Below the pieces are notes generated by a model. That model was not told where the DNA came from, searched no databases, and saw only the letters and a list, made by a program, of their open reading frames with translations. This document shows, in pieces, positions 1 to 47,974 of a stretch of DNA of 47,974 nucleotides. The DNA comes from a virus, in the IMG/VR virus record IMGVR_UViG_3300008120_009640, positions 1 through 47,974 of that record; one strand, given 5' to 3'. The position numbers were made by a program, and so were the translations under genes. Within the stretch, counting starts at the first letter, position 1, and every line of letters starts with the position of its first letter.

Positions 1-776
1 CTGCTAAAGGTCAAAAAGCAGAATTTGAACTAGATAAATCAGCTCTAGCTGCAATAGTTTCTAATCTATATTTTCAAGATTCAGATAACTGGAAATCGGT
101 AGATATGGTTTTTGTAAGTAACCCAGGAAATCAGCGAAAAGTAATTAAGTTTGACGCAGCTCAGCTTAGTCCACTAGCTAGTTTCTACGCGTCAGCTAAA
201 GCCAGAGACGTATTTGAGATAAAAAAAATAGTCATTAACGATTTTGACGGCGGAAAGTTTACGATTCTTAGAGGCGAACTAATAGTAGCTGAATTTGATA
301 TTGATATGGGAGGACCTCTTCCCTATCAAACCCTAGATTTTACTCAAGGTGTTTTACCCGCTAACGTATCTCTTATATCTGGTGTAGCACCGATTTTATC
401 TAACGCTAGTGCTAAATTTCTAGAAAGTGGAGAACTTTTTGTAACAGAATCTGTGTTTGCTCCGTATTCTAACTATAAAGCAAGAATATACATAAAGAGT
501 GCAAATAAAACCTCTGGATTTCCTATCCTATACTTACAGAGCCTATATGGGTACGGCACAAACGTAATCTTTGAAATTCCTCCATTTTTCTATGGAGCGT
601 ATGATGCAAATAAGGACTTACAATTAAATGCAGGTGGTTACGTGGAATTTAATTTCCAAAGCGGATTTTTTTGGGGACAAAGTGCTCCACAAAATTGGTT
701 TAAAATTGTAGTTCAGAACTTATCTCTGGGTGCAGGTCAAATTGAAATAACAAAAATAGAAATTTTTGAAGCTTAA
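1..776 (+). CDS. Phage structural (tail-fibre or adhesin-like) protein, 5' end outside window
   Basis: The reading frame is already open at base 3 and runs to the TAA ending at 776, so the gene starts before the window. Its first visible residues (KGQKAEFELDKSALAA, then NLYFQDSDNWK) match the N-terminal part of the next gene (AQSASFTLDKSALAA, DLYFSDSVNWK). Both share a KFDAA...KARD(V/I)F..KKI(V/I)I.DFDGG core. This is therefore the first of two tandem paralogues. The C-terminal part is rich in G, S, N, Y and F and looks like a beta-sandwich. No catalytic motif is seen. Its place before the tail-fibre genes suggests a virion surface protein; the family is not recognised. Confidence 0.75.
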   Translation, partial: AKGQKAEFELDKSALAAIVSNLYFQDSDNWKSVDMVFVSNPGNQRKVIKFDAAQLSPLASFYASAKARDVFEIKKIVINDFDGGKFTILRGELIVAEFDIDMGGPLPYQTLDFTQGVLPANVSLISGVAPILSNASAKFLESGELFVTESVFAPYSNYKARIYIKSANKTSGFPILYLQSLYGYGTNVIFEIPPFFYGAYDANKDLQLNAGGYVEFNFQSGFFWGQSAPQNWFKIVVQNLSLGAGQIEITKIEIFEA

Positions 777-785
777 GGATAGCGT

Positions 786-1598
786 ATGCCTATAATAACT
801 AAACCAGCCACGATAGAAAAAGCCCAATCGGCCAGTTTTACCTTAGATAAGTCAGCACTAGCAGCAGTCACTTCAGTGCTAGCTGACCTTTACTTTTCAG
901 ACAGCGTCAACTGGAAAGAAGTGCTTATATACTACCAGTCAACAATTGACGGTCAAAAAGAAATACTAAAATTTGATGCTGCGCTAGCCTCTCCAACTAC
1001 TAACTTCTTGGTCTCTGATAAGGCTAGAGATATATTTAAAGTGAAAAAAATAATCATTAGAGACTTTGATGGCGGTTATTTTCAAGTAATTAGAAGCGAA
1101 TTAACGGCAGCCGAGTTTGATCCTGATTACGATGTTGATATGACACCAGGCGCTGCGTATCTTTGGCAACATATTTTTACACCAGTCAATAATGCAACAC
1201 TAAGTGGATTTGCACTTTCCGGAACTGGTCAAGAATTACCAGATGGAGTAAGCCTAGTCTATAATCAATCTACGAGTGCAAGTGGCTCTGTAGAATTCAA
1301 CACACTATTCCCAGAGATGCCTATAAACTCTAGTGCAAGTTTTACTGTTAGAGTTTATATGGAAGTGCTATCTGGTTCTTTTCAAGATGATGTTAGAATA
1401 GATATATTGAACCCGTACGGCGGAGCCAGCCATCCTATAGGAGGACATTGGGGATCAACTCTATCTGGTGGATTTTCAGAAATACTAATGCCAGCGATGG
1501 GACGCTTTGGATCATATAAAGATTTAACAATATCTGCTTTAAGTTGGAATGGCTCTTATAGTGTTAAAATAAGTAAAATTGAAATTTATCCAGTCTAG
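786..1598 (+). CDS. Phage structural protein, tandem paralogue of the preceding gene
   Basis: A 270-residue protein starting 9 nt after the previous stop, with a weak AAGGATAG ribosome site. Residues 1-115 align with the preceding protein through the SALAA, NWK, KFDAA, KARDIF and RDFDGG blocks. The C-terminal half diverges: PGAAYLWQHIFTP, then G/S/N-rich beta-like sequence. A conserved N-terminal part with a variable C-terminal part is typical of virion attachment proteins, where the first half docks to the particle and the second binds a ligand. That role is inferred; no known domain was recognised. Confidence 0.75.
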   Translation: MPIITKPATIEKAQSASFTLDKSALAAVTSVLADLYFSDSVNWKEVLIYYQSTIDGQKEILKFDAALASPTTNFLVSDKARDIFKVKKIIIRDFDGGYFQVIRSELTAAEFDPDYDVDMTPGAAYLWQHIFTPVNNATLSGFALSGTGQELPDGVSLVYNQSTSASGSVEFNTLFPEMPINSSASFTVRVYMEVLSGSFQDDVRIDILNPYGGASHPIGGHWGSTLSGGFSEILMPAMGRFGSYKDLTISALSWNGSYSVKISKIEIYPV

Positions 1599-1666
1599 GT
1601 ATTTATATAGTTTTATTAACGTTGTGACGCTGATCTAATAGCAGCGACTTATCAAAAGGAGACGAT

Positions 1667-1976
1667 ATGGCACAACATAAAGCAAGTTTAGAAAGAGTGA
1701 TGAGAGCATCACTCAAACACATTAGCAGACGCTATTACTACTATCGATGCTATCATCGAAGCTGACTCACTCAGTGTCGAAGCTGAAGATAAGTCTTTAG
1801 TAGGTCAGCATAAGCAAGGACTGCTAGCTGTATGTCGTCAGGGTATGGCTTCTAAGTCACTTGGTAAGCAAGTAGCTGATATGGTGAGCAAAGCTGAACA
1901 AGCTATCGATTTACTAATCGCAGCATATCCGCTAGACGCAGACCTTGTTGCAATCAAGGCTATCCTTGAGTCATAG
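1667..1976 (+). pseudogene. Small alpha-helical protein gene interrupted by a +1 frameshift
   Basis: A strong ribosome site (AAAAGGAGA) precedes ATG 1667, which opens as MAQHKASLERVMRASLK and meets TGA after about 33 codons. From about 1716 the +1 frame is open to TAG 1974-1976 and reads as a coherent, Ala- and acid-rich helical protein (TLADAITTIDAIIEADSLSVEAEDK and on, ending LVAIKAILES). Skipping one base near 1718 joins the halves into about 102 residues. It could be a decayed gene, a sequence error or programmed +1 frameshifting; the intact second half argues against long decay. It lies between virion genes, so a structural role is possible. Family unknown. Confidence 0.6.
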
Positions 1977-1984
1977 GGCAACTT

Positions 1985-2176
1985 ATGAGTATAAAGTTTT
2001 TAAATATGTCTAATTTACTAGAGAGGTTGTTAAATGGCACGCAAAAAGAAAATGGCGCCAAAGCAGTCGATGATGCAGAAACTAATGATGAAAATCAAAG
2101 AGATGATGCAGAAAGCGATGAGCATGATGTCACGGAAAAAGTAGTCAAGAAGAAGAAAATTAAAAAGAGACTATAA
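1985..2176 (+). CDS. Hypothetical 63-residue protein with acidic middle and lysine-rich tail
   Basis: ATG 1985 follows the previous stop by 8 nt with a weak AGGG site. The product has a short hydrophobic start, an Asp/Glu-rich middle (residues about 28-49) and a VVKKKKIKKRL end. The acidic stretch arises from GATGAT runs that read as Met-Met in the +1 frame, where a second small reading frame (2034-2144) with a better ribosome site sits. Only one of the two may be the real gene. No family recognised. Confidence 0.4.
   Translation: MSIKFLNMSNLLERLLNGTQKENGAKAVDDAETNDENQRDDAESDEHDVTEKVVKKKKIKKRL
2034..2144 (+). CDS. Alternative 36-residue Met/Lys-rich peptide overlapping the previous frame
   Basis: ATG 2034 has GAGAGG about 7 nt upstream, better than the site for the overlapping frame. 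The peptide begins MARKKKMAPKQSMMQK and continues MMKIKEMMQKAMSMMSRKK: a strongly basic, methionine-rich amphipathic helix. The coding DNA contains the near-repeat GATGATGCAGAA twice. Such a peptide could bind membrane or nucleic acid, but nothing here proves it is expressed. It competes with the 63-residue frame over the same bases. Confidence 0.4.
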   Translation: MARKKKMAPKQSMMQKLMMKIKEMMQKAMSMMSRKK

Positions 2177-2182
2177 GGGAAT

Positions 2183-2206
2183 GAGGTCCTAGGACCTCTT
2201 TCTTTA
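2183..2206 (+). terminator. Possible hairpin terminator before the fibre gene
   Basis: A perfect 16-base palindrome (GAGGTCCTAGGACCTC) can form a 6-bp stem with a CTAG loop and is followed by TTTCTTT. It sits between a small gene and the ribosome site of the long fibre gene. The stem is short, so it may be only partly effective. Confidence 0.45.
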
Positions 2207-2216
2207 CAGGAGAAAC

Positions 2217-4379
2217 ATGGCTAACGTAAAAATAAGTGAACTAACAGAGACCACATCTATCGGCGCAAATGACATTCTGCCCGTAGTAGACATAGCAAAT
2301 ACACAAACAAAAAAGATAAAAGTTAGCAGTTTGGCAGCTAATGGTCCTATCAAAGATGCCTTAGACAATAAAGTTAGTAAGACTGGCGATACGATGTCAG
2401 GTACACTTACCGTAAATCCTGTTTCAGGAAATGCAGCGGAATTTCTTGACTTAAATATAGGAGTTCCTTCTTGGGGTCCTAATTACCTTGCTGTCGTGAT
2501 GGAAGACGGTAGTCCAAAGCAATTCTATGCAGGATCAGGAGATCAACTAGGAGCCTTTGCTGGAACCGCTTCTAAAAGAGTCGTTCTTGCTTCAGGTTTT
2601 ACATCTGGAGCTAATTCTGGACTAGTACAGGTTGGTTCAGGCGACGCGCAAGTAAGTGGAAACTCTGGAATGGTGGATATTTTTTCTGGCCCTGCTACTG
2701 GAGGAGTTTCCGGAGCTGCTAGATTGCTATCTGGAACCGGAGGTTCAAGCTCTGGAGCTGCGATTGTACGTACTGGAGCCGCACAAAGCACTGGCCCTAT
2801 TGAGCTTGTTTCAGGTAACGCGTCTGCTGGCAACTCTGGCAACATCCTATTATATACAGGTACTGCTACAGGAACTAGGGGTAGTGTTTTAACTAATACT
2901 GAAATGAACTTTCAGACATTAGGTAAAATAACAAACTTAATAAACGGTACAAGTGCACAAGATGCAGTCACTGTTTCTCAGCTATCTCAAAAACAAGACC
3001 TACTAGTTTCTGCGACCAACATAAAGACTATAAACGGATCTTCTATCCTAGGATCAGGTGATCTAGTTATTAGTGGAGGTGGTGGGGCTGACGCTACAAC
3101 TACTACAAAAGGTATCATACAATTAAGCGGTGATTTAAGCGGAACCGCAGATTCGCCTAGTGTGCCAGGATTAGCTACACTTCAATCTGAGTTAGTCGTG
3201 CTTGAATCAGATATAGCCTTAAAACAAGACCTACTAGTTTCTGCGACCAACATAAAGACTATAAACGGATCTTCTATCCTAGGATCAGGTGATCTAGTTA
3301 TTAGTGGAGGTGGTGGGGCTGTAACCTCTGTAAATACACAAACTGGAGACGTAGTATTAACTAAGTCAGATATAGGCTTATCAGATGTAGATAATACTAG
3401 TGATGCAGATAAGCCAGTTAGTACAGCTACCCAGACAGCGCTAGATTTAAAGGCAGATAGCTCTGCGCTAGCTTTAAAACAAGACCTACTAGTTTCTGCG
3501 ACCAACATAAAGACTATAAACGGATCTTCTATCCTAGGATCAGGTGATCTAGTTATTAGTGGAGGTGGTGGAGCTGTAACCTCTGTAAATACACAAACTG
3601 GAGACGTAGTATTAACTAAGTCAGATATAGGCTTATCAGATGTAGATAATGTAAGCGCAGCAAATCTAAGAGATAGGGCAACTCATACTGGTGCGCAGCT
3701 AGCTTCTACTATATCTGATTTTACGACTGCAGTTCAAGCAGTAACAATAGACGCTTCAAAAATTGGCTCAGGCCTAGTATCAAATGCAGAATTTGATTAT
3801 CTTAATGGGGTAACTTCAGCAATTCAGACTCAACTGGATACAAAACAAGCTACCATAACGGCTGGCACGACTTCTCAATATTGGCGCGGCGATAAAACTT
3901 TTCAAACGCTAAACGCTACAGCAGTCACTAACACACCTTCTGGTACTATATCGTCTACAACAGTACAAGCTGCAATTAATGAATTAAATACGGAAAAGCA
4001 AGCCACTCTCGTTTCTGCGACAAACATAAAGACCATAAATGGTTCTTCTATACTAGGATCAGGTAATTTAGTTGTTGGATCAGCCTACTCTGCTTCTTTA
4101 ATTTCTGCCCTGGACATTGACTGGAGTTTATCAGAGATATTCTATAGAGACATCTCACTAAGTTCCACTTTCACTTTCTCTAATTTAGTTGAAGGAAAGT
4201 GTATCTCTATAATTTTAACAAATACTTCTGGTTTGACCCTTACGGTATCTTTTCCTTCTGGTATATACAAAGAAGCCGGCACATTACAAATTGCAGCAAA
4301 TTCTGCTGCAGTGTATACTTTTATTAGGGCAAATAGTAAAACTTATTTGTCATCAGTAACTGGTCTTTCTAACGTTTAA
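2217..4379 (+). CDS. Repeat-containing phage tail-fibre protein
   Basis: A 720-residue virion protein with ribosome site AGGAGAAAC. It opens with ISELTETTSIGANDILPVVD, a start common in phage fibre proteins. A Gly/Ser-rich section (about 110-235) follows, then three copies of a KQDLLVSATNIKTINGSS block ending in GGGGA and a degenerate fourth copy near the end (about 595-620). Between them are two copies of VTSVNTQTGDVVLTKSDIGL. Such blocks form the beta-rich shaft of trimeric fibres. The last 85 residues are unique and probably form the distal tip. It stands between other surface-protein genes on the same strand. Receptor binding is inferred from family resemblance, not from any visible active site. 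Confidence 0.85.
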   Translation: MANVKISELTETTSIGANDILPVVDIANTQTKKIKVSSLAANGPIKDALDNKVSKTGDTMSGTLTVNPVSGNAAEFLDLNIGVPSWGPNYLAVVMEDGSPKQFYAGSGDQLGAFAGTASKRVVLASGFTSGANSGLVQVGSGDAQVSGNSGMVDIFSGPATGGVSGAARLLSGTGGSSSGAAIVRTGAAQSTGPIELVSGNASAGNSGNILLYTGTATGTRGSVLTNTEMNFQTLGKITNLINGTSAQDAVTVSQLSQKQDLLVSATNIKTINGSSILGSGDLVISGGGGADATTTTKGIIQLSGDLSGTADSPSVPGLATLQSELVVLESDIALKQDLLVSATNIKTINGSSILGSGDLVISGGGGAVTSVNTQTGDVVLTKSDIGLSDVDNTSDADKPVSTATQTALDLKADSSALALKQDLLVSATNIKTINGSSILGSGDLVISGGGGAVTSVNTQTGDVVLTKSDIGLSDVDNVSAANLRDRATHTGAQLASTISDFTTAVQAVTIDASKIGSGLVSNAEFDYLNGVTSAIQTQLDTKQATITAGTTSQYWRGDKTFQTLNATAVTNTPSGTISSTTVQAAINELNTEKQATLVSATNIKTINGSSILGSGNLVVGSAYSASLISALDIDWSLSEIFYRDISLSSTFTFSNLVEGKCISIILTNTSGLTLTVSFPSGIYKEAGTLQIAANSAAVYTFIRANSKTYLSSVTGLSNV
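2991..3650 (+). repeat. Long direct DNA repeats inside the fibre gene
   Basis: A 99-bp unit occurs at 2991-3089, 3222-3320 and 3477-3575 with almost no base changes. The second and third copies continue into a shared stretch to about 3395 and 3650, making two near-identical units of about 174 bp, 255 bp apart. A diverged partial copy lies at about 4009-4075. Identity at the DNA level implies recent duplication or ongoing homogenisation, and predicts copy-number change by recombination. Confidence 0.9.
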
Positions 4380-4393
4380 TTATGGAGAGCTAG

Positions 4394-6781
4394 ATGTCGT
4401 CCAAACCTTTTTCTTTTTTAAAAAAAAGAACAACTACCATTTTAAACAAATTACAAAATGCAGAATATAGGGGACTATACGGACCTACACTAGAAATACA
4501 AGACATATTGATTTTACCAGATGATTCAATTATTGTTGTTGGCTCATTTATCGGCTTCGTTGATCCTAACGGTATTAATTATTATTGTGGTAATATTGTC
4601 AAATTTTTAGCGGATGGTAGCATAGACACTACATTTCAAAATAACGCAGGTTTAGGATTTAATGGTAATACTAATACAATAGCTACTGACGGAACTAGCC
4701 TATATGTAGGTGGAGGTTTTACTCAATTTGGTAATACTGCTAATAATGCCAAATATATAGCTAAATTAAGCACATCAGGTGTATTTGATACAGCGTTTAG
4801 CGACAACCTAGATTTAGTATCTGGAACTAAATCATTTGCAACTTCTGGTTTTAACAGTGCTGTTAACACAATAGCCATTGATGTAACTAGCCTATATGTA
4901 GGCGGACAATTCACTCAATTTAAAAATACTGCCAATAATGCTAATCGCATAGCTAAATTAAGCACATCAGGCGTATTTGATACAGCATTTAGCGACAACC
5001 TAGATGTAGTACCTGGAACAAAAGCCACAACTTCTGGTTTTAATAATAGGGTTTACACAATAGCCATTGATGTAACTAGCCTATATGTGGGCGGAGAGTT
5101 TACTCAATTTAAAAATATTGCTAATGCTAGAAAGATAGCTAAATTAAGCACATCAGGCGTATTTGATACGGTTTTCGGTAATAATGTAACCAGCTCCTCT
5201 TTTGGGAATGGCGATGTCTATGCAATAGTCATTGATGGAACTAGCCTATATGTAGGTGGACGTATATACGACTTTAATGCTACCAATAACGCTAGAGGTG
5301 TAGCTAAATTAAGCACATCAGGCGTATTTGATACAGCTTTTAGCAATAACCTAGATGTAGTGTCTGGAGTAAAAGCCACAACTTCTGGTTTTAGCCCTAC
5401 TTCACTAACAGGAACTGTTGGTTCTTGCACTGTAAGATGTGTGGCTATAAAAGGAACAGACCTATATGTAGGTGGAGATATGCTTGCATTTAAAAATTCT
5501 GCGTGCTTAGGTTTTGCAAAGTTAAACACTTCTGGCGTATTTCAAAATCTTATACAAAATAAATACGGATCCGGTAATGCAGATTCATGTGCCGTAGACG
5601 CTAATGGTAATATCTATATAGGAACTGTTACTTACAACGGAACTAGAACTCAATCAATATGTAAAATTTTACCAAACGGCACCTTAGATACTGCATTTCA
5701 AAATAATATAGGCATAGGATTTAATGGCAGGGTTCTCACAATAGTCATTGACGGAACTAGCCTATATGTAGGCGGACAATTCACTCAATTTGGTAATACT
5801 GCTAATAACGCAAGATACATAGCTAAATTAAGCACATCAGGCGTATTTGATACAGCTTTTAGCAACAACCTAGATGTAGTGTCTGGAACAAAAGCCACAA
5901 CTTCTGGTTTTAATAATTATGTTGGGGCAATAGCCATTGATGGAACTAGTCTATATGTAGGCGGACAATTCACTCAATTTAAAAATACCGCTAATAATGC
6001 TAATCGCATAGCTAAATTAAGCACATCAGGCGTATTTGATACAGCGTTTAGTGATAATCTAGACGTAGTATCTGGAGTAAAAGCCACAACTTCTGGGTTT
6101 AATAGTATCGTTTACACAATGGCTATTAATGGAACTAGCCTATATGTAGGTGGAGGTTTTACTCAATTTGGTAATACTGCTAATAATGCCAAATATATAG
6201 CTAAATTAAGCACATCAGGCGTATTTGATACAGCGTTTAGCGACAACCTAGATGTAGTGCCTGGAACAAAGGCCGCAACTTCTGGATTTAATAATGCCGT
6301 TTATACAATGGCTATTGATGGAACTAGTCTATATGTTGCTGGATTTTTTACTCAATTTAAAAATACCGCTAATAATGCCAAATATATAGCTAAATTAAGC
6401 ACATCAGGCGTATTCGATACAGCGTTTAGCGATAATCTAGACGTAGTATCTGGAGTAAAAGCCACAACTTCTGGGTTTAATAGCTCTGTTTGGGGTATTG
6501 CAATTGTCGGTACTATTTTGTATGTTGCTGGATTTTTTACTCAATTTAAAAATACTGCCAATAATGCTAATCACATAGCTAAATTAAGCACATCAGGTGT
6601 ATTTGATACAGCGTTTAGCGACAACCTAGATGTAGTACCTGGAACAAAAGCCACAACTTCTGGATCTCAGAATTCATTGACTGGAATAAAATACAGCTCA
6701 GTTTACGGTAGCTTAATTATTTTTTCTGATGGACTAATACTCTTCAATCAGTTACCTTATTCAGGCGTTATGATAATATAG
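4394..6781 (+). CDS. Delta-60-repeat beta-propeller-like surface protein
   Basis: A 795-residue protein made mostly of about a dozen repeats with the core GTSLYVGGQFTQF, then IAKLSTSGVFDTAF, about 63 residues per long unit. This matches the delta-60 (DUF5122) pattern of a VGG.F strand followed by an (I/L)A(K/R)L...G..D..F strand, which is expected to build beta-propellers. The N-terminal 25 residues are basic and the last 40 are unique. As the last gene of the + strand virion block it is most likely a fibre tip or adhesin. Two central repeats (about 355-430) are divergent and carry several Cys. The function is inferred from fold and position. Confidence 0.75.
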   Translation: MSSKPFSFLKKRTTTILNKLQNAEYRGLYGPTLEIQDILILPDDSIIVVGSFIGFVDPNGINYYCGNIVKFLADGSIDTTFQNNAGLGFNGNTNTIATDGTSLYVGGGFTQFGNTANNAKYIAKLSTSGVFDTAFSDNLDLVSGTKSFATSGFNSAVNTIAIDVTSLYVGGQFTQFKNTANNANRIAKLSTSGVFDTAFSDNLDVVPGTKATTSGFNNRVYTIAIDVTSLYVGGEFTQFKNIANARKIAKLSTSGVFDTVFGNNVTSSSFGNGDVYAIVIDGTSLYVGGRIYDFNATNNARGVAKLSTSGVFDTAFSNNLDVVSGVKATTSGFSPTSLTGTVGSCTVRCVAIKGTDLYVGGDMLAFKNSACLGFAKLNTSGVFQNLIQNKYGSGNADSCAVDANGNIYIGTVTYNGTRTQSICKILPNGTLDTAFQNNIGIGFNGRVLTIVIDGTSLYVGGQFTQFGNTANNARYIAKLSTSGVFDTAFSNNLDVVSGTKATTSGFNNYVGAIAIDGTSLYVGGQFTQFKNTANNANRIAKLSTSGVFDTAFSDNLDVVSGVKATTSGFNSIVYTMAINGTSLYVGGGFTQFGNTANNAKYIAKLSTSGVFDTAFSDNLDVVPGTKAATSGFNNAVYTMAIDGTSLYVAGFFTQFKNTANNAKYIAKLSTSGVFDTAFSDNLDVVSGVKATTSGFNSSVWGIAIVGTILYVAGFFTQFKNTANNANHIAKLSTSGVFDTAFSDNLDVVPGTKATTSGSQNSLTGIKYSSVYGSLIIFSDGLILFNQLPYSGVMII
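4680..6670 (+). repeat. Tandem repeat array encoding the delta-60 units
   Basis: Units of about 189 bp recur, each carrying close copies of GGAACTAGCCTATATGTAGG and TAAATTAAGCACATCAGG. Long stretches are identical between units, for example around 4740-4830, 6180-6270 and 6590-6660. The array invites slippage or recombination that would change propeller length. Confidence 0.85.
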
Positions 6782-6802
6782 TAAATTTAAAAAAATATAT
6801 AA

Positions 6803-7597
6803 TCAAAACTTAAACAGTCTTCGTGTTATTAGTACCGATATCATCAGTAAGATAACCCTAAATGCTGCCTTGCCATAGATCTTGTATTGTAATAGTTTTG
6901 AAACTTCTCGAGTGCCGCTCTCGCTCTGCTTCTCTTTCAACTCTTGCACCTGCTTCTCGAGCTCATCGCGCTTCTTGATACCTTGAGTCATTCGCCATTT
7001 CCAGTCAATAGACTTATAGTAGTCGATCTCTTTGTTTATTGAATCTATTTGTTTCTCTAGACGCGCGATACGATCTGCAAGATTGTCAATCTGATCAATA
7101 TCTCGCGTGCCCTTCAACGTGATCTCGGAAGTAATCACAAACAACATAAGGGCAAAAATCGATGCTCTAAGAATGCCTACAAACCATTTCTGAATACCTG
7201 GATCTGCTCTGTAGCCAGATAAGAATATGAAGCAAACCTCTGTCAGTATGGCCTGAAGCCAGGTCTTTGCTGTAATCTCGCCTTCGCCATAGAAAGGCAA
7301 GGCTTCACTCACCAGAAATCCCGTGATTGTACTTAGCAATATGAAATATGATATGAATTGAAATGAAAATTTACTCAGAATCTTATTAACCTGACGCTTA
7401 AATTTAGCTTTGCGCCAGCGTTCAAGTTCGGCTGGAGTTAAGAGTGTATATACATCTATGGGATCATCTTTGAGAACTATTCTAACTAGTTGATTTATCT
7501 CGTCTAGAAAAGATAGACTCACCTCGTCTTCGTCTTCGGTGACAGAGACAAAGCCCTTGCGTATCTTTTCGGCCTGCTTCTCTAGGTCTTCATTCAT
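6803..7597 (-). CDS. Membrane protein with central coiled coil
   Basis: A 264-residue protein. Hydrophobic spans lie at roughly residues 77-95, 108-125 and 138-157, followed by a long charged coiled coil (about 165-225, with IARLEKQIDSINKEIDYYK) and a C-terminal hydrophobic span (RVILLMISVLITRRL). It has no signal peptide. It converges on the virion operon with about 20 bp between stops. TATAAT lies 6 nt before the ATG and there is no Shine-Dalgarno, suggesting a leaderless mRNA. It might be an envelope-active or superinfection-related factor, but no family was recognised. Confidence 0.7.
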   Translation of the reverse strand: MNEDLEKQAEKIRKGFVSVTEDEDEVSLSFLDEINQLVRIVLKDDPIDVYTLLTPAELERWRKAKFKRQVNKILSKFSFQFISYFILLSTITGFLVSEALPFYGEGEITAKTWLQAILTEVCFIFLSGYRADPGIQKWFVGILRASIFALMLFVITSEITLKGTRDIDQIDNLADRIARLEKQIDSINKEIDYYKSIDWKWRMTQGIKKRDELEKQVQELKEKQSESGTREVSKLLQYKIYGKAAFRVILLMISVLITRRLFKF

Positions 7598-7603
7598 TTA
7601 ACT

Positions 7604-7609
7604 ATTATA
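7604..7609 (-). promoter_or_regulatory. TATAAT -10 element abutting an ATG
   Basis: On the minus strand the sequence reads CGGTATAATAGTTAAATG. The perfect -10 hexamer ends 6 nt before the start codon at 7597, so transcription would begin at or next to the A of ATG. No clear -35 box is seen. Confidence 0.55.
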
Positions 7610-7655
7610 CCGAGCTTAACTAGCAGCCAATACATTTCAGTTCTATGCAGACCTT

Positions 7656-8075
7656 TTACGAATAGCGCGACTCTATCCATACGAACATCTCCTGTATCTT
7701 AGCTTCAGAGGCCGCTCTGTCGTTCCAGAATCTACATAGACCACTTGGATGAGGCAGAGCAAAGTGCTCTATATCAGCTAGACCTAAACCGTAAGAAGCC
7801 TGTTTTCCAAGAGTGATTATTTTCGTATCGAAGATTCCGTGAAATTTTTGCTTGATATTGACTAGTTCTAGCTTGATAACCTTATTACTAAGTGGCTTGT
7901 TGCCTTCTGTTTTATAGTCAACTAGATTTATATAGGTCAACTCATAGTCACTGCCATTGAATAGCTTATCTATAAACTGTCGTGATTTTGTAGTTGGGTG
8001 AAAAGGTGAACAGTCGGGTGACGCAGAGCTAGGATTACTGCCTACTATTATCAATTGCTTTTTGATCAAACTCAT
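7656..8075 (-). CDS. Uracil-DNA-glycosylase-superfamily-like protein
   Basis: A 139-residue protein opening with KQLIIVGSNPSSASP, a beta strand and loop like the GxNPS motif of the uracil-DNA glycosylase superfamily. A central KIITLGKQASYGL strand and a C-terminal LPHPSGLCRFWN follow; HPSG matches the second catalytic motif (HPSxxxR). It is short for the superfamily (usually 160-220). It would excise uracil or a related base from DNA and lies downstream of the dCMP deaminase. The motif match is by eye, and activity on uracil is uncertain. Confidence 0.5.
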   Translation of the reverse strand: MSLIKKQLIIVGSNPSSASPDCSPFHPTTKSRQFIDKLFNGSDYELTYINLVDYKTEGNKPLSNKVIKLELVNIKQKFHGIFDTKIITLGKQASYGLGLADIEHFALPHPSGLCRFWNDRAASEAKIQEMFVWIESRYS

Positions 8076-8203
8076 ATGAATATCTTTTTATTTTAGTCAG
8101 TGTACTGTTCATTTCGTAGTAATCTATGACTTTTAATTTAGCAAAAACAATCAACAACCTAAATGTGTTATTTCTAGTCGTTCCAAAGATGTGCTCATAG
8201 CTA

Positions 8204-8647
8204 TCAAAGTTTGTAGCTGAGTTTGTAGAAGCCTTCCGGCGTGGTCTCTTGTTCAATCCTAAGATCCTTCATGTTTATGTTATGATCTCTGTACAGATCT
8301 CTACATACAACCTGCGTTATTCCAGCCTGCCACATTAGTCTAAGGCATTTCTGGCAGGGACTAAGTGTTATAACTAGAGTGCAGTTATCTATGCAGATGC
8401 CAGACTTAGCGCAGTGCGAGATAAGATTATCCTCAGCATGAATCATATACTCGTATTTTTCAGGTCGAGTCTTGGGCAGTAGATGATCTGGTGCACCGCG
8501 AACGAAGCCATTATGCGCAGTTGCCACCACCATGCCGGTATCGTTCTTAATAAGAATAGCACCAACCTTAGTTTCAGCATCATGTGATCTAGCTGACACT
8601 GCTACGGCCATGCTCATCCAGTATTCTAGCTTACTTGGTCGCGTCAT
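8204..8647 (-). CDS. Deoxycytidylate (dCMP) deaminase
   Basis: A 147-residue zinc enzyme converting dCMP to dUMP, the precursor of dTMP. The zinc site is intact: His70-Ala-Glu72 (HAE) and Cys98/Cys101 in SPCQKC. The start (SKLEYWMSMAVAVSARSHD) and the KVGAILIKNDTG strand are typical of the ComEB/phage T4 Cd family. Its ATG overlaps the stop of the upstream gene as ATGA, implying coupled translation. With ThyX (30146-30850) and ribonucleotide reductase it forms a thymidylate supply route. Confidence 0.92.
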   Translation of the reverse strand: MTRPSKLEYWMSMAVAVSARSHDAETKVGAILIKNDTGMVVATAHNGFVRGAPDHLLPKTRPEKYEYMIHAEDNLISHCAKSGICIDNCTLVITLSPCQKCLRLMWQAGITQVVCRDLYRDHNINMKDLRIEQETTPEGFYKLSYKL

Positions 8648-9504
8648 ACGTCGTCAATTGTTAGTGGTCTAGACGAATACCAGTCTCTATGTCTCTTAGA
8701 CAAGAAAGATTCGATAGTCAGCGTTCGAGACCTTGAAATCCAGCGACGAGGTTTAGGTAGTTCACCTTGAGCCTCTATTTCTACGAGTACCTTGTCAGTA
8801 AATCCAAATTTATTATAAATCTGATCTTCGTTAGTTTTTCCATATGCGTAGACGCTGCCGTTCCAGTCTGTCATCGGAGTCTTGTCTGTCTGCGTAATTA
8901 TTACATTCTTAATTTGCCATTTAACAATGGCTTCGCCAAACGCCGTATTTGCATCATATATCGTATCGCCGATTTTAAGATTAGTTGCAAAATTATAAGC
9001 TTCTTGTTCAGTGCTAAATGCTATTATTTTTTTCTTATTAAGATTTCTAGCTTTATTTTTCTTTTTTGCTAGCTGCTTGCCTTCTTTAAATGGATCAAAG
9101 TCATTTTCTTTTGAAAAGATTATGGCTTCTGCTTGAGCATCATCTAGTTCAAGTTCATATGATCGACTAGGATATCTTATTGTTAAGCAGACCACGTCTT
9201 TGCCTAAACCGCCACTTGAATTAATTGCTTTTGCGAATACGAAACCTTCATCCTTATGAACAACTAGGAATTTAGTTTTATTGCCGCTGCCATGTCGCCT
9301 GACATAGTTTCTTGTTTTATCTGTAGAAATCCAGACTATCGAATAAACTTCACCTACATTTACATGAGCGTAGTCTTCAAAAGACTTCATTATGGTTTTA
9401 CTTTGCTCATAATATTCTGCGTTTTTAATTCTTTTTTTATCTTCTTCTGAAAGCGTCACGTCCATACTGTCCTCTATTTTATGAATTGATCTAGATTCTT
9501 CCAT
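8644..9504 (-). CDS. Hypothetical protein, 286 residues
   Basis: No family recognised. It has a charged N-terminal third, a beta-rich middle (VYSIVWIS, KFLVVHKDEGFVFAK), a lysine-rich linker (KKKNKARNLNKKK, about 147-160) and a basic, Arg/Ser-rich C-terminus. Its stop overlaps the dCMP deaminase start (ATGA), and its start lies inside the 3' end of the ThyX-like gene by 31 nt, so the three are probably co-translated. A nucleic-acid-binding role is possible from composition only. Confidence 0.7.
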   Translation of the reverse strand: MEESRSIHKIEDSMDVTLSEEDKKRIKNAEYYEQSKTIMKSFEDYAHVNVGEVYSIVWISTDKTRNYVRRHGSGNKTKFLVVHKDEGFVFAKAINSSGGLGKDVVCLTIRYPSRSYELELDDAQAEAIIFSKENDFDPFKEGKQLAKKKNKARNLNKKKIIAFSTEQEAYNFATNLKIGDTIYDANTAFGEAIVKWQIKNVIITQTDKTPMTDWNGSVYAYGKTNEDQIYNKFGFTDKVLVEIEAQGELPKPRRWISRSRTLTIESFLSKRHRDWYSSRPLTIDDV

Positions 9505-10025
9505 TCTACCCTTAGAATACCCTCTATGACTTTTCTATAATTCTCTATTTCTTTTGGTAATTTCTTTTGCCTAAGAAAAGAAACCCAATTTGACAACCTA
9601 CCCGCCACTATAAGTTCATTATAAACAGTTATTGGTGTTAGTAGCTGAGCTGTAAATCTAGAAGCTCCGTCCATAACTATCCCCTTATGATTTAGCAGTA
9701 AGGCTTCTGTTGTTATTTTTATATAGTTCGCAATCTCACTCTTGTCTTCTAGAGTTTCGCCATCTATAGAAGATACATCAGGAATATAGGCCTCAACATT
9801 CTCAGAGGGGGTTGTGATAATGTTGAGGCCGTATTGTGACAGATTTAACTGCACAAAAAGTGGACATTTTATAACTAAAACTGCAGAAGATATCTCTAGC
9901 AGTTTAACGTTGGTTTTCGCTCTAAAGTAATGATCCTGCAGATCCTGCAGCAGTCTGCCATCGCCCGCAAAAGATAAGGGCGCCACAAAACCTTTGTCTA
10001 GCAAATTAATCTTGTTTAGCAGCAC
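9474..10025 (-). CDS. ThyX-like protein lacking the catalytic RHR motif (putative pseudoenzyme)
   Basis: A 183-residue protein resembling flavin-dependent thymidylate synthase end to end. It begins with LLDKGFV, as in bacterial ThyX. LLEISSAVLVIKCPLFVQ corresponds to the strand before the ThyX motif, and SRFTAQLLTPITVYNELIVAG followed by LSNWVSFLR.KKLPKEIENY corresponds to the ARxxLP...nxRSLxNFLxLR...EI.xY region. Where RHRxxSxxxxSxR should stand there is LSQYGLNIITTPSENVEAYI, so catalysis as a thymidylate synthase is unlikely. A complete ThyX exists elsewhere in the window. It may be a regulatory subunit or have a new activity. The DNA of the altered motif is a perfect inverted repeat. Confidence 0.55.
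   Translation of the reverse strand: MLLNKINLLDKGFVAPLSFAGDGRLLQDLQDHYFRAKTNVKLLEISSAVLVIKCPLFVQLNLSQYGLNIITTPSENVEAYIPDVSSIDGETLEDKSEIANYIKITTEALLLNHKGIVMDGASRFTAQLLTPITVYNELIVAGRLSNWVSFLRQKKLPKEIENYRKVIEGILRVEWKNLDQFIK
9789..9830 (-). repeat. Perfect 12-bp inverted repeat inside the ThyX-like gene
   Basis: GGCCTCAACATT and AATGTTGAGGCC are exact reverse complements separated by 18 bases, inside coding sequence. On mRNA this would form a strong hairpin. It is not followed by a U tract, so it is not an ordinary terminator. It covers exactly the place where the ThyX catalytic motif would be encoded. Confidence 0.8.
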
Positions 10026-10498
10026 TATTCTTCCTCTTTATTAGCCTCAATAAGGCCTGCAGGAATCACTGGGCCGTCATCTGAAAGGGCAGCCTCAAGA
10101 ATTCCAGTAGCCACGATATCTTCCCAATTTGCCTCGATATAATCTACTGTGCCTTCGTCTAAAAATGCCGAAGACTTATTGAAGTCTTTGGTTAAAGCAT
10201 AGACCATCGCATGATGTTGCTCGCGCTCCCACATGCAACCAACTGTTTCAACCATCTCATAGAAGTCGAACGGGCCTCGCATTGTTGAGGCTAGTATATT
10301 AGGTTTATTTCTAGAACCAGTATTGACTGCAACAATAAACTTCTCATTTATAATTTTAGAGAAATCCATCGTGCCTTCCATAAGCTCTGCACAGAAATCT
10401 TCTGACTGAGTCAGTGGTTTGGCCACAGTTAGACTGTCATCTTTCTTAGGTGAAACTTTGTCTTTGTGACTTTGAGTTGAATCTGGAATAAAGCTCAT
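10025..10498 (-). CDS. Hypothetical protein, 157 residues
   Basis: No family recognised. The first 35 residues are hydrophilic and probably disordered. The rest looks like a compact alpha/beta domain (KIINEKFIVAVNTGSRNKP, FDFYEMVETVGCMWEREQ). The tail is acidic (NKEEE). Its stop abuts the start of the ThyX-like gene and its start overlaps the upstream gene (ATGA), so it belongs to the same operon. The GGGGTCAAAATG start has a usable ribosome site. Confidence 0.7.
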   Translation of the reverse strand: MSFIPDSTQSHKDKVSPKKDDSLTVAKPLTQSEDFCAELMEGTMDFSKIINEKFIVAVNTGSRNKPNILASTMRGPFDFYEMVETVGCMWEREQHHAMVYALTKDFNKSSAFLDEGTVDYIEANWEDIVATGILEAALSDDGPVIPAGLIEANKEEE

Positions 10499-11037
10499 TT
10501 TGACCCCCTACTGTCAATTGAATCTCTCACTGCCAAGTCTGCTATAAACTCCTCAAATATTTTGAGTAGTTTTCTATTTTCATTTTGATACTCTTTATCT
10601 TCATTCTTGCTATAGCGATTATGATCTTTCTTTTTTTGTAGCTCATCGCCTATCAGTGGCTTGCCATTTATAAATAATTCGTCTTCTACTCTCACAACTA
10701 TTAAATCAAGCTCTGATGAGATGAATCGCCTAGCATCATCCACTATTTCTATAGAGTCAATTGCAAAATCGTAAACCTGAAAGCTAGTGTCATGATCAAG
10801 GTGATTTCGCACCATAATGCAATCGCCAAAAGAAAGGTCGTAGAGCTCCTTATCAAAATTTTCGCCAACCAGAAAATCTCCGCCGCTATAATAGGCTCTC
10901 ATGTTGCAGCTTAATCGCAAGTGGTCGTCTAAGTCTTGAAAGGTAATACCAGATTCTTTAACGATTGAATTCAAGTTTTTAAACTTGATTCGCACTATGT
11001 CATTTTTTTTAATGCCAAGATCTCGTATTTTATTCAT
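10495..11037 (-). CDS. Hypothetical protein of a two-member GGDFLV family
   Basis: A 180-residue protein clearly related to the product of 38720-39205. Shared blocks are GIKK.DIVR.KF near the N-terminus, Y.GGDFLV, a NHLD segment, an (S/A)I(E/D)(I/V)(V/I)D helix, ELLINGE/ELFINGK and F.EF(I/V) near the end. No outside homologue was recognised. There is no Shine-Dalgarno: the phage promoter box ends 7 nt before the ATG, and the ATG lies inside the 3' end of the preceding gene. It may be made from a leaderless mRNA. Confidence 0.75.
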   Translation of the reverse strand: MNKIRDLGIKKNDIVRIKFKNLNSIVKESGITFQDLDDHLRLSCNMRAYYSGGDFLVGENFDKELYDLSFGDCIMVRNHLDHDTSFQVYDFAIDSIEIVDDARRFISSELDLIVVRVEDELFINGKPLIGDELQKKKDHNRYSKNEDKEYQNENRKLLKIFEEFIADLAVRDSIDSRGSK

Positions 11038-11560
11038 GTTTATTTATCGAATCTGTCGAAGCAGATAGTTCCTCTTCTAGAGTCTGAGTAGCATGAGCAT
11101 CCCTTAATTCTTCAACTGATATAAGTTCAAGCAGCTGATATGGAACAGACAAGTAGATGCCTTCACCATAATGCCCACTGAGATGAAACCTAGAGTCTCT
11201 AGACTTAAGTTGGCTAATTTTTTCTACCAGCTCTGAGTCATCTACTGTAGCAGACTTTAGACTACTTACAAAATCATTTACATTTATGGTATCTACTATA
11301 AACTGCCTAAATGATGCTGGCATGTTCTTAAACATCTGTATTCTTTTTTGTCTTAACAGCTTTTCATGTTCAAGTTGAAGTTCTTTCAATTCCACTTCTT
11401 CTTTAGATGACAACCCAGGCCCTATATGCAGTGAATAGGCTGGATTGATGGTTAAGTGACCTGAACTTGTGCCCGTAGTGCTAATAATTGGATTTACGTT
11501 CGCACCACTAGCCCCCATTACTGAATCTATATAGGCTTTTGTTACTGCGTCGTCCATCAT
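11030..11560 (-). CDS. Hypothetical protein, 176 residues
   Basis: No family recognised. The N-terminal 50 residues are Gly/Ser/Thr/Asn-rich and probably flexible. A charged helix with coiled-coil character follows (KEEVELKELQLEHEKLLRQ, about 52-70), then an alpha/beta part. Its start overlaps the stop of the dCMP-hydroxymethylase-like gene, so the two are translationally coupled. Its final codons double as a phage promoter box for the next gene. Confidence 0.7.
   Translation of the reverse strand: MMDDAVTKAYIDSVMGASGANVNPIISTTGTSSGHLTINPAYSLHIGPGLSSKEEVELKELQLEHEKLLRQKRIQMFKNMPASFRQFIVDTINVNDFVSSLKSATVDDSELVEKISQLKSRDSRFHLSGHYGEGIYLSVPYQLLELISVEELRDAHATQTLEEELSASTDSINKHE
11045..11057 (-). 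promoter_or_regulatory. Phage promoter box (ACAGATTCGATA class), leaderless type
   Basis: The minus strand reads GACAGATTCGATAAATAAAC followed directly by ATG 11037. CGATAA stands 6 nt from the start codon. The box lies within the coding end of the upstream gene, encoding TDSINK. Confidence 0.65.
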
Positions 11561-12357
11561 CGCCTTCCTAGCATCTTGAGGATTTTTTCTTCATCTCTGT
11601 CATAGGTATGAATAGAGTCAACCATATGTGTATATGGACCTAGCTTCAGATCTGGGTAGATATCACTGAGCTCTTTAATCATATCTTCTGCTAGCGATAT
11701 AAACCACGGCAAGTCATAGACTAGACCTAAAGTAAGATCGTTGCTTCGCATGTGAACTCTGAACAACAACCTATCATCCCTGATATGGAAGTTGCCGTCT
11801 AAGGTACAAGTCATATCCTTGTTACCCTTATAGAAATGCTCTGGTAAGCTAAAACGCAGTATAGCCTGCCGTGTATCCTTATCAGATCTCAGCGCATCAA
11901 CGCACCACTCCCAGGGAGTTCGCATAACTCTGCCGCTATTGTCAATAAGATAATTGACCACCTGATCTGAGATAAGACCTTGCAGATTATTAAACAGCTC
12001 ATACTTAGGGTTGCCATGCGACTTGTTATGCTTAACTAGATAGCCATAAGCTGAGTTTATTGTATCATCTGGATTTGCGATATCAAGCCAAAACTTAGAT
12101 GCTTCAGCAAAGTCGACTGCTTTGTTGGAGCCAGAATTGTAGAGTCCACATTCTTTCGCTGTATAGCTTGCAATAGTCTTGTTGCGTGCGGCATCATGTG
12201 TAACTATCGTCTCACTTTTTGGCTCTGCGATCTGAAAGGCATAATACATCTTCTCACGGACTCGCTGACCTCGCGGTGAACAAATGTGATCTGGATTATC
12301 ATAGACGTCAGCTAGAACACCTAGATATGCTTCATGTATATTGTTAAATTTCTTCAT
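11557..12357 (-). CDS. Thymidylate-synthase-family enzyme with dCMP hydroxymethylase signature
   Basis: A 266-residue ThyA-fold protein predicted to add a one-carbon unit to C5 of dCMP. Conserved ThyA features are TRQAIL (the DxRR phosphate site), the nucleophile Cys in MTCTL, MRSNDLTLG (RSxDxxLG) and the HTY pair. The key change is at the PFN Asn that recognises dUMP: here it is Asp (LVYDLPWF). Asn-to-Asp at this site is the hallmark of phage T4 gp42-type dCMP hydroxymethylase and turns bacterial enzymes toward dCMP. Start 12357 is chosen for its GGAGGGG site. TATAAT lies just upstream (about 12371-12376). It implies hydroxymethyl- or methylcytosine in phage DNA. Confidence 0.72.
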   Translation of the reverse strand: MKKFNNIHEAYLGVLADVYDNPDHICSPRGQRVREKMYYAFQIAEPKSETIVTHDAARNKTIASYTAKECGLYNSGSNKAVDFAEASKFWLDIANPDDTINSAYGYLVKHNKSHGNPKYELFNNLQGLISDQVVNYLIDNSGRVMRTPWEWCVDALRSDKDTRQAILRFSLPEHFYKGNKDMTCTLDGNFHIRDDRLLFRVHMRSNDLTLGLVYDLPWFISLAEDMIKELSDIYPDLKLGPYTHMVDSIHTYDRDEEKILKMLGRR

Positions 12358-12379
12358 GTCCCCTCCATGACAATTATAC

Positions 12380-12745
12380 TTAATCATCATATTCAGTTTC
12401 ACCAAGTACCGTCTCTAAATTAAGAGACCAAAACCCATAGCCTTTTGATTTATTTGTTAGTTTTTTCATTAGTGAACCAACTCGCTTACTAAGATGGCCA
12501 TATACAAAAGTAGACTCTTTCGTATTGTGGTCTGGGCTATAGTTGCGTAATGCTATAAAAACTTCCGTCATTAGATATGAGCGGATATCGGCCATAGTCC
12601 AGCCGCTGTTGCCTAAGCTTACGCAATCATTGTTTTTACTTAGACAGGCCTCGTTCCAGTTTTTTCTAACTGAATTAGCCATGTAGCTTTCAATCATCGG
12701 TGCATATTTAAGCACCATTTCATTAGTTATTGTTCTCACTTCCAT
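12380..12745 (-). CDS. Small protein resembling sigma-factor region 2
   Basis: A 121-residue protein. The segment DIRSYLMTEVFIALRNYSPD, then ESTFVYGHLSKRVGSLMKKL and YGFW, resembles sigma-70 region 2 (DLxQEgxiaL..ai..fDp...F.tya...I...i). There is no region 4. T4 gp55 is a precedent for small divergent phage sigma factors. If real it could recognise the repeated phage promoter box. The similarity is weak and only by eye; a plain hypothetical protein is the alternative. The GAGGAAGC ribosome site sits in the end of the upstream gene. Confidence 0.4.
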   Translation of the reverse strand: MEVRTITNEMVLKYAPMIESYMANSVRKNWNEACLSKNNDCVSLGNSGWTMADIRSYLMTEVFIALRNYSPDHNTKESTFVYGHLSKRVGSLMKKLTNKSKGYGFWSLNLETVLGETEYDD

Positions 12746-13232
12746 GCTTCCTCACTAGTGACTCTATTAAATAGAGTATATTTTTACGATGAACTTGATT
12801 GCTCACACTTGTAATACTGTCTTCTCTAGTAACCTGATCATTGTATTCTGCAATAGCAAAAAAGTCTTCGAATATATCTTCTTCGCGACGTGCTTTTCGC
12901 TGCAGCTGCTTAATTGCCTTAAATGTCTTGGTTCTAGTTGGTTCTTTATTCGTAGATACCCTTGTATATAGATGAGAAAAATTATCTACAACTGACTCAG
13001 TTATATTTGACTTAGTTGCAGCATAATCTATCGTATAGCCATTAATAGTCTGAGTACGTCTAACACACTCAGTGATTAATCGACCTAGAAAACTAGGATC
13101 GTCGGCAGGAGGAAACCACGGCATCGACTCTGCTCTTATTGTCTTCAAATCACTAGACATCTTTAGTCTTATAAGAGGTGCACCTGGATCAATACTACTT
13201 GTTAAAGACTTTAGGCGATCATCAAACTTCAT
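12723..13232 (-). CDS. Hypothetical protein, 169 residues
   Basis: No family recognised. It is mainly helical, with a basic middle (KTFKAIKQLQRKARREED, about 102-119) and an Asn-rich end. It has a good AAGGAGC ribosome site. It overlaps the downstream sigma-like gene by 23 nt and the upstream gene by 4 nt, so it sits in the same operon. The pairing suggests a possible partner of the sigma-like protein, but this is speculation. Confidence 0.7.
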   Translation of the reverse strand: MKFDDRLKSLTSSIDPGAPLIRLKMSSDLKTIRAESMPWFPPADDPSFLGRLITECVRRTQTINGYTIDYAATKSNITESVVDNFSHLYTRVSTNKEPTRTKTFKAIKQLQRKARREEDIFEDFFAIAEYNDQVTREDSITSVSNQVHRKNILYLIESLVRKHGSENNN

Positions 13233-13939
13233 ACGGTGCTCCTTTCATCAATTGAATATATAGGTTTATTCTGATGAGTCATAATTTTTAGCTTCGTAAT
13301 ATTTGCAAGCGCAGGTAAACTTCCATCATTAGCATAGAGCACTATCCAGTTGCTGAATCTAGCGGCAAGCTCTGCATCTCGTATGTCTAGCTTTTTAGAC
13401 TTAATCAGACCAACTATATGATTTCTTAGACAACGCATTTTTTTACTGGCTGATCTTTTCTGCTTTACTTCTTCTGCATTGAATAGATCAGCAATCTCAT
13501 TTATTCTTTTTGAATCAGCGTGACGATTATACATGCTAAGTTTATTTTCTACATTTTTAATAATTATGTTCATGACACCGTCGTCTTCAACGCAGAACAT
13601 TTTCTTCACTAGAAAAATTTTGCCGTCTATTTCTTTAGTAGCAAAATTGTAACGCAGTGAATCTGTTTGCTCACCTTCTGAGTTAACTATCTCAAACTGA
13701 AAGAAATTAGGATCTAGGTCCCAGACGTTTTCTGAAAGAGCATTGAGCTCCGCAGATTTTGCATATCTTCTAACTATATCACGCACGTTTGTTCCCCATG
13801 TAGACTCTAGCTGATCTGGATCAATTTCTAGCCTATCTGGAAACTTCGATAGGTCTTCGTTCAGACCACATTGATATGGCTCAATAAGCCTGGATATGTC
13901 ATCCATCTCTTCATAGACACGATCTTTAAAAATAGACAT
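13229..13939 (-). CDS. Hypothetical protein, 236 residues
   Basis: No family recognised. It has an acidic N-terminal half, a beta-rich segment around residues 85-130 and a basic helical part (KQKRSASKKMRCLRNHIVGL, about 163-182) that could bind nucleic acid. The ribosome site TTTTAGGAGTTACC is preceded by AACG; the same AACGTTTTAGGAG leader occurs before the gene starting at 24649. Confidence 0.7.
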   Translation of the reverse strand: MSIFKDRVYEEMDDISRLIEPYQCGLNEDLSKFPDRLEIDPDQLESTWGTNVRDIVRRYAKSAELNALSENVWDLDPNFFQFEIVNSEGEQTDSLRYNFATKEIDGKIFLVKKMFCVEDDGVMNIIIKNVENKLSMYNRHADSKRINEIADLFNAEEVKQKRSASKKMRCLRNHIVGLIKSKKLDIRDAELAARFSNWIVLYANDGSLPALANITKLKIMTHQNKPIYSIDERSTV

Positions 13940-13971
13940 GGTAACTCCTAAAACGTTTGAAATTTAACAAG

Positions 13972-14256
13972 CTATGCTACTCCATAACCTAGTTCTTTTG
14001 CTTTTGTTAGAGATAGTGTGCCAGATTTTTCGCCACTACGTCTCGTGCGTTTAATTTCGAATCTGTCAAAGTACACGAATTTCCCGTCAGATTCTTCAAC
14101 CTGATAAACGGTACCTTCAGCATCTTGAAAATGACCGCCGACTCCGACTTCATTCACTACTGCCTGAGTAGCCTCCTTTAATTCTTCCAAGAACTTCTTG
14201 TAAGCCTCTTTCTTCTTCTCTAGCTCGATATATTTCATCTGTGTAGAGCTTAGCAT
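13972..14256 (-). CDS. Hypothetical protein, 94 residues
   Basis: An N-terminal charged helix (YIELEKKKEAYKKFLEELKE) is followed by a small beta domain (GVGGHFQDAEGTVYQVEES, KFVYFDRFEIKRTRRS). The ribosome site GGAGGTACTAG is excellent. Its first 107 bases overlap the end of the upstream gene in another frame. No family recognised. A copy of the phage promoter box (14055-14067) lies inside it. Confidence 0.7.
   Translation of the reverse strand: MLSSTQMKYIELEKKKEAYKKFLEELKEATQAVVNEVGVGGHFQDAEGTVYQVEESDGKFVYFDRFEIKRTRRSGEKSGTLSLTKAKELGYGVA
14055..14067 (-). promoter_or_regulatory. Possible phage promoter box inside a coding region
   Basis: The minus strand reads GACAGATTCGAAATTAAACG, close to the box consensus, within codons for DRFEIK. 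It might serve the gene starting at 13939, about 110 bp downstream, or may be chance. Confidence 0.35.
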
Positions 14257-14488
14257 CTAGTACCTCCAGTTTTTGACCTATTTTTGTTCCGGGAGTAGCA
14301 AACTCCCACATGAGTGTTTCTGAATTTCCGCTATAAAAAATCAATAAATCTAGATTATCTAGAAAAGATATTAGTTTTATTATGGACTTCGATCCTTCTG
14401 GCAGCATATTCCTCTTATAAAGAGGGCACAACCAAATCCTATTAGTTGTGCCCGATGATAGAACAGCGGGGTTAATCTGTTCTAGCAT
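14150..14488 (-). CDS. Hypothetical protein, 112 residues, overlapping next gene
   Basis: Its ATG directly follows the TAA of the 48-residue gene upstream, which supports it. The first 80 residues look like a globular domain (NRIWLCPLYKRNMLPEG, IIKLISFLDNLDLLIFYSG). The last 35 overlap the next gene in another frame and are Glu/Arg/Gly-rich. There is no clear Shine-Dalgarno, so it may depend on coupling. A 9-bp inverted repeat lies near its start. No family recognised. Confidence 0.5.
   Translation of the reverse strand: MLEQINPAVLSSGTTNRIWLCPLYKRNMLPEGSKSIIKLISFLDNLDLLIFYSGNSETLMWEFATPGTKIGQKLEVLDAKLYTDEIYRAREEERGLQEVLGRIKGGYSGSSE
14424..14453 (-). repeat. Perfect 9-bp inverted repeat near a gene start
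   Basis: GGGCACAAC and GTTGTGCCC are separated by 12 bases, about 35 codingbases after ATG 14488. On mRNA it would form a GC-rich hairpin. No U tract follows. Confidence 0.7.
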
Positions 14489-14635
14489 TTAATCTATATA
14501 AATTCCAATTCTTAGAACTAGAACTAGATCACTAGTCTCAATGCCAGTATCTGATTCTACTTGAGTAAATTCAACAAGTTTGTCCAAGCATGCCAAAAAA
14601 TTTTCAACTATCTGAATTTTATCACTAACTCTCAT
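14489..14635 (-). CDS. Small acidic protein, 48 residues
   Basis: The product runs MRVSDKIQIVENFLACLDKL through VEFTQVESDTGIETSDLVLV to an IYID end. There is no Shine-Dalgarno; a phage promoter box ends 7 nt before the ATG, so a leaderless mRNA is likely. The TAA touches the next ATG. Family unknown. The exact box-to-ATG spacing seen at 11037 and 44635 supports the start. Confidence 0.6.
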   Translation of the reverse strand: MRVSDKIQIVENFLACLDKLVEFTQVESDTGIETSDLVLVLRIGIYID

Positions 14636-14642
14636 GTATTAA

Positions 14643-14655
14643 TATCGAATCTGTC
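14643..14655 (-). promoter_or_regulatory. Phage promoter box, leaderless type
   Basis: The minus strand reads TGACAGATTCGATATTAATA, then C and ATG 14635. The box begins at the TGA stop of the upstream membrane-protein gene. CGATAT is 6 nt from the start codon. Confidence 0.65.
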
Positions 14656-14848
14656 AGAGTTTTCTAGTGAGTTCGGTGTAGAGAGCGAGTGGCCAAAGTA
14701 TATGATTAGTGAAGCCCATAAGTAGAAATACAAGTATGTTGAGCTGTCCACCCATAAGTGCAGTGCCAAATTTATCAGCGTTTCTGTAATGTATGAAAAG
14801 ATTTACGACTGATCCTATGAAAAGCCAACCTAGAATAATTGCGTTCAT
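14654..14848 (-). CDS. Small membrane protein, 64 residues
   Basis: Two predicted membrane spans: about residues 3-20 (IILGWLFIGSVVNLFI) and 36-57 (LNILVFLLMGFTNHILW). The linker carries HYRNADKFG. The ATG overlaps the stop of the UV endonuclease gene (ATGA). The function is unknown; position gives no strong hint. Confidence 0.65.
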   Translation of the reverse strand: MNAIILGWLFIGSVVNLFIHYRNADKFGTALMGGQLNILVFLLMGFTNHILWPLALYTELTRKL

Positions 14849-15861
14849 TGTTTACCTCGCAAATAATCTAACAATTTTATAGAGGCTAAATTCTTACTCT
14901 TGCTTTCACACATTATGTCAAAGTCTTTTCTGAAGCCCGAGATCCAGTCATTGCATGCCAGATTCCAGTAGTCGTCTGAATGAGCTCTTAAAGCTGTTTT
15001 TTTGTAGCCAGCACTTAATAGTAGTGCAAGATCAGGTTTTTCATCTGACGAATGATCGGCAAAAACTGATTGTTTAGATATACTATAGTGCATACTAGGT
15101 CTTATACCTCGCCAACTTTCTATAACCTGCTTAACGCTGTCTGAGTCAGGTTCGATATATTTGCCTGTGTTTATCCAGTGATGGTGTACATCTAAAACTA
15201 ATGCGACATGTTGTTTAAGTTTAATTGTCTCATCTAGGCTATAACTAAACTCGTCATTTTCTATTGTGATTAGATTTCTAGCCACATCAGATAGTCGACC
15301 TAGGTTTTTTATAAGCGTAGAGGTACCGCCTTTACCACCAATATGTATATTTATCTTGCAGCCATCTTGAAAAGATTTGCCGTAGCCAAGCCATCGAGCC
15401 ATATCCGCATGATATTCAAACTCTTCTAGTGACCTGTCTACCACATCGTCCTTGTCACTCGCTAGCACAGTAAACTGAGCTGGGTGAAAGGAAACCTTGA
15501 TGCCTAGATCCCGCGTCTTGCCACCTATATGCGTTAATTCTTTTTCAAGCTTCGATTGTAGTTCGCAGCTTTTCCAGAAGCTGATCCAATTTGGATGTGT
15601 GTATAGCGGGCATATATCACTGCTGATGCGAAACATACGCAATTCAGGATCCAGTGTTCCCACATAGTCTATAATTCCGCCGAGTGCAGCTAGGTTATGA
15701 TCTAGTATTGAGTGCAATCGCTCCTCTGCGACAGAGCGCTTCTGTTTATTTGCCCACGTAAACGTGGTCGTACGACAGTTAAGTCGTGACTCGATAGCCT
15801 CTAGCTCTTTTGCTGGAAGCTCAATATCATGCATATATTTGCAGGCAAAGCCAAGTCGCAT
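14845..15861 (-). CDS. uvsE: UV damage endonuclease (UvsE/UVDE family)
   Basis: A 338-residue TIM-barrel repair enzyme that nicks DNA 5' of pyrimidine dimers and other distortions. Family hallmarks are MRLGFACKY at the start, FRISSDICP (R.SS), VSFHPAQF (metal-binding HP), LGKINIHIGGK-like CKINIHIGG, the ITIENDEF metal Glu, ALVLDVHHH and a late HSD. The length is normal for the family. The ribosome site is GAGGTAGT, and TATAAT lies 27 nt upstream of the start. It probably belongs to an early transcript with the small membrane protein downstream. It would protect phage DNA from sunlight damage. Confidence 0.9.
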   Translation of the reverse strand: MRLGFACKYMHDIELPAKELEAIESRLNCRTTTFTWANKQKRSVAEERLHSILDHNLAALGGIIDYVGTLDPELRMFRISSDICPLYTHPNWISFWKSCELQSKLEKELTHIGGKTRDLGIKVSFHPAQFTVLASDKDDVVDRSLEEFEYHADMARWLGYGKSFQDGCKINIHIGGKGGTSTLIKNLGRLSDVARNLITIENDEFSYSLDETIKLKQHVALVLDVHHHWINTGKYIEPDSDSVKQVIESWRGIRPSMHYSISKQSVFADHSSDEKPDLALLLSAGYKKTALRAHSDDYWNLACNDWISGFRKDFDIMCESKSKNLASIKLLDYLRGKQ

Positions 15862-15888
15862 ACTACCTCTTTTTATAATCTTAAAGAT

Positions 15889-15894
15889 ATTATA
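15889..15894 (-). promoter_or_regulatory. TATAAT -10 element for the UV endonuclease gene
   Basis: The minus strand reads CGTATAATATCTTTAAG, 27 nt before the ATG with GAGGT between. No obvious -35 box. Confidence 0.5.
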
Positions 15895-15916
15895 CGTTTA
15901 TGAAATTACAGAGTAA

Positions 15917-16258
15917 TTATAGGCCAAACATTTTCAATATCTGTTCATCGGATAGTTTGTAAGTGTCTAGGCATGTGCAGCGATATAGATCGAAATCACC
16001 TACATCCAGCAGTGCTAGCATTGTTTGCATATGCACGTGTGGGCCAAATATTTCATTATGATGGCATTCTGATGACTGCTTCACCTCGAACTCCCATCTT
16101 AGTTCTTGAGCTATTTGTATTCTATCGCTTATATTTTTTTTAATCTCATTTTTTGTCTTAATTCTCTCTGAGGAATTGAGCTGCTTACGAATCGCAGTCG
16201 TCTCCCTATCCGAGCTATTTTTTTCAATAAGTCTTTTTCTTTTATAATTAGCTGTCAT
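15917..16258 (-). CDS. Hypothetical basic protein, 113 residues
   Basis: The N-terminal half is strongly basic and helical (NYKRKRLIEKNSSDRE, RIKTKNEIKKNISDRIQ). The C-terminal half carries a His/Cys-rich part (ECHHNEIFGPHVHMQ, RCTCLD) that might hold a metal. No Shine-Dalgarno is visible before ATG 16258. Family unknown. Confidence 0.55.
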   Translation of the reverse strand: MTANYKRKRLIEKNSSDRETTAIRKQLNSSERIKTKNEIKKNISDRIQIAQELRWEFEVKQSSECHHNEIFGPHVHMQTMLALLDVGDFDLYRCTCLDTYKLSDEQILKMFGL

Positions 16259-16284
16259 ATGGTTGTGGCTTTAATTTTACGCTA

Positions 16285-16845
16285 TTAGAGATTTATACTA
16301 TGAAATAGCGAATTAAGATCTAGTTTTTTGCTTGGATCTAGTTCTGCTCTGTGTCTATGCAGTTCACTATCTCCAGCACTCAGTCGCACCGAAAGCCCAG
16401 GTATCTTTGATAGACTGCCCCAGAGTTTATGTATATGCGGAGATATGTTATCATCAGAGTGTATTGTGCCCAAATGCATTAGTGCGGCCAAATATAGCTG
16501 TCTACCAAGACCTTTTTTTTGATGCTCTGGTATAGTTGACGCCCAGTTAACTGTATTCTTATAGATTTTGTCGTTGCCGACATCTTGAGAATCTGATGTA
16601 TTCATTATGCTTACAGGTTCGGGGTTATTTTTCTCATATAACGTATGAATTCTAGCGTTGCTGTTGCTTCCGCGTACTTTAAACTGCTTATAGATCAGAC
16701 CGTTTGGCAGCTGCTTGTTTACCACCGATATATTTCTTCTGTCTGCTTCTGGATTCTTAACTTCTGCGTCCGCAGGACTTATTGAATTTAGTAAAACTTT
16801 ATTTAGCTGCCACTGACCATTTTCAGATATGTGTAGTTTTTCCAT
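16285..16845 (-). CDS. GNAT-like acetyltransferase with N-terminal NGQW tag
   Basis: A 186-residue protein. IPEHQKKGLGRQLYLAAL matches GNAT motif A, the acetyl-CoA pyrophosphate loop (Q/R-x-x-G-x-G/A). The fold around it is plausible, but the substrate is unknown. The first residues, KLHISENGQWQLNKVLLN, closely match those of the lytic-transglycosylase-like protein at 37352-37975 (LKISSNGQWTLEKSLN). Two otherwise unrelated proteins with the same N-terminal peptide suggest a shared targeting or packaging signal. No Shine-Dalgarno is seen; the gene begins 6 nt after the previous stop. Confidence 0.55.
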   Translation of the reverse strand: MEKLHISENGQWQLNKVLLNSISPADAEVKNPEADRRNISVVNKQLPNGLIYKQFKVRGSNSNARIHTLYEKNNPEPVSIMNTSDSQDVGNDKIYKNTVNWASTIPEHQKKGLGRQLYLAALMHLGTIHSDDNISPHIHKLWGSLSKIPGLSVRLSAGDSELHRHRAELDPSKKLDLNSLFHSINL

Positions 16846-16851
16846 ATTTAA

Positions 16852-17367
16852 TTAAAGATAATCAAGTAATGCTTTTTTTAGTTTTTTTAATTTACTTTTA
16901 AGATTATTTTCAGGTGCTTTTCTAGAATACTTTTCGTCGCCCTTATTGTATTTCTGAGATATAAGCTTTACGTTGCCCGAGGCGTATCCTTTATTGTTGT
17001 TCTTGCGGTTCATTGACATCTTCTTACCATGCTTTTTCTCGGCAGAAGCATAGCGCTTCGCTGCAGCACCTGTCTTAGTCTTCATATGCCCTGAAGAGTG
17101 ACCCTTCTTGCCATTTTGGCCGCTACGCGTGCCAGGCTTACCTTTTTCACGCCGCTTAGCCTGAAGAACCTGCTGATAGCCGCGCTCTTTATGGCCAGGT
17201 GTTTTGCGATCTCTTCGCAATTTTGTTAGCATTTTCTTATACTTAGCCGGGTCCTTGTCTTTCCAATAGTTGGGCCCCTTATTTAGATCAGAGGCAACCT
17301 GCTCTTCGAGCCAGATTAGGTCATCATAAATTTCTTGTAAAGAATCAAGCAGCTTAGTGTTTTCCAT
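16852..17367 (-). CDS. Highly basic, possibly nucleic-acid-binding protein
   Basis: A 171-residue protein. An acidic N-terminal helix (residues 1-28) precedes a very basic Gly/Lys/Arg/His-rich region (about 50-150) with KRREKGKPGTRSGQNGKKGH. The segment NNNKGYASGNVKLISQKYNK faintly recalls the HNH-endonuclease pattern NG....GNv.l....N, but key His residues are not placed convincingly. TATAAT ends 6 nt before the ATG. A DNA- or RNA-binding role is likely from charge alone. Confidence 0.6.
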   Translation of the reverse strand: MENTKLLDSLQEIYDDLIWLEEQVASDLNKGPNYWKDKDPAKYKKMLTKLRRDRKTPGHKERGYQQVLQAKRREKGKPGTRSGQNGKKGHSSGHMKTKTGAAAKRYASAEKKHGKKMSMNRKNNNKGYASGNVKLISQKYNKGDEKYSRKAPENNLKSKLKKLKKALLDYL

Positions 17368-17373
17368 ACCTAT

Positions 17374-17379
17374 ATTATA
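17374..17379 (-). promoter_or_regulatory. Extended -10 promoter (TGGTATAAT) 6 nt before ATG
   Basis: The minus strand reads TATGGTATAATATAGGTATG. The extended -10 ends 6 nt before ATG 17367, so the mRNA would have almost no leader. AGGT lies within those 6 nt, too close to act as a normal ribosome site. Confidence 0.6.
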
Positions 17380-17413
17380 CCATATAATTTACTATAAATA
17401 GCCTCTGACACTG

Positions 17414-17632
17414 CTACAGTTGGCTTGTTTCTGTGTTTTCTATTAGTCTTTTTAATTCATCAAAACTATGACTAACCCTATAACAACGACCATTAAATAT
17501 AGATACATAGGCCTCATCTCTAACCATAGAGATTACAGTTATTTCATTTAATTTTATGCTAAGATCATACTCGACTATGTCTCCTTGATCGTTCTTTCTG
17601 AGGCCTTTTAAGGCGATCCTACTATTGTCCAC
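17414..17632 (-). CDS. Hypothetical protein, 72 residues
   Basis: It starts at GTG 17632, preceded by AAAGGACAACT, and overlaps the end of the upstream gene by 11 nt. It is a small mixed beta protein (IVEYDLSIKLNEITVISMV, YVSIFNGRCYRVSHSF). No family recognised. Confidence 0.6.
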   Translation of the reverse strand: MDNSRIALKGLRKNDQGDIVEYDLSIKLNEITVISMVRDEAYVSIFNGRCYRVSHSFDELKRLIENTETSQL

Positions 17633-17846
17633 AGTTGTCCTTTATGTTTCGCTTGGTTAAGAAGCTAAACTCAAAACCAAAACGCTCCATTTCATCCATA
17701 TTCCAATAATTATTTAATGGCGCCATTATGCTTAAATTATAAAGAGTGCACTCTAGTGCACCCAATACATTGTAGGCGTCTGTACCTTGCTCGTCATAGG
17801 TCCAGCGCCATTTGTGGCTTCTTAAGTTTAAGCCAAAGTTACTCAT
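17622..17846 (-). CDS. Hypothetical protein, 74 residues
   Basis: Start 17846 is chosen because its ATG overlaps the stop of the VWA metallopeptidase gene (ATGA), with GAAGCG upstream. The product is aromatic-rich (SHKWRWTYDEQG, NNYWNMDEMERFGFEF). No family recognised. Coupling to the metallopeptidase suggests co-expression. Confidence 0.65.
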   Translation of the reverse strand: MSNFGLNLRSHKWRWTYDEQGTDAYNVLGALECTLYNLSIMAPLNNYWNMDEMERFGFEFSFLTKRNIKDNCGQ

Positions 17847-19324
17847 CGCTTCACACTGCCTGGAATCTGTACTGTCTTTGCCCACGGTTCATTTTTAAAC
17901 GGATGATCCGTAGTACCATCCTTGCTGATGATAAACACAGTATTTGGAAACCTGCCATTTGGGCCTACCAGCTTCTTTGTATCAACATGGCTGTAGTAGC
18001 CATCGGTTAAGATAATCGCTAGGTCAGGTCTAGATTTTGCAATCACGCGGAATGAATCTTCTAGGCATGTTCCGCCTGACTGAATATCTTCACGCTTGAT
18101 ACGCTGACCTCGCTTGTAGTCTTCGCGATAATAGTTAGAAGTATGAAACATATTGAGTGTACACTTCCTAGCGCCAACACGCAAGAACTCATCTACGATA
18201 TCTAGGAAGTTATTTGCTTCTTCGATGGAGATAGATCCTGATGTGTCGATAAAATTATCTAGCTTAGGTTCTTCTCCATTCTTATTGCCTGGTGCTTTTG
18301 CGCCATAGCGTTTGCTCTTACGAGTCCATGATTTGACGCGAAAGTTGGCAGGAAGCGAGGACTTCATCGCCTGAAGAATCAGACGTTTGTAGTCTAGCTC
18401 TGCTCTGCGCTGCTTAATATGGTCAAGTAGTTCTCTGATATGACCTGGCAGCTCATCGTGGCCAAACTTGCATTTAATCATTGCACGCTTAACTAGATCT
18501 TCAGTTGCTTCAAGCATATCTTTTTCTTCACTTGAGCCATCCCAGTGGTGAACATCAGTTGTTTTTGGAAGATCGCCGCTGCTTGCACCACCACCTGCGT
18601 TGCCATCCTTATTGTCTTGATCTTCCGGATCTGGATCCTGAAATCTTTCCATTAGCTTTTCGTAATAGTGCTCAGCTGGCTGACGTGCTTCCCATTGAAC
18701 TATTTTGCCATTTTTGTCTGTGTCGAAGAAATCTTTGATGTCGATACCTGAGCCACAGCAGTCTGGATTTTCGCATGGCAAGGACGCGAATTGGCCTGGC
18801 TTACGCGGCGGACACTGAGGGCATCCGGCTGGAAGATCTTTAATGAATTGGTTAATTGCCATGTCCATAGCGATGTTCATGAGCTGACGCTTATGGCTTG
18901 ATAGTTTCATGAATGGAACACGTAGCGGATGCTTGTGAGTAATATGATAGAGCTCATGCAATAAAACTGCTTTACGTTGTACTTCATTTAGTTTACGACA
19001 GAAAAAATATGGATTTAACAGCATATCCCAGCGCTTCAACTCAGCATTAAACATAACACCAGCAGTTGGAATCACGTGGCTATAGGTCATGTTCATACAC
19101 TGAAGTACAGAGCCCATGAATGGATTTGTTTTAGTCGTCTGAAATATTGCGGTTTGCAAACATTGCTTTTGTTCGTCTGCACCCACCATTTCGCGCTTCG
19201 CAGCTTCTAGGGCTTCTTCACGAGATCGCATGCCAGCTTCTTTGGCTTTGCGCTTTAGTTCTTCAAGATGTTGTTTCTCTTCTTCTGTGAGATCTAGAGC
19301 TTGAGTTTGACTTTGGTTTGACAT
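17843..19324 (-). CDS. VWA-domain putative metallopeptidase (COG3864/DUF2201-like)
   Basis: A 493-residue two-domain protein. The N-terminal part holds the zinc-peptidase motif HELYH (residues 123-127) with further His in HITHKH. Cys pairs CPQCPP and CENPDCC (about 168-190) may bind a second metal. A linker follows (about 230-255), then a C-terminal VWA domain with the MIDAS motif DTSGS (360-364). This architecture is that of COG3864 predicted metallopeptidases, usually encoded beside a MoxR AAA+ ATPase, as here (20493-21650). The pair may remodel or activate a protein or metal centre; the target is unknown. A strong phage box and GGAGGG site precede the start. Confidence 0.82.
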   Translation of the reverse strand: MSNQSQTQALDLTEEEKQHLEELKRKAKEAGMRSREEALEAAKREMVGADEQKQCLQTAIFQTTKTNPFMGSVLQCMNMTYSHVIPTAGVMFNAELKRWDMLLNPYFFCRKLNEVQRKAVLLHELYHITHKHPLRVPFMKLSSHKRQLMNIAMDMAINQFIKDLPAGCPQCPPRKPGQFASLPCENPDCCGSGIDIKDFFDTDKNGKIVQWEARQPAEHYYEKLMERFQDPDPEDQDNKDGNAGGGASSGDLPKTTDVHHWDGSSEEKDMLEATEDLVKRAMIKCKFGHDELPGHIRELLDHIKQRRAELDYKRLILQAMKSSLPANFRVKSWTRKSKRYGAKAPGNKNGEEPKLDNFIDTSGSISIEEANNFLDIVDEFLRVGARKCTLNMFHTSNYYREDYKRGQRIKREDIQSGGTCLEDSFRVIAKSRPDLAIILTDGYYSHVDTKKLVGPNGRFPNTVFIISKDGTTDHPFKNEPWAKTVQIPGSVKR

Positions 19325-20052
19325 TTGCCCTCCGTTTGATTATTTATCGAATCTGTTGGGGTCAAAAGCACCTCATGTGTTTTATCGCCTAGGTTTTTTA
19401 GCTGATTAATTACATAGTTTATTTCTCTTTCACTTTTTTTAAATTGTCTAACATAGTAGTTTCTTGTAGATTTAGTGGAACTGTCATCTACAGCATTTGC
19501 TTTATATTCTAGAGTTTGCCTAAGAAGACTTTTTAGTTCTTTTTTTAGATAATTAATTTGTCTTACTTTTTCTTTAGCCTCACGCTCTTTTTCTTCTTTC
19601 TTTAGTTGAACAAGCGTCTTTCTTTTCTTTATAGCAGGCGGATCAAAGTCCATAGAAAAGTCAGTCAGCATTGCATCGATAACTATATCGTCAAACTGTT
19701 CTTGTGTTAGTTTTTTAATAGAAGAAGGCGTGTAGAACTTGTAGTCTACATACATGCACTGTACTAAGTCGTCGGAATTGTCTTCTTCTATTAGATTAGA
19801 AATTCTACTAATAGATACGGCTAGATATATCTTAGTGTTAGGATAATAGGAGTAGTCAATTATAGTCGGCTCGTAGTAGGACACTTCTTCATATTTATCT
19901 ACTCTTAATCCATTCTCTTTTATGCAGTTCTCTGCTAGAGAATGCATATATGATAGTATCTCGTGTGTTTTATGCCCTGTAACTGACTGTATGTTAGTTA
20001 CTAAGCACTTGCAGACGTTGTATTCTCTTAGAACTTTCTTTTTTCTTGCCAT
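19294..20052 (-). CDS. Hypothetical protein, 252 residues, coiled-coil middle
   Basis: No family recognised. The N-terminal half is alpha/beta (TKIYLAVSISRISNLIEE, YVDYKFYTPSSIKKL). Residues about 145-195 form a very charged helix (KKRKTLVQLKKEEKEREAKE). It lies between the MoxR-like ATPase and the VWA metallopeptidase on the same strand, so it may belong to that system. Its last codons contain a phage box for the next gene. The ribosome site is weak (TTAGGTAAG). Confidence 0.65.
   Translation of the reverse strand: MARKKKVLREYNVCKCLVTNIQSVTGHKTHEILSYMHSLAENCIKENGLRVDKYEEVSYYEPTIIDYSYYPNTKIYLAVSISRISNLIEEDNSDDLVQCMYVDYKFYTPSSIKKLTQEQFDDIVIDAMLTDFSMDFDPPAIKKRKTLVQLKKEEKEREAKEKVRQINYLKKELKSLLRQTLEYKANAVDDSSTKSTRNYYVRQFKKSEREINYVINQLKNLGDKTHEVLLTPTDSINNQTEGKCQTKVKLKL
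19345..19357 (-). promoter_or_regulatory. Phage promoter box for the VWA metallopeptidase gene
   Basis: The minus strand reads AACAGATTCGATAAATAATC, the best match to the consensus, followed by CGGAGGG and ATG 19324. It overlaps the coding end of the upstream gene (TDSINN). Confidence 0.7.
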
Positions 20053-20064
20053 TATGGTACTTAC

Positions 20065-20403
20065 CTAAGCTGGAATTAATATAGTATTATCTTCAATTAC
20101 GAATATATAAGTAGTTGTATTTTTTATACTTGCTAATACTTCTACTGCACCAGAGTCATATAATTTAATGCTTGTTCCATGTGGCCAACCAAATCTTACG
20201 CCGTGCTCTTTCAGAATATTTTGTGTCTTTACGGGTAGTTCGATAGATTTAACTTCTTTAGATTTTTGGTCTTTTAATAGTTTTTGACCAATGATAGCCC
20301 TAGTAAGTTTATGATAAAGTTGTATTTCTTCGTTTCTAAGTTTTATCATTTCATTAGTTGAATTAACTAGATTTATTACTTTAGTGAGCATCTCATTATT
20401 CAT
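20065..20403 (-). CDS. Hypothetical protein, 112 residues
   Basis: A helical N-terminal half (INLVNSTNEMIKLRNEEIQL) and a small beta C-terminal half (HGVRFGWPHGTSIKLYDSGA, TTYIFVIEDNTILIPA). The ATG follows a GAGG site just 12 nt after the U tract of the terminator behind the AAA+ gene, so it depends on read-through or a promoter I did not find. Family unknown. Confidence 0.6.
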   Translation of the reverse strand: MNNEMLTKVINLVNSTNEMIKLRNEEIQLYHKLTRAIIGQKLLKDQKSKEVKSIELPVKTQNILKEHGVRFGWPHGTSIKLYDSGAVEVLASIKNTTTYIFVIEDNTILIPA

Positions 20404-20415
20404 AAAACCTCATTT

Positions 20416-20454
20416 AAAAAAGGCCGCATGGACAAAGGGATAAACCATGCGGCC
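20416..20454 (-). terminator. Rho-independent terminator after the MoxR-like gene
   Basis: On the minus strand a perfect 10-bp stem (GGCCGCATGG / CCATGCGGCC) with a 13-nt loop is followed by TTTTTT. It ends the transcript of the AAA+ gene (stop at 20493). Confidence 0.9.
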
Positions 20455-20492
20455 GAATTGCCTATAATTCTACAGGCTTAAAAGCGTATTGG

Positions 20493-21650
20493 TTAATCTT
20501 TTCCTACGCTTCTATCTAATCTAATATTACCTTTCAATACTTTTGTCAAGTCAGGGTGGCGAGCAACAAAATCACGGAAGAAAGTGGTGATAGAACCTTT
20601 GCTCTGCTTGAAACCGCACTGCTTGATAAGATTGATGGCCTGATCGGAAGGAATGATCTTGGCAACCTCTGCCATTGTATTCTCGCCAACAAGACCTTTA
20701 TCTTTGTCATCGTCGATCGTACAAGAATAATACTGAGCGATTGATTCCACTGTAACAGCAATCATATCGCCTTTATAAGAGTTAGGATCAGATTGCTTTT
20801 CAAGACGCTTGAGAGCTTTCTTTTTGTCTGCAATAAGATCTTTAGCAGTAACCGGAGCTTCGTCATAACAGAACTTGTGATACTCATTACCGATGTCACG
20901 GCCTAGAATGGATGTCATGGTCTCGCGGTGGAGACGACGATCTGCACCTACACCTGCTTTCTCCGCAGCATTGACTTTGGACCAGGTACGAGGCGAGATA
21001 TACTTGCCGTTGTCGCCGATGGACTTTGTGTCCTTGTAGACCCAGACACCTGATTTAATGAACATCTGCACTGTGTCATGCCAGCCTGCTGATTCGATGT
21101 AATCAATGAAGGAGATTGCATCGTATTCGACCTCGTATTCCTCGAAGCGGTTACGAAGAGCGGCATCCATGGCATTCACATCATATTCTGCCGTGTCTGG
21201 GTTGATACAGGACGCTACGATCCAGCCTTGTGGCAGCTCGTATTTATTTATTTTACGGTCGGTTAGAAGCTGCATGAGACAGTTCATGACACCGGTTGTG
21301 CCGCGGTTAGGTTCCTCGAGAAGAATAAGACCTTGGCCTCTTGTTGGCCAGAAATCAGGTAGACAATGAGTCGTGCGCTTGGTGCCTCTGTCATCTGAGA
21401 CAGTTTCAGGAAACCCGATAAGGTCGGGAGCTTCGTAGTAGGCAATGCGTAGGTCAAGAAAACCGAAATCAGGATCTGCATCGATACCTGCCTCTGGAAA
21501 ACCCGTGACCCTCATTACATCTACAAACTTTTGACAGATCTGAGATTTACCCAGACCAGCATCGCCTGTAAATAGCGGATTAAATACATCGTCATTCTTG
21601 CGTGCTGCCATTGCAAGCTTTAGCACCTCTAAGATTCTAATTGGCTTCAT
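20493..21650 (-). CDS. MoxR-like AAA+ ATPase
   Basis: A 385-residue ATPase. Walker A is GDAGLGKS (about 29-36), Walker B LILLEEPNRG, sensor 1 IVASCINPD, and ALRNRFEEYEVEY carries the arginine-finger region. A C-terminal helical part follows. MoxR ATPases act as chaperones that activate partner proteins and are typically encoded with a VWA protein; here the VWA metallopeptidase lies about 1.2 kb downstream on the same strand. Its ATG overlaps the preceding stop (ATGA). It is closed by a strong terminator. The substrate is unknown. Confidence 0.85.
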   Translation of the reverse strand: MKPIRILEVLKLAMAARKNDDVFNPLFTGDAGLGKSQICQKFVDVMRVTGFPEAGIDADPDFGFLDLRIAYYEAPDLIGFPETVSDDRGTKRTTHCLPDFWPTRGQGLILLEEPNRGTTGVMNCLMQLLTDRKINKYELPQGWIVASCINPDTAEYDVNAMDAALRNRFEEYEVEYDAISFIDYIESAGWHDTVQMFIKSGVWVYKDTKSIGDNGKYISPRTWSKVNAAEKAGVGADRRLHRETMTSILGRDIGNEYHKFCYDEAPVTAKDLIADKKKALKRLEKQSDPNSYKGDMIAVTVESIAQYYSCTIDDDKDKGLVGENTMAEVAKIIPSDQAINLIKQCGFKQSKGSITTFFRDFVARHPDLTKVLKGNIRLDRSVGKD

Positions 21651-21940
21651 TCGTTCTCCTTTGTAATATCATTGTCGAACTTCGACAATATGTATTTCTT
21701 CAAATGATCGGGTATTAGATTCATGTTTATGTTTTTTAGGTCAGGCTTTTTAGCCTTACTTTTTCTTTCTGTTTTTTCGCCGTATAGGGACTCTGCCTCT
21801 TCTAGCGAGAGAAGTTTAACTGGCTGACTTGTAATACTAGATATAGGATTTACCTGATTATTGTCAGCAGGTGGTAGCACTTCTATTTTTCCACCTTTTT
21901 CTAAAAATTCTCTTACAAGTTCTTCATTTGTTTTACTCAT
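21647..21940 (-). CDS. Small protein with FLxxGGKIEVL motif
   Basis: A 97-residue protein. LVREFLEKGGKIEVLPP near the N-terminus is a short motif found in many small phage proteins and is shared with the protein at 42719-42949 (SFLARGGKIEVIG). The middle is disordered, and a basic part follows (KTERKSKAKKPDLKN). It is coupled to the MoxR-like ATPase through ATGA and driven by a phage box upstream. The function is unknown; a regulatory or adaptor role for the ATPase is only an idea. Confidence 0.65.
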   Translation of the reverse strand: MSKTNEELVREFLEKGGKIEVLPPADNNQVNPISSITSQPVKLLSLEEAESLYGEKTERKSKAKKPDLKNINMNLIPDHLKKYILSKFDNDITKENE

Positions 21941-21958
21941 CTTAACCTCTTGATTTTA

Positions 21959-21971
21959 TATCGAATCTGCC
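21959..21971 (-). promoter_or_regulatory. Phage promoter box for the MoxR-like operon
   Basis: The minus strand reads GGCAGATTCGATATAAAATC, then AAGAGGTTAAG and ATG 21940. It lies back to back with a + strand TATAAT for the ClpP-like gene. Confidence 0.65.
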
Positions 21972-21985
21972 AAAGCAAGACCAGG

Positions 21986-21991
21986 TATAAT
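21986..21991 (+). promoter_or_regulatory. TATAAT -10 element for the + strand ClpP-like gene
   Basis: CCAGGTATAATGC lies in the divergent gap. It would give a leader of about 35 nt containing AAGGGA before ATG 22034. No -35 box is clear. Confidence 0.5.
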
Positions 21992-22033
21992 GCTAGATAT
22001 AGTATGCTGCCGTGGCAGTGTCAAGGGACATAT

Positions 22034-22603
22034 ATGAACGACAGGCGACAGACTGATTTTGATATTCTCATAGAGCATGGTATAGATATACGCGGCAGAA
22101 TAATCTACTTGCAGGGCGAAGTCGACAGTGAGAACATACATAAGTTTGTTAAGTTGATAAAGTATCTAGATAAAACAGATGGCGAAATATTAGTAGTGCT
22201 TGACTCAAGCGGCGGAGATGTCAATCTTGGTTTTGCGGCCTATGATGCTATAAAAGACTGCGGAAATGCTGTTACCGTTAAGGTAATAGGCGTAGCGATG
22301 AGTATGGGTAGCATCATATTGCAAGCGGCAGATGTTAGAGTCATGAGTAAGCATTCAAGATTGATGATACATAGAGGTCAGATGGATGTCAATGGTCATT
22401 TTAATGATGTTAAGCGTGCAGTACAAGAAAATGATGAGATGGATAAGATCTGCATGGCTATTTATTTATCTAAGATAAATGAAAAAGATTCAGGTTTTAA
22501 GCTAGCGCAACTCCAAAAAATGATGGACTTTGATACTTATATTTCTTCAGAAAAAGCTCTTGATCTAGGTCTAATAGACGAGATAGAGGGCGAAGACGAC
22601 TAA
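22034..22603 (+). CDS. ClpP-like serine protease, first of two
   Basis: A 189-residue Clp-protease-fold protein. Its triad is visible: Ser90 in GVAMSMGS, His113 in LMIHRG and Asp167 in FDTYISSEKALDLGLID. LDSSGGDV is the conserved oxyanion-loop region. Start 22034 is chosen for AAGGGA at good spacing; an in-frame upstream ATG (22004) lacks one. It stands alone on the + strand between - strand genes. It may assemble with the second ClpP (28427-29098) and be fed by the phage ClpA, or act as a capsid-maturation protease. It shares no close sequence with the second ClpP beyond the fold. Confidence 0.88.
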   Translation: MNDRRQTDFDILIEHGIDIRGRIIYLQGEVDSENIHKFVKLIKYLDKTDGEILVVLDSSGGDVNLGFAAYDAIKDCGNAVTVKVIGVAMSMGSIILQAADVRVMSKHSRLMIHRGQMDVNGHFNDVKRAVQENDEMDKICMAIYLSKINEKDSGFKLAQLQKMMDFDTYISSEKALDLGLIDEIEGEDD

Positions 22604-22605
22604 TA

Positions 22606-22767
22606 TTATTTAATTTTGACTTTTCGCCTCTTGCATTCATAGGTCATATACTTAGACTTGCCAACAATCTCTTTACCCATTTTTATACAGTTATCTCTTT
22701 CAATGAAGAAGCCTTGCTCCACATATCCGTGACTCATTTGAATAACTAGCAACCACATCCTAATCAT
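22606..22767 (-). CDS. Hypothetical protein, 53 residues
   Basis: The ATG overlaps the end of the upstream gene, with AAGGAATGGG as ribosome site. The product begins MIRMWLLVIQMSHGYVEQGF and contains two Cys and a basic end (CKRRKVKIK). It converges on the ClpP-like gene with 2 nt between stops. Family unknown. Confidence 0.6.
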   Translation of the reverse strand: MIRMWLLVIQMSHGYVEQGFFIERDNCIKMGKEIVGKSKYMTYECKRRKVKIK

Positions 22768-22963
22768 CCCATTCCTTTCTGGCAGAATAGATTTTAGCCA
22801 TCTTATAAAGAGAATAGATTACCAAGAGTCCACCAAACAATATACTATTGCTAAAAAAGAAATAATTAAGTATTGCACTTAAAATCACTAGCATAAGAAT
22901 AGCGGGAGGAAAACACAGCGTCAGTCCAAGTATCATCAATAGTAAGTACCTAGTGTAATTCAT
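22760..22963 (-). CDS. Small membrane protein, 67 residues
   Basis: Start 22963 (MNYTRYLLLMILG) is chosen because its ATG overlaps the upstream stop and TAGGAGAG precedes it. There are two hydrophobic spans (about 5-25 and 28-55). A basic/acidic tail follows (YSARKEWDD). Function unknown. Confidence 0.65.
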   Translation of the reverse strand: MNYTRYLLLMILGLTLCFPPAILMLVILSAILNYFFFSNSILFGGLLVIYSLYKMAKIYSARKEWDD

Positions 22964-23244
22964 AACTCTCCTAGTCCCAGCAGTTGAACCGCAATATGGG
23001 TAGCCAAACACAGTCTGTCTTGCTCAGACATTGGCCATTCAAGTGTGCATATCTTTAGTATCTTATTGGTATATCTGTTGTTCTCGTAGATATCAGACAC
23101 AAATACAGTGTTAAAGTAATTTATAAGAGTCTCTTCATCTAGTTCAAATAGTCGCAACTGCAGGTTCCACAAACAAACCGTCATACTGTTTACTGTTTCG
23201 TAATCAAATACATGAGTTGGTTTGTGGACTATAACCTTAGCCAT
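22960..23244 (-). CDS. Hypothetical protein, 94 residues
   Basis: Start 23244 (MAKVIVHKPTHVFDYE) has GGAGCAAG upstream. The protein is mostly helical with a Trp/Leu/Phe-rich core (MTVCLWNLQLRLFELDEETL). It is coupled at both ends by short overlaps. Family unknown. Confidence 0.65.
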   Translation of the reverse strand: MAKVIVHKPTHVFDYETVNSMTVCLWNLQLRLFELDEETLINYFNTVFVSDIYENNRYTNKILKICTLEWPMSEQDRLCLATHIAVQLLGLGEL

Positions 23245-23524
23245 CTTGCTCCGACTCCCATGCATTATCTGATATTTTAAGTTTAGGTAAAAAAGCTATT
23301 GGCGGTAGCATGCCTGCTCGCTCTATGGCTACTAAAATGTCTTCTGCAAGTTTTGCATTAGCCTCCGGGTGCGACCAGCCCGACTCAAGTGTTTCATATA
23401 TGATCTTTCTCATGTCTGATCTCTTCACTTTGCCCTCCGTATCCTCTTGCTCATTATACGGACACCATTTGGTGCGGCACGGAACTGAACAGAAAGGGCA
23501 TTCCATGTTACTCATCATTATCAT
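23237..23524 (-). CDS. Small Cys-rich putative zinc-binding protein
   Basis: A 95-residue protein whose start region has several ATG codons. The stretch MECPFCSVPCRTKWCPY holds four Cys in a tight cluster, likely a zinc site. The rest is helical and acidic. It overlaps the upstream and downstream genes by a few bases. Family unknown. Confidence 0.6.
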   Translation of the reverse strand: MIMMSNMECPFCSVPCRTKWCPYNEQEDTEGKVKRSDMRKIIYETLESGWSHPEANAKLAEDILVAIERAGMLPPIAFLPKLKISDNAWESEQDG

Positions 23525-23675
23525 CTACCGCTATTTGCTTTATCGCAGAGTTAACGCCTAGTACGAAAAGCGGAATAAATAGCAGACATATGGTTTGCGT
23601 TACAAAATCTTCTGATATGTAGAACAATTTACAACTTAGGCCTAAGCCTGCGCTTGCTAAAAATAATCTAATCAT
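23508..23675 (-). CDS. Small membrane protein, 55 residues
   Basis: It begins MIRLFLASAGLGLSCKLFYI and has a second hydrophobic span (TICLLFIPLFVLGVNSAI) and an acidic end (DDNDE). The ATG overlaps the previous stop (ATGA). Function unknown. Confidence 0.6.
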   Translation of the reverse strand: MIRLFLASAGLGLSCKLFYISEDFVTQTICLLFIPLFVLGVNSAIKQIAVDDNDE

Positions 23676-23830
23676 TTTGGTACACACCTTGCTTTAATTT
23701 TTAAGCCCTGACCCTCTAACTCCAGAGAGGTAGATAAAGCCTTAAGACACGTTGCACTATTGTCAAAGTCAATAGATGTTACTGCAGGGTATTGTCCCAG
23801 AGACACAACTATTAGTATTAATGTATACAT
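23672..23830 (-). CDS. Small secreted Cys-pair protein, 52 residues
   Basis: A hydrophobic signal-like start (MYTLILIVVSLGQYPAVTS) precedes a short mature part with two Cys (ATCLKALST and ARCVPK), which could form a disulphide in the periplasm. The GAGGTTAAT ribosome site is good. It lies among other exported small proteins. Function unknown. Confidence 0.6.
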   Translation of the reverse strand: MYTLILIVVSLGQYPAVTSIDFDNSATCLKALSTSLELEGQGLKIKARCVPK

Positions 23831-23837
23831 ATTAACC

Positions 23838-24257
23838 TCAAAAACTAAGATTTATTGCGTGCGTTATCACTCCGAAAGATACTAAAGTATCTAGTGACAA
23901 TTTAGTATCTTCGTACTCGAATAGTGGTATTTTAAAATCAAGCCCAACAACAGGCGTTATCCCGCCGATTGAAGGTGGTTCTATCATTCTGTCACGAAAT
24001 TTTTTGAAATTAGTATTGTAACCGCCTAGCATAAAATCAATATTGTCACTTATTTTAGTTGCAGATATTGGACCCATTATATTTCCGCATGCAGAGTCTT
24101 TACCCGATATTAGACCAAGTCTGAAATCTTTAGAGCCAGCCATGGCTATAACATACTCATTATGGATCGTTCCCATACCGCCTTTAATAGGATTACAGTA
24201 GGGAAGGTCTTTTGCTAAATAATGATGTGTAATACCGCCATAGATAAGTGACAACAT
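23838..24257 (-). CDS. Outer-membrane-like beta protein without its own signal peptide
   Basis: A 139-residue protein with alternating beta-barrel-like strands, a pattern GGITHHY...GTIHNEYVIAMAGS...RLGLISG, and a C-terminal VSFGVITHAINLSF ending in Phe, as is usual for outer-membrane barrels. No signal peptide is present at MLSLIYGG, although the ribosome site AAAGGGG is convincing. The gene directly upstream does encode a signal peptide. Similar small phage proteins of this pattern are known to me but not their function. The barrel reading is an inference. Confidence 0.5.
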   Translation of the reverse strand: MLSLIYGGITHHYLAKDLPYCNPIKGGMGTIHNEYVIAMAGSKDFRLGLISGKDSACGNIMGPISATKISDNIDFMLGGYNTNFKKFRDRMIEPPSIGGITPVVGLDFKIPLFEYEDTKLSLDTLVSFGVITHAINLSF

Positions 24258-24302
24258 GCTATTTCCCCTTTGTTGATTTTATTACATTCTCAGTAAATTG
24301 TT

Positions 24303-24419
24303 TTAAAAATTGTAGTCTTTGCACGGCTTGCACCACTCGGCTGAAAATTTAATTATTCTTACTTCTGCACTTGCAGCAAGCGAAAAACATAAAGTAGTTA
24401 AAATTAATAATGCTTTCAT
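24303..24419 (-). CDS. Truncated thioredoxin-like exported peptide with shifty stop
   Basis: The reading frame encodes a signal peptide (MKALLILTTLCFSLAASA) followed by EVRIIKFSAEWCKPCKDYNF and a TAA. FSAEWCKPCK is a thioredoxin active site (WCxxC). The stop lies in AAT-TTT-TAA: slipping back one base on the U run would continue as LKQFTENVIKSTKGK to TAG 24259-24261, giving 53 residues. Even then it is half a thioredoxin fold. It could be a remnant, a frameshift-regulated gene or a mini redox peptide. GAGG precedes the ATG, and a phage box lies upstream. Confidence 0.6.
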   Translation of the reverse strand: MKALLILTTLCFSLAASAEVRIIKFSAEWCKPCKDYNF

Positions 24420-24434
24420 AAAACCTCTTTTTTA

Positions 24435-24447
24435 TATCGAATTTGTT
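24435..24447 (-). promoter_or_regulatory. Phage promoter box for the thioredoxin-like peptide gene
   Basis: The minus strand reads AACAAATTCGATATAAAAAA, then GAGGTTTT and ATG 24419. It has one mismatch (CAAATT for CAGATT). Confidence 0.6.
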
Positions 24448-24454
24448 ATTGTTT

Positions 24455-24649
24455 TTATTTGTTTAAGTTTTTATTGTTATTTTCAATTTCAAGTTGAGCA
24501 ATTTCTTGATCTAATTCTTTAAGTTTTTTTTGATAAAAGCCATCTATTTTTTCTTTTAGATTTTGTTCAAATTGCCATTCAAGCAGAATTCTAGTTGCTT
24601 GCTCAAATGATTTTGGTACTTTTTTCTTTTTTCGTGAAACAGAAACCAT
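24455..24649 (-). CDS. Small coiled-coil protein, 64 residues
   Basis: A basic start (VSRKKKKVPKSF) is followed by a continuous charged helix (KEKIDGFYQKKLKELDQEIA) and an Asn-rich end. The TAGGAGGAAGC ribosome site is strong. Its promoter carries a palindrome that may be an operator. Function unknown; a dimeric DNA-binding or scaffold role is possible. Confidence 0.65.
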   Translation of the reverse strand: MVSVSRKKKKVPKSFEQATRILLEWQFEQNLKEKIDGFYQKKLKELDQEIAQLEIENNNKNLNK

Positions 24650-24668
24650 GCTTCCTCCTAAAACGTTA

Positions 24669-24698
24669 TTATTGCATCATGCAATAATGATATTATAC
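24669..24698 (-). promoter_or_regulatory. TATAAT promoter with palindromic operator-like site
   Basis: A minus-strand TATAAT (24698-24693) is followed after 3 nt by a perfect 10+1+10 palindrome (24669-24689, arms ATTATTGCAT / ATGCAATAAT) that covers the expected transcription start, then the ribosome site of the gene at 24649. The layout fits a repressor operator. No U tract follows, so a terminator is unlikely. Confidence 0.5.
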
Positions 24699-24708
24699 AA
24701 ATTTTATT

Positions 24709-25002
24709 TTAAGCTTCGTAAATGAATGTCTGTGACTCTTTCTCGGTGACAACCATTATCTTGATATGTTCTCTAGGCAGTATGGTCCATTCATAGTCTA
24801 GTAGAATTATCTTTTCATCGATTTTAGCTTGCTGTAAGTTTAGATAAATTACTTCTGCTATATGCTGATCTGATTTGTTCTTCGAGCTCATTATATCGGC
24901 AGCAGCTAGCCTAGACTCAACCATCCAGTACATAAGCTCATGATGATGATCTAGCTTTATAAGTCTTTTTAAGCACTCTATCTTGTTATTCAATGTAGAC
25001 AT
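24709..25002 (-). CDS. Hypothetical protein, 97 residues
   Basis: Start 25002 (MSTLNNKIECLKRL) has AAGGGAG upstream. A helical, His-rich N-terminal half (KLDHHHELMYWMVES) precedes a beta C-terminal part (IILLDYEWTILPREHIKIMV). It overlaps the upstream gene by 17 nt. Family unknown. Confidence 0.65.
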   Translation of the reverse strand: MSTLNNKIECLKRLIKLDHHHELMYWMVESRLAAADIMSSKNKSDQHIAEVIYLNLQQAKIDEKIILLDYEWTILPREHIKIMVVTEKESQTFIYEA

Positions 25003-25174
25003 GCAATCGACTCCCTTCTCCAATATCTTCTAGCAATGCACGATCGATATATATGATGTTTATATTAGCTAAAAACTCAAGATAATCCATTATTATGGCA
25101 CTTTCAAGATACATCTGCATCCTGTCAGCGGATTTTAAATTAAACGTCATAATAAAAGTGCTTATCCCCACCAA
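24986..25174 (-). CDS. Hypothetical protein, 62 residues
   Basis: A small alpha/beta protein (DRMQMYLESAIIMDYLEFLA). The start is ambiguous: GTG 25174 or ATG 25150, neither with a strong ribosome site. It overlaps both neighbours, as is usual in this region. Family unknown. Confidence 0.5.
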   Translation of the reverse strand: MVGISTFIMTFNLKSADRMQMYLESAIIMDYLEFLANINIIYIDRALLEDIGEGSRLHVYIE

Positions 25175-25353
25175 CTTGAACCTATGCTGTGCTCTTTTCT
25201 GTATGCGTCTAGAGCTGTTTTACCTTCGTCTAATAGTATGGCTAACTCAAATGCCATAGGTGTTCTTCTAACGTGACGTACGCCTAGATTTAGTCGTTGA
25301 AGAACCAAAATTAAGTTCAGGCATACATCTACAGCGTCTACCTCTTGATTCAT
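25162..25353 (-). CDS. Hypothetical protein, 63 residues
   Basis: Start 25353 (MNQEVDAVDVCLNL) is chosen because AAGG in the end of the ligase gene lies about 9 nt upstream; an in-frame ATG at 25371 is possible. It is a mostly helical protein ending GSSWWG. Translation is probably coupled to the ligase gene. Family unknown. Confidence 0.55.
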   Translation of the reverse strand: MNQEVDAVDVCLNLILVLQRLNLGVRHVRRTPMAFELAILLDEGKTALDAYRKEHSIGSSWWG

Positions 25354-25354
25354 A

Positions 25355-26605
25355 TTACTTAGCCTTATCATCACGCCATCTCATAAAAACAGGAAAACGC
25401 ATGACTCCGTCCTCAGTTAGCTCCTGGTATTTTATCTCTGCTATTCGCCCTATAAATTCTTGACCGTTGCTCCAGATATATAGTCTATCTTCGTCAGAGA
25501 AGCCAGTGCCGCATCTGCAGGCAATGCCATTCTCTTGGATTAATTCTAGACCACCAAGTGTGCCTTGATTTCTAGTGCCTGCTTCGCCTTCATAAAAACC
25601 TCTAACAGTGCAATCCTGTGACTGCATAGTCTTTAATTTAAGTAGTTTATTAGATTTTTTGCCAAGATAATATGGAATATCTGGCAGTAGCATTGCGCCT
25701 TCATAGCCGTAGCTCAAGCAGTCTCGCTCAAATTTAAGAGCTTCGTCTAGTGAGTTTATGAATTTTTGTGACACCATTACAACGTTAGGCTCAAATGATT
25801 TTTGAAGATTACCTAATATATCTAGCCTTTCTTTTGTTTTTAGCTTGAACTGCTTGCTGTCCCATTCTTGATAGGGAACATATCCAAATACATAGTACTT
25901 GACGTCACCGACCACAGTCCCTCGCTTGCTGGCAAACGCTGACTTCTGCATAGACTGAAAGTCATCAGACATAATCTCACCATCAAACACATGTTGACCA
26001 CTAGGAAAGCTGCGCTTTAATGACTCTACTATGGATGGAAAGTTGTGAAACTCTGTTCCAGCCCTAGAGTAGAGAGTTACTTCGCCTTCATTTATTACAG
26101 CTAGGCATCTGTAGCCATCAAACTTAGGACTAGCATAGACGCCTTTAGAAATTATATCTTTCAGGTTCTTGCAAGATTTTCCGTCTTTGGCCAACATTAC
26201 GTCAAATAGCGGTATGTCAAACCCAGCTTCTGCTGCTGTTTCAGCGCTGAAACCCGCCTTAAGATCTTTTCTTAAAATTTTAAGATACCAGTCTTGCTGC
26301 TGCTTGGAGCACTTGATTAGAAAGAATACAACCTCTATTCTAGCTTCATTGCCAGTTATTTCGCGCTTTTCTAGTCTAGAAAGTAACTGCATGAATTCAT
26401 CATGTAGGTCTGGGAAAGCTACGCCTTCATTAATCAATGACTGACCTAGATCCATTTTATTTATGTAGAAGATTCTTTTGTAGTTAAGCGCAGCGTCTAG
26501 TAGTTGAGCTAGACGCTGATCGCTAGAATATTTTTTAAGTAAAGCAAATTTACCATTCTTACTGCTCTCATCAGATATAGCCTGCAAAATATCGAGCTCT
26601 TTCAC
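25355..26605 (-). CDS. ATP-dependent DNA ligase
   Basis: A 416-residue ligase that seals nicks in duplex DNA using ATP. Motif I is SPKFDGYR with adenylated Lys161. VFDGEIM (motif III region), YGYEGAMLL (motif IV) and LLKLKTM (motif V) follow in order, then a C-terminal OB-fold-like part. The N-terminal 150 residues are the helical DNA-binding region. It starts with GTG overlapping the stop of the protease gene (TAGTG), with AAGGAGG in that gene's end. It would serve replication and repair with the UV endonuclease. Confidence 0.92.
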   Translation of the reverse strand: MKELDILQAISDESSKNGKFALLKKYSSDQRLAQLLDAALNYKRIFYINKMDLGQSLINEGVAFPDLHDEFMQLLSRLEKREITGNEARIEVVFFLIKCSKQQQDWYLKILRKDLKAGFSAETAAEAGFDIPLFDVMLAKDGKSCKNLKDIISKGVYASPKFDGYRCLAVINEGEVTLYSRAGTEFHNFPSIVESLKRSFPSGQHVFDGEIMSDDFQSMQKSAFASKRGTVVGDVKYYVFGYVPYQEWDSKQFKLKTKERLDILGNLQKSFEPNVVMVSQKFINSLDEALKFERDCLSYGYEGAMLLPDIPYYLGKKSNKLLKLKTMQSQDCTVRGFYEGEAGTRNQGTLGGLELIQENGIACRCGTGFSDEDRLYIWSNGQEFIGRIAEIKYQELTEDGVMRFPVFMRWRDDKAK

Positions 26606-27423
26606 TAGTCCTCCTTAGCAAAACGATCTAGAACTCCCACTACCGGAGTCATAAATACTGCGTCTGCGCCTACGGCGACGTTGATTCCTACTACTTCACC
26701 TTTGCTATTGATAACAGGTCCACCACTCATGCCTTTTACTAAGTAACCGTTGCCCTTGTAAGCGAATCCTTCGTTGCCTAAGGCAATAAAGTTTGTACAG
26801 GCTGCAGGAATTTTAAGATTCGCAAACCCGCAAGTTCGCAGAAGTTCACCTGGCAACAGATCAACACTTTCAGCTAAAGGAAGCTTCTCAAACTCAGAAA
26901 AATCACCCTGAAGAACCGCAAAGTCTCTAAAAGAAAATTCACTAGTTAGTGCAATTGGCTCAACTTTAAGCTCTTTGCCTTCAGAATCTAGTACTTTAAA
27001 TTTATCTGGTTGATTATTAATCAGCCTTGTAAGAAGAGAGTTAGAATTTTTAAGCATAGCTCTCATTTCTCTTAGTCTCTTTTCACAAAGAAACTTGGGA
27101 TGGACATTTGTACAATCAGTTCTCTCTATTTCTATAGCTATAGCTTTTACAAAACCAGCAGTTGTCGTTTGAATTTCTTTTTTGTTTTCTAAAAGTTGCT
27201 TTGAAATTTCCACACAATGACCAGCCGTAATAGCTCTTCTATTAGAGATAACAAAAGCAGTACAGCCACCACCATTTGGACTTCTAATTTGGAAGATAGC
27301 GTGATGCTTGCCGCTTGTTGGCTTTACAACCCTATAGCTGTTTGCTTGGCTAATTTCATTGCTAGCTTTGGGAGCGCACGCAGCTACTAAAGCGACTAAT
27401 AATACTAATGTCATCTGTTTCAT
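26605..27423 (-). CDS. Trypsin-like serine protease with lipoprotein signal
   Basis: A 272-residue S1-family protease. The start MKQMTLVLLVALVAAC is a lipoprotein signal with the lipobox Cys at 16, so the mature enzyme should be membrane-anchored in the periplasm. The triad is complete: His69 in TAGHC, Asp167 in RDFAVL and Ser233 in GMSGGPV. Residues 75-160 are a longer insert than usual. The ribosome site AAGGAGAAAA is strong. An exported phage protease could modify the host envelope or digest incoming phage or predator proteins; the target is unknown. It is coupled to the DNA ligase gene by TAGTG. Confidence 0.85.
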   Translation of the reverse strand: MKQMTLVLLVALVAACAPKASNEISQANSYRVVKPTSGKHHAIFQIRSPNGGGCTAFVISNRRAITAGHCVEISKQLLENKKEIQTTTAGFVKAIAIEIERTDCTNVHPKFLCEKRLREMRAMLKNSNSLLTRLINNQPDKFKVLDSEGKELKVEPIALTSEFSFRDFAVLQGDFSEFEKLPLAESVDLLPGELLRTCGFANLKIPAACTNFIALGNEGFAYKGNGYLVKGMSGGPVINSKGEVVGINVAVGADAVFMTPVVGVLDRFAKED

Positions 27424-27643
27424 TTTTCTCCTTGTGAGCTATGAGTATCTGTTTGGCTTTTAAAATGACGGCTGACTCAAATTCAGACTGTGCTCTTTTG
27501 CTCATCAACTCCAGCGCACAAAACAGATGATGATTGTCTAATCCGCTTTTTTCTAAAGATTCAATAAGATCGTAAGCTCTTGATTTTTCGTGTTTTTCTT
27601 GTTTCTCTACTATTCTAGTAGACTCGTAAAACATATAATTCAT
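27362..27643 (-). CDS. Hypothetical protein, 93 residues
   Basis: It has an excellent AGGAGGTATAA ribosome site. It is helical and charged (IVEKQEKHEKSRAYDLIESL, FCALELMSKRAQSEFESAV). Its last 61 bases overlap the start of the protease gene in another frame, so the two are probably coupled. It is divergent from the sigma-like gene. Family unknown. Confidence 0.65.
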   Translation of the reverse strand: MNYMFYESTRIVEKQEKHEKSRAYDLIESLEKSGLDNHHLFCALELMSKRAQSEFESAVILKAKQILIAHKEKNETDDISIISRFSSCVRSQS

Positions 27644-27662
27644 TTATACCTCCTGCTAATGG

Positions 27663-27668
27663 TATAAT
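27663..27668 (+). promoter_or_regulatory. Extended -10 promoter (TGGTATAAT) 6 nt before ATG
   Basis: AATGGTATAATAGTGACATG: the -10 hexamer ends 6 nt before ATG 27675, and no ribosome site fits between them. This gives the same geometry as at 7597 and 17367. Confidence 0.6.
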
Positions 27669-27674
27669 AGTGAC

Positions 27675-28154
27675 ATGAAAAATGAGCATCATCAAAAACT
27701 AATAGAAGACCTATTTAAAGAATATCTACCAGATATACATGAGCTTGCATCGCGCAAATCCAAAAAGTATCCGGATAGAATTACTCATCCAAATGATCTC
27801 TATGATGCTGGATTGCATGGACTAATGCTTGCAATACGTGATTTTGATAGTCAAAAACACGGTGCATCCGGATTTAGAACATACGCCAGATCAAGAATTG
27901 ATGGCATAATGCAAGATCATTGCACTGGAAACAGATCCTTCGGCAAGGAAGGAGTCGTAGATCCAGCGGTTGAGTTGGCTTCAAGAGCTAGCGCCGCTAA
28001 ACAAAAGCAAGCATCTGCTGCAAAAGAAACACCTCCGGCTCTACCAGAGAGTGGCGATCTGCCACCGCCTATGCCAGAGGCCAACGATCTGCCACCATCT
28101 TTACCATCCGATAACCAACCACCACCTATTCCTGGGCAGAATCGTCGCCCTTAG
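27675..28154 (+). CDS. Sigma-70 region-2-like protein with proline-rich tail
   Basis: A 159-residue protein. Residues about 15-90 resemble sigma region 2 of the FliA/SigB type: DLYDAGLHGLMLAIRDFD, then SGFRTYARSRIDGIMQDH. Regions 3 and 4 are missing. From residue 115 the chain is repeats of PPALPESGDLPPPMPEAND-like sequence, probably disordered. It could redirect host RNA polymerase, act as an anti-sigma mimic, or be a fragment. It is alone on the + strand with a promoter abutting the ATG. Its end overlaps the 3' end of the opposite gene by 29 bp. Confidence 0.6.
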   Translation: MKNEHHQKLIEDLFKEYLPDIHELASRKSKKYPDRITHPNDLYDAGLHGLMLAIRDFDSQKHGASGFRTYARSRIDGIMQDHCTGNRSFGKEGVVDPAVELASRASAAKQKQASAAKETPPALPESGDLPPPMPEANDLPPSLPSDNQPPPIPGQNRRP

Positions 28155-28458
28155 TAAGCACGTCTTTCACATCTTTATCAAATTGAAGATTGAAGACAAC
28201 GGACTCTGCTGCTTTTTTTGGTGCATCCCATAGACTATCTTGAAAAGACTCATGAGCGCTAGACAGCATCCATTTGCACATTTCAAGCTTAATCTCTAGT
28301 TGATTTTCAAACGAATTGTCAGCTGTAAATTTATCTAATGCAACTTGCAACTCAGCTGATAACGGCACGTTAAAGTGTGTGGCATACTTTATAACATTTG
28401 CACAATCTTCGTTTGAAATCGTTACTTTATTTTTTACTTCGTCTGTTTGATCTGGCAT
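28126..28458 (-). CDS. Hypothetical protein, 110 residues
   Basis: A helical acidic protein (VIKYATHFNVPLSAELQVAL, FENQLEIKLEMCKWMLSSA). GAGGAGGAC precedes its ATG, and a phage box lies 25 nt upstream, inside the coding end of the ClpP gene. Family unknown. It could be a partner of ClpP by position only. Confidence 0.65.
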   Translation of the reverse strand: MPDQTDEVKNKVTISNEDCANVIKYATHFNVPLSAELQVALDKFTADNSFENQLEIKLEMCKWMLSSAHESFQDSLWDAPKKAAESVVFNLQFDKDVKDVLTKGDDSAQE

Positions 28459-29098
28459 TTGTCCTCCTCTTTTTTGTTTTTTTATCGAATCTGTTTAAGT
28501 TCTTCTTTTCCAAGTTCAAAACTTTTCCGTATGTTTTTTCTGGTGCAATATCTATTTGATACATAGTTAGAGGCTTTATGTGAGGCATACCTATGAAGTC
28601 GACTATACCAAACTTCCTGCAGTCTTCTGCACTAAGATATAGATCGCGAGAATCGTTGTCTTTAATTATTTTTTTAAGTTGATCTAAGGATTTTCCGCAG
28701 CGTTTAGCGAGAAAAGCCATAAAAGACTCGTTCATTCTTTTGCACTCATCTACATTTTTCTGTAGACTCTCTATAGGACCATAGTCACCACCAGTAGCCT
28801 GATGTATCATCACCCTCGATGATCTTCCGCAGAAACGATGATCACCTGCAGCAAGCAAGACTGCACCGCAGCTCATTGCTTTACCCATACACACGGTGAT
28901 TATAGGACTGGCGACCTGCTCTATGGTTTCCAGCATAGAATTAAGTGAATCAAGTGAACCACCATATGAGTCTATGTAGACTATGATGGGGACTCCAGGA
29001 TCACTTACCGCTCTAGAAATCAAATGCTTTCTAAAGTTTCTCGCAGACTGTTCTGTAAATTCGTTAACCACAATGTCATCGATCGAATTGTCAGACAT
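28427..29098 (-). CDS. clpP: ClpP-like serine protease, second of two
   Basis: A 223-residue ClpP. The triad is Ser76 (KAMSCGA), His99 (RVMIHQ) and Asp152 (SRDLYLSAEDC), with IDSYGGSL before it; all match bacterial ClpP closely, including the MIHQ block. The short N-terminus starts at the axial-loop region, and no long propeptide is seen. The C-terminus has a basic, probably disordered tail (KKTKKRRTNARSNRRSKK). It lies on the same strand and in the same cluster as ClpS and ClpA, so it is the likely proteolytic chamber of a phage ClpAPS machine. AAGGATTTT is the ribosome site. Confidence 0.9.
   Translation of the reverse strand: MSDNSIDDIVVNEFTEQSARNFRKHLISRAVSDPGVPIIVYIDSYGGSLDSLNSMLETIEQVASPIITVCMGKAMSCGAVLLAAGDHRFCGRSSRVMIHQATGGDYGPIESLQKNVDECKRMNESFMAFLAKRCGKSLDQLKKIIKDNDSRDLYLSAEDCRKFGIVDFIGMPHIKPLTMYQIDIAPEKTYGKVLNLEKKNLNRFDKKTKKRRTNARSNRRSKK
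28483..28495 (-). promoter_or_regulatory. Phage promoter box inside the ClpP gene end
   Basis: The minus strand reads AAACAGATTCGATAAAAAAA. It encodes NRFDKK in ClpP and precedes GAGGAGG and ATG 28458. Confidence 0.65.
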
Positions 29099-29128
29099 AA
29101 AATCCTTTTTATCAAAAGCAAATATCTG

Positions 29129-29353
29129 CTATTTGATATGGTTATCCTCAGAAAGAATAATTCTCTCTGCTTTATCTTCTAGTTCTAGCTGTGTATAGAT
29201 ATTTTCTATAATCTCCATTGCTGCTGCATGAGCTACTTGCCTTATAAAGTCCTGTATACCAGGAGGCCATCCTACTGCTTCATAGGGTGGAGGATAGGCA
29301 TTTATACTGTTTTTAACCATATTATCGACCATATAGCGATCATGTTTTAACAT
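29129..29353 (-). CDS. Hypothetical protein, 74 residues
   Basis: A helical protein with a proline-rich turn (NAYPPPYEAVGWPPGIQDFI) and an acidic helical end (MEIIENIYTQLELEDKAERI). GAGGTGAAATT precedes the ATG, which overlaps the upstream stop. It is directly upstream of the ClpP gene in transcription order. Family unknown. Confidence 0.65.
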   Translation of the reverse strand: MLKHDRYMVDNMVKNSINAYPPPYEAVGWPPGIQDFIRQVAHAAAMEIIENIYTQLELEDKAERIILSEDNHIK

Positions 29354-29700
29354 ATAAATTTCACCTCTGGCAAAAGACCAAGATAGGCTTTTGAGCCTCC
29401 GGACACAAATCTTGTATCTATACTACTTGCTATGTCTTCTGCTAATTCTATAGCTAACATTTTGTATTTATAGTCATCTGAAAACAACGCCACAATATAA
29501 TTAGGTTTTTTGTCATCAAGCTTAATTTTTGCAAGATTAACACCTAGCTTAAAAGTATCTAAGTTATTGGACTTTTCCGTAGTTAGTGCTATCAATTGCA
29601 GTGCTTGCTCTTTAAAAGCTTTAGAGTTATTTGGCTCATATATGCGCTTTTCTACAAATGCAACCTGAGAGCAGAGCATGAATCTGAGTAAATCCATCAT
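29347..29700 (-). CDS. Hypothetical protein, 117 residues
   Basis: An alpha/beta protein (KAFKEQALQLIALTTEKSNN, KPNYIVALFSDDYKYKMLAI). GGAGGTCTT precedes two adjacent ATG codons. Family unknown; part of the Clp-ThyX operon. Confidence 0.65.
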   Translation of the reverse strand: MMDLLRFMLCSQVAFVEKRIYEPNNSKAFKEQALQLIALTTEKSNNLDTFKLGVNLAKIKLDDKKPNYIVALFSDDYKYKMLAIELAEDIASSIDTRFVSGGSKAYLGLLPEVKFIC

Positions 29701-29708
29701 AAGACCTC

Positions 29709-30149
29709 CTAGTCTTCATCGTCTAAAAAAATGTCGTCTATATCGTCAGGAAACTGAGTGTAATATAGATTATTAAATACTGCTATTTGCTCGTCTAATT
29801 CTTTTTTTGCTATAATTTTCTTATTCTGCTTATGTAAGTACATAAGCCTCCACTTAATTCTTTTCCATGTTCGCCAAACGGGGCATAGCCATCTTACGAA
29901 AAAGTTAGGTGCCTCATAGGAACTATTTATGCAGTTTGATCCAACGCTAAACTGCAAAGATATACCCTTACCGCTACTACTCTCCCATAAAGTTATAAAA
30001 CAACGCTTAAGTGTAAACTGCATCTTATTTATTATGCGTTCGTCATAGCGAACCTCGTAATTAATTCCATTTGGCCAATTTTCTGGCGTACTAGAAATAA
30101 GCATCTCTTCTACTCTTTCAAGCAATATGAGTATATGCTCTTTTTTCAT
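29709..30149 (-). CDS. Hypothetical protein, 146 residues
   Basis: Start 30149 (MKKEHILILLERVEE) is chosen because its ATG overlaps the ThyX stop (ATGA). The middle holds strands and many Trp/Arg (FVRWLCPVWRTWKRIKWRLM), and the end is very acidic (FPDDIDDIFLDDED). Family unknown. Confidence 0.65.
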   Translation of the reverse strand: MKKEHILILLERVEEMLISSTPENWPNGINYEVRYDERIINKMQFTLKRCFITLWESSSGKGISLQFSVGSNCINSSYEAPNFFVRWLCPVWRTWKRIKWRLMYLHKQNKKIIAKKELDEQIAVFNNLYYTQFPDDIDDIFLDDED

Positions 30150-30850
30150 CTGGTTTTCCAACCTGCCGCCTCTGCTATAACTGGAAAAGCCTGTGTTAGC
30201 TGACTTTTTATTTCTTCAGCAATATCTCTGTGCTCTTTCTGAGTTGACGGATCAGTTCTTAAATTAACATAGTGCACCCATGATCTTAGAGTGCCGTTCA
30301 TGAACATACGAGTTCTGGCTTGCACCGGAAGCACTGCGCGAGCAGTTTCTTTAGCTATACCGTTGTCCAAAGCCCACTTATAGTGATCAAATGCTGACCG
30401 CCAGTTTTCTAGTTGGCGATCTTCCCATTCTTGCTTTACTGCTTCATCTAGATCGTCTATAGAGTTCTGTCTGTTTTTTACATCTTGTCTTCTTGCTACA
30501 AACAACTCTATACCGCTTTCGTCAACCGACTGATAGCGCTGACTAAACTCCTGGAAGCTGAACGATCTATGCCTAAGTATCTGAGCCGAGATAGCTCTGG
30601 AAGTCTCTATCTCAAATGTAGCGTTACCTGTTTCTAATATTGACCAGTGACCATGATTCATGCAGTATCTGATGAGGCCTGCGTAGCTAGGATTTTTCTG
30701 ATCTGAAGAGCTTACTCTAGCCATGTAAGCGACTAGACCTTCTAGCGACTGCACATTATTAATAAAGACATCAGCACCGTCATCTGATTCAAGTAGATGG
30801 TTCATATATGAATCGTCTATCTTTGTATGTGCTACAAGCCTTACTTGCAT
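30146..30850 (-). CDS. thyX: Flavin-dependent thymidylate synthase
   Basis: A 234-residue ThyX converting dUMP to dTMP with FAD and methylene-tetrahydrofolate. The signature RHRxxSxxxxSxR is intact as RHRSFSFQEFSQR (93-105), preceded by HWSILETGNATFEIETSRAI. ARAVLPVQARTRMFMNGTLR and the WVHYVNLRTD block are the C-terminal substrate site. GAGGGTAC is the ribosome site. It provides dTMP from the dUMP made by the dCMP deaminase. It lies inside the Clp operon. A degenerate paralogue is at 9474-10025. Confidence 0.95.
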   Translation of the reverse strand: MQVRLVAHTKIDDSYMNHLLESDDGADVFINNVQSLEGLVAYMARVSSSDQKNPSYAGLIRYCMNHGHWSILETGNATFEIETSRAISAQILRHRSFSFQEFSQRYQSVDESGIELFVARRQDVKNRQNSIDDLDEAVKQEWEDRQLENWRSAFDHYKWALDNGIAKETARAVLPVQARTRMFMNGTLRSWVHYVNLRTDPSTQKEHRDIAEEIKSQLTQAFPVIAEAAGWKTR

Positions 30851-30860
30851 GTACCCTCAT

Positions 30861-31106
30861 TTATTTTAATAATCTATATACACTTTTTGTAGCTTTTAAC
30901 TTTATGTGGTAGTCTACTTCCTGTAAAGTTTCTCTATAGGAAAGAACTGCGACTACCGTAAAATCTACTAAAAACTGAATCGCTATTGCAATAATTATAC
31001 TATAGCCAAACATAAAAATGCCTAACATATTTAATGAATAACTTATGTACATAAAAGCAGCCAGTATCTTTTTTGATGTCTCTCCAAAACTATAAAGATT
31101 AAGCAT
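30861..31106 (-). CDS. Small membrane protein, 81 residues
   Basis: Two hydrophobic spans (about 15-35 and 38-58: IIIAIAIQFLVDFTVVAVL) and a basic cytosolic tail (KLKATKSVYRLLK). AAGGAAAAG precedes the ATG. It lies between ThyX and ClpA genes. Function unknown. Confidence 0.65.
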   Translation of the reverse strand: MLNLYSFGETSKKILAAFMYISYSLNMLGIFMFGYSIIIAIAIQFLVDFTVVAVLSYRETLQEVDYHIKLKATKSVYRLLK

Positions 31107-31113
31107 CTTTTCC

Positions 31114-38715: not shown

Positions 38716-38727
38716 TACCTTAAACAT
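38557..38727 (-). CDS. Small membrane protein, 56 residues
   Basis: The AAGGAGAAGG ribosome site is strong. A signal-anchor-like span (MFKVLFIFFILTTGSVAGAA, then IMAAMISISVYS) precedes a short basic tail. Start 38727 overlaps the upstream stop by 8 nt. It lies antisense to the end of the + strand zinc-ribbon gene. Function unknown. Confidence 0.6.
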   Translation of the reverse strand: MFKVLFIFFILTTGSVAGAAIMAAMISISVYSNIDSTLDKLRSNRFVERFIKPIWA

Positions 38728-39205
38728 CCTTCTCCTTTTTAAGCGAATCATTTATCGCTTTACTAGTTAAATATCGTTCTACGAATTCGACAAATAAATC
38801 TAGATGCTTTTCATCGCCTGTATTGGTAAGTTTTTCTCCATTTATAAGCAATTCACTGTCGGACATGATCATGCAGATCTTATGGTCTTCGCTTACAAAC
38901 TTATAAGCAGCATCTATAACATCAATAGCTGCTACTATATCTTGAGGTATGTCAAATTCGCCACCATCAAGATGGTTAAGTAGCTCAAGCGTTTCTTGAG
39001 GACTAGCGTTGTCAGGAAAGTCTTTCTTAACTAGAAAGTCTCCGCCATAGGTAAAGGCAAGTATGTTAGCTCCGAGTTCCCATTCACCTACAAGCTGATA
39101 GCTTTGTCTTCTTTTATTCGTACCTTTGACGCCAACAAGATCGCGCATCTCAATGAACTTTACACGAACAATGTCACCTTTTTTGATTCCAACAAATTTA
39201 CTCAT
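38720..39205 (-). CDS. Hypothetical protein of a two-member GGDFLV family
   Basis: A 161-residue paralogue of the product at 10495-11037: FVGIKKGDIVRVKF, YGGDFLVKKDF, LLNHLD, AAIDVIDAAYKFV and ELLINGEKL align block by block. Both genes carry the phage promoter box directly upstream. The DIVRVKF start suggests an OB- or SH3-like barrel, but no outside family was recognised. Confidence 0.75.
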   Translation of the reverse strand: MSKFVGIKKGDIVRVKFIEMRDLVGVKGTNKRRQSYQLVGEWELGANILAFTYGGDFLVKKDFPDNASPQETLELLNHLDGGEFDIPQDIVAAIDVIDAAYKFVSEDHKICMIMSDSELLINGEKLTNTGDEKHLDLFVEFVERYLTSKAINDSLKKEKDV

Positions 39206-39224
39206 AGTTATCCTTTTAGAAATA

Positions 39225-39237
39225 TATCGATTCTGTT
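39225..39237 (-). promoter_or_regulatory. Phage promoter box for the second GGDFLV gene
   Basis: The minus strand reads AACAGAATCGATATATTTCT, then AAAAGGAT and ATG 39205. One base differs from consensus (GAATCG). Confidence 0.6.
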
Positions 39238-39268
39238 GTAGCCTATAGCGGTATTCGGCGTAGCAGTG

Positions 39269-39751
39269 TCAGCGCCCCCGCTGAATTTTACCGGCAATCC
39301 ACCGCCTAACTCCGTAATAAATTTTAACTGTAAAAATAAAAGGTTTTGCTAGTATAATTTTATTTCTATGGTCAGCGGACAACACTATGTCTCTAGCATG
39401 CTCTGGATTCTTAAGCATGGCCGCAGTGTATGCTACATTATAAAAAAACAACTTATATAGAATAACCATATATCTAAATAAGAATAGATTTATTGAGATT
39501 CGATTGGCAGTATCCAGCACTCTATATCTAAAACCTTTATCTGGATCAGACTTATATACTACATCAACATTCAATAACTCAAATAAAGAACTTGAGCCTA
39601 GGTCTGCATACCATCTTGCTTCGCTCCACTTATTCTTAATGTCGCCGTTTATGCGGCCTACTCTTTGTCCCCAAAACTCAAAACATTTTAATGTAGTTAT
39701 CATGTGCTTTCTACCCTTATCTCGTAGAGCTAGGTACTCTCTTTGATCCAT
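39269..39751 (-). CDS. Hypothetical protein, 160 residues
   Basis: Start 39751 (MDQREYLALRDKGRK) has AAAAGGA upstream and follows the stop of the small zinc-finger gene by 4 nt. A region about 85-110 is hydrophobic (ISINLFLFRYMVILYKLFFY) and may touch membrane; the end is basic (YYGVRRWIAGKIQRGR). Family unknown. Confidence 0.6.
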   Translation of the reverse strand: MDQREYLALRDKGRKHMITTLKCFEFWGQRVGRINGDIKNKWSEARWYADLGSSSLFELLNVDVVYKSDPDKGFRYRVLDTANRISINLFLFRYMVILYKLFFYNVAYTAAMLKNPEHARDIVLSADHRNKIILAKPFIFTVKIYYGVRRWIAGKIQRGR

Positions 39752-39755
39752 AACG

Positions 39756-39935
39756 CTAGTCCTTTTTATATTTTGTTTTTCTTGTATAGGTTTTAGCACT
39801 CTTAAAAGTTTTAGAGGGCTTATGTGGTGCTCTAGGCGATTTGTGCATTTTAATGTATAGATTTAGACAGCCCAAGCATTGATGCTTGGGCATTTTTTTA
39901 CCGTTAAATTTAGGATGCTTTTCACATCTGGTCAT
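39756..39935 (-). CDS. Small zinc-finger protein, 59 residues
   Basis: MTRCEKHPKFNGKKMPKHQC followed by LGCLNLYIKM gives a C-x2-H ... C-x2-C zinc site like those in other small phage proteins. The C-terminus is very basic and flexible (SKTFKSAKTYTRKTKYKKD). The ATG overlaps the upstream tiny gene's stop (ATGA). Likely nucleic-acid binding. A perfect inverted repeat lies within its coding sequence. Confidence 0.65.
   Translation of the reverse strand: MTRCEKHPKFNGKKMPKHQCLGCLNLYIKMHKSPRAPHKPSKTFKSAKTYTRKTKYKKD
39870..39891 (-). repeat. Perfect inverted repeat in the zinc-finger gene
   Basis: GCCCAAGCAT, TG and ATGCTTGGGC form a near-perfect palindrome of 22 bp. On the + strand it is followed by TTTTTTT and would look like a terminator, but the coding gene is on the minus strand. 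Confidence 0.7.
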
Positions 39936-40000
39936 TTAAACTCTGATAAAAGCGTTACACAAAACAATAGTATTATTATATTTTTTACTATGGGATCCAT
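39932..40000 (-). CDS. Tiny membrane peptide, 22 residues
   Basis: The peptide reads MDPIVKNIIILLFCVTLLSE and then FK: one membrane span. Its stop overlaps the next ATG (ATGA), which supports translation, but its own ribosome site is weak (TTAGGCACTTAG). Confidence 0.4.
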   Translation of the reverse strand: MDPIVKNIIILLFCVTLLSEFK

Positions 40001-40001
40001 A

Positions 40002-40514
40002 TTAAACTAAGTGCCTAAGATTTTCAGGCACAGATTCCGCGACTATTGAGCTCTTTGCTTTTGAAGTTTTTTCAACCTTTAACTCTTCTAGTCTGGAATT
40101 AAGGGCTTCTTGAACTTCTTGCTCGGAGTCTGTACCTGCAGTTGCTTTAAGTAATTTACGAAGCTCTTTTACCTGTGAATCGCCGTTACCTACACGAGAA
40201 ACAGATTTACCTGAACCACTAGAGCTCTGATGCTTTACATTGCCATTCAAGCGCGGATCCTTCTTAATCCAGTTAGAGATTAATCCGCTGCAATACTTAC
40301 TATAATCTACGTCGCTAGTCATCTTTCCTGCAAATTCTGTAGAAGAAGTTATTGATCCATCTTTGAGACCAGTTATTAGAATTTCTCTTACTTTTTTCTT
40401 GTGATCTGAGGTGATAACACTTTTGACGTCTTCACCAGGATTAAAGCTCACACCGCTGTTTTCCAACACACTAGTGATTGCCTGAAACGTTGCTTCCCGC
40501 TGATTTTGGGCCAT
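40002..40514 (-). CDS. Hypothetical protein, 170 residues
   Basis: The N-terminal half is helical with SNWIKKDPRLNGNVKHQ. A Ser/Gly linker (about 97-105, SSSGSGKS) separates it from a charged helical end. AAGGATTTTT is the ribosome site. The domain pattern resembles small phage replication or recombination accessory proteins only loosely; no family is claimed. Confidence 0.65.
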   Translation of the reverse strand: MAQNQREATFQAITSVLENSGVSFNPGEDVKSVITSDHKKKVREILITGLKDGSITSSTEFAGKMTSDVDYSKYCSGLISNWIKKDPRLNGNVKHQSSSGSGKSVSRVGNGDSQVKELRKLLKATAGTDSEQEVQEALNSRLEELKVEKTSKAKSSIVAESVPENLRHLV

Positions 40515-40554
40515 AAAAATCCTTATGTTGCTAAGACCGAGACATTCGGTCCTT

Positions 40555-40665
40555 TCATTTATTCTTATACTTAATCAATTTATAAGCATAATAAGCAATT
40601 ACAAGCGGCACTGCGCCTGGTACAACGAGTGCCGCTAAAACTTTTAGTAAAGCATTCTTCTTCAC
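40555..40665 (-). CDS. Tiny membrane protein, 36 residues
   Basis: It starts at GTG 40665 with AAAGGGTTAAT, 1 nt after the previous stop. MKKNALLKVLAALVVPGAVP followed by LVIAYYAYKL is one long or two short membrane spans, with Lys at both ends. Function unknown; holin-like size but no evidence of lysis. Confidence 0.55.
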   Translation of the reverse strand: MKKNALLKVLAALVVPGAVPLVIAYYAYKLIKYKNK

Positions 40666-40666
40666 A

Positions 40667-40897
40667 TTAACCCTTTATGAACTGCATAATGGCTTTTTTC
40701 TGCTCTTCAGTAAGAGAATCAAAATTAATCTTTGAAGAACTATTAGTTTGATTTTTTTCGACAAACTCTTTTACGTCGTCTAAAACCTCTAGTATTGCTT
40801 TCGCCTTGCTAATCCCAAAACTAACAACAAACTTATCATCATTAAATATGGAGATAGTCTTATGGCCTTTATACTCACCGACTTCTGTTCTAAACAT
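40667..40897 (-). CDS. Hypothetical protein, 76 residues
   Basis: A small beta-hairpin start (VGEYKGHKTISIFNDDKFVV) is followed by helices (KAKAILEVLDDVKEFVEKN). AAAGGGGTTTGT is the ribosome site. A weak phage box lies upstream. Family unknown. Confidence 0.65.
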   Translation of the reverse strand: MFRTEVGEYKGHKTISIFNDDKFVVSFGISKAKAILEVLDDVKEFVEKNQTNSSSKINFDSLTEEQKKAIMQFIKG

Positions 40898-40926
40898 ACA
40901 AACCCCTTTTGTTTTTCATGATATGA

Positions 40927-40939
40927 AATCGAGCCTGTT
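40927..40939 (-). promoter_or_regulatory. Weak phage promoter box
   Basis: The minus strand reads TAACAGGCTCGATTTCATAT, 30 nt before ATG 40897. Two changes from consensus within the core. Confidence 0.45.
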
Positions 40940-40942
40940 ATA

Positions 40943-41194
40943 TTATAACTTATCGTATCTAGACTTTATTAGAAAAATAAAGATAAGAGCAATTAATAGT
41001 TCACCCATAAATATTGTGCCACTGACAAATAAGGCTTCAAGAAATATAGCGGCGTTTCTAAGCACTACACCTGAAAATAGTCCAATGGCCATAAGATTAT
41101 CATCTCGTTCAGATAGTCCAAGCCTATCCAATACTTTATGATGAAACTTAAAAAAATAAATAATTGTAGCAGCTAGAAAAATAAGTGAAAACAC
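40943..41194 (-). CDS. Membrane protein, 83 residues
   Basis: It starts at GTG 41194 within TAGTG, overlapping the upstream stop, with AAAGGAG in that gene. Three hydrophobic spans (about 1-15, 35-52 and 57-76). Function unknown. Confidence 0.6.
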   Translation of the reverse strand: MFSLIFLAATIIYFFKFHHKVLDRLGLSERDDNLMAIGLFSGVVLRNAAIFLEALFVSGTIFMGELLIALIFIFLIKSRYDKL

Positions 41195-41313
41195 TAGCTA
41201 TCTCCTTTGAACCAGTCATGCAGCATGAGTACTTGAAGTCCATCTACACTCGTGTCTAGTTCTTCAAAAGTTATAATATCTAATTTATAGAATATCCTGT
41301 ATATTGTCGCCAT
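41194..41313 (-). CDS. Microprotein with KLDIITFEE motif, 39 residues
   Basis: MATIYRIFYKLDIITFEELD and TSVDGLQVLMLHDWFKGDS. The KLDIITFEE stretch is identical in the 34-residue product at 44112-44216. The start lies inside the end of the receiver-like gene, and its stop forms TAGTG with the next gene. The conserved motif in two tiny genes supports that both are real. Function unknown. Confidence 0.55.
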   Translation of the reverse strand: MATIYRIFYKLDIITFEELDTSVDGLQVLMLHDWFKGDS

Positions 41314-41623
41314 CGCCTGATGCCTGTTTAATTTTTTCATTTAACCTCACTATCATAGCTGTAATTCTTGATCTGCCTACTGGATTAGCGCTAACACACT
41401 CGATCTTTTTAGGAGCAAGGTGCAGATTTTCTTCTAAAAAGCACATGATATCATAGCCTGTTTTTTCTCTGCCATCTGAATCAAAAGAAGCCAGATCATG
41501 ATCAAGTAGTAGCAGATCCCATGGACCATTTCGCTCTAGCTGCCTTATGCCTTCATTAAAATTTCTTACCAGCACATGAGCCTCAGTGAGTTCACGTGTG
41601 TCGTCTATTGCTAATATTCTCAT
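41285..41623 (-). CDS. Receiver-like (cREC-type) domain protein, 112 residues
   Basis: MRILAIDDTREL carries the acidic pair of a receiver fold. WDLLLLDHDLASFDSDG has LDHDL at the phospho-acceptor strand, TGYDIMCFLEEN follows, and ECVSANPVGRSRI is the (H)SANPVG block. This order matches the cyclic-phosphate-processing receiver family (cREC) rather than two-component regulators. Its role may be enzymatic or sensory on nucleic-acid ends or nucleotides. The ATG overlaps the upstream stop (ATGA). Confidence 0.6.
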   Translation of the reverse strand: MRILAIDDTRELTEAHVLVRNFNEGIRQLERNGPWDLLLLDHDLASFDSDGREKTGYDIMCFLEENLHLAPKKIECVSANPVGRSRITAMIVRLNEKIKQASGDGDNIQDIL

Positions 41624-42018
41624 ATCTGAGGTAACCCTAGTAAGATCTGCTCAATCTCTACTTCTTGCAAACACGTCTCAATGGCTTTAATACTAAAAAA
41701 ATTTCGTTGACCATCTAGCATAAGCGAGATTCCCACTATGTGGTTTGACGCATCAGTTTTTTGCCTTGTTAGATACTTACTTTTAGCATAATTTCTGAAT
41801 TTTCTGTGCTTTTTAGTAAATGTTGCAAGTTTTTTGCAGGCATTTTTATAGCCTGTAAATGCTAAGTTAAATTCTTTAATAAGCTCTTTTGATAAAGAAT
41901 CTGTTTTTTTAAACTTATCTCTTAGTCTACCAGCCTTAGATCGCTTGCGACTTCTGTCAAACGCTAGGGCGTTGCGCTCTTGTATTAGTTTAAATAATCT
42001 AATCGCATCACTGTTCAC
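41620..42018 (-). CDS. Hypothetical basic protein, 132 residues
   Basis: GTG 42018 is chosen as start because AGGAGGACGAG lies just upstream, inside the previous gene's end. It is a helical, Lys/Arg-rich protein (FDRSRKRSKAGRLRDKFKKT, KNACKKLATFTKKHRKFRNY). Probable nucleic-acid binding by charge. Family unknown. Confidence 0.6.
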   Translation of the reverse strand: MNSDAIRLFKLIQERNALAFDRSRKRSKAGRLRDKFKKTDSLSKELIKEFNLAFTGYKNACKKLATFTKKHRKFRNYAKSKYLTRQKTDASNHIVGISLMLDGQRNFFSIKAIETCLQEVEIEQILLGLPQI

Positions 42019-42196
42019 CCTCGTCCTCCTGATTAGTAAGTTGATTTTCAACCTCAAGCTGAAGACTGTATAGCGACGTCATTGCCTGGCGAGCAGTAGA
42101 AGCAAGGTCTGCAGAAATAGTAGTTTCTTCAAGAAACTTGAAGTACTGCTTGCCTTCTTCTAGCATTCGCCAGGTCGGATGTTCTTCAAAGCGCAT
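42008..42196 (-). CDS. Hypothetical protein, 62 residues
   Basis: A helical protein (MRFEEHPTWRMLEEGKQYFK) with an acidic end (TNQEDEGEQ). The start overlaps the upstream gene's last codons; GAAGAGATG serves as ribosome site. Family unknown. Confidence 0.6.
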   Translation of the reverse strand: MRFEEHPTWRMLEEGKQYFKFLEETTISADLASTARQAMTSLYSLQLEVENQLTNQEDEGEQ

Positions 42197-42497
42197 TTGT
42201 CATCTCTTCTACTAATAGTTTATCTATTTGTCTATCTAGCCATTGAGTGTAGTATCTATGAATAGCCTTATCGTTTTGACCATGCATATCTTCATATGAA
42301 GGCCTGCCGCAGTCAATCCACATCTTAAACACTGCACCACTCGGTCTGTTATATGGAGAGTATGGCATCATACCGACGTACTTGTCGCCATCGTATACTA
42401 AATGAAAGTTCTTTATGTTGTCCTCTTCGTACTCTTTCTCCTCTATTAAATGATAGCCATTATAAGTGCAAATAATTGCGTCTTCGTTAATGCTCAT
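42186..42497 (-). CDS. Hypothetical protein, 103 residues
   Basis: An alpha/beta protein with many aromatic residues (CTYNGYHLIEEKEYEEDNIK, HLVYDGDKYVGMMPYSPY). AAAGGAGTCGT precedes the ATG. Family unknown. Confidence 0.65.
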   Translation of the reverse strand: MSINEDAIICTYNGYHLIEEKEYEEDNIKNFHLVYDGDKYVGMMPYSPYNRPSGAVFKMWIDCGRPSYEDMHGQNDKAIHRYYTQWLDRQIDKLLVEEMTNAL

Positions 42498-42506
42498 ACG
42501 ACTCCT

Positions 42507-42719
42507 TTAAAAGTGAAGTATTTTATCATCCAATTCTGACTTTACAGAGCTAACCTTAACAAGTGAATCAGTTAGTGAACTGATTAGCGCTGGAGAGCCT
42601 ACTATATTTTGATTTTGCAGCGAAGCTAGAAGGCTAAGTATGCTCTCCTTTGTGTAGTCCAGTTCAATTCTTAGCTGACGGACTTTCTTTTCTTTAATTA
42701 AGCTATCTATATTTTCCAT
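42507..42719 (-). CDS. Small coiled-coil protein, 70 residues
   Basis: Continuous helix (DSLIKEKKVRQLRIELDYTK). GGAGGAGTA precedes ATG 42719, which overlaps the previous stop (TAATG). Family unknown. Confidence 0.6.
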   Translation of the reverse strand: MENIDSLIKEKKVRQLRIELDYTKESILSLLASLQNQNIVGSPALISSLTDSLVKVSSVKSELDDKILHF

Positions 42720-42949
42720 TACTCCTCCACCTGTATGCCCTGTGATCTTAACAAGGCCATTACTTCTTTTTCATGCTTAGTGCCTACTACTTTATCGAGC
42801 AATTTTTGTGCATCGATTTTCTTTGATTTTGCTTCAGTCATTGAGCCAATAACTTCAATTTTTCCACCACGCGCTAGAAAAGAATCAGTTGATTCGAGTT
42901 TAAGAGCCGCAATTCTTTTTTGTTCTTCTGTTGCATACCACTTAATCAT
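42719..42949 (-). CDS. Small protein with GGKIEVI motif, 76 residues
   Basis: TDSFLARGGKIEVIGSM is related to FLEKGGKIEVLPP in the protein at 21647-21940. The end is helical (DKVVGTKHEKEVMALLRSQG). It begins with MIKWYATEEQKRIAALKLE. AAGGGGGTTTT is the ribosome site, and a phage box precedes it. Function unknown. Confidence 0.65.
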   Translation of the reverse strand: MIKWYATEEQKRIAALKLESTDSFLARGGKIEVIGSMTEAKSKKIDAQKLLDKVVGTKHEKEVMALLRSQGIQVEE

Positions 42950-42975
42950 AAAACCCCCTTATGATGTTGTCAAAA

Positions 42976-42988
42976 TATCGAATCGGTT
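42976..42988 (-). promoter_or_regulatory. Phage promoter box
   Basis: The minus strand reads AAACCGATTCGATATTTTGA, starting at the TAA of the upstream gene and 27 nt before ATG 42949. One core change (CCGATT). Confidence 0.55.
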
Positions 42989-43218
42989 TAGGTCCATATT
43001 TTCAATTTGGTCAAAATCATTATAAGTTCACCGCGCATATCAGACTCTGCCCATGTAAGCTGAAAGGAAAGAGACTCCAGCTCAGTCTCTACTGACTTCT
43101 TTAAGCTATTCATAGCATCGTTTTGATATTCAGGTTTGCGCAGCTGCTGACAGATATTACTCAGATAGGTTTTCTGAATCTGTAACAACTCGCGTAATTT
43201 CGTTGCTGTTGAATTCAA
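42988..43218 (-). CDS. Hypothetical helical protein, about 76 residues
   Basis: TTG 43218 is a likely start because GAGGAGGCGC lies next to it; TTG 43239 is also in frame. A helical product (KLRELLQIQKTYLSNICQQL, LKKSVETELESLSFQLTWAE). It overlaps the end of the upstream gene. Family unknown. Confidence 0.5.
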   Translation of the reverse strand: MNSTATKLRELLQIQKTYLSNICQQLRKPEYQNDAMNSLKKSVETELESLSFQLTWAESDMRGELIMILTKLKIWT

Positions 43219-43639
43219 GCGCCTCCTCAAACTTAACAAACAACTCAGTTGCCTCAGTTATCTTGTTGTTGTTCAGCTTAAAATCTTCTTTTGCTGCGTC
43301 AGCTATCTTAAGCAGCTCATCTACTGCTAATCTCACTTTTGCTTCTTTTTCATCTCTTACAATTGATAGATAAGATAAGCCGTTACCAAAATCATAAGCA
43401 ATGACAGGAAGTCCAAACTCATTTCTACCTACCTGTAAGTCAGCCTCTTTCATAAGCTTTTCAAAGTCTATTTCTTCAATTAATGTTGGCGACTTAATCA
43501 TAAACTTAAAATCGCCGTACTTCTCTTTTACTGTCTGGGCCTTACTTTTATCTTGAAGTTCTTTCTTCAGAGCAGAAAGCTCTCTGAACTCTTTATTCAG
43601 CTCTTGAAGTCTAGCGTTTATCAGCTTTAAATCATCCAT
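43157..43639 (-). CDS. Hypothetical protein, 160 residues
   Basis: It starts with a coiled coil (INARLQELNKEFRELSALKK), then an alpha/beta section (FKFMIKSPTLIEEIDFEKLM, GLPVIAYDFGNGLSYLSIV) and a helical end. AAAGGACTAAA is the ribosome site. Family unknown. Confidence 0.65.
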   Translation of the reverse strand: MDDLKLINARLQELNKEFRELSALKKELQDKSKAQTVKEKYGDFKFMIKSPTLIEEIDFEKLMKEADLQVGRNEFGLPVIAYDFGNGLSYLSIVRDEKEAKVRLAVDELLKIADAAKEDFKLNNNKITEATELFVKFEEALEFNSNEITRVVTDSENLSE

Positions 43640-43653
43640 TTTAGTCCTTTTAT

Positions 43654-43812
43654 CTATGCAAATTCCAGTCTTTCAATTACTAGTAGTGCTTCGTCGTAGG
43701 TACCAACAGGAACTAGAATGCCCTTGCCACACACATATAAGCCATCTTTTTCCCAAATAATCCTTAGATCACCAGAAGTATCAAAAGTCATTCCATCTGA
43801 AAAAACTAACAT
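43654..43812 (-). CDS. Hypothetical beta protein, 52 residues
   Basis: MLVFSDGMTFDTSGDLRIIW continues EKDGLYVCGKGILVPVGTYD; a compact all-beta look. The AAGGAGGCATT ribosome site is strong. Family unknown. Confidence 0.6.
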   Translation of the reverse strand: MLVFSDGMTFDTSGDLRIIWEKDGLYVCGKGILVPVGTYDEALLVIERLEFA

Positions 43813-43821
43813 AATGCCTCC

Positions 43822-43905
43822 TTAGCTAAAAATTCTAATAAAATAAAGAACTACACAGCCATTTAATATAGTCCAAATGTACACACCAAGTCGATTGTCA
43901 TCCAT
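43822..43905 (-). CDS. Tiny membrane peptide, 27 residues
   Basis: MDDNRLGVYIWTILNGCVVL followed by YFIRIFS is a single membrane span. AAAAGGGGAAAAT is a good ribosome site, and a phage box lies upstream, so expression is likely. Function unknown. Confidence 0.5.
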   Translation of the reverse strand: MDDNRLGVYIWTILNGCVVLYFIRIFS

Positions 43906-43929
43906 ATTTTCCCCTTTTTCATATGATTA

Positions 43930-43942
43930 TATCGATTCTGTT
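43930..43942 (-). promoter_or_regulatory. Phage promoter box
   Basis: The minus strand reads TAACAGAATCGATATAATCA, 25 nt before ATG 43905. It also contains an overlapping TATAAT. Confidence 0.6.
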
Positions 43943-43946
43943 AAGG

Positions 43947-44102
43947 CTAGCTATCATCTGACTTTCTTTCTAAAGAAATCATTGCAGCGCAAAAACCAAC
44001 AAAAATTAGAGTTATAAAGCGTAATAAAATGATATCTGTTGTTGTTGCAGTTATAGCATTTAATATAAGTAGGACAAAATAGAAGATCTGATTACTGTTC
44101 AT
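43947..44102 (-). CDS. Small membrane protein, 51 residues
   Basis: MNSNQIFYFVLLILNAITAT is one span and IILLRFITLIFVGFCAAMIS a second; the tail is charged (LERKSDDS). AGAGGCAATA precedes the ATG. Function unknown. Confidence 0.6.
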   Translation of the reverse strand: MNSNQIFYFVLLILNAITATTTDIILLRFITLIFVGFCAAMISLERKSDDS

Positions 44103-44111
44103 TATTGCCTC

Positions 44112-44216
44112 TTAATATATGTTAAAGTTATGCCAGTATTCTTCGAAAGTTATAATGTCTAGCTTTAGCAGAACTAGTGCTAGATCAACCAACTCATCGT
44201 TAAATAGAGTCGTCAT
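44112..44216 (-). CDS. Microprotein with KLDIITFEE motif, 34 residues
   Basis: MTTLFNDELVDLALVLLKLD continues IITFEEYWHNFNIY. It shares KLDIITFEE with the 39-residue product at 41194-41313. Both start inside the end of the preceding gene. Function unknown. Confidence 0.55.
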   Translation of the reverse strand: MTTLFNDELVDLALVLLKLDIITFEEYWHNFNIY

Positions 44217-44550
44217 CTAACACACCTAGTTTATTAACAAAAGAGTATAGGCGTCCGCCAAGCCGCATGCCGTCTTCAAATGGAAACGTCGCTCCGTCAT
44301 AGCTAACAAACCACTCGAAGTTTTTCTGCCATAGTCTAGCAGGTATATTAAGTAGGTCAAATGCTCTGTTTATAGCCGTCTTAGTCGTTGCTGTTCGCCA
44401 ACCGCCAGAATTAAGAGTAATAGACTTGTCGCTGTGCTGTGTAAAAACAGTTGTATTATGTAATACAACTTGATAAAAGCACCAATGATCAGTATAAGTC
44501 GTTACTATACCATTTCTTCGCTTCTGAAATGTATATGCTCGGGCGCTCAT
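44200..44550 (-). CDS. Hypothetical protein, 116 residues
   Basis: A beta-rich protein with a basic start (SARAYTFQKRRNGIVTTYTD) and many aromatics (DHWCFYQVVLHNTTVFTQHS, LWQKNFEWFVSYDGATFPF). TTAGGAGTGTC is the ribosome site. Family unknown. Confidence 0.65.
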   Translation of the reverse strand: MSARAYTFQKRRNGIVTTYTDHWCFYQVVLHNTTVFTQHSDKSITLNSGGWRTATTKTAINRAFDLLNIPARLWQKNFEWFVSYDGATFPFEDGMRLGGRLYSFVNKLGVLDDDSI

Positions 44551-44635
44551 AAGCAGACACTCCTAATTTATGAAAAACTATGATCAACATCATGCGAGTC
44601 TGACCATTGTCTAATCTATATCTAGTTAGATTCAT
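44489..44635 (-). CDS. Possible leaderless small protein, 48 residues
   Basis: MNLTRYRLDNGQTRMMLIIV continues FHKLGVSAYERPSIYISEAK. A phage box ends 7 nt before the ATG, the same spacing as at 11037 and 14635, and the ATG overlaps the upstream stop. Its last 62 bases overlap the next gene in another frame, which lowers confidence. Confidence 0.4.
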   Translation of the reverse strand: MNLTRYRLDNGQTRMMLIIVFHKLGVSAYERPSIYISEAKKWYSNDLY

Positions 44636-44781
44636 AGCTTGTTATCGAATCTGTTCTGGTTGGTTGGCAGCTTATAATTATTGGCTGTAGTCACGTATCT
44701 GACGACCATAGATGAAGTTACAGTCAATACAAACATAAAAATTAAGGCAAGAACTGCAGTGATTGTGACATCTAAGAACAT
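44632..44781 (-). CDS. Small membrane protein, 49 residues
   Basis: MFLDVTITAVLALIFMFVLT is a membrane span; a polar tail ends KLPTNQNRFDNKL. GGAGATACT precedes the ATG, which overlaps the upstream stop. Function unknown. Confidence 0.6.
   Translation of the reverse strand: MFLDVTITAVLALIFMFVLTVTSSMVVRYVTTANNYKLPTNQNRFDNKL
44643..44655 (-). promoter_or_regulatory. Phage promoter box, leaderless type
   Basis: The minus strand reads GAACAGATTCGATAACAAGC, then T and ATG 44635. It is also coding: NRFDNK in the upstream membrane peptide. Confidence 0.65.

Positions 44782-47974: not shown

Follow-up and report, generated by a model that had tools for sequence, protein, structure and literature searches.

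A predicted dCMP 5-hydroxymethylase of the T4 gp42 kind, found with ThyX in a large environmental phage

In phage T4, the chemistry of 5-hydroxymethylcytosine (5hmC) hides the phage DNA from bacterial restriction enzymes. DHFR is needed by methylases, which oxidise folate, but not by hydroxymethylases or ThyX. The phages of the Xp12 lineage have 5-methylcytosine, as shown for Xp12. Three residues of T4 gp42 (Ser94, Tyr96 and Asp145) have roles in hydroxymethylation (PMC6400193). Likewise, Ser169 and Arg123 set its preference for deoxyribose over ribose (PMC5175136). In environmental phages, the MetaGPA study (published 2021) connects Asp177 with modified cytosine and reports its co-occurrence with dCMP deaminase (PMC8670742). 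The Asn-to-Asp rule and its link to modified cytosine are already published. To these we add a new clade, grounds for preferring hydroxymethylation to methylation or hydroxylation, and a pathway reconstructed in part.

The gene, its family and its nearest solved relatives

The window is the whole stretch of viral DNA that was analysed (47,974 nt). The family, active-site residues, conservation and partner genes of the following gene are established at the level of sequence.

11557..12357, minus strand: predicted dCMP 5-hydroxymethylase (T4 gp42-like, ThyA fold), 266 aa, ATG start; by PF00303, profile search and AlphaFold2/Foldseek

The longest open reading frame called mechanically covers 11557-12405, with a TTG start and 282 aa. 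A strong ribosome-binding sequence ('ggagggg') lies directly upstream of the ATG at 12357, and close homologues begin at this same residue. So this ATG is the likely start, and the limits given in the original prediction are correct. The stop codon occupies 11557-11559. The gene belongs to a tight same-strand block and overlaps by 4 bases the next gene, whose start is at 11560. The gene upstream gave an 'Antirestrict' Pfam match (E 0.021, below the cut-off), which we took as chance.

The 266-aa protein matches the thymidylate synthase family PF00303 with 42.2 bits (curated cut-off 24.3) and phrog_160 with E=1.9e-26. Its AlphaFold2 model is confident (mean pLDDT 95). With this model, Foldseek found MilA (3e-18), T4 dCH (5e-15), and then ThyA and AfhB. 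The protein is thus a member of the thymidylate synthase family, by sequence and by fold. A search of the PDB with the single sequence gave MilA at 5e-18, T4 gp42 at 5.7e-9 and ordinary ThyA at 0.002 at best. The profile of 36 members gave 2e-45 for MilA, 9e-44 for T4 gp42, about 1e-22 for ThyA and other chains, and 1.7e-21 for AfhB. The hydroxymethylases MilA and T4 gp42 are the closest solved relatives, and ordinary ThyA is far more distant.

Purifying selection acts on the gene, with pN about 0.09 and pS about 0.76 against a homologue that is 86% identical (L004). In the 36-member alignment, which reaches down to about 30% identity, neither Asp215 nor any of the catalytic residues varies. 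Given this invariance and the pN and pS values, the Asp215 pattern is not due to chance.

Active-site residues and the predicted reaction

11713..11715, minus strand: Asp215 codon, pyrimidine-selecting residue (T4 Asp179, E. coli Asn177); by alignments, invariant in 36 homologues
11743..11745, minus strand: Ser205 codon, deoxyribose preference (T4 Ser169; Ala176 in ribo-specific MilA); by alignments, role from PMC5175136
11806..11808, minus strand: catalytic Cys184 codon (T4 Cys148); by alignments
11815..11817, minus strand: Asp181 codon, water-holding residue of hydroxymethylases (T4 Asp145); by alignments, role from PMC6400193

Asp215 is located within GLVYDL. This stretch aligns with the E. 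coli ThyA sequence GLPFNI, and Asp215 itself with T4 gp42 Asp179. The residue confirms the Asn-to-Asp switch of the original prediction. The catalytic Cys, RSxD and HxY that were said to be kept are also present, as Cys184, R204-S205-N206-D207 (RSND) and H250-T-Y252. All 11 of the T4 residues compared (Glu60, Trp82, Ser94, Tyr96, Asp145, Cys148, Ser169, Asp171, Asp179, His216 and Tyr218) are identical here. The hydroxymethylation residues Ser94, Tyr96 and Asp145 correspond to Ser102, Tyr104 and Asp181, and the folate-site residues Glu60, Trp82 and Asp171 to Glu69, Trp90 and Asp207. The pair formed by the catalytic Cys148 and the cytosine-selecting Asp179 is matched by Cys184 and Asp215. The position of Asp181 holds Leu in ThyA, Asn in DLP4 and Glu in RB69. 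The protein stops 14 residues past HTY and has no ThyA C-terminal tail.

Characterised enzymes were compared at T4 positions 145/149/179, which yields a residue code:

E. coli ThyA: Leu/His/Asn
SPO1 gp29, dUMP hydroxymethylase: Asp/Asn/Asn, without Trp82
DLP4, kin of the 5-methylcytosine phage Xp12: Asn/Pro/Asp
RB69 ORF048c: Glu/Thr/Asp, with Trp82, Asp171 and Tyr218 lost
T4 gp42: Asp/Thr/Asp
266-aa protein of 11557-12357: Asp/Thr/Asp

The code tells apart five chemistries that share one fold, namely methylation and hydroxymethylation, each of either dUMP or dCMP, and the hydroxylation of dCMP. Asp/Thr/Asp is present in 147/169 sampled family members, a sample biased by fetch patterns that contained parts of the signature (CT.., MRSND), position 179 not being in the patterns. 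In the family tree the deep nodes are weak, and the tree carries no part of the argument. Many bacterial genomes (Rhodobacteraceae, Variovorax, Comamonas, Actinobacteria; L137-L206) have Asp-type relatives in which Gly replaces T4 Ser94.

Asp215, Ser205 and Arg163 together predict dCMP as the substrate, rather than dUMP or CMP, which agrees with the dCMP preference proposed originally. An ordinary ThyA redundant with ThyX was ruled out, with Asp215 in place of Asn177 and with the kinship to hydroxymethylases. A dUMP hydroxymethylase of the SPO1 gp29 type was also discarded; that type combines Asp145 with Asn179, and here Asp181 stands with Asp215. MilA being the closest solved relative could suggest a CMP (ribonucleotide) hydroxymethylase that does not serve DNA. 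However, in place of the ribo-selecting Ala176 and Lys133 of MilA this protein has Ser205 and Arg163, like the deoxy enzymes (PMC5175136), and its phage also encodes dCMP deaminase, ThyX and NrdA. We rejected the MilA type on Ser205 and Arg163, and consider such an activity extremely improbable.

The original prediction left hydroxymethylation and methylation side by side. In a dCMP methylase, hydride transfer would reduce the methylene, the products would be 5-methyl-dCMP and dihydrofolate, and 5-methylcytosine would be found in the DNA as in Xp12. The work cited in PMC8670742 indicates that the Asn-to-Asp change alone makes ThyA a dCMP methylase, and the Trp at the ThyA Trp80 position is retained here. 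On the other hand, the DLP4 enzyme, which represents the Xp12-lineage methylase (same group) in place of Xp12's own, has Asn-x-x-Cys-Pro, a long C-terminal tail and a DHFR two genes off. The 266-aa protein has Asp-x-x-Cys-Thr and ends 14 residues after HTY, and a search for DHFR in 7 records found none. The lack of DHFR fits a hydroxymethylase and ThyX, neither of which needs it, although a host DHFR may exist. Considering Ser102, Tyr104 and Asp181, the missing tail and the undetected DHFR, hydroxymethylation is favoured. A methylase is very unlikely, and with DLP4 as control the Xp12-lineage type was ruled out on residues, tail and DHFR.

A third possible reaction is that of a flavin-dependent 5-hydroxy-dCMP synthase (RB69/AfhB kind), which would give 5-hydroxycytosine, maybe then glycosylated. 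The superfamily and the Asp are common to both, and AfhB structures are among the Foldseek matches. In the profile search, however, AfhB trails MilA and T4 gp42 by more than 20 orders of magnitude. RB69 ORF048c, identified by position and similarity as the 5-hydroxy-dCMP synthase of Mosigvirus in PMC13390438, has Ala, Asn and Phe in place of Trp82, Asp171 and Tyr218, with Glu at position 145, whereas Trp90, Asp207, Tyr252 and Asp181 are kept here. The kept folate-site residues and the profile score excluded the hydroxylase, which we regard as scarcely credible for this gene.

The product of the gene is therefore very probably a phage dCMP 5-hydroxymethylase with the mechanism of T4 gp42, acting in the pathway proposed below. 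In this mechanism, Cys184 would attack C6 of dCMP, and Asp215 would recognise and protonate the cytosine. Methylene-tetrahydrofolate would donate the one-carbon unit. A water held by Asp181 and its neighbours would then quench the exocyclic methylene, giving 5-hydroxymethyl-dCMP and free tetrahydrofolate.

The larger phage contig and the nucleotide pathway

The phage is uncultured, and the window covers one part of its genome. Nearly the whole window recurs at 99.996% identity in the IMG/VR contig G002 (165,836 bp). G002 encodes a phrog_405 DNA polymerase, which we read as PolC/DnaE-like, together with a RecA-like protein, a DnaB-like helicase and a portal protein. By these genes it is a large tailed phage whose replicase does not belong to the T4 group. 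The genes of the nucleotide pathway are as follows:

8204..8647, minus strand: dCMP deaminase, same strand and gene block as the hydroxymethylase; PF00383 7.7e-21, phrog_174 2.7e-35
30146..30850, minus strand: ThyX, FAD-dependent thymidylate synthase, motif RHRSFSFQEFSQRY; TIGR02170 2e-50, 171 bits (cut-off 87.9)
34621..35649, plus strand: NrdB-like ribonucleotide reductase small subunit; by reading of the sequence
35609..37342, plus strand: NrdA-like ribonucleotide reductase large subunit; phmmer to T4 nrdA 1.1e-23 on the identical contig
G002:37222-37653: homologue of the T4 gp56 family of dCTPases/dUTPases; phmmer 9e-14 to T4 gp56, PF08761, phrog_173 as T4 gp56
G002:14514-15374: P-loop kinase candidate; phrog_761, weak match
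G002:12942-13478: P-loop kinase candidate, substrate unassigned; phrog_2107

The ThyX that had been proposed to make dTMP is thus present. Of the 13 records searched, 10 have a PF02511 (ThyX) match above the cut-off and 2 more a match below it, a count that includes the distant LR756500. In that 462-kb megaphage (L030/L031, LR756500.1 276524-278152), ThyX gives two matches in one 577-aa frame, like an intein or insertion. A search of a literature library found no paper on ThyX together with a dCMP hydroxymethylase. PF00383 is found in 12/13 related records; in G004, G009 and G010 it falls in an open frame of 350-410 aa and may be fused to another domain. The PF08761 family includes plain dUTPases too. 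G002:37222-37653 belongs to the gp56 family of pyrophosphohydrolases and is predicted to be a dCTPase and/or dUTPase. Apart from this phage, the only related record found to have a gp56 homologue is G009, several of the records being fragments. Complete replacement of cytosine is thus not shown for the clade as a whole. On G002 the gp56 homologue adjoins an N6/N4 DNA methylase (G002:36508-37200, PF01555 1.8e-13).

In the proposed pathway, dTMP would have a separate route, in which dCMP deaminase supplies dUMP to ThyX. The gp56-family enzyme, encoded elsewhere in the phage, likely cuts dCTP (and dUTP) to the monophosphate. This step would feed both branches and keep plain cytosine out of new DNA. 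The 5-hydroxymethyl-dCMP would be phosphorylated by a putative kinase and then incorporated. The virion DNA would carry 5hmC resisting many restriction enzymes. The reaction product, its incorporation into DNA and the role against restriction are what we infer.

A look through the genome for a kinase and a glucosyltransferase, suggested at the outset, could be made on G002. It gave the two candidate kinases, one of them with a weak match, and no recognisable glucosyltransferase. No T4 gp1-type dNMP kinase was detected by phmmer on G002. The phrog_761 family, which one candidate matches weakly, is that of the kinases located in the modification neighbourhoods of RB69, AXL3 and phage G. A Pfam scan of most non-structural G002 proteins, other than some small or boundary-spanning ORFs, detected no glycosyl-, carbamoyl- or acyltransferase. 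With no glycosyl- or carbamoyltransferase detected, the 5hmC may be bare or its decoration unrecognised, and the protection could be partial. We presume that the virion DNA is modified and that the modification guards it against restriction.

The enzyme could also make 5-hydroxymethyl-dCMP while 5hmC is minor or transient in the phage DNA, or decorated by an unrecognised enzyme. The lack of a detected glycosyltransferase, carbamoyltransferase or clear T4 gp1 kinase speaks for this, as does the absence of the gp56 homologue from most related records searched. Nevertheless, this phage does have the gp56 homologue, and absence judged by Pfam is weak evidence for fast-evolving phage enzymes, some proteins being unscanned. 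We consider this outcome somewhat unlikely. A broader proposal is that a phage lineage unrelated to T4 by its PolC/DnaE-like replicase replaces cytosine with 5hmC, bare or decorated by an unrecognised enzyme, and uses ThyX for thymidine; we hold it as tentative, and unlikely in this complete form. 

The favoured gp42-like reading extends cytosine hydroxymethylation of this type to large environmental phages that form a clade with a non-T4 replicase, several contigs being of 100-176 kb. If this reading is right, many type II enzymes and some sequencing preparations should miss such phages, which would still be open to defences that target 5hmC.

Five unknown proteins (8644-9504, 9474-10025, 10025-10498, 12380-12745 and 13229-13939) remain close to the gene for the hydroxymethylase in 9 to 12 of the 20 related loci. 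They are possible pathway or decoration partners. Near the dCMP deaminase, 7656-8075 encodes a small protein of the uracil-DNA-glycosylase superfamily (PF03167 barely over its cut-off), kept in five related loci. The UV-damage endonuclease UvdE (14845-15861, PF03851 6.8e-42) is found in only 1/20 related loci. The phage has an apparent Clp set: a ClpA/ClpB-like ATPase (by reading) and two ClpP-family proteases (PF00574 in two members) at 31232-33532, 28427-29098 and 21950-22603 of the window, and a ClpS adaptor (PF02617) within G002:98000-150700. Two long repeat-rich proteins (2217-6781), with internal repeats and a stretch common to another G002 region, are probably tail fibres.

Comparison with known systems

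T4 gp42 (PDB 1B49, 6A9A) shares with this protein the active-site residues compared above and the ThyA fold without a C-terminal tail. Both phages have dCMP deaminase, NrdA and a gp56 homologue. However, the identity to gp42 is about 25%, and T4 Arg124 is Gln here. T4 uses Td/ThyA instead of ThyX and gp43 instead of a phrog_405 replicase, and its glucosyltransferase and gp1 kinase have no counterpart found here.

The MetaGPA homologues with Asp177 share the Asn-to-Asp change and the co-occurring dCMP deaminase domain; their contigs differ in the carbamoyltransferase, not found here, and the relevant sections of that paper do not describe co-occurrence with ThyX (PMC8670742). Xanthomonas phage Xp15 gp36 has the same residue set, and a dCMP deaminase adjoins it. 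However, it is about 26% identical and has a Nol-like carbamoyltransferase nearby, not found here.

MilA (PDB 5JNH) is the closest in structure and sequence among solved proteins, with the PRGQ N-terminal motif and the Asp for cytosine. It differs in Ala176 and Lys133 (ribo preference) and in its longer C terminus, and it serves mildiomycin synthesis. The DLP4 thymidylate synthase has the Asp at the cytosine-selecting position and a dCMP deaminase neighbour. In contrast, it has Asn-x-x-Cys-Pro, the long tail and DHFR in its operon. Finally, RB69 ORF048c and AfhB share the superfamily and the Asp, whereas the folate-site residues lost in ORF048c are kept in the 266-aa protein.
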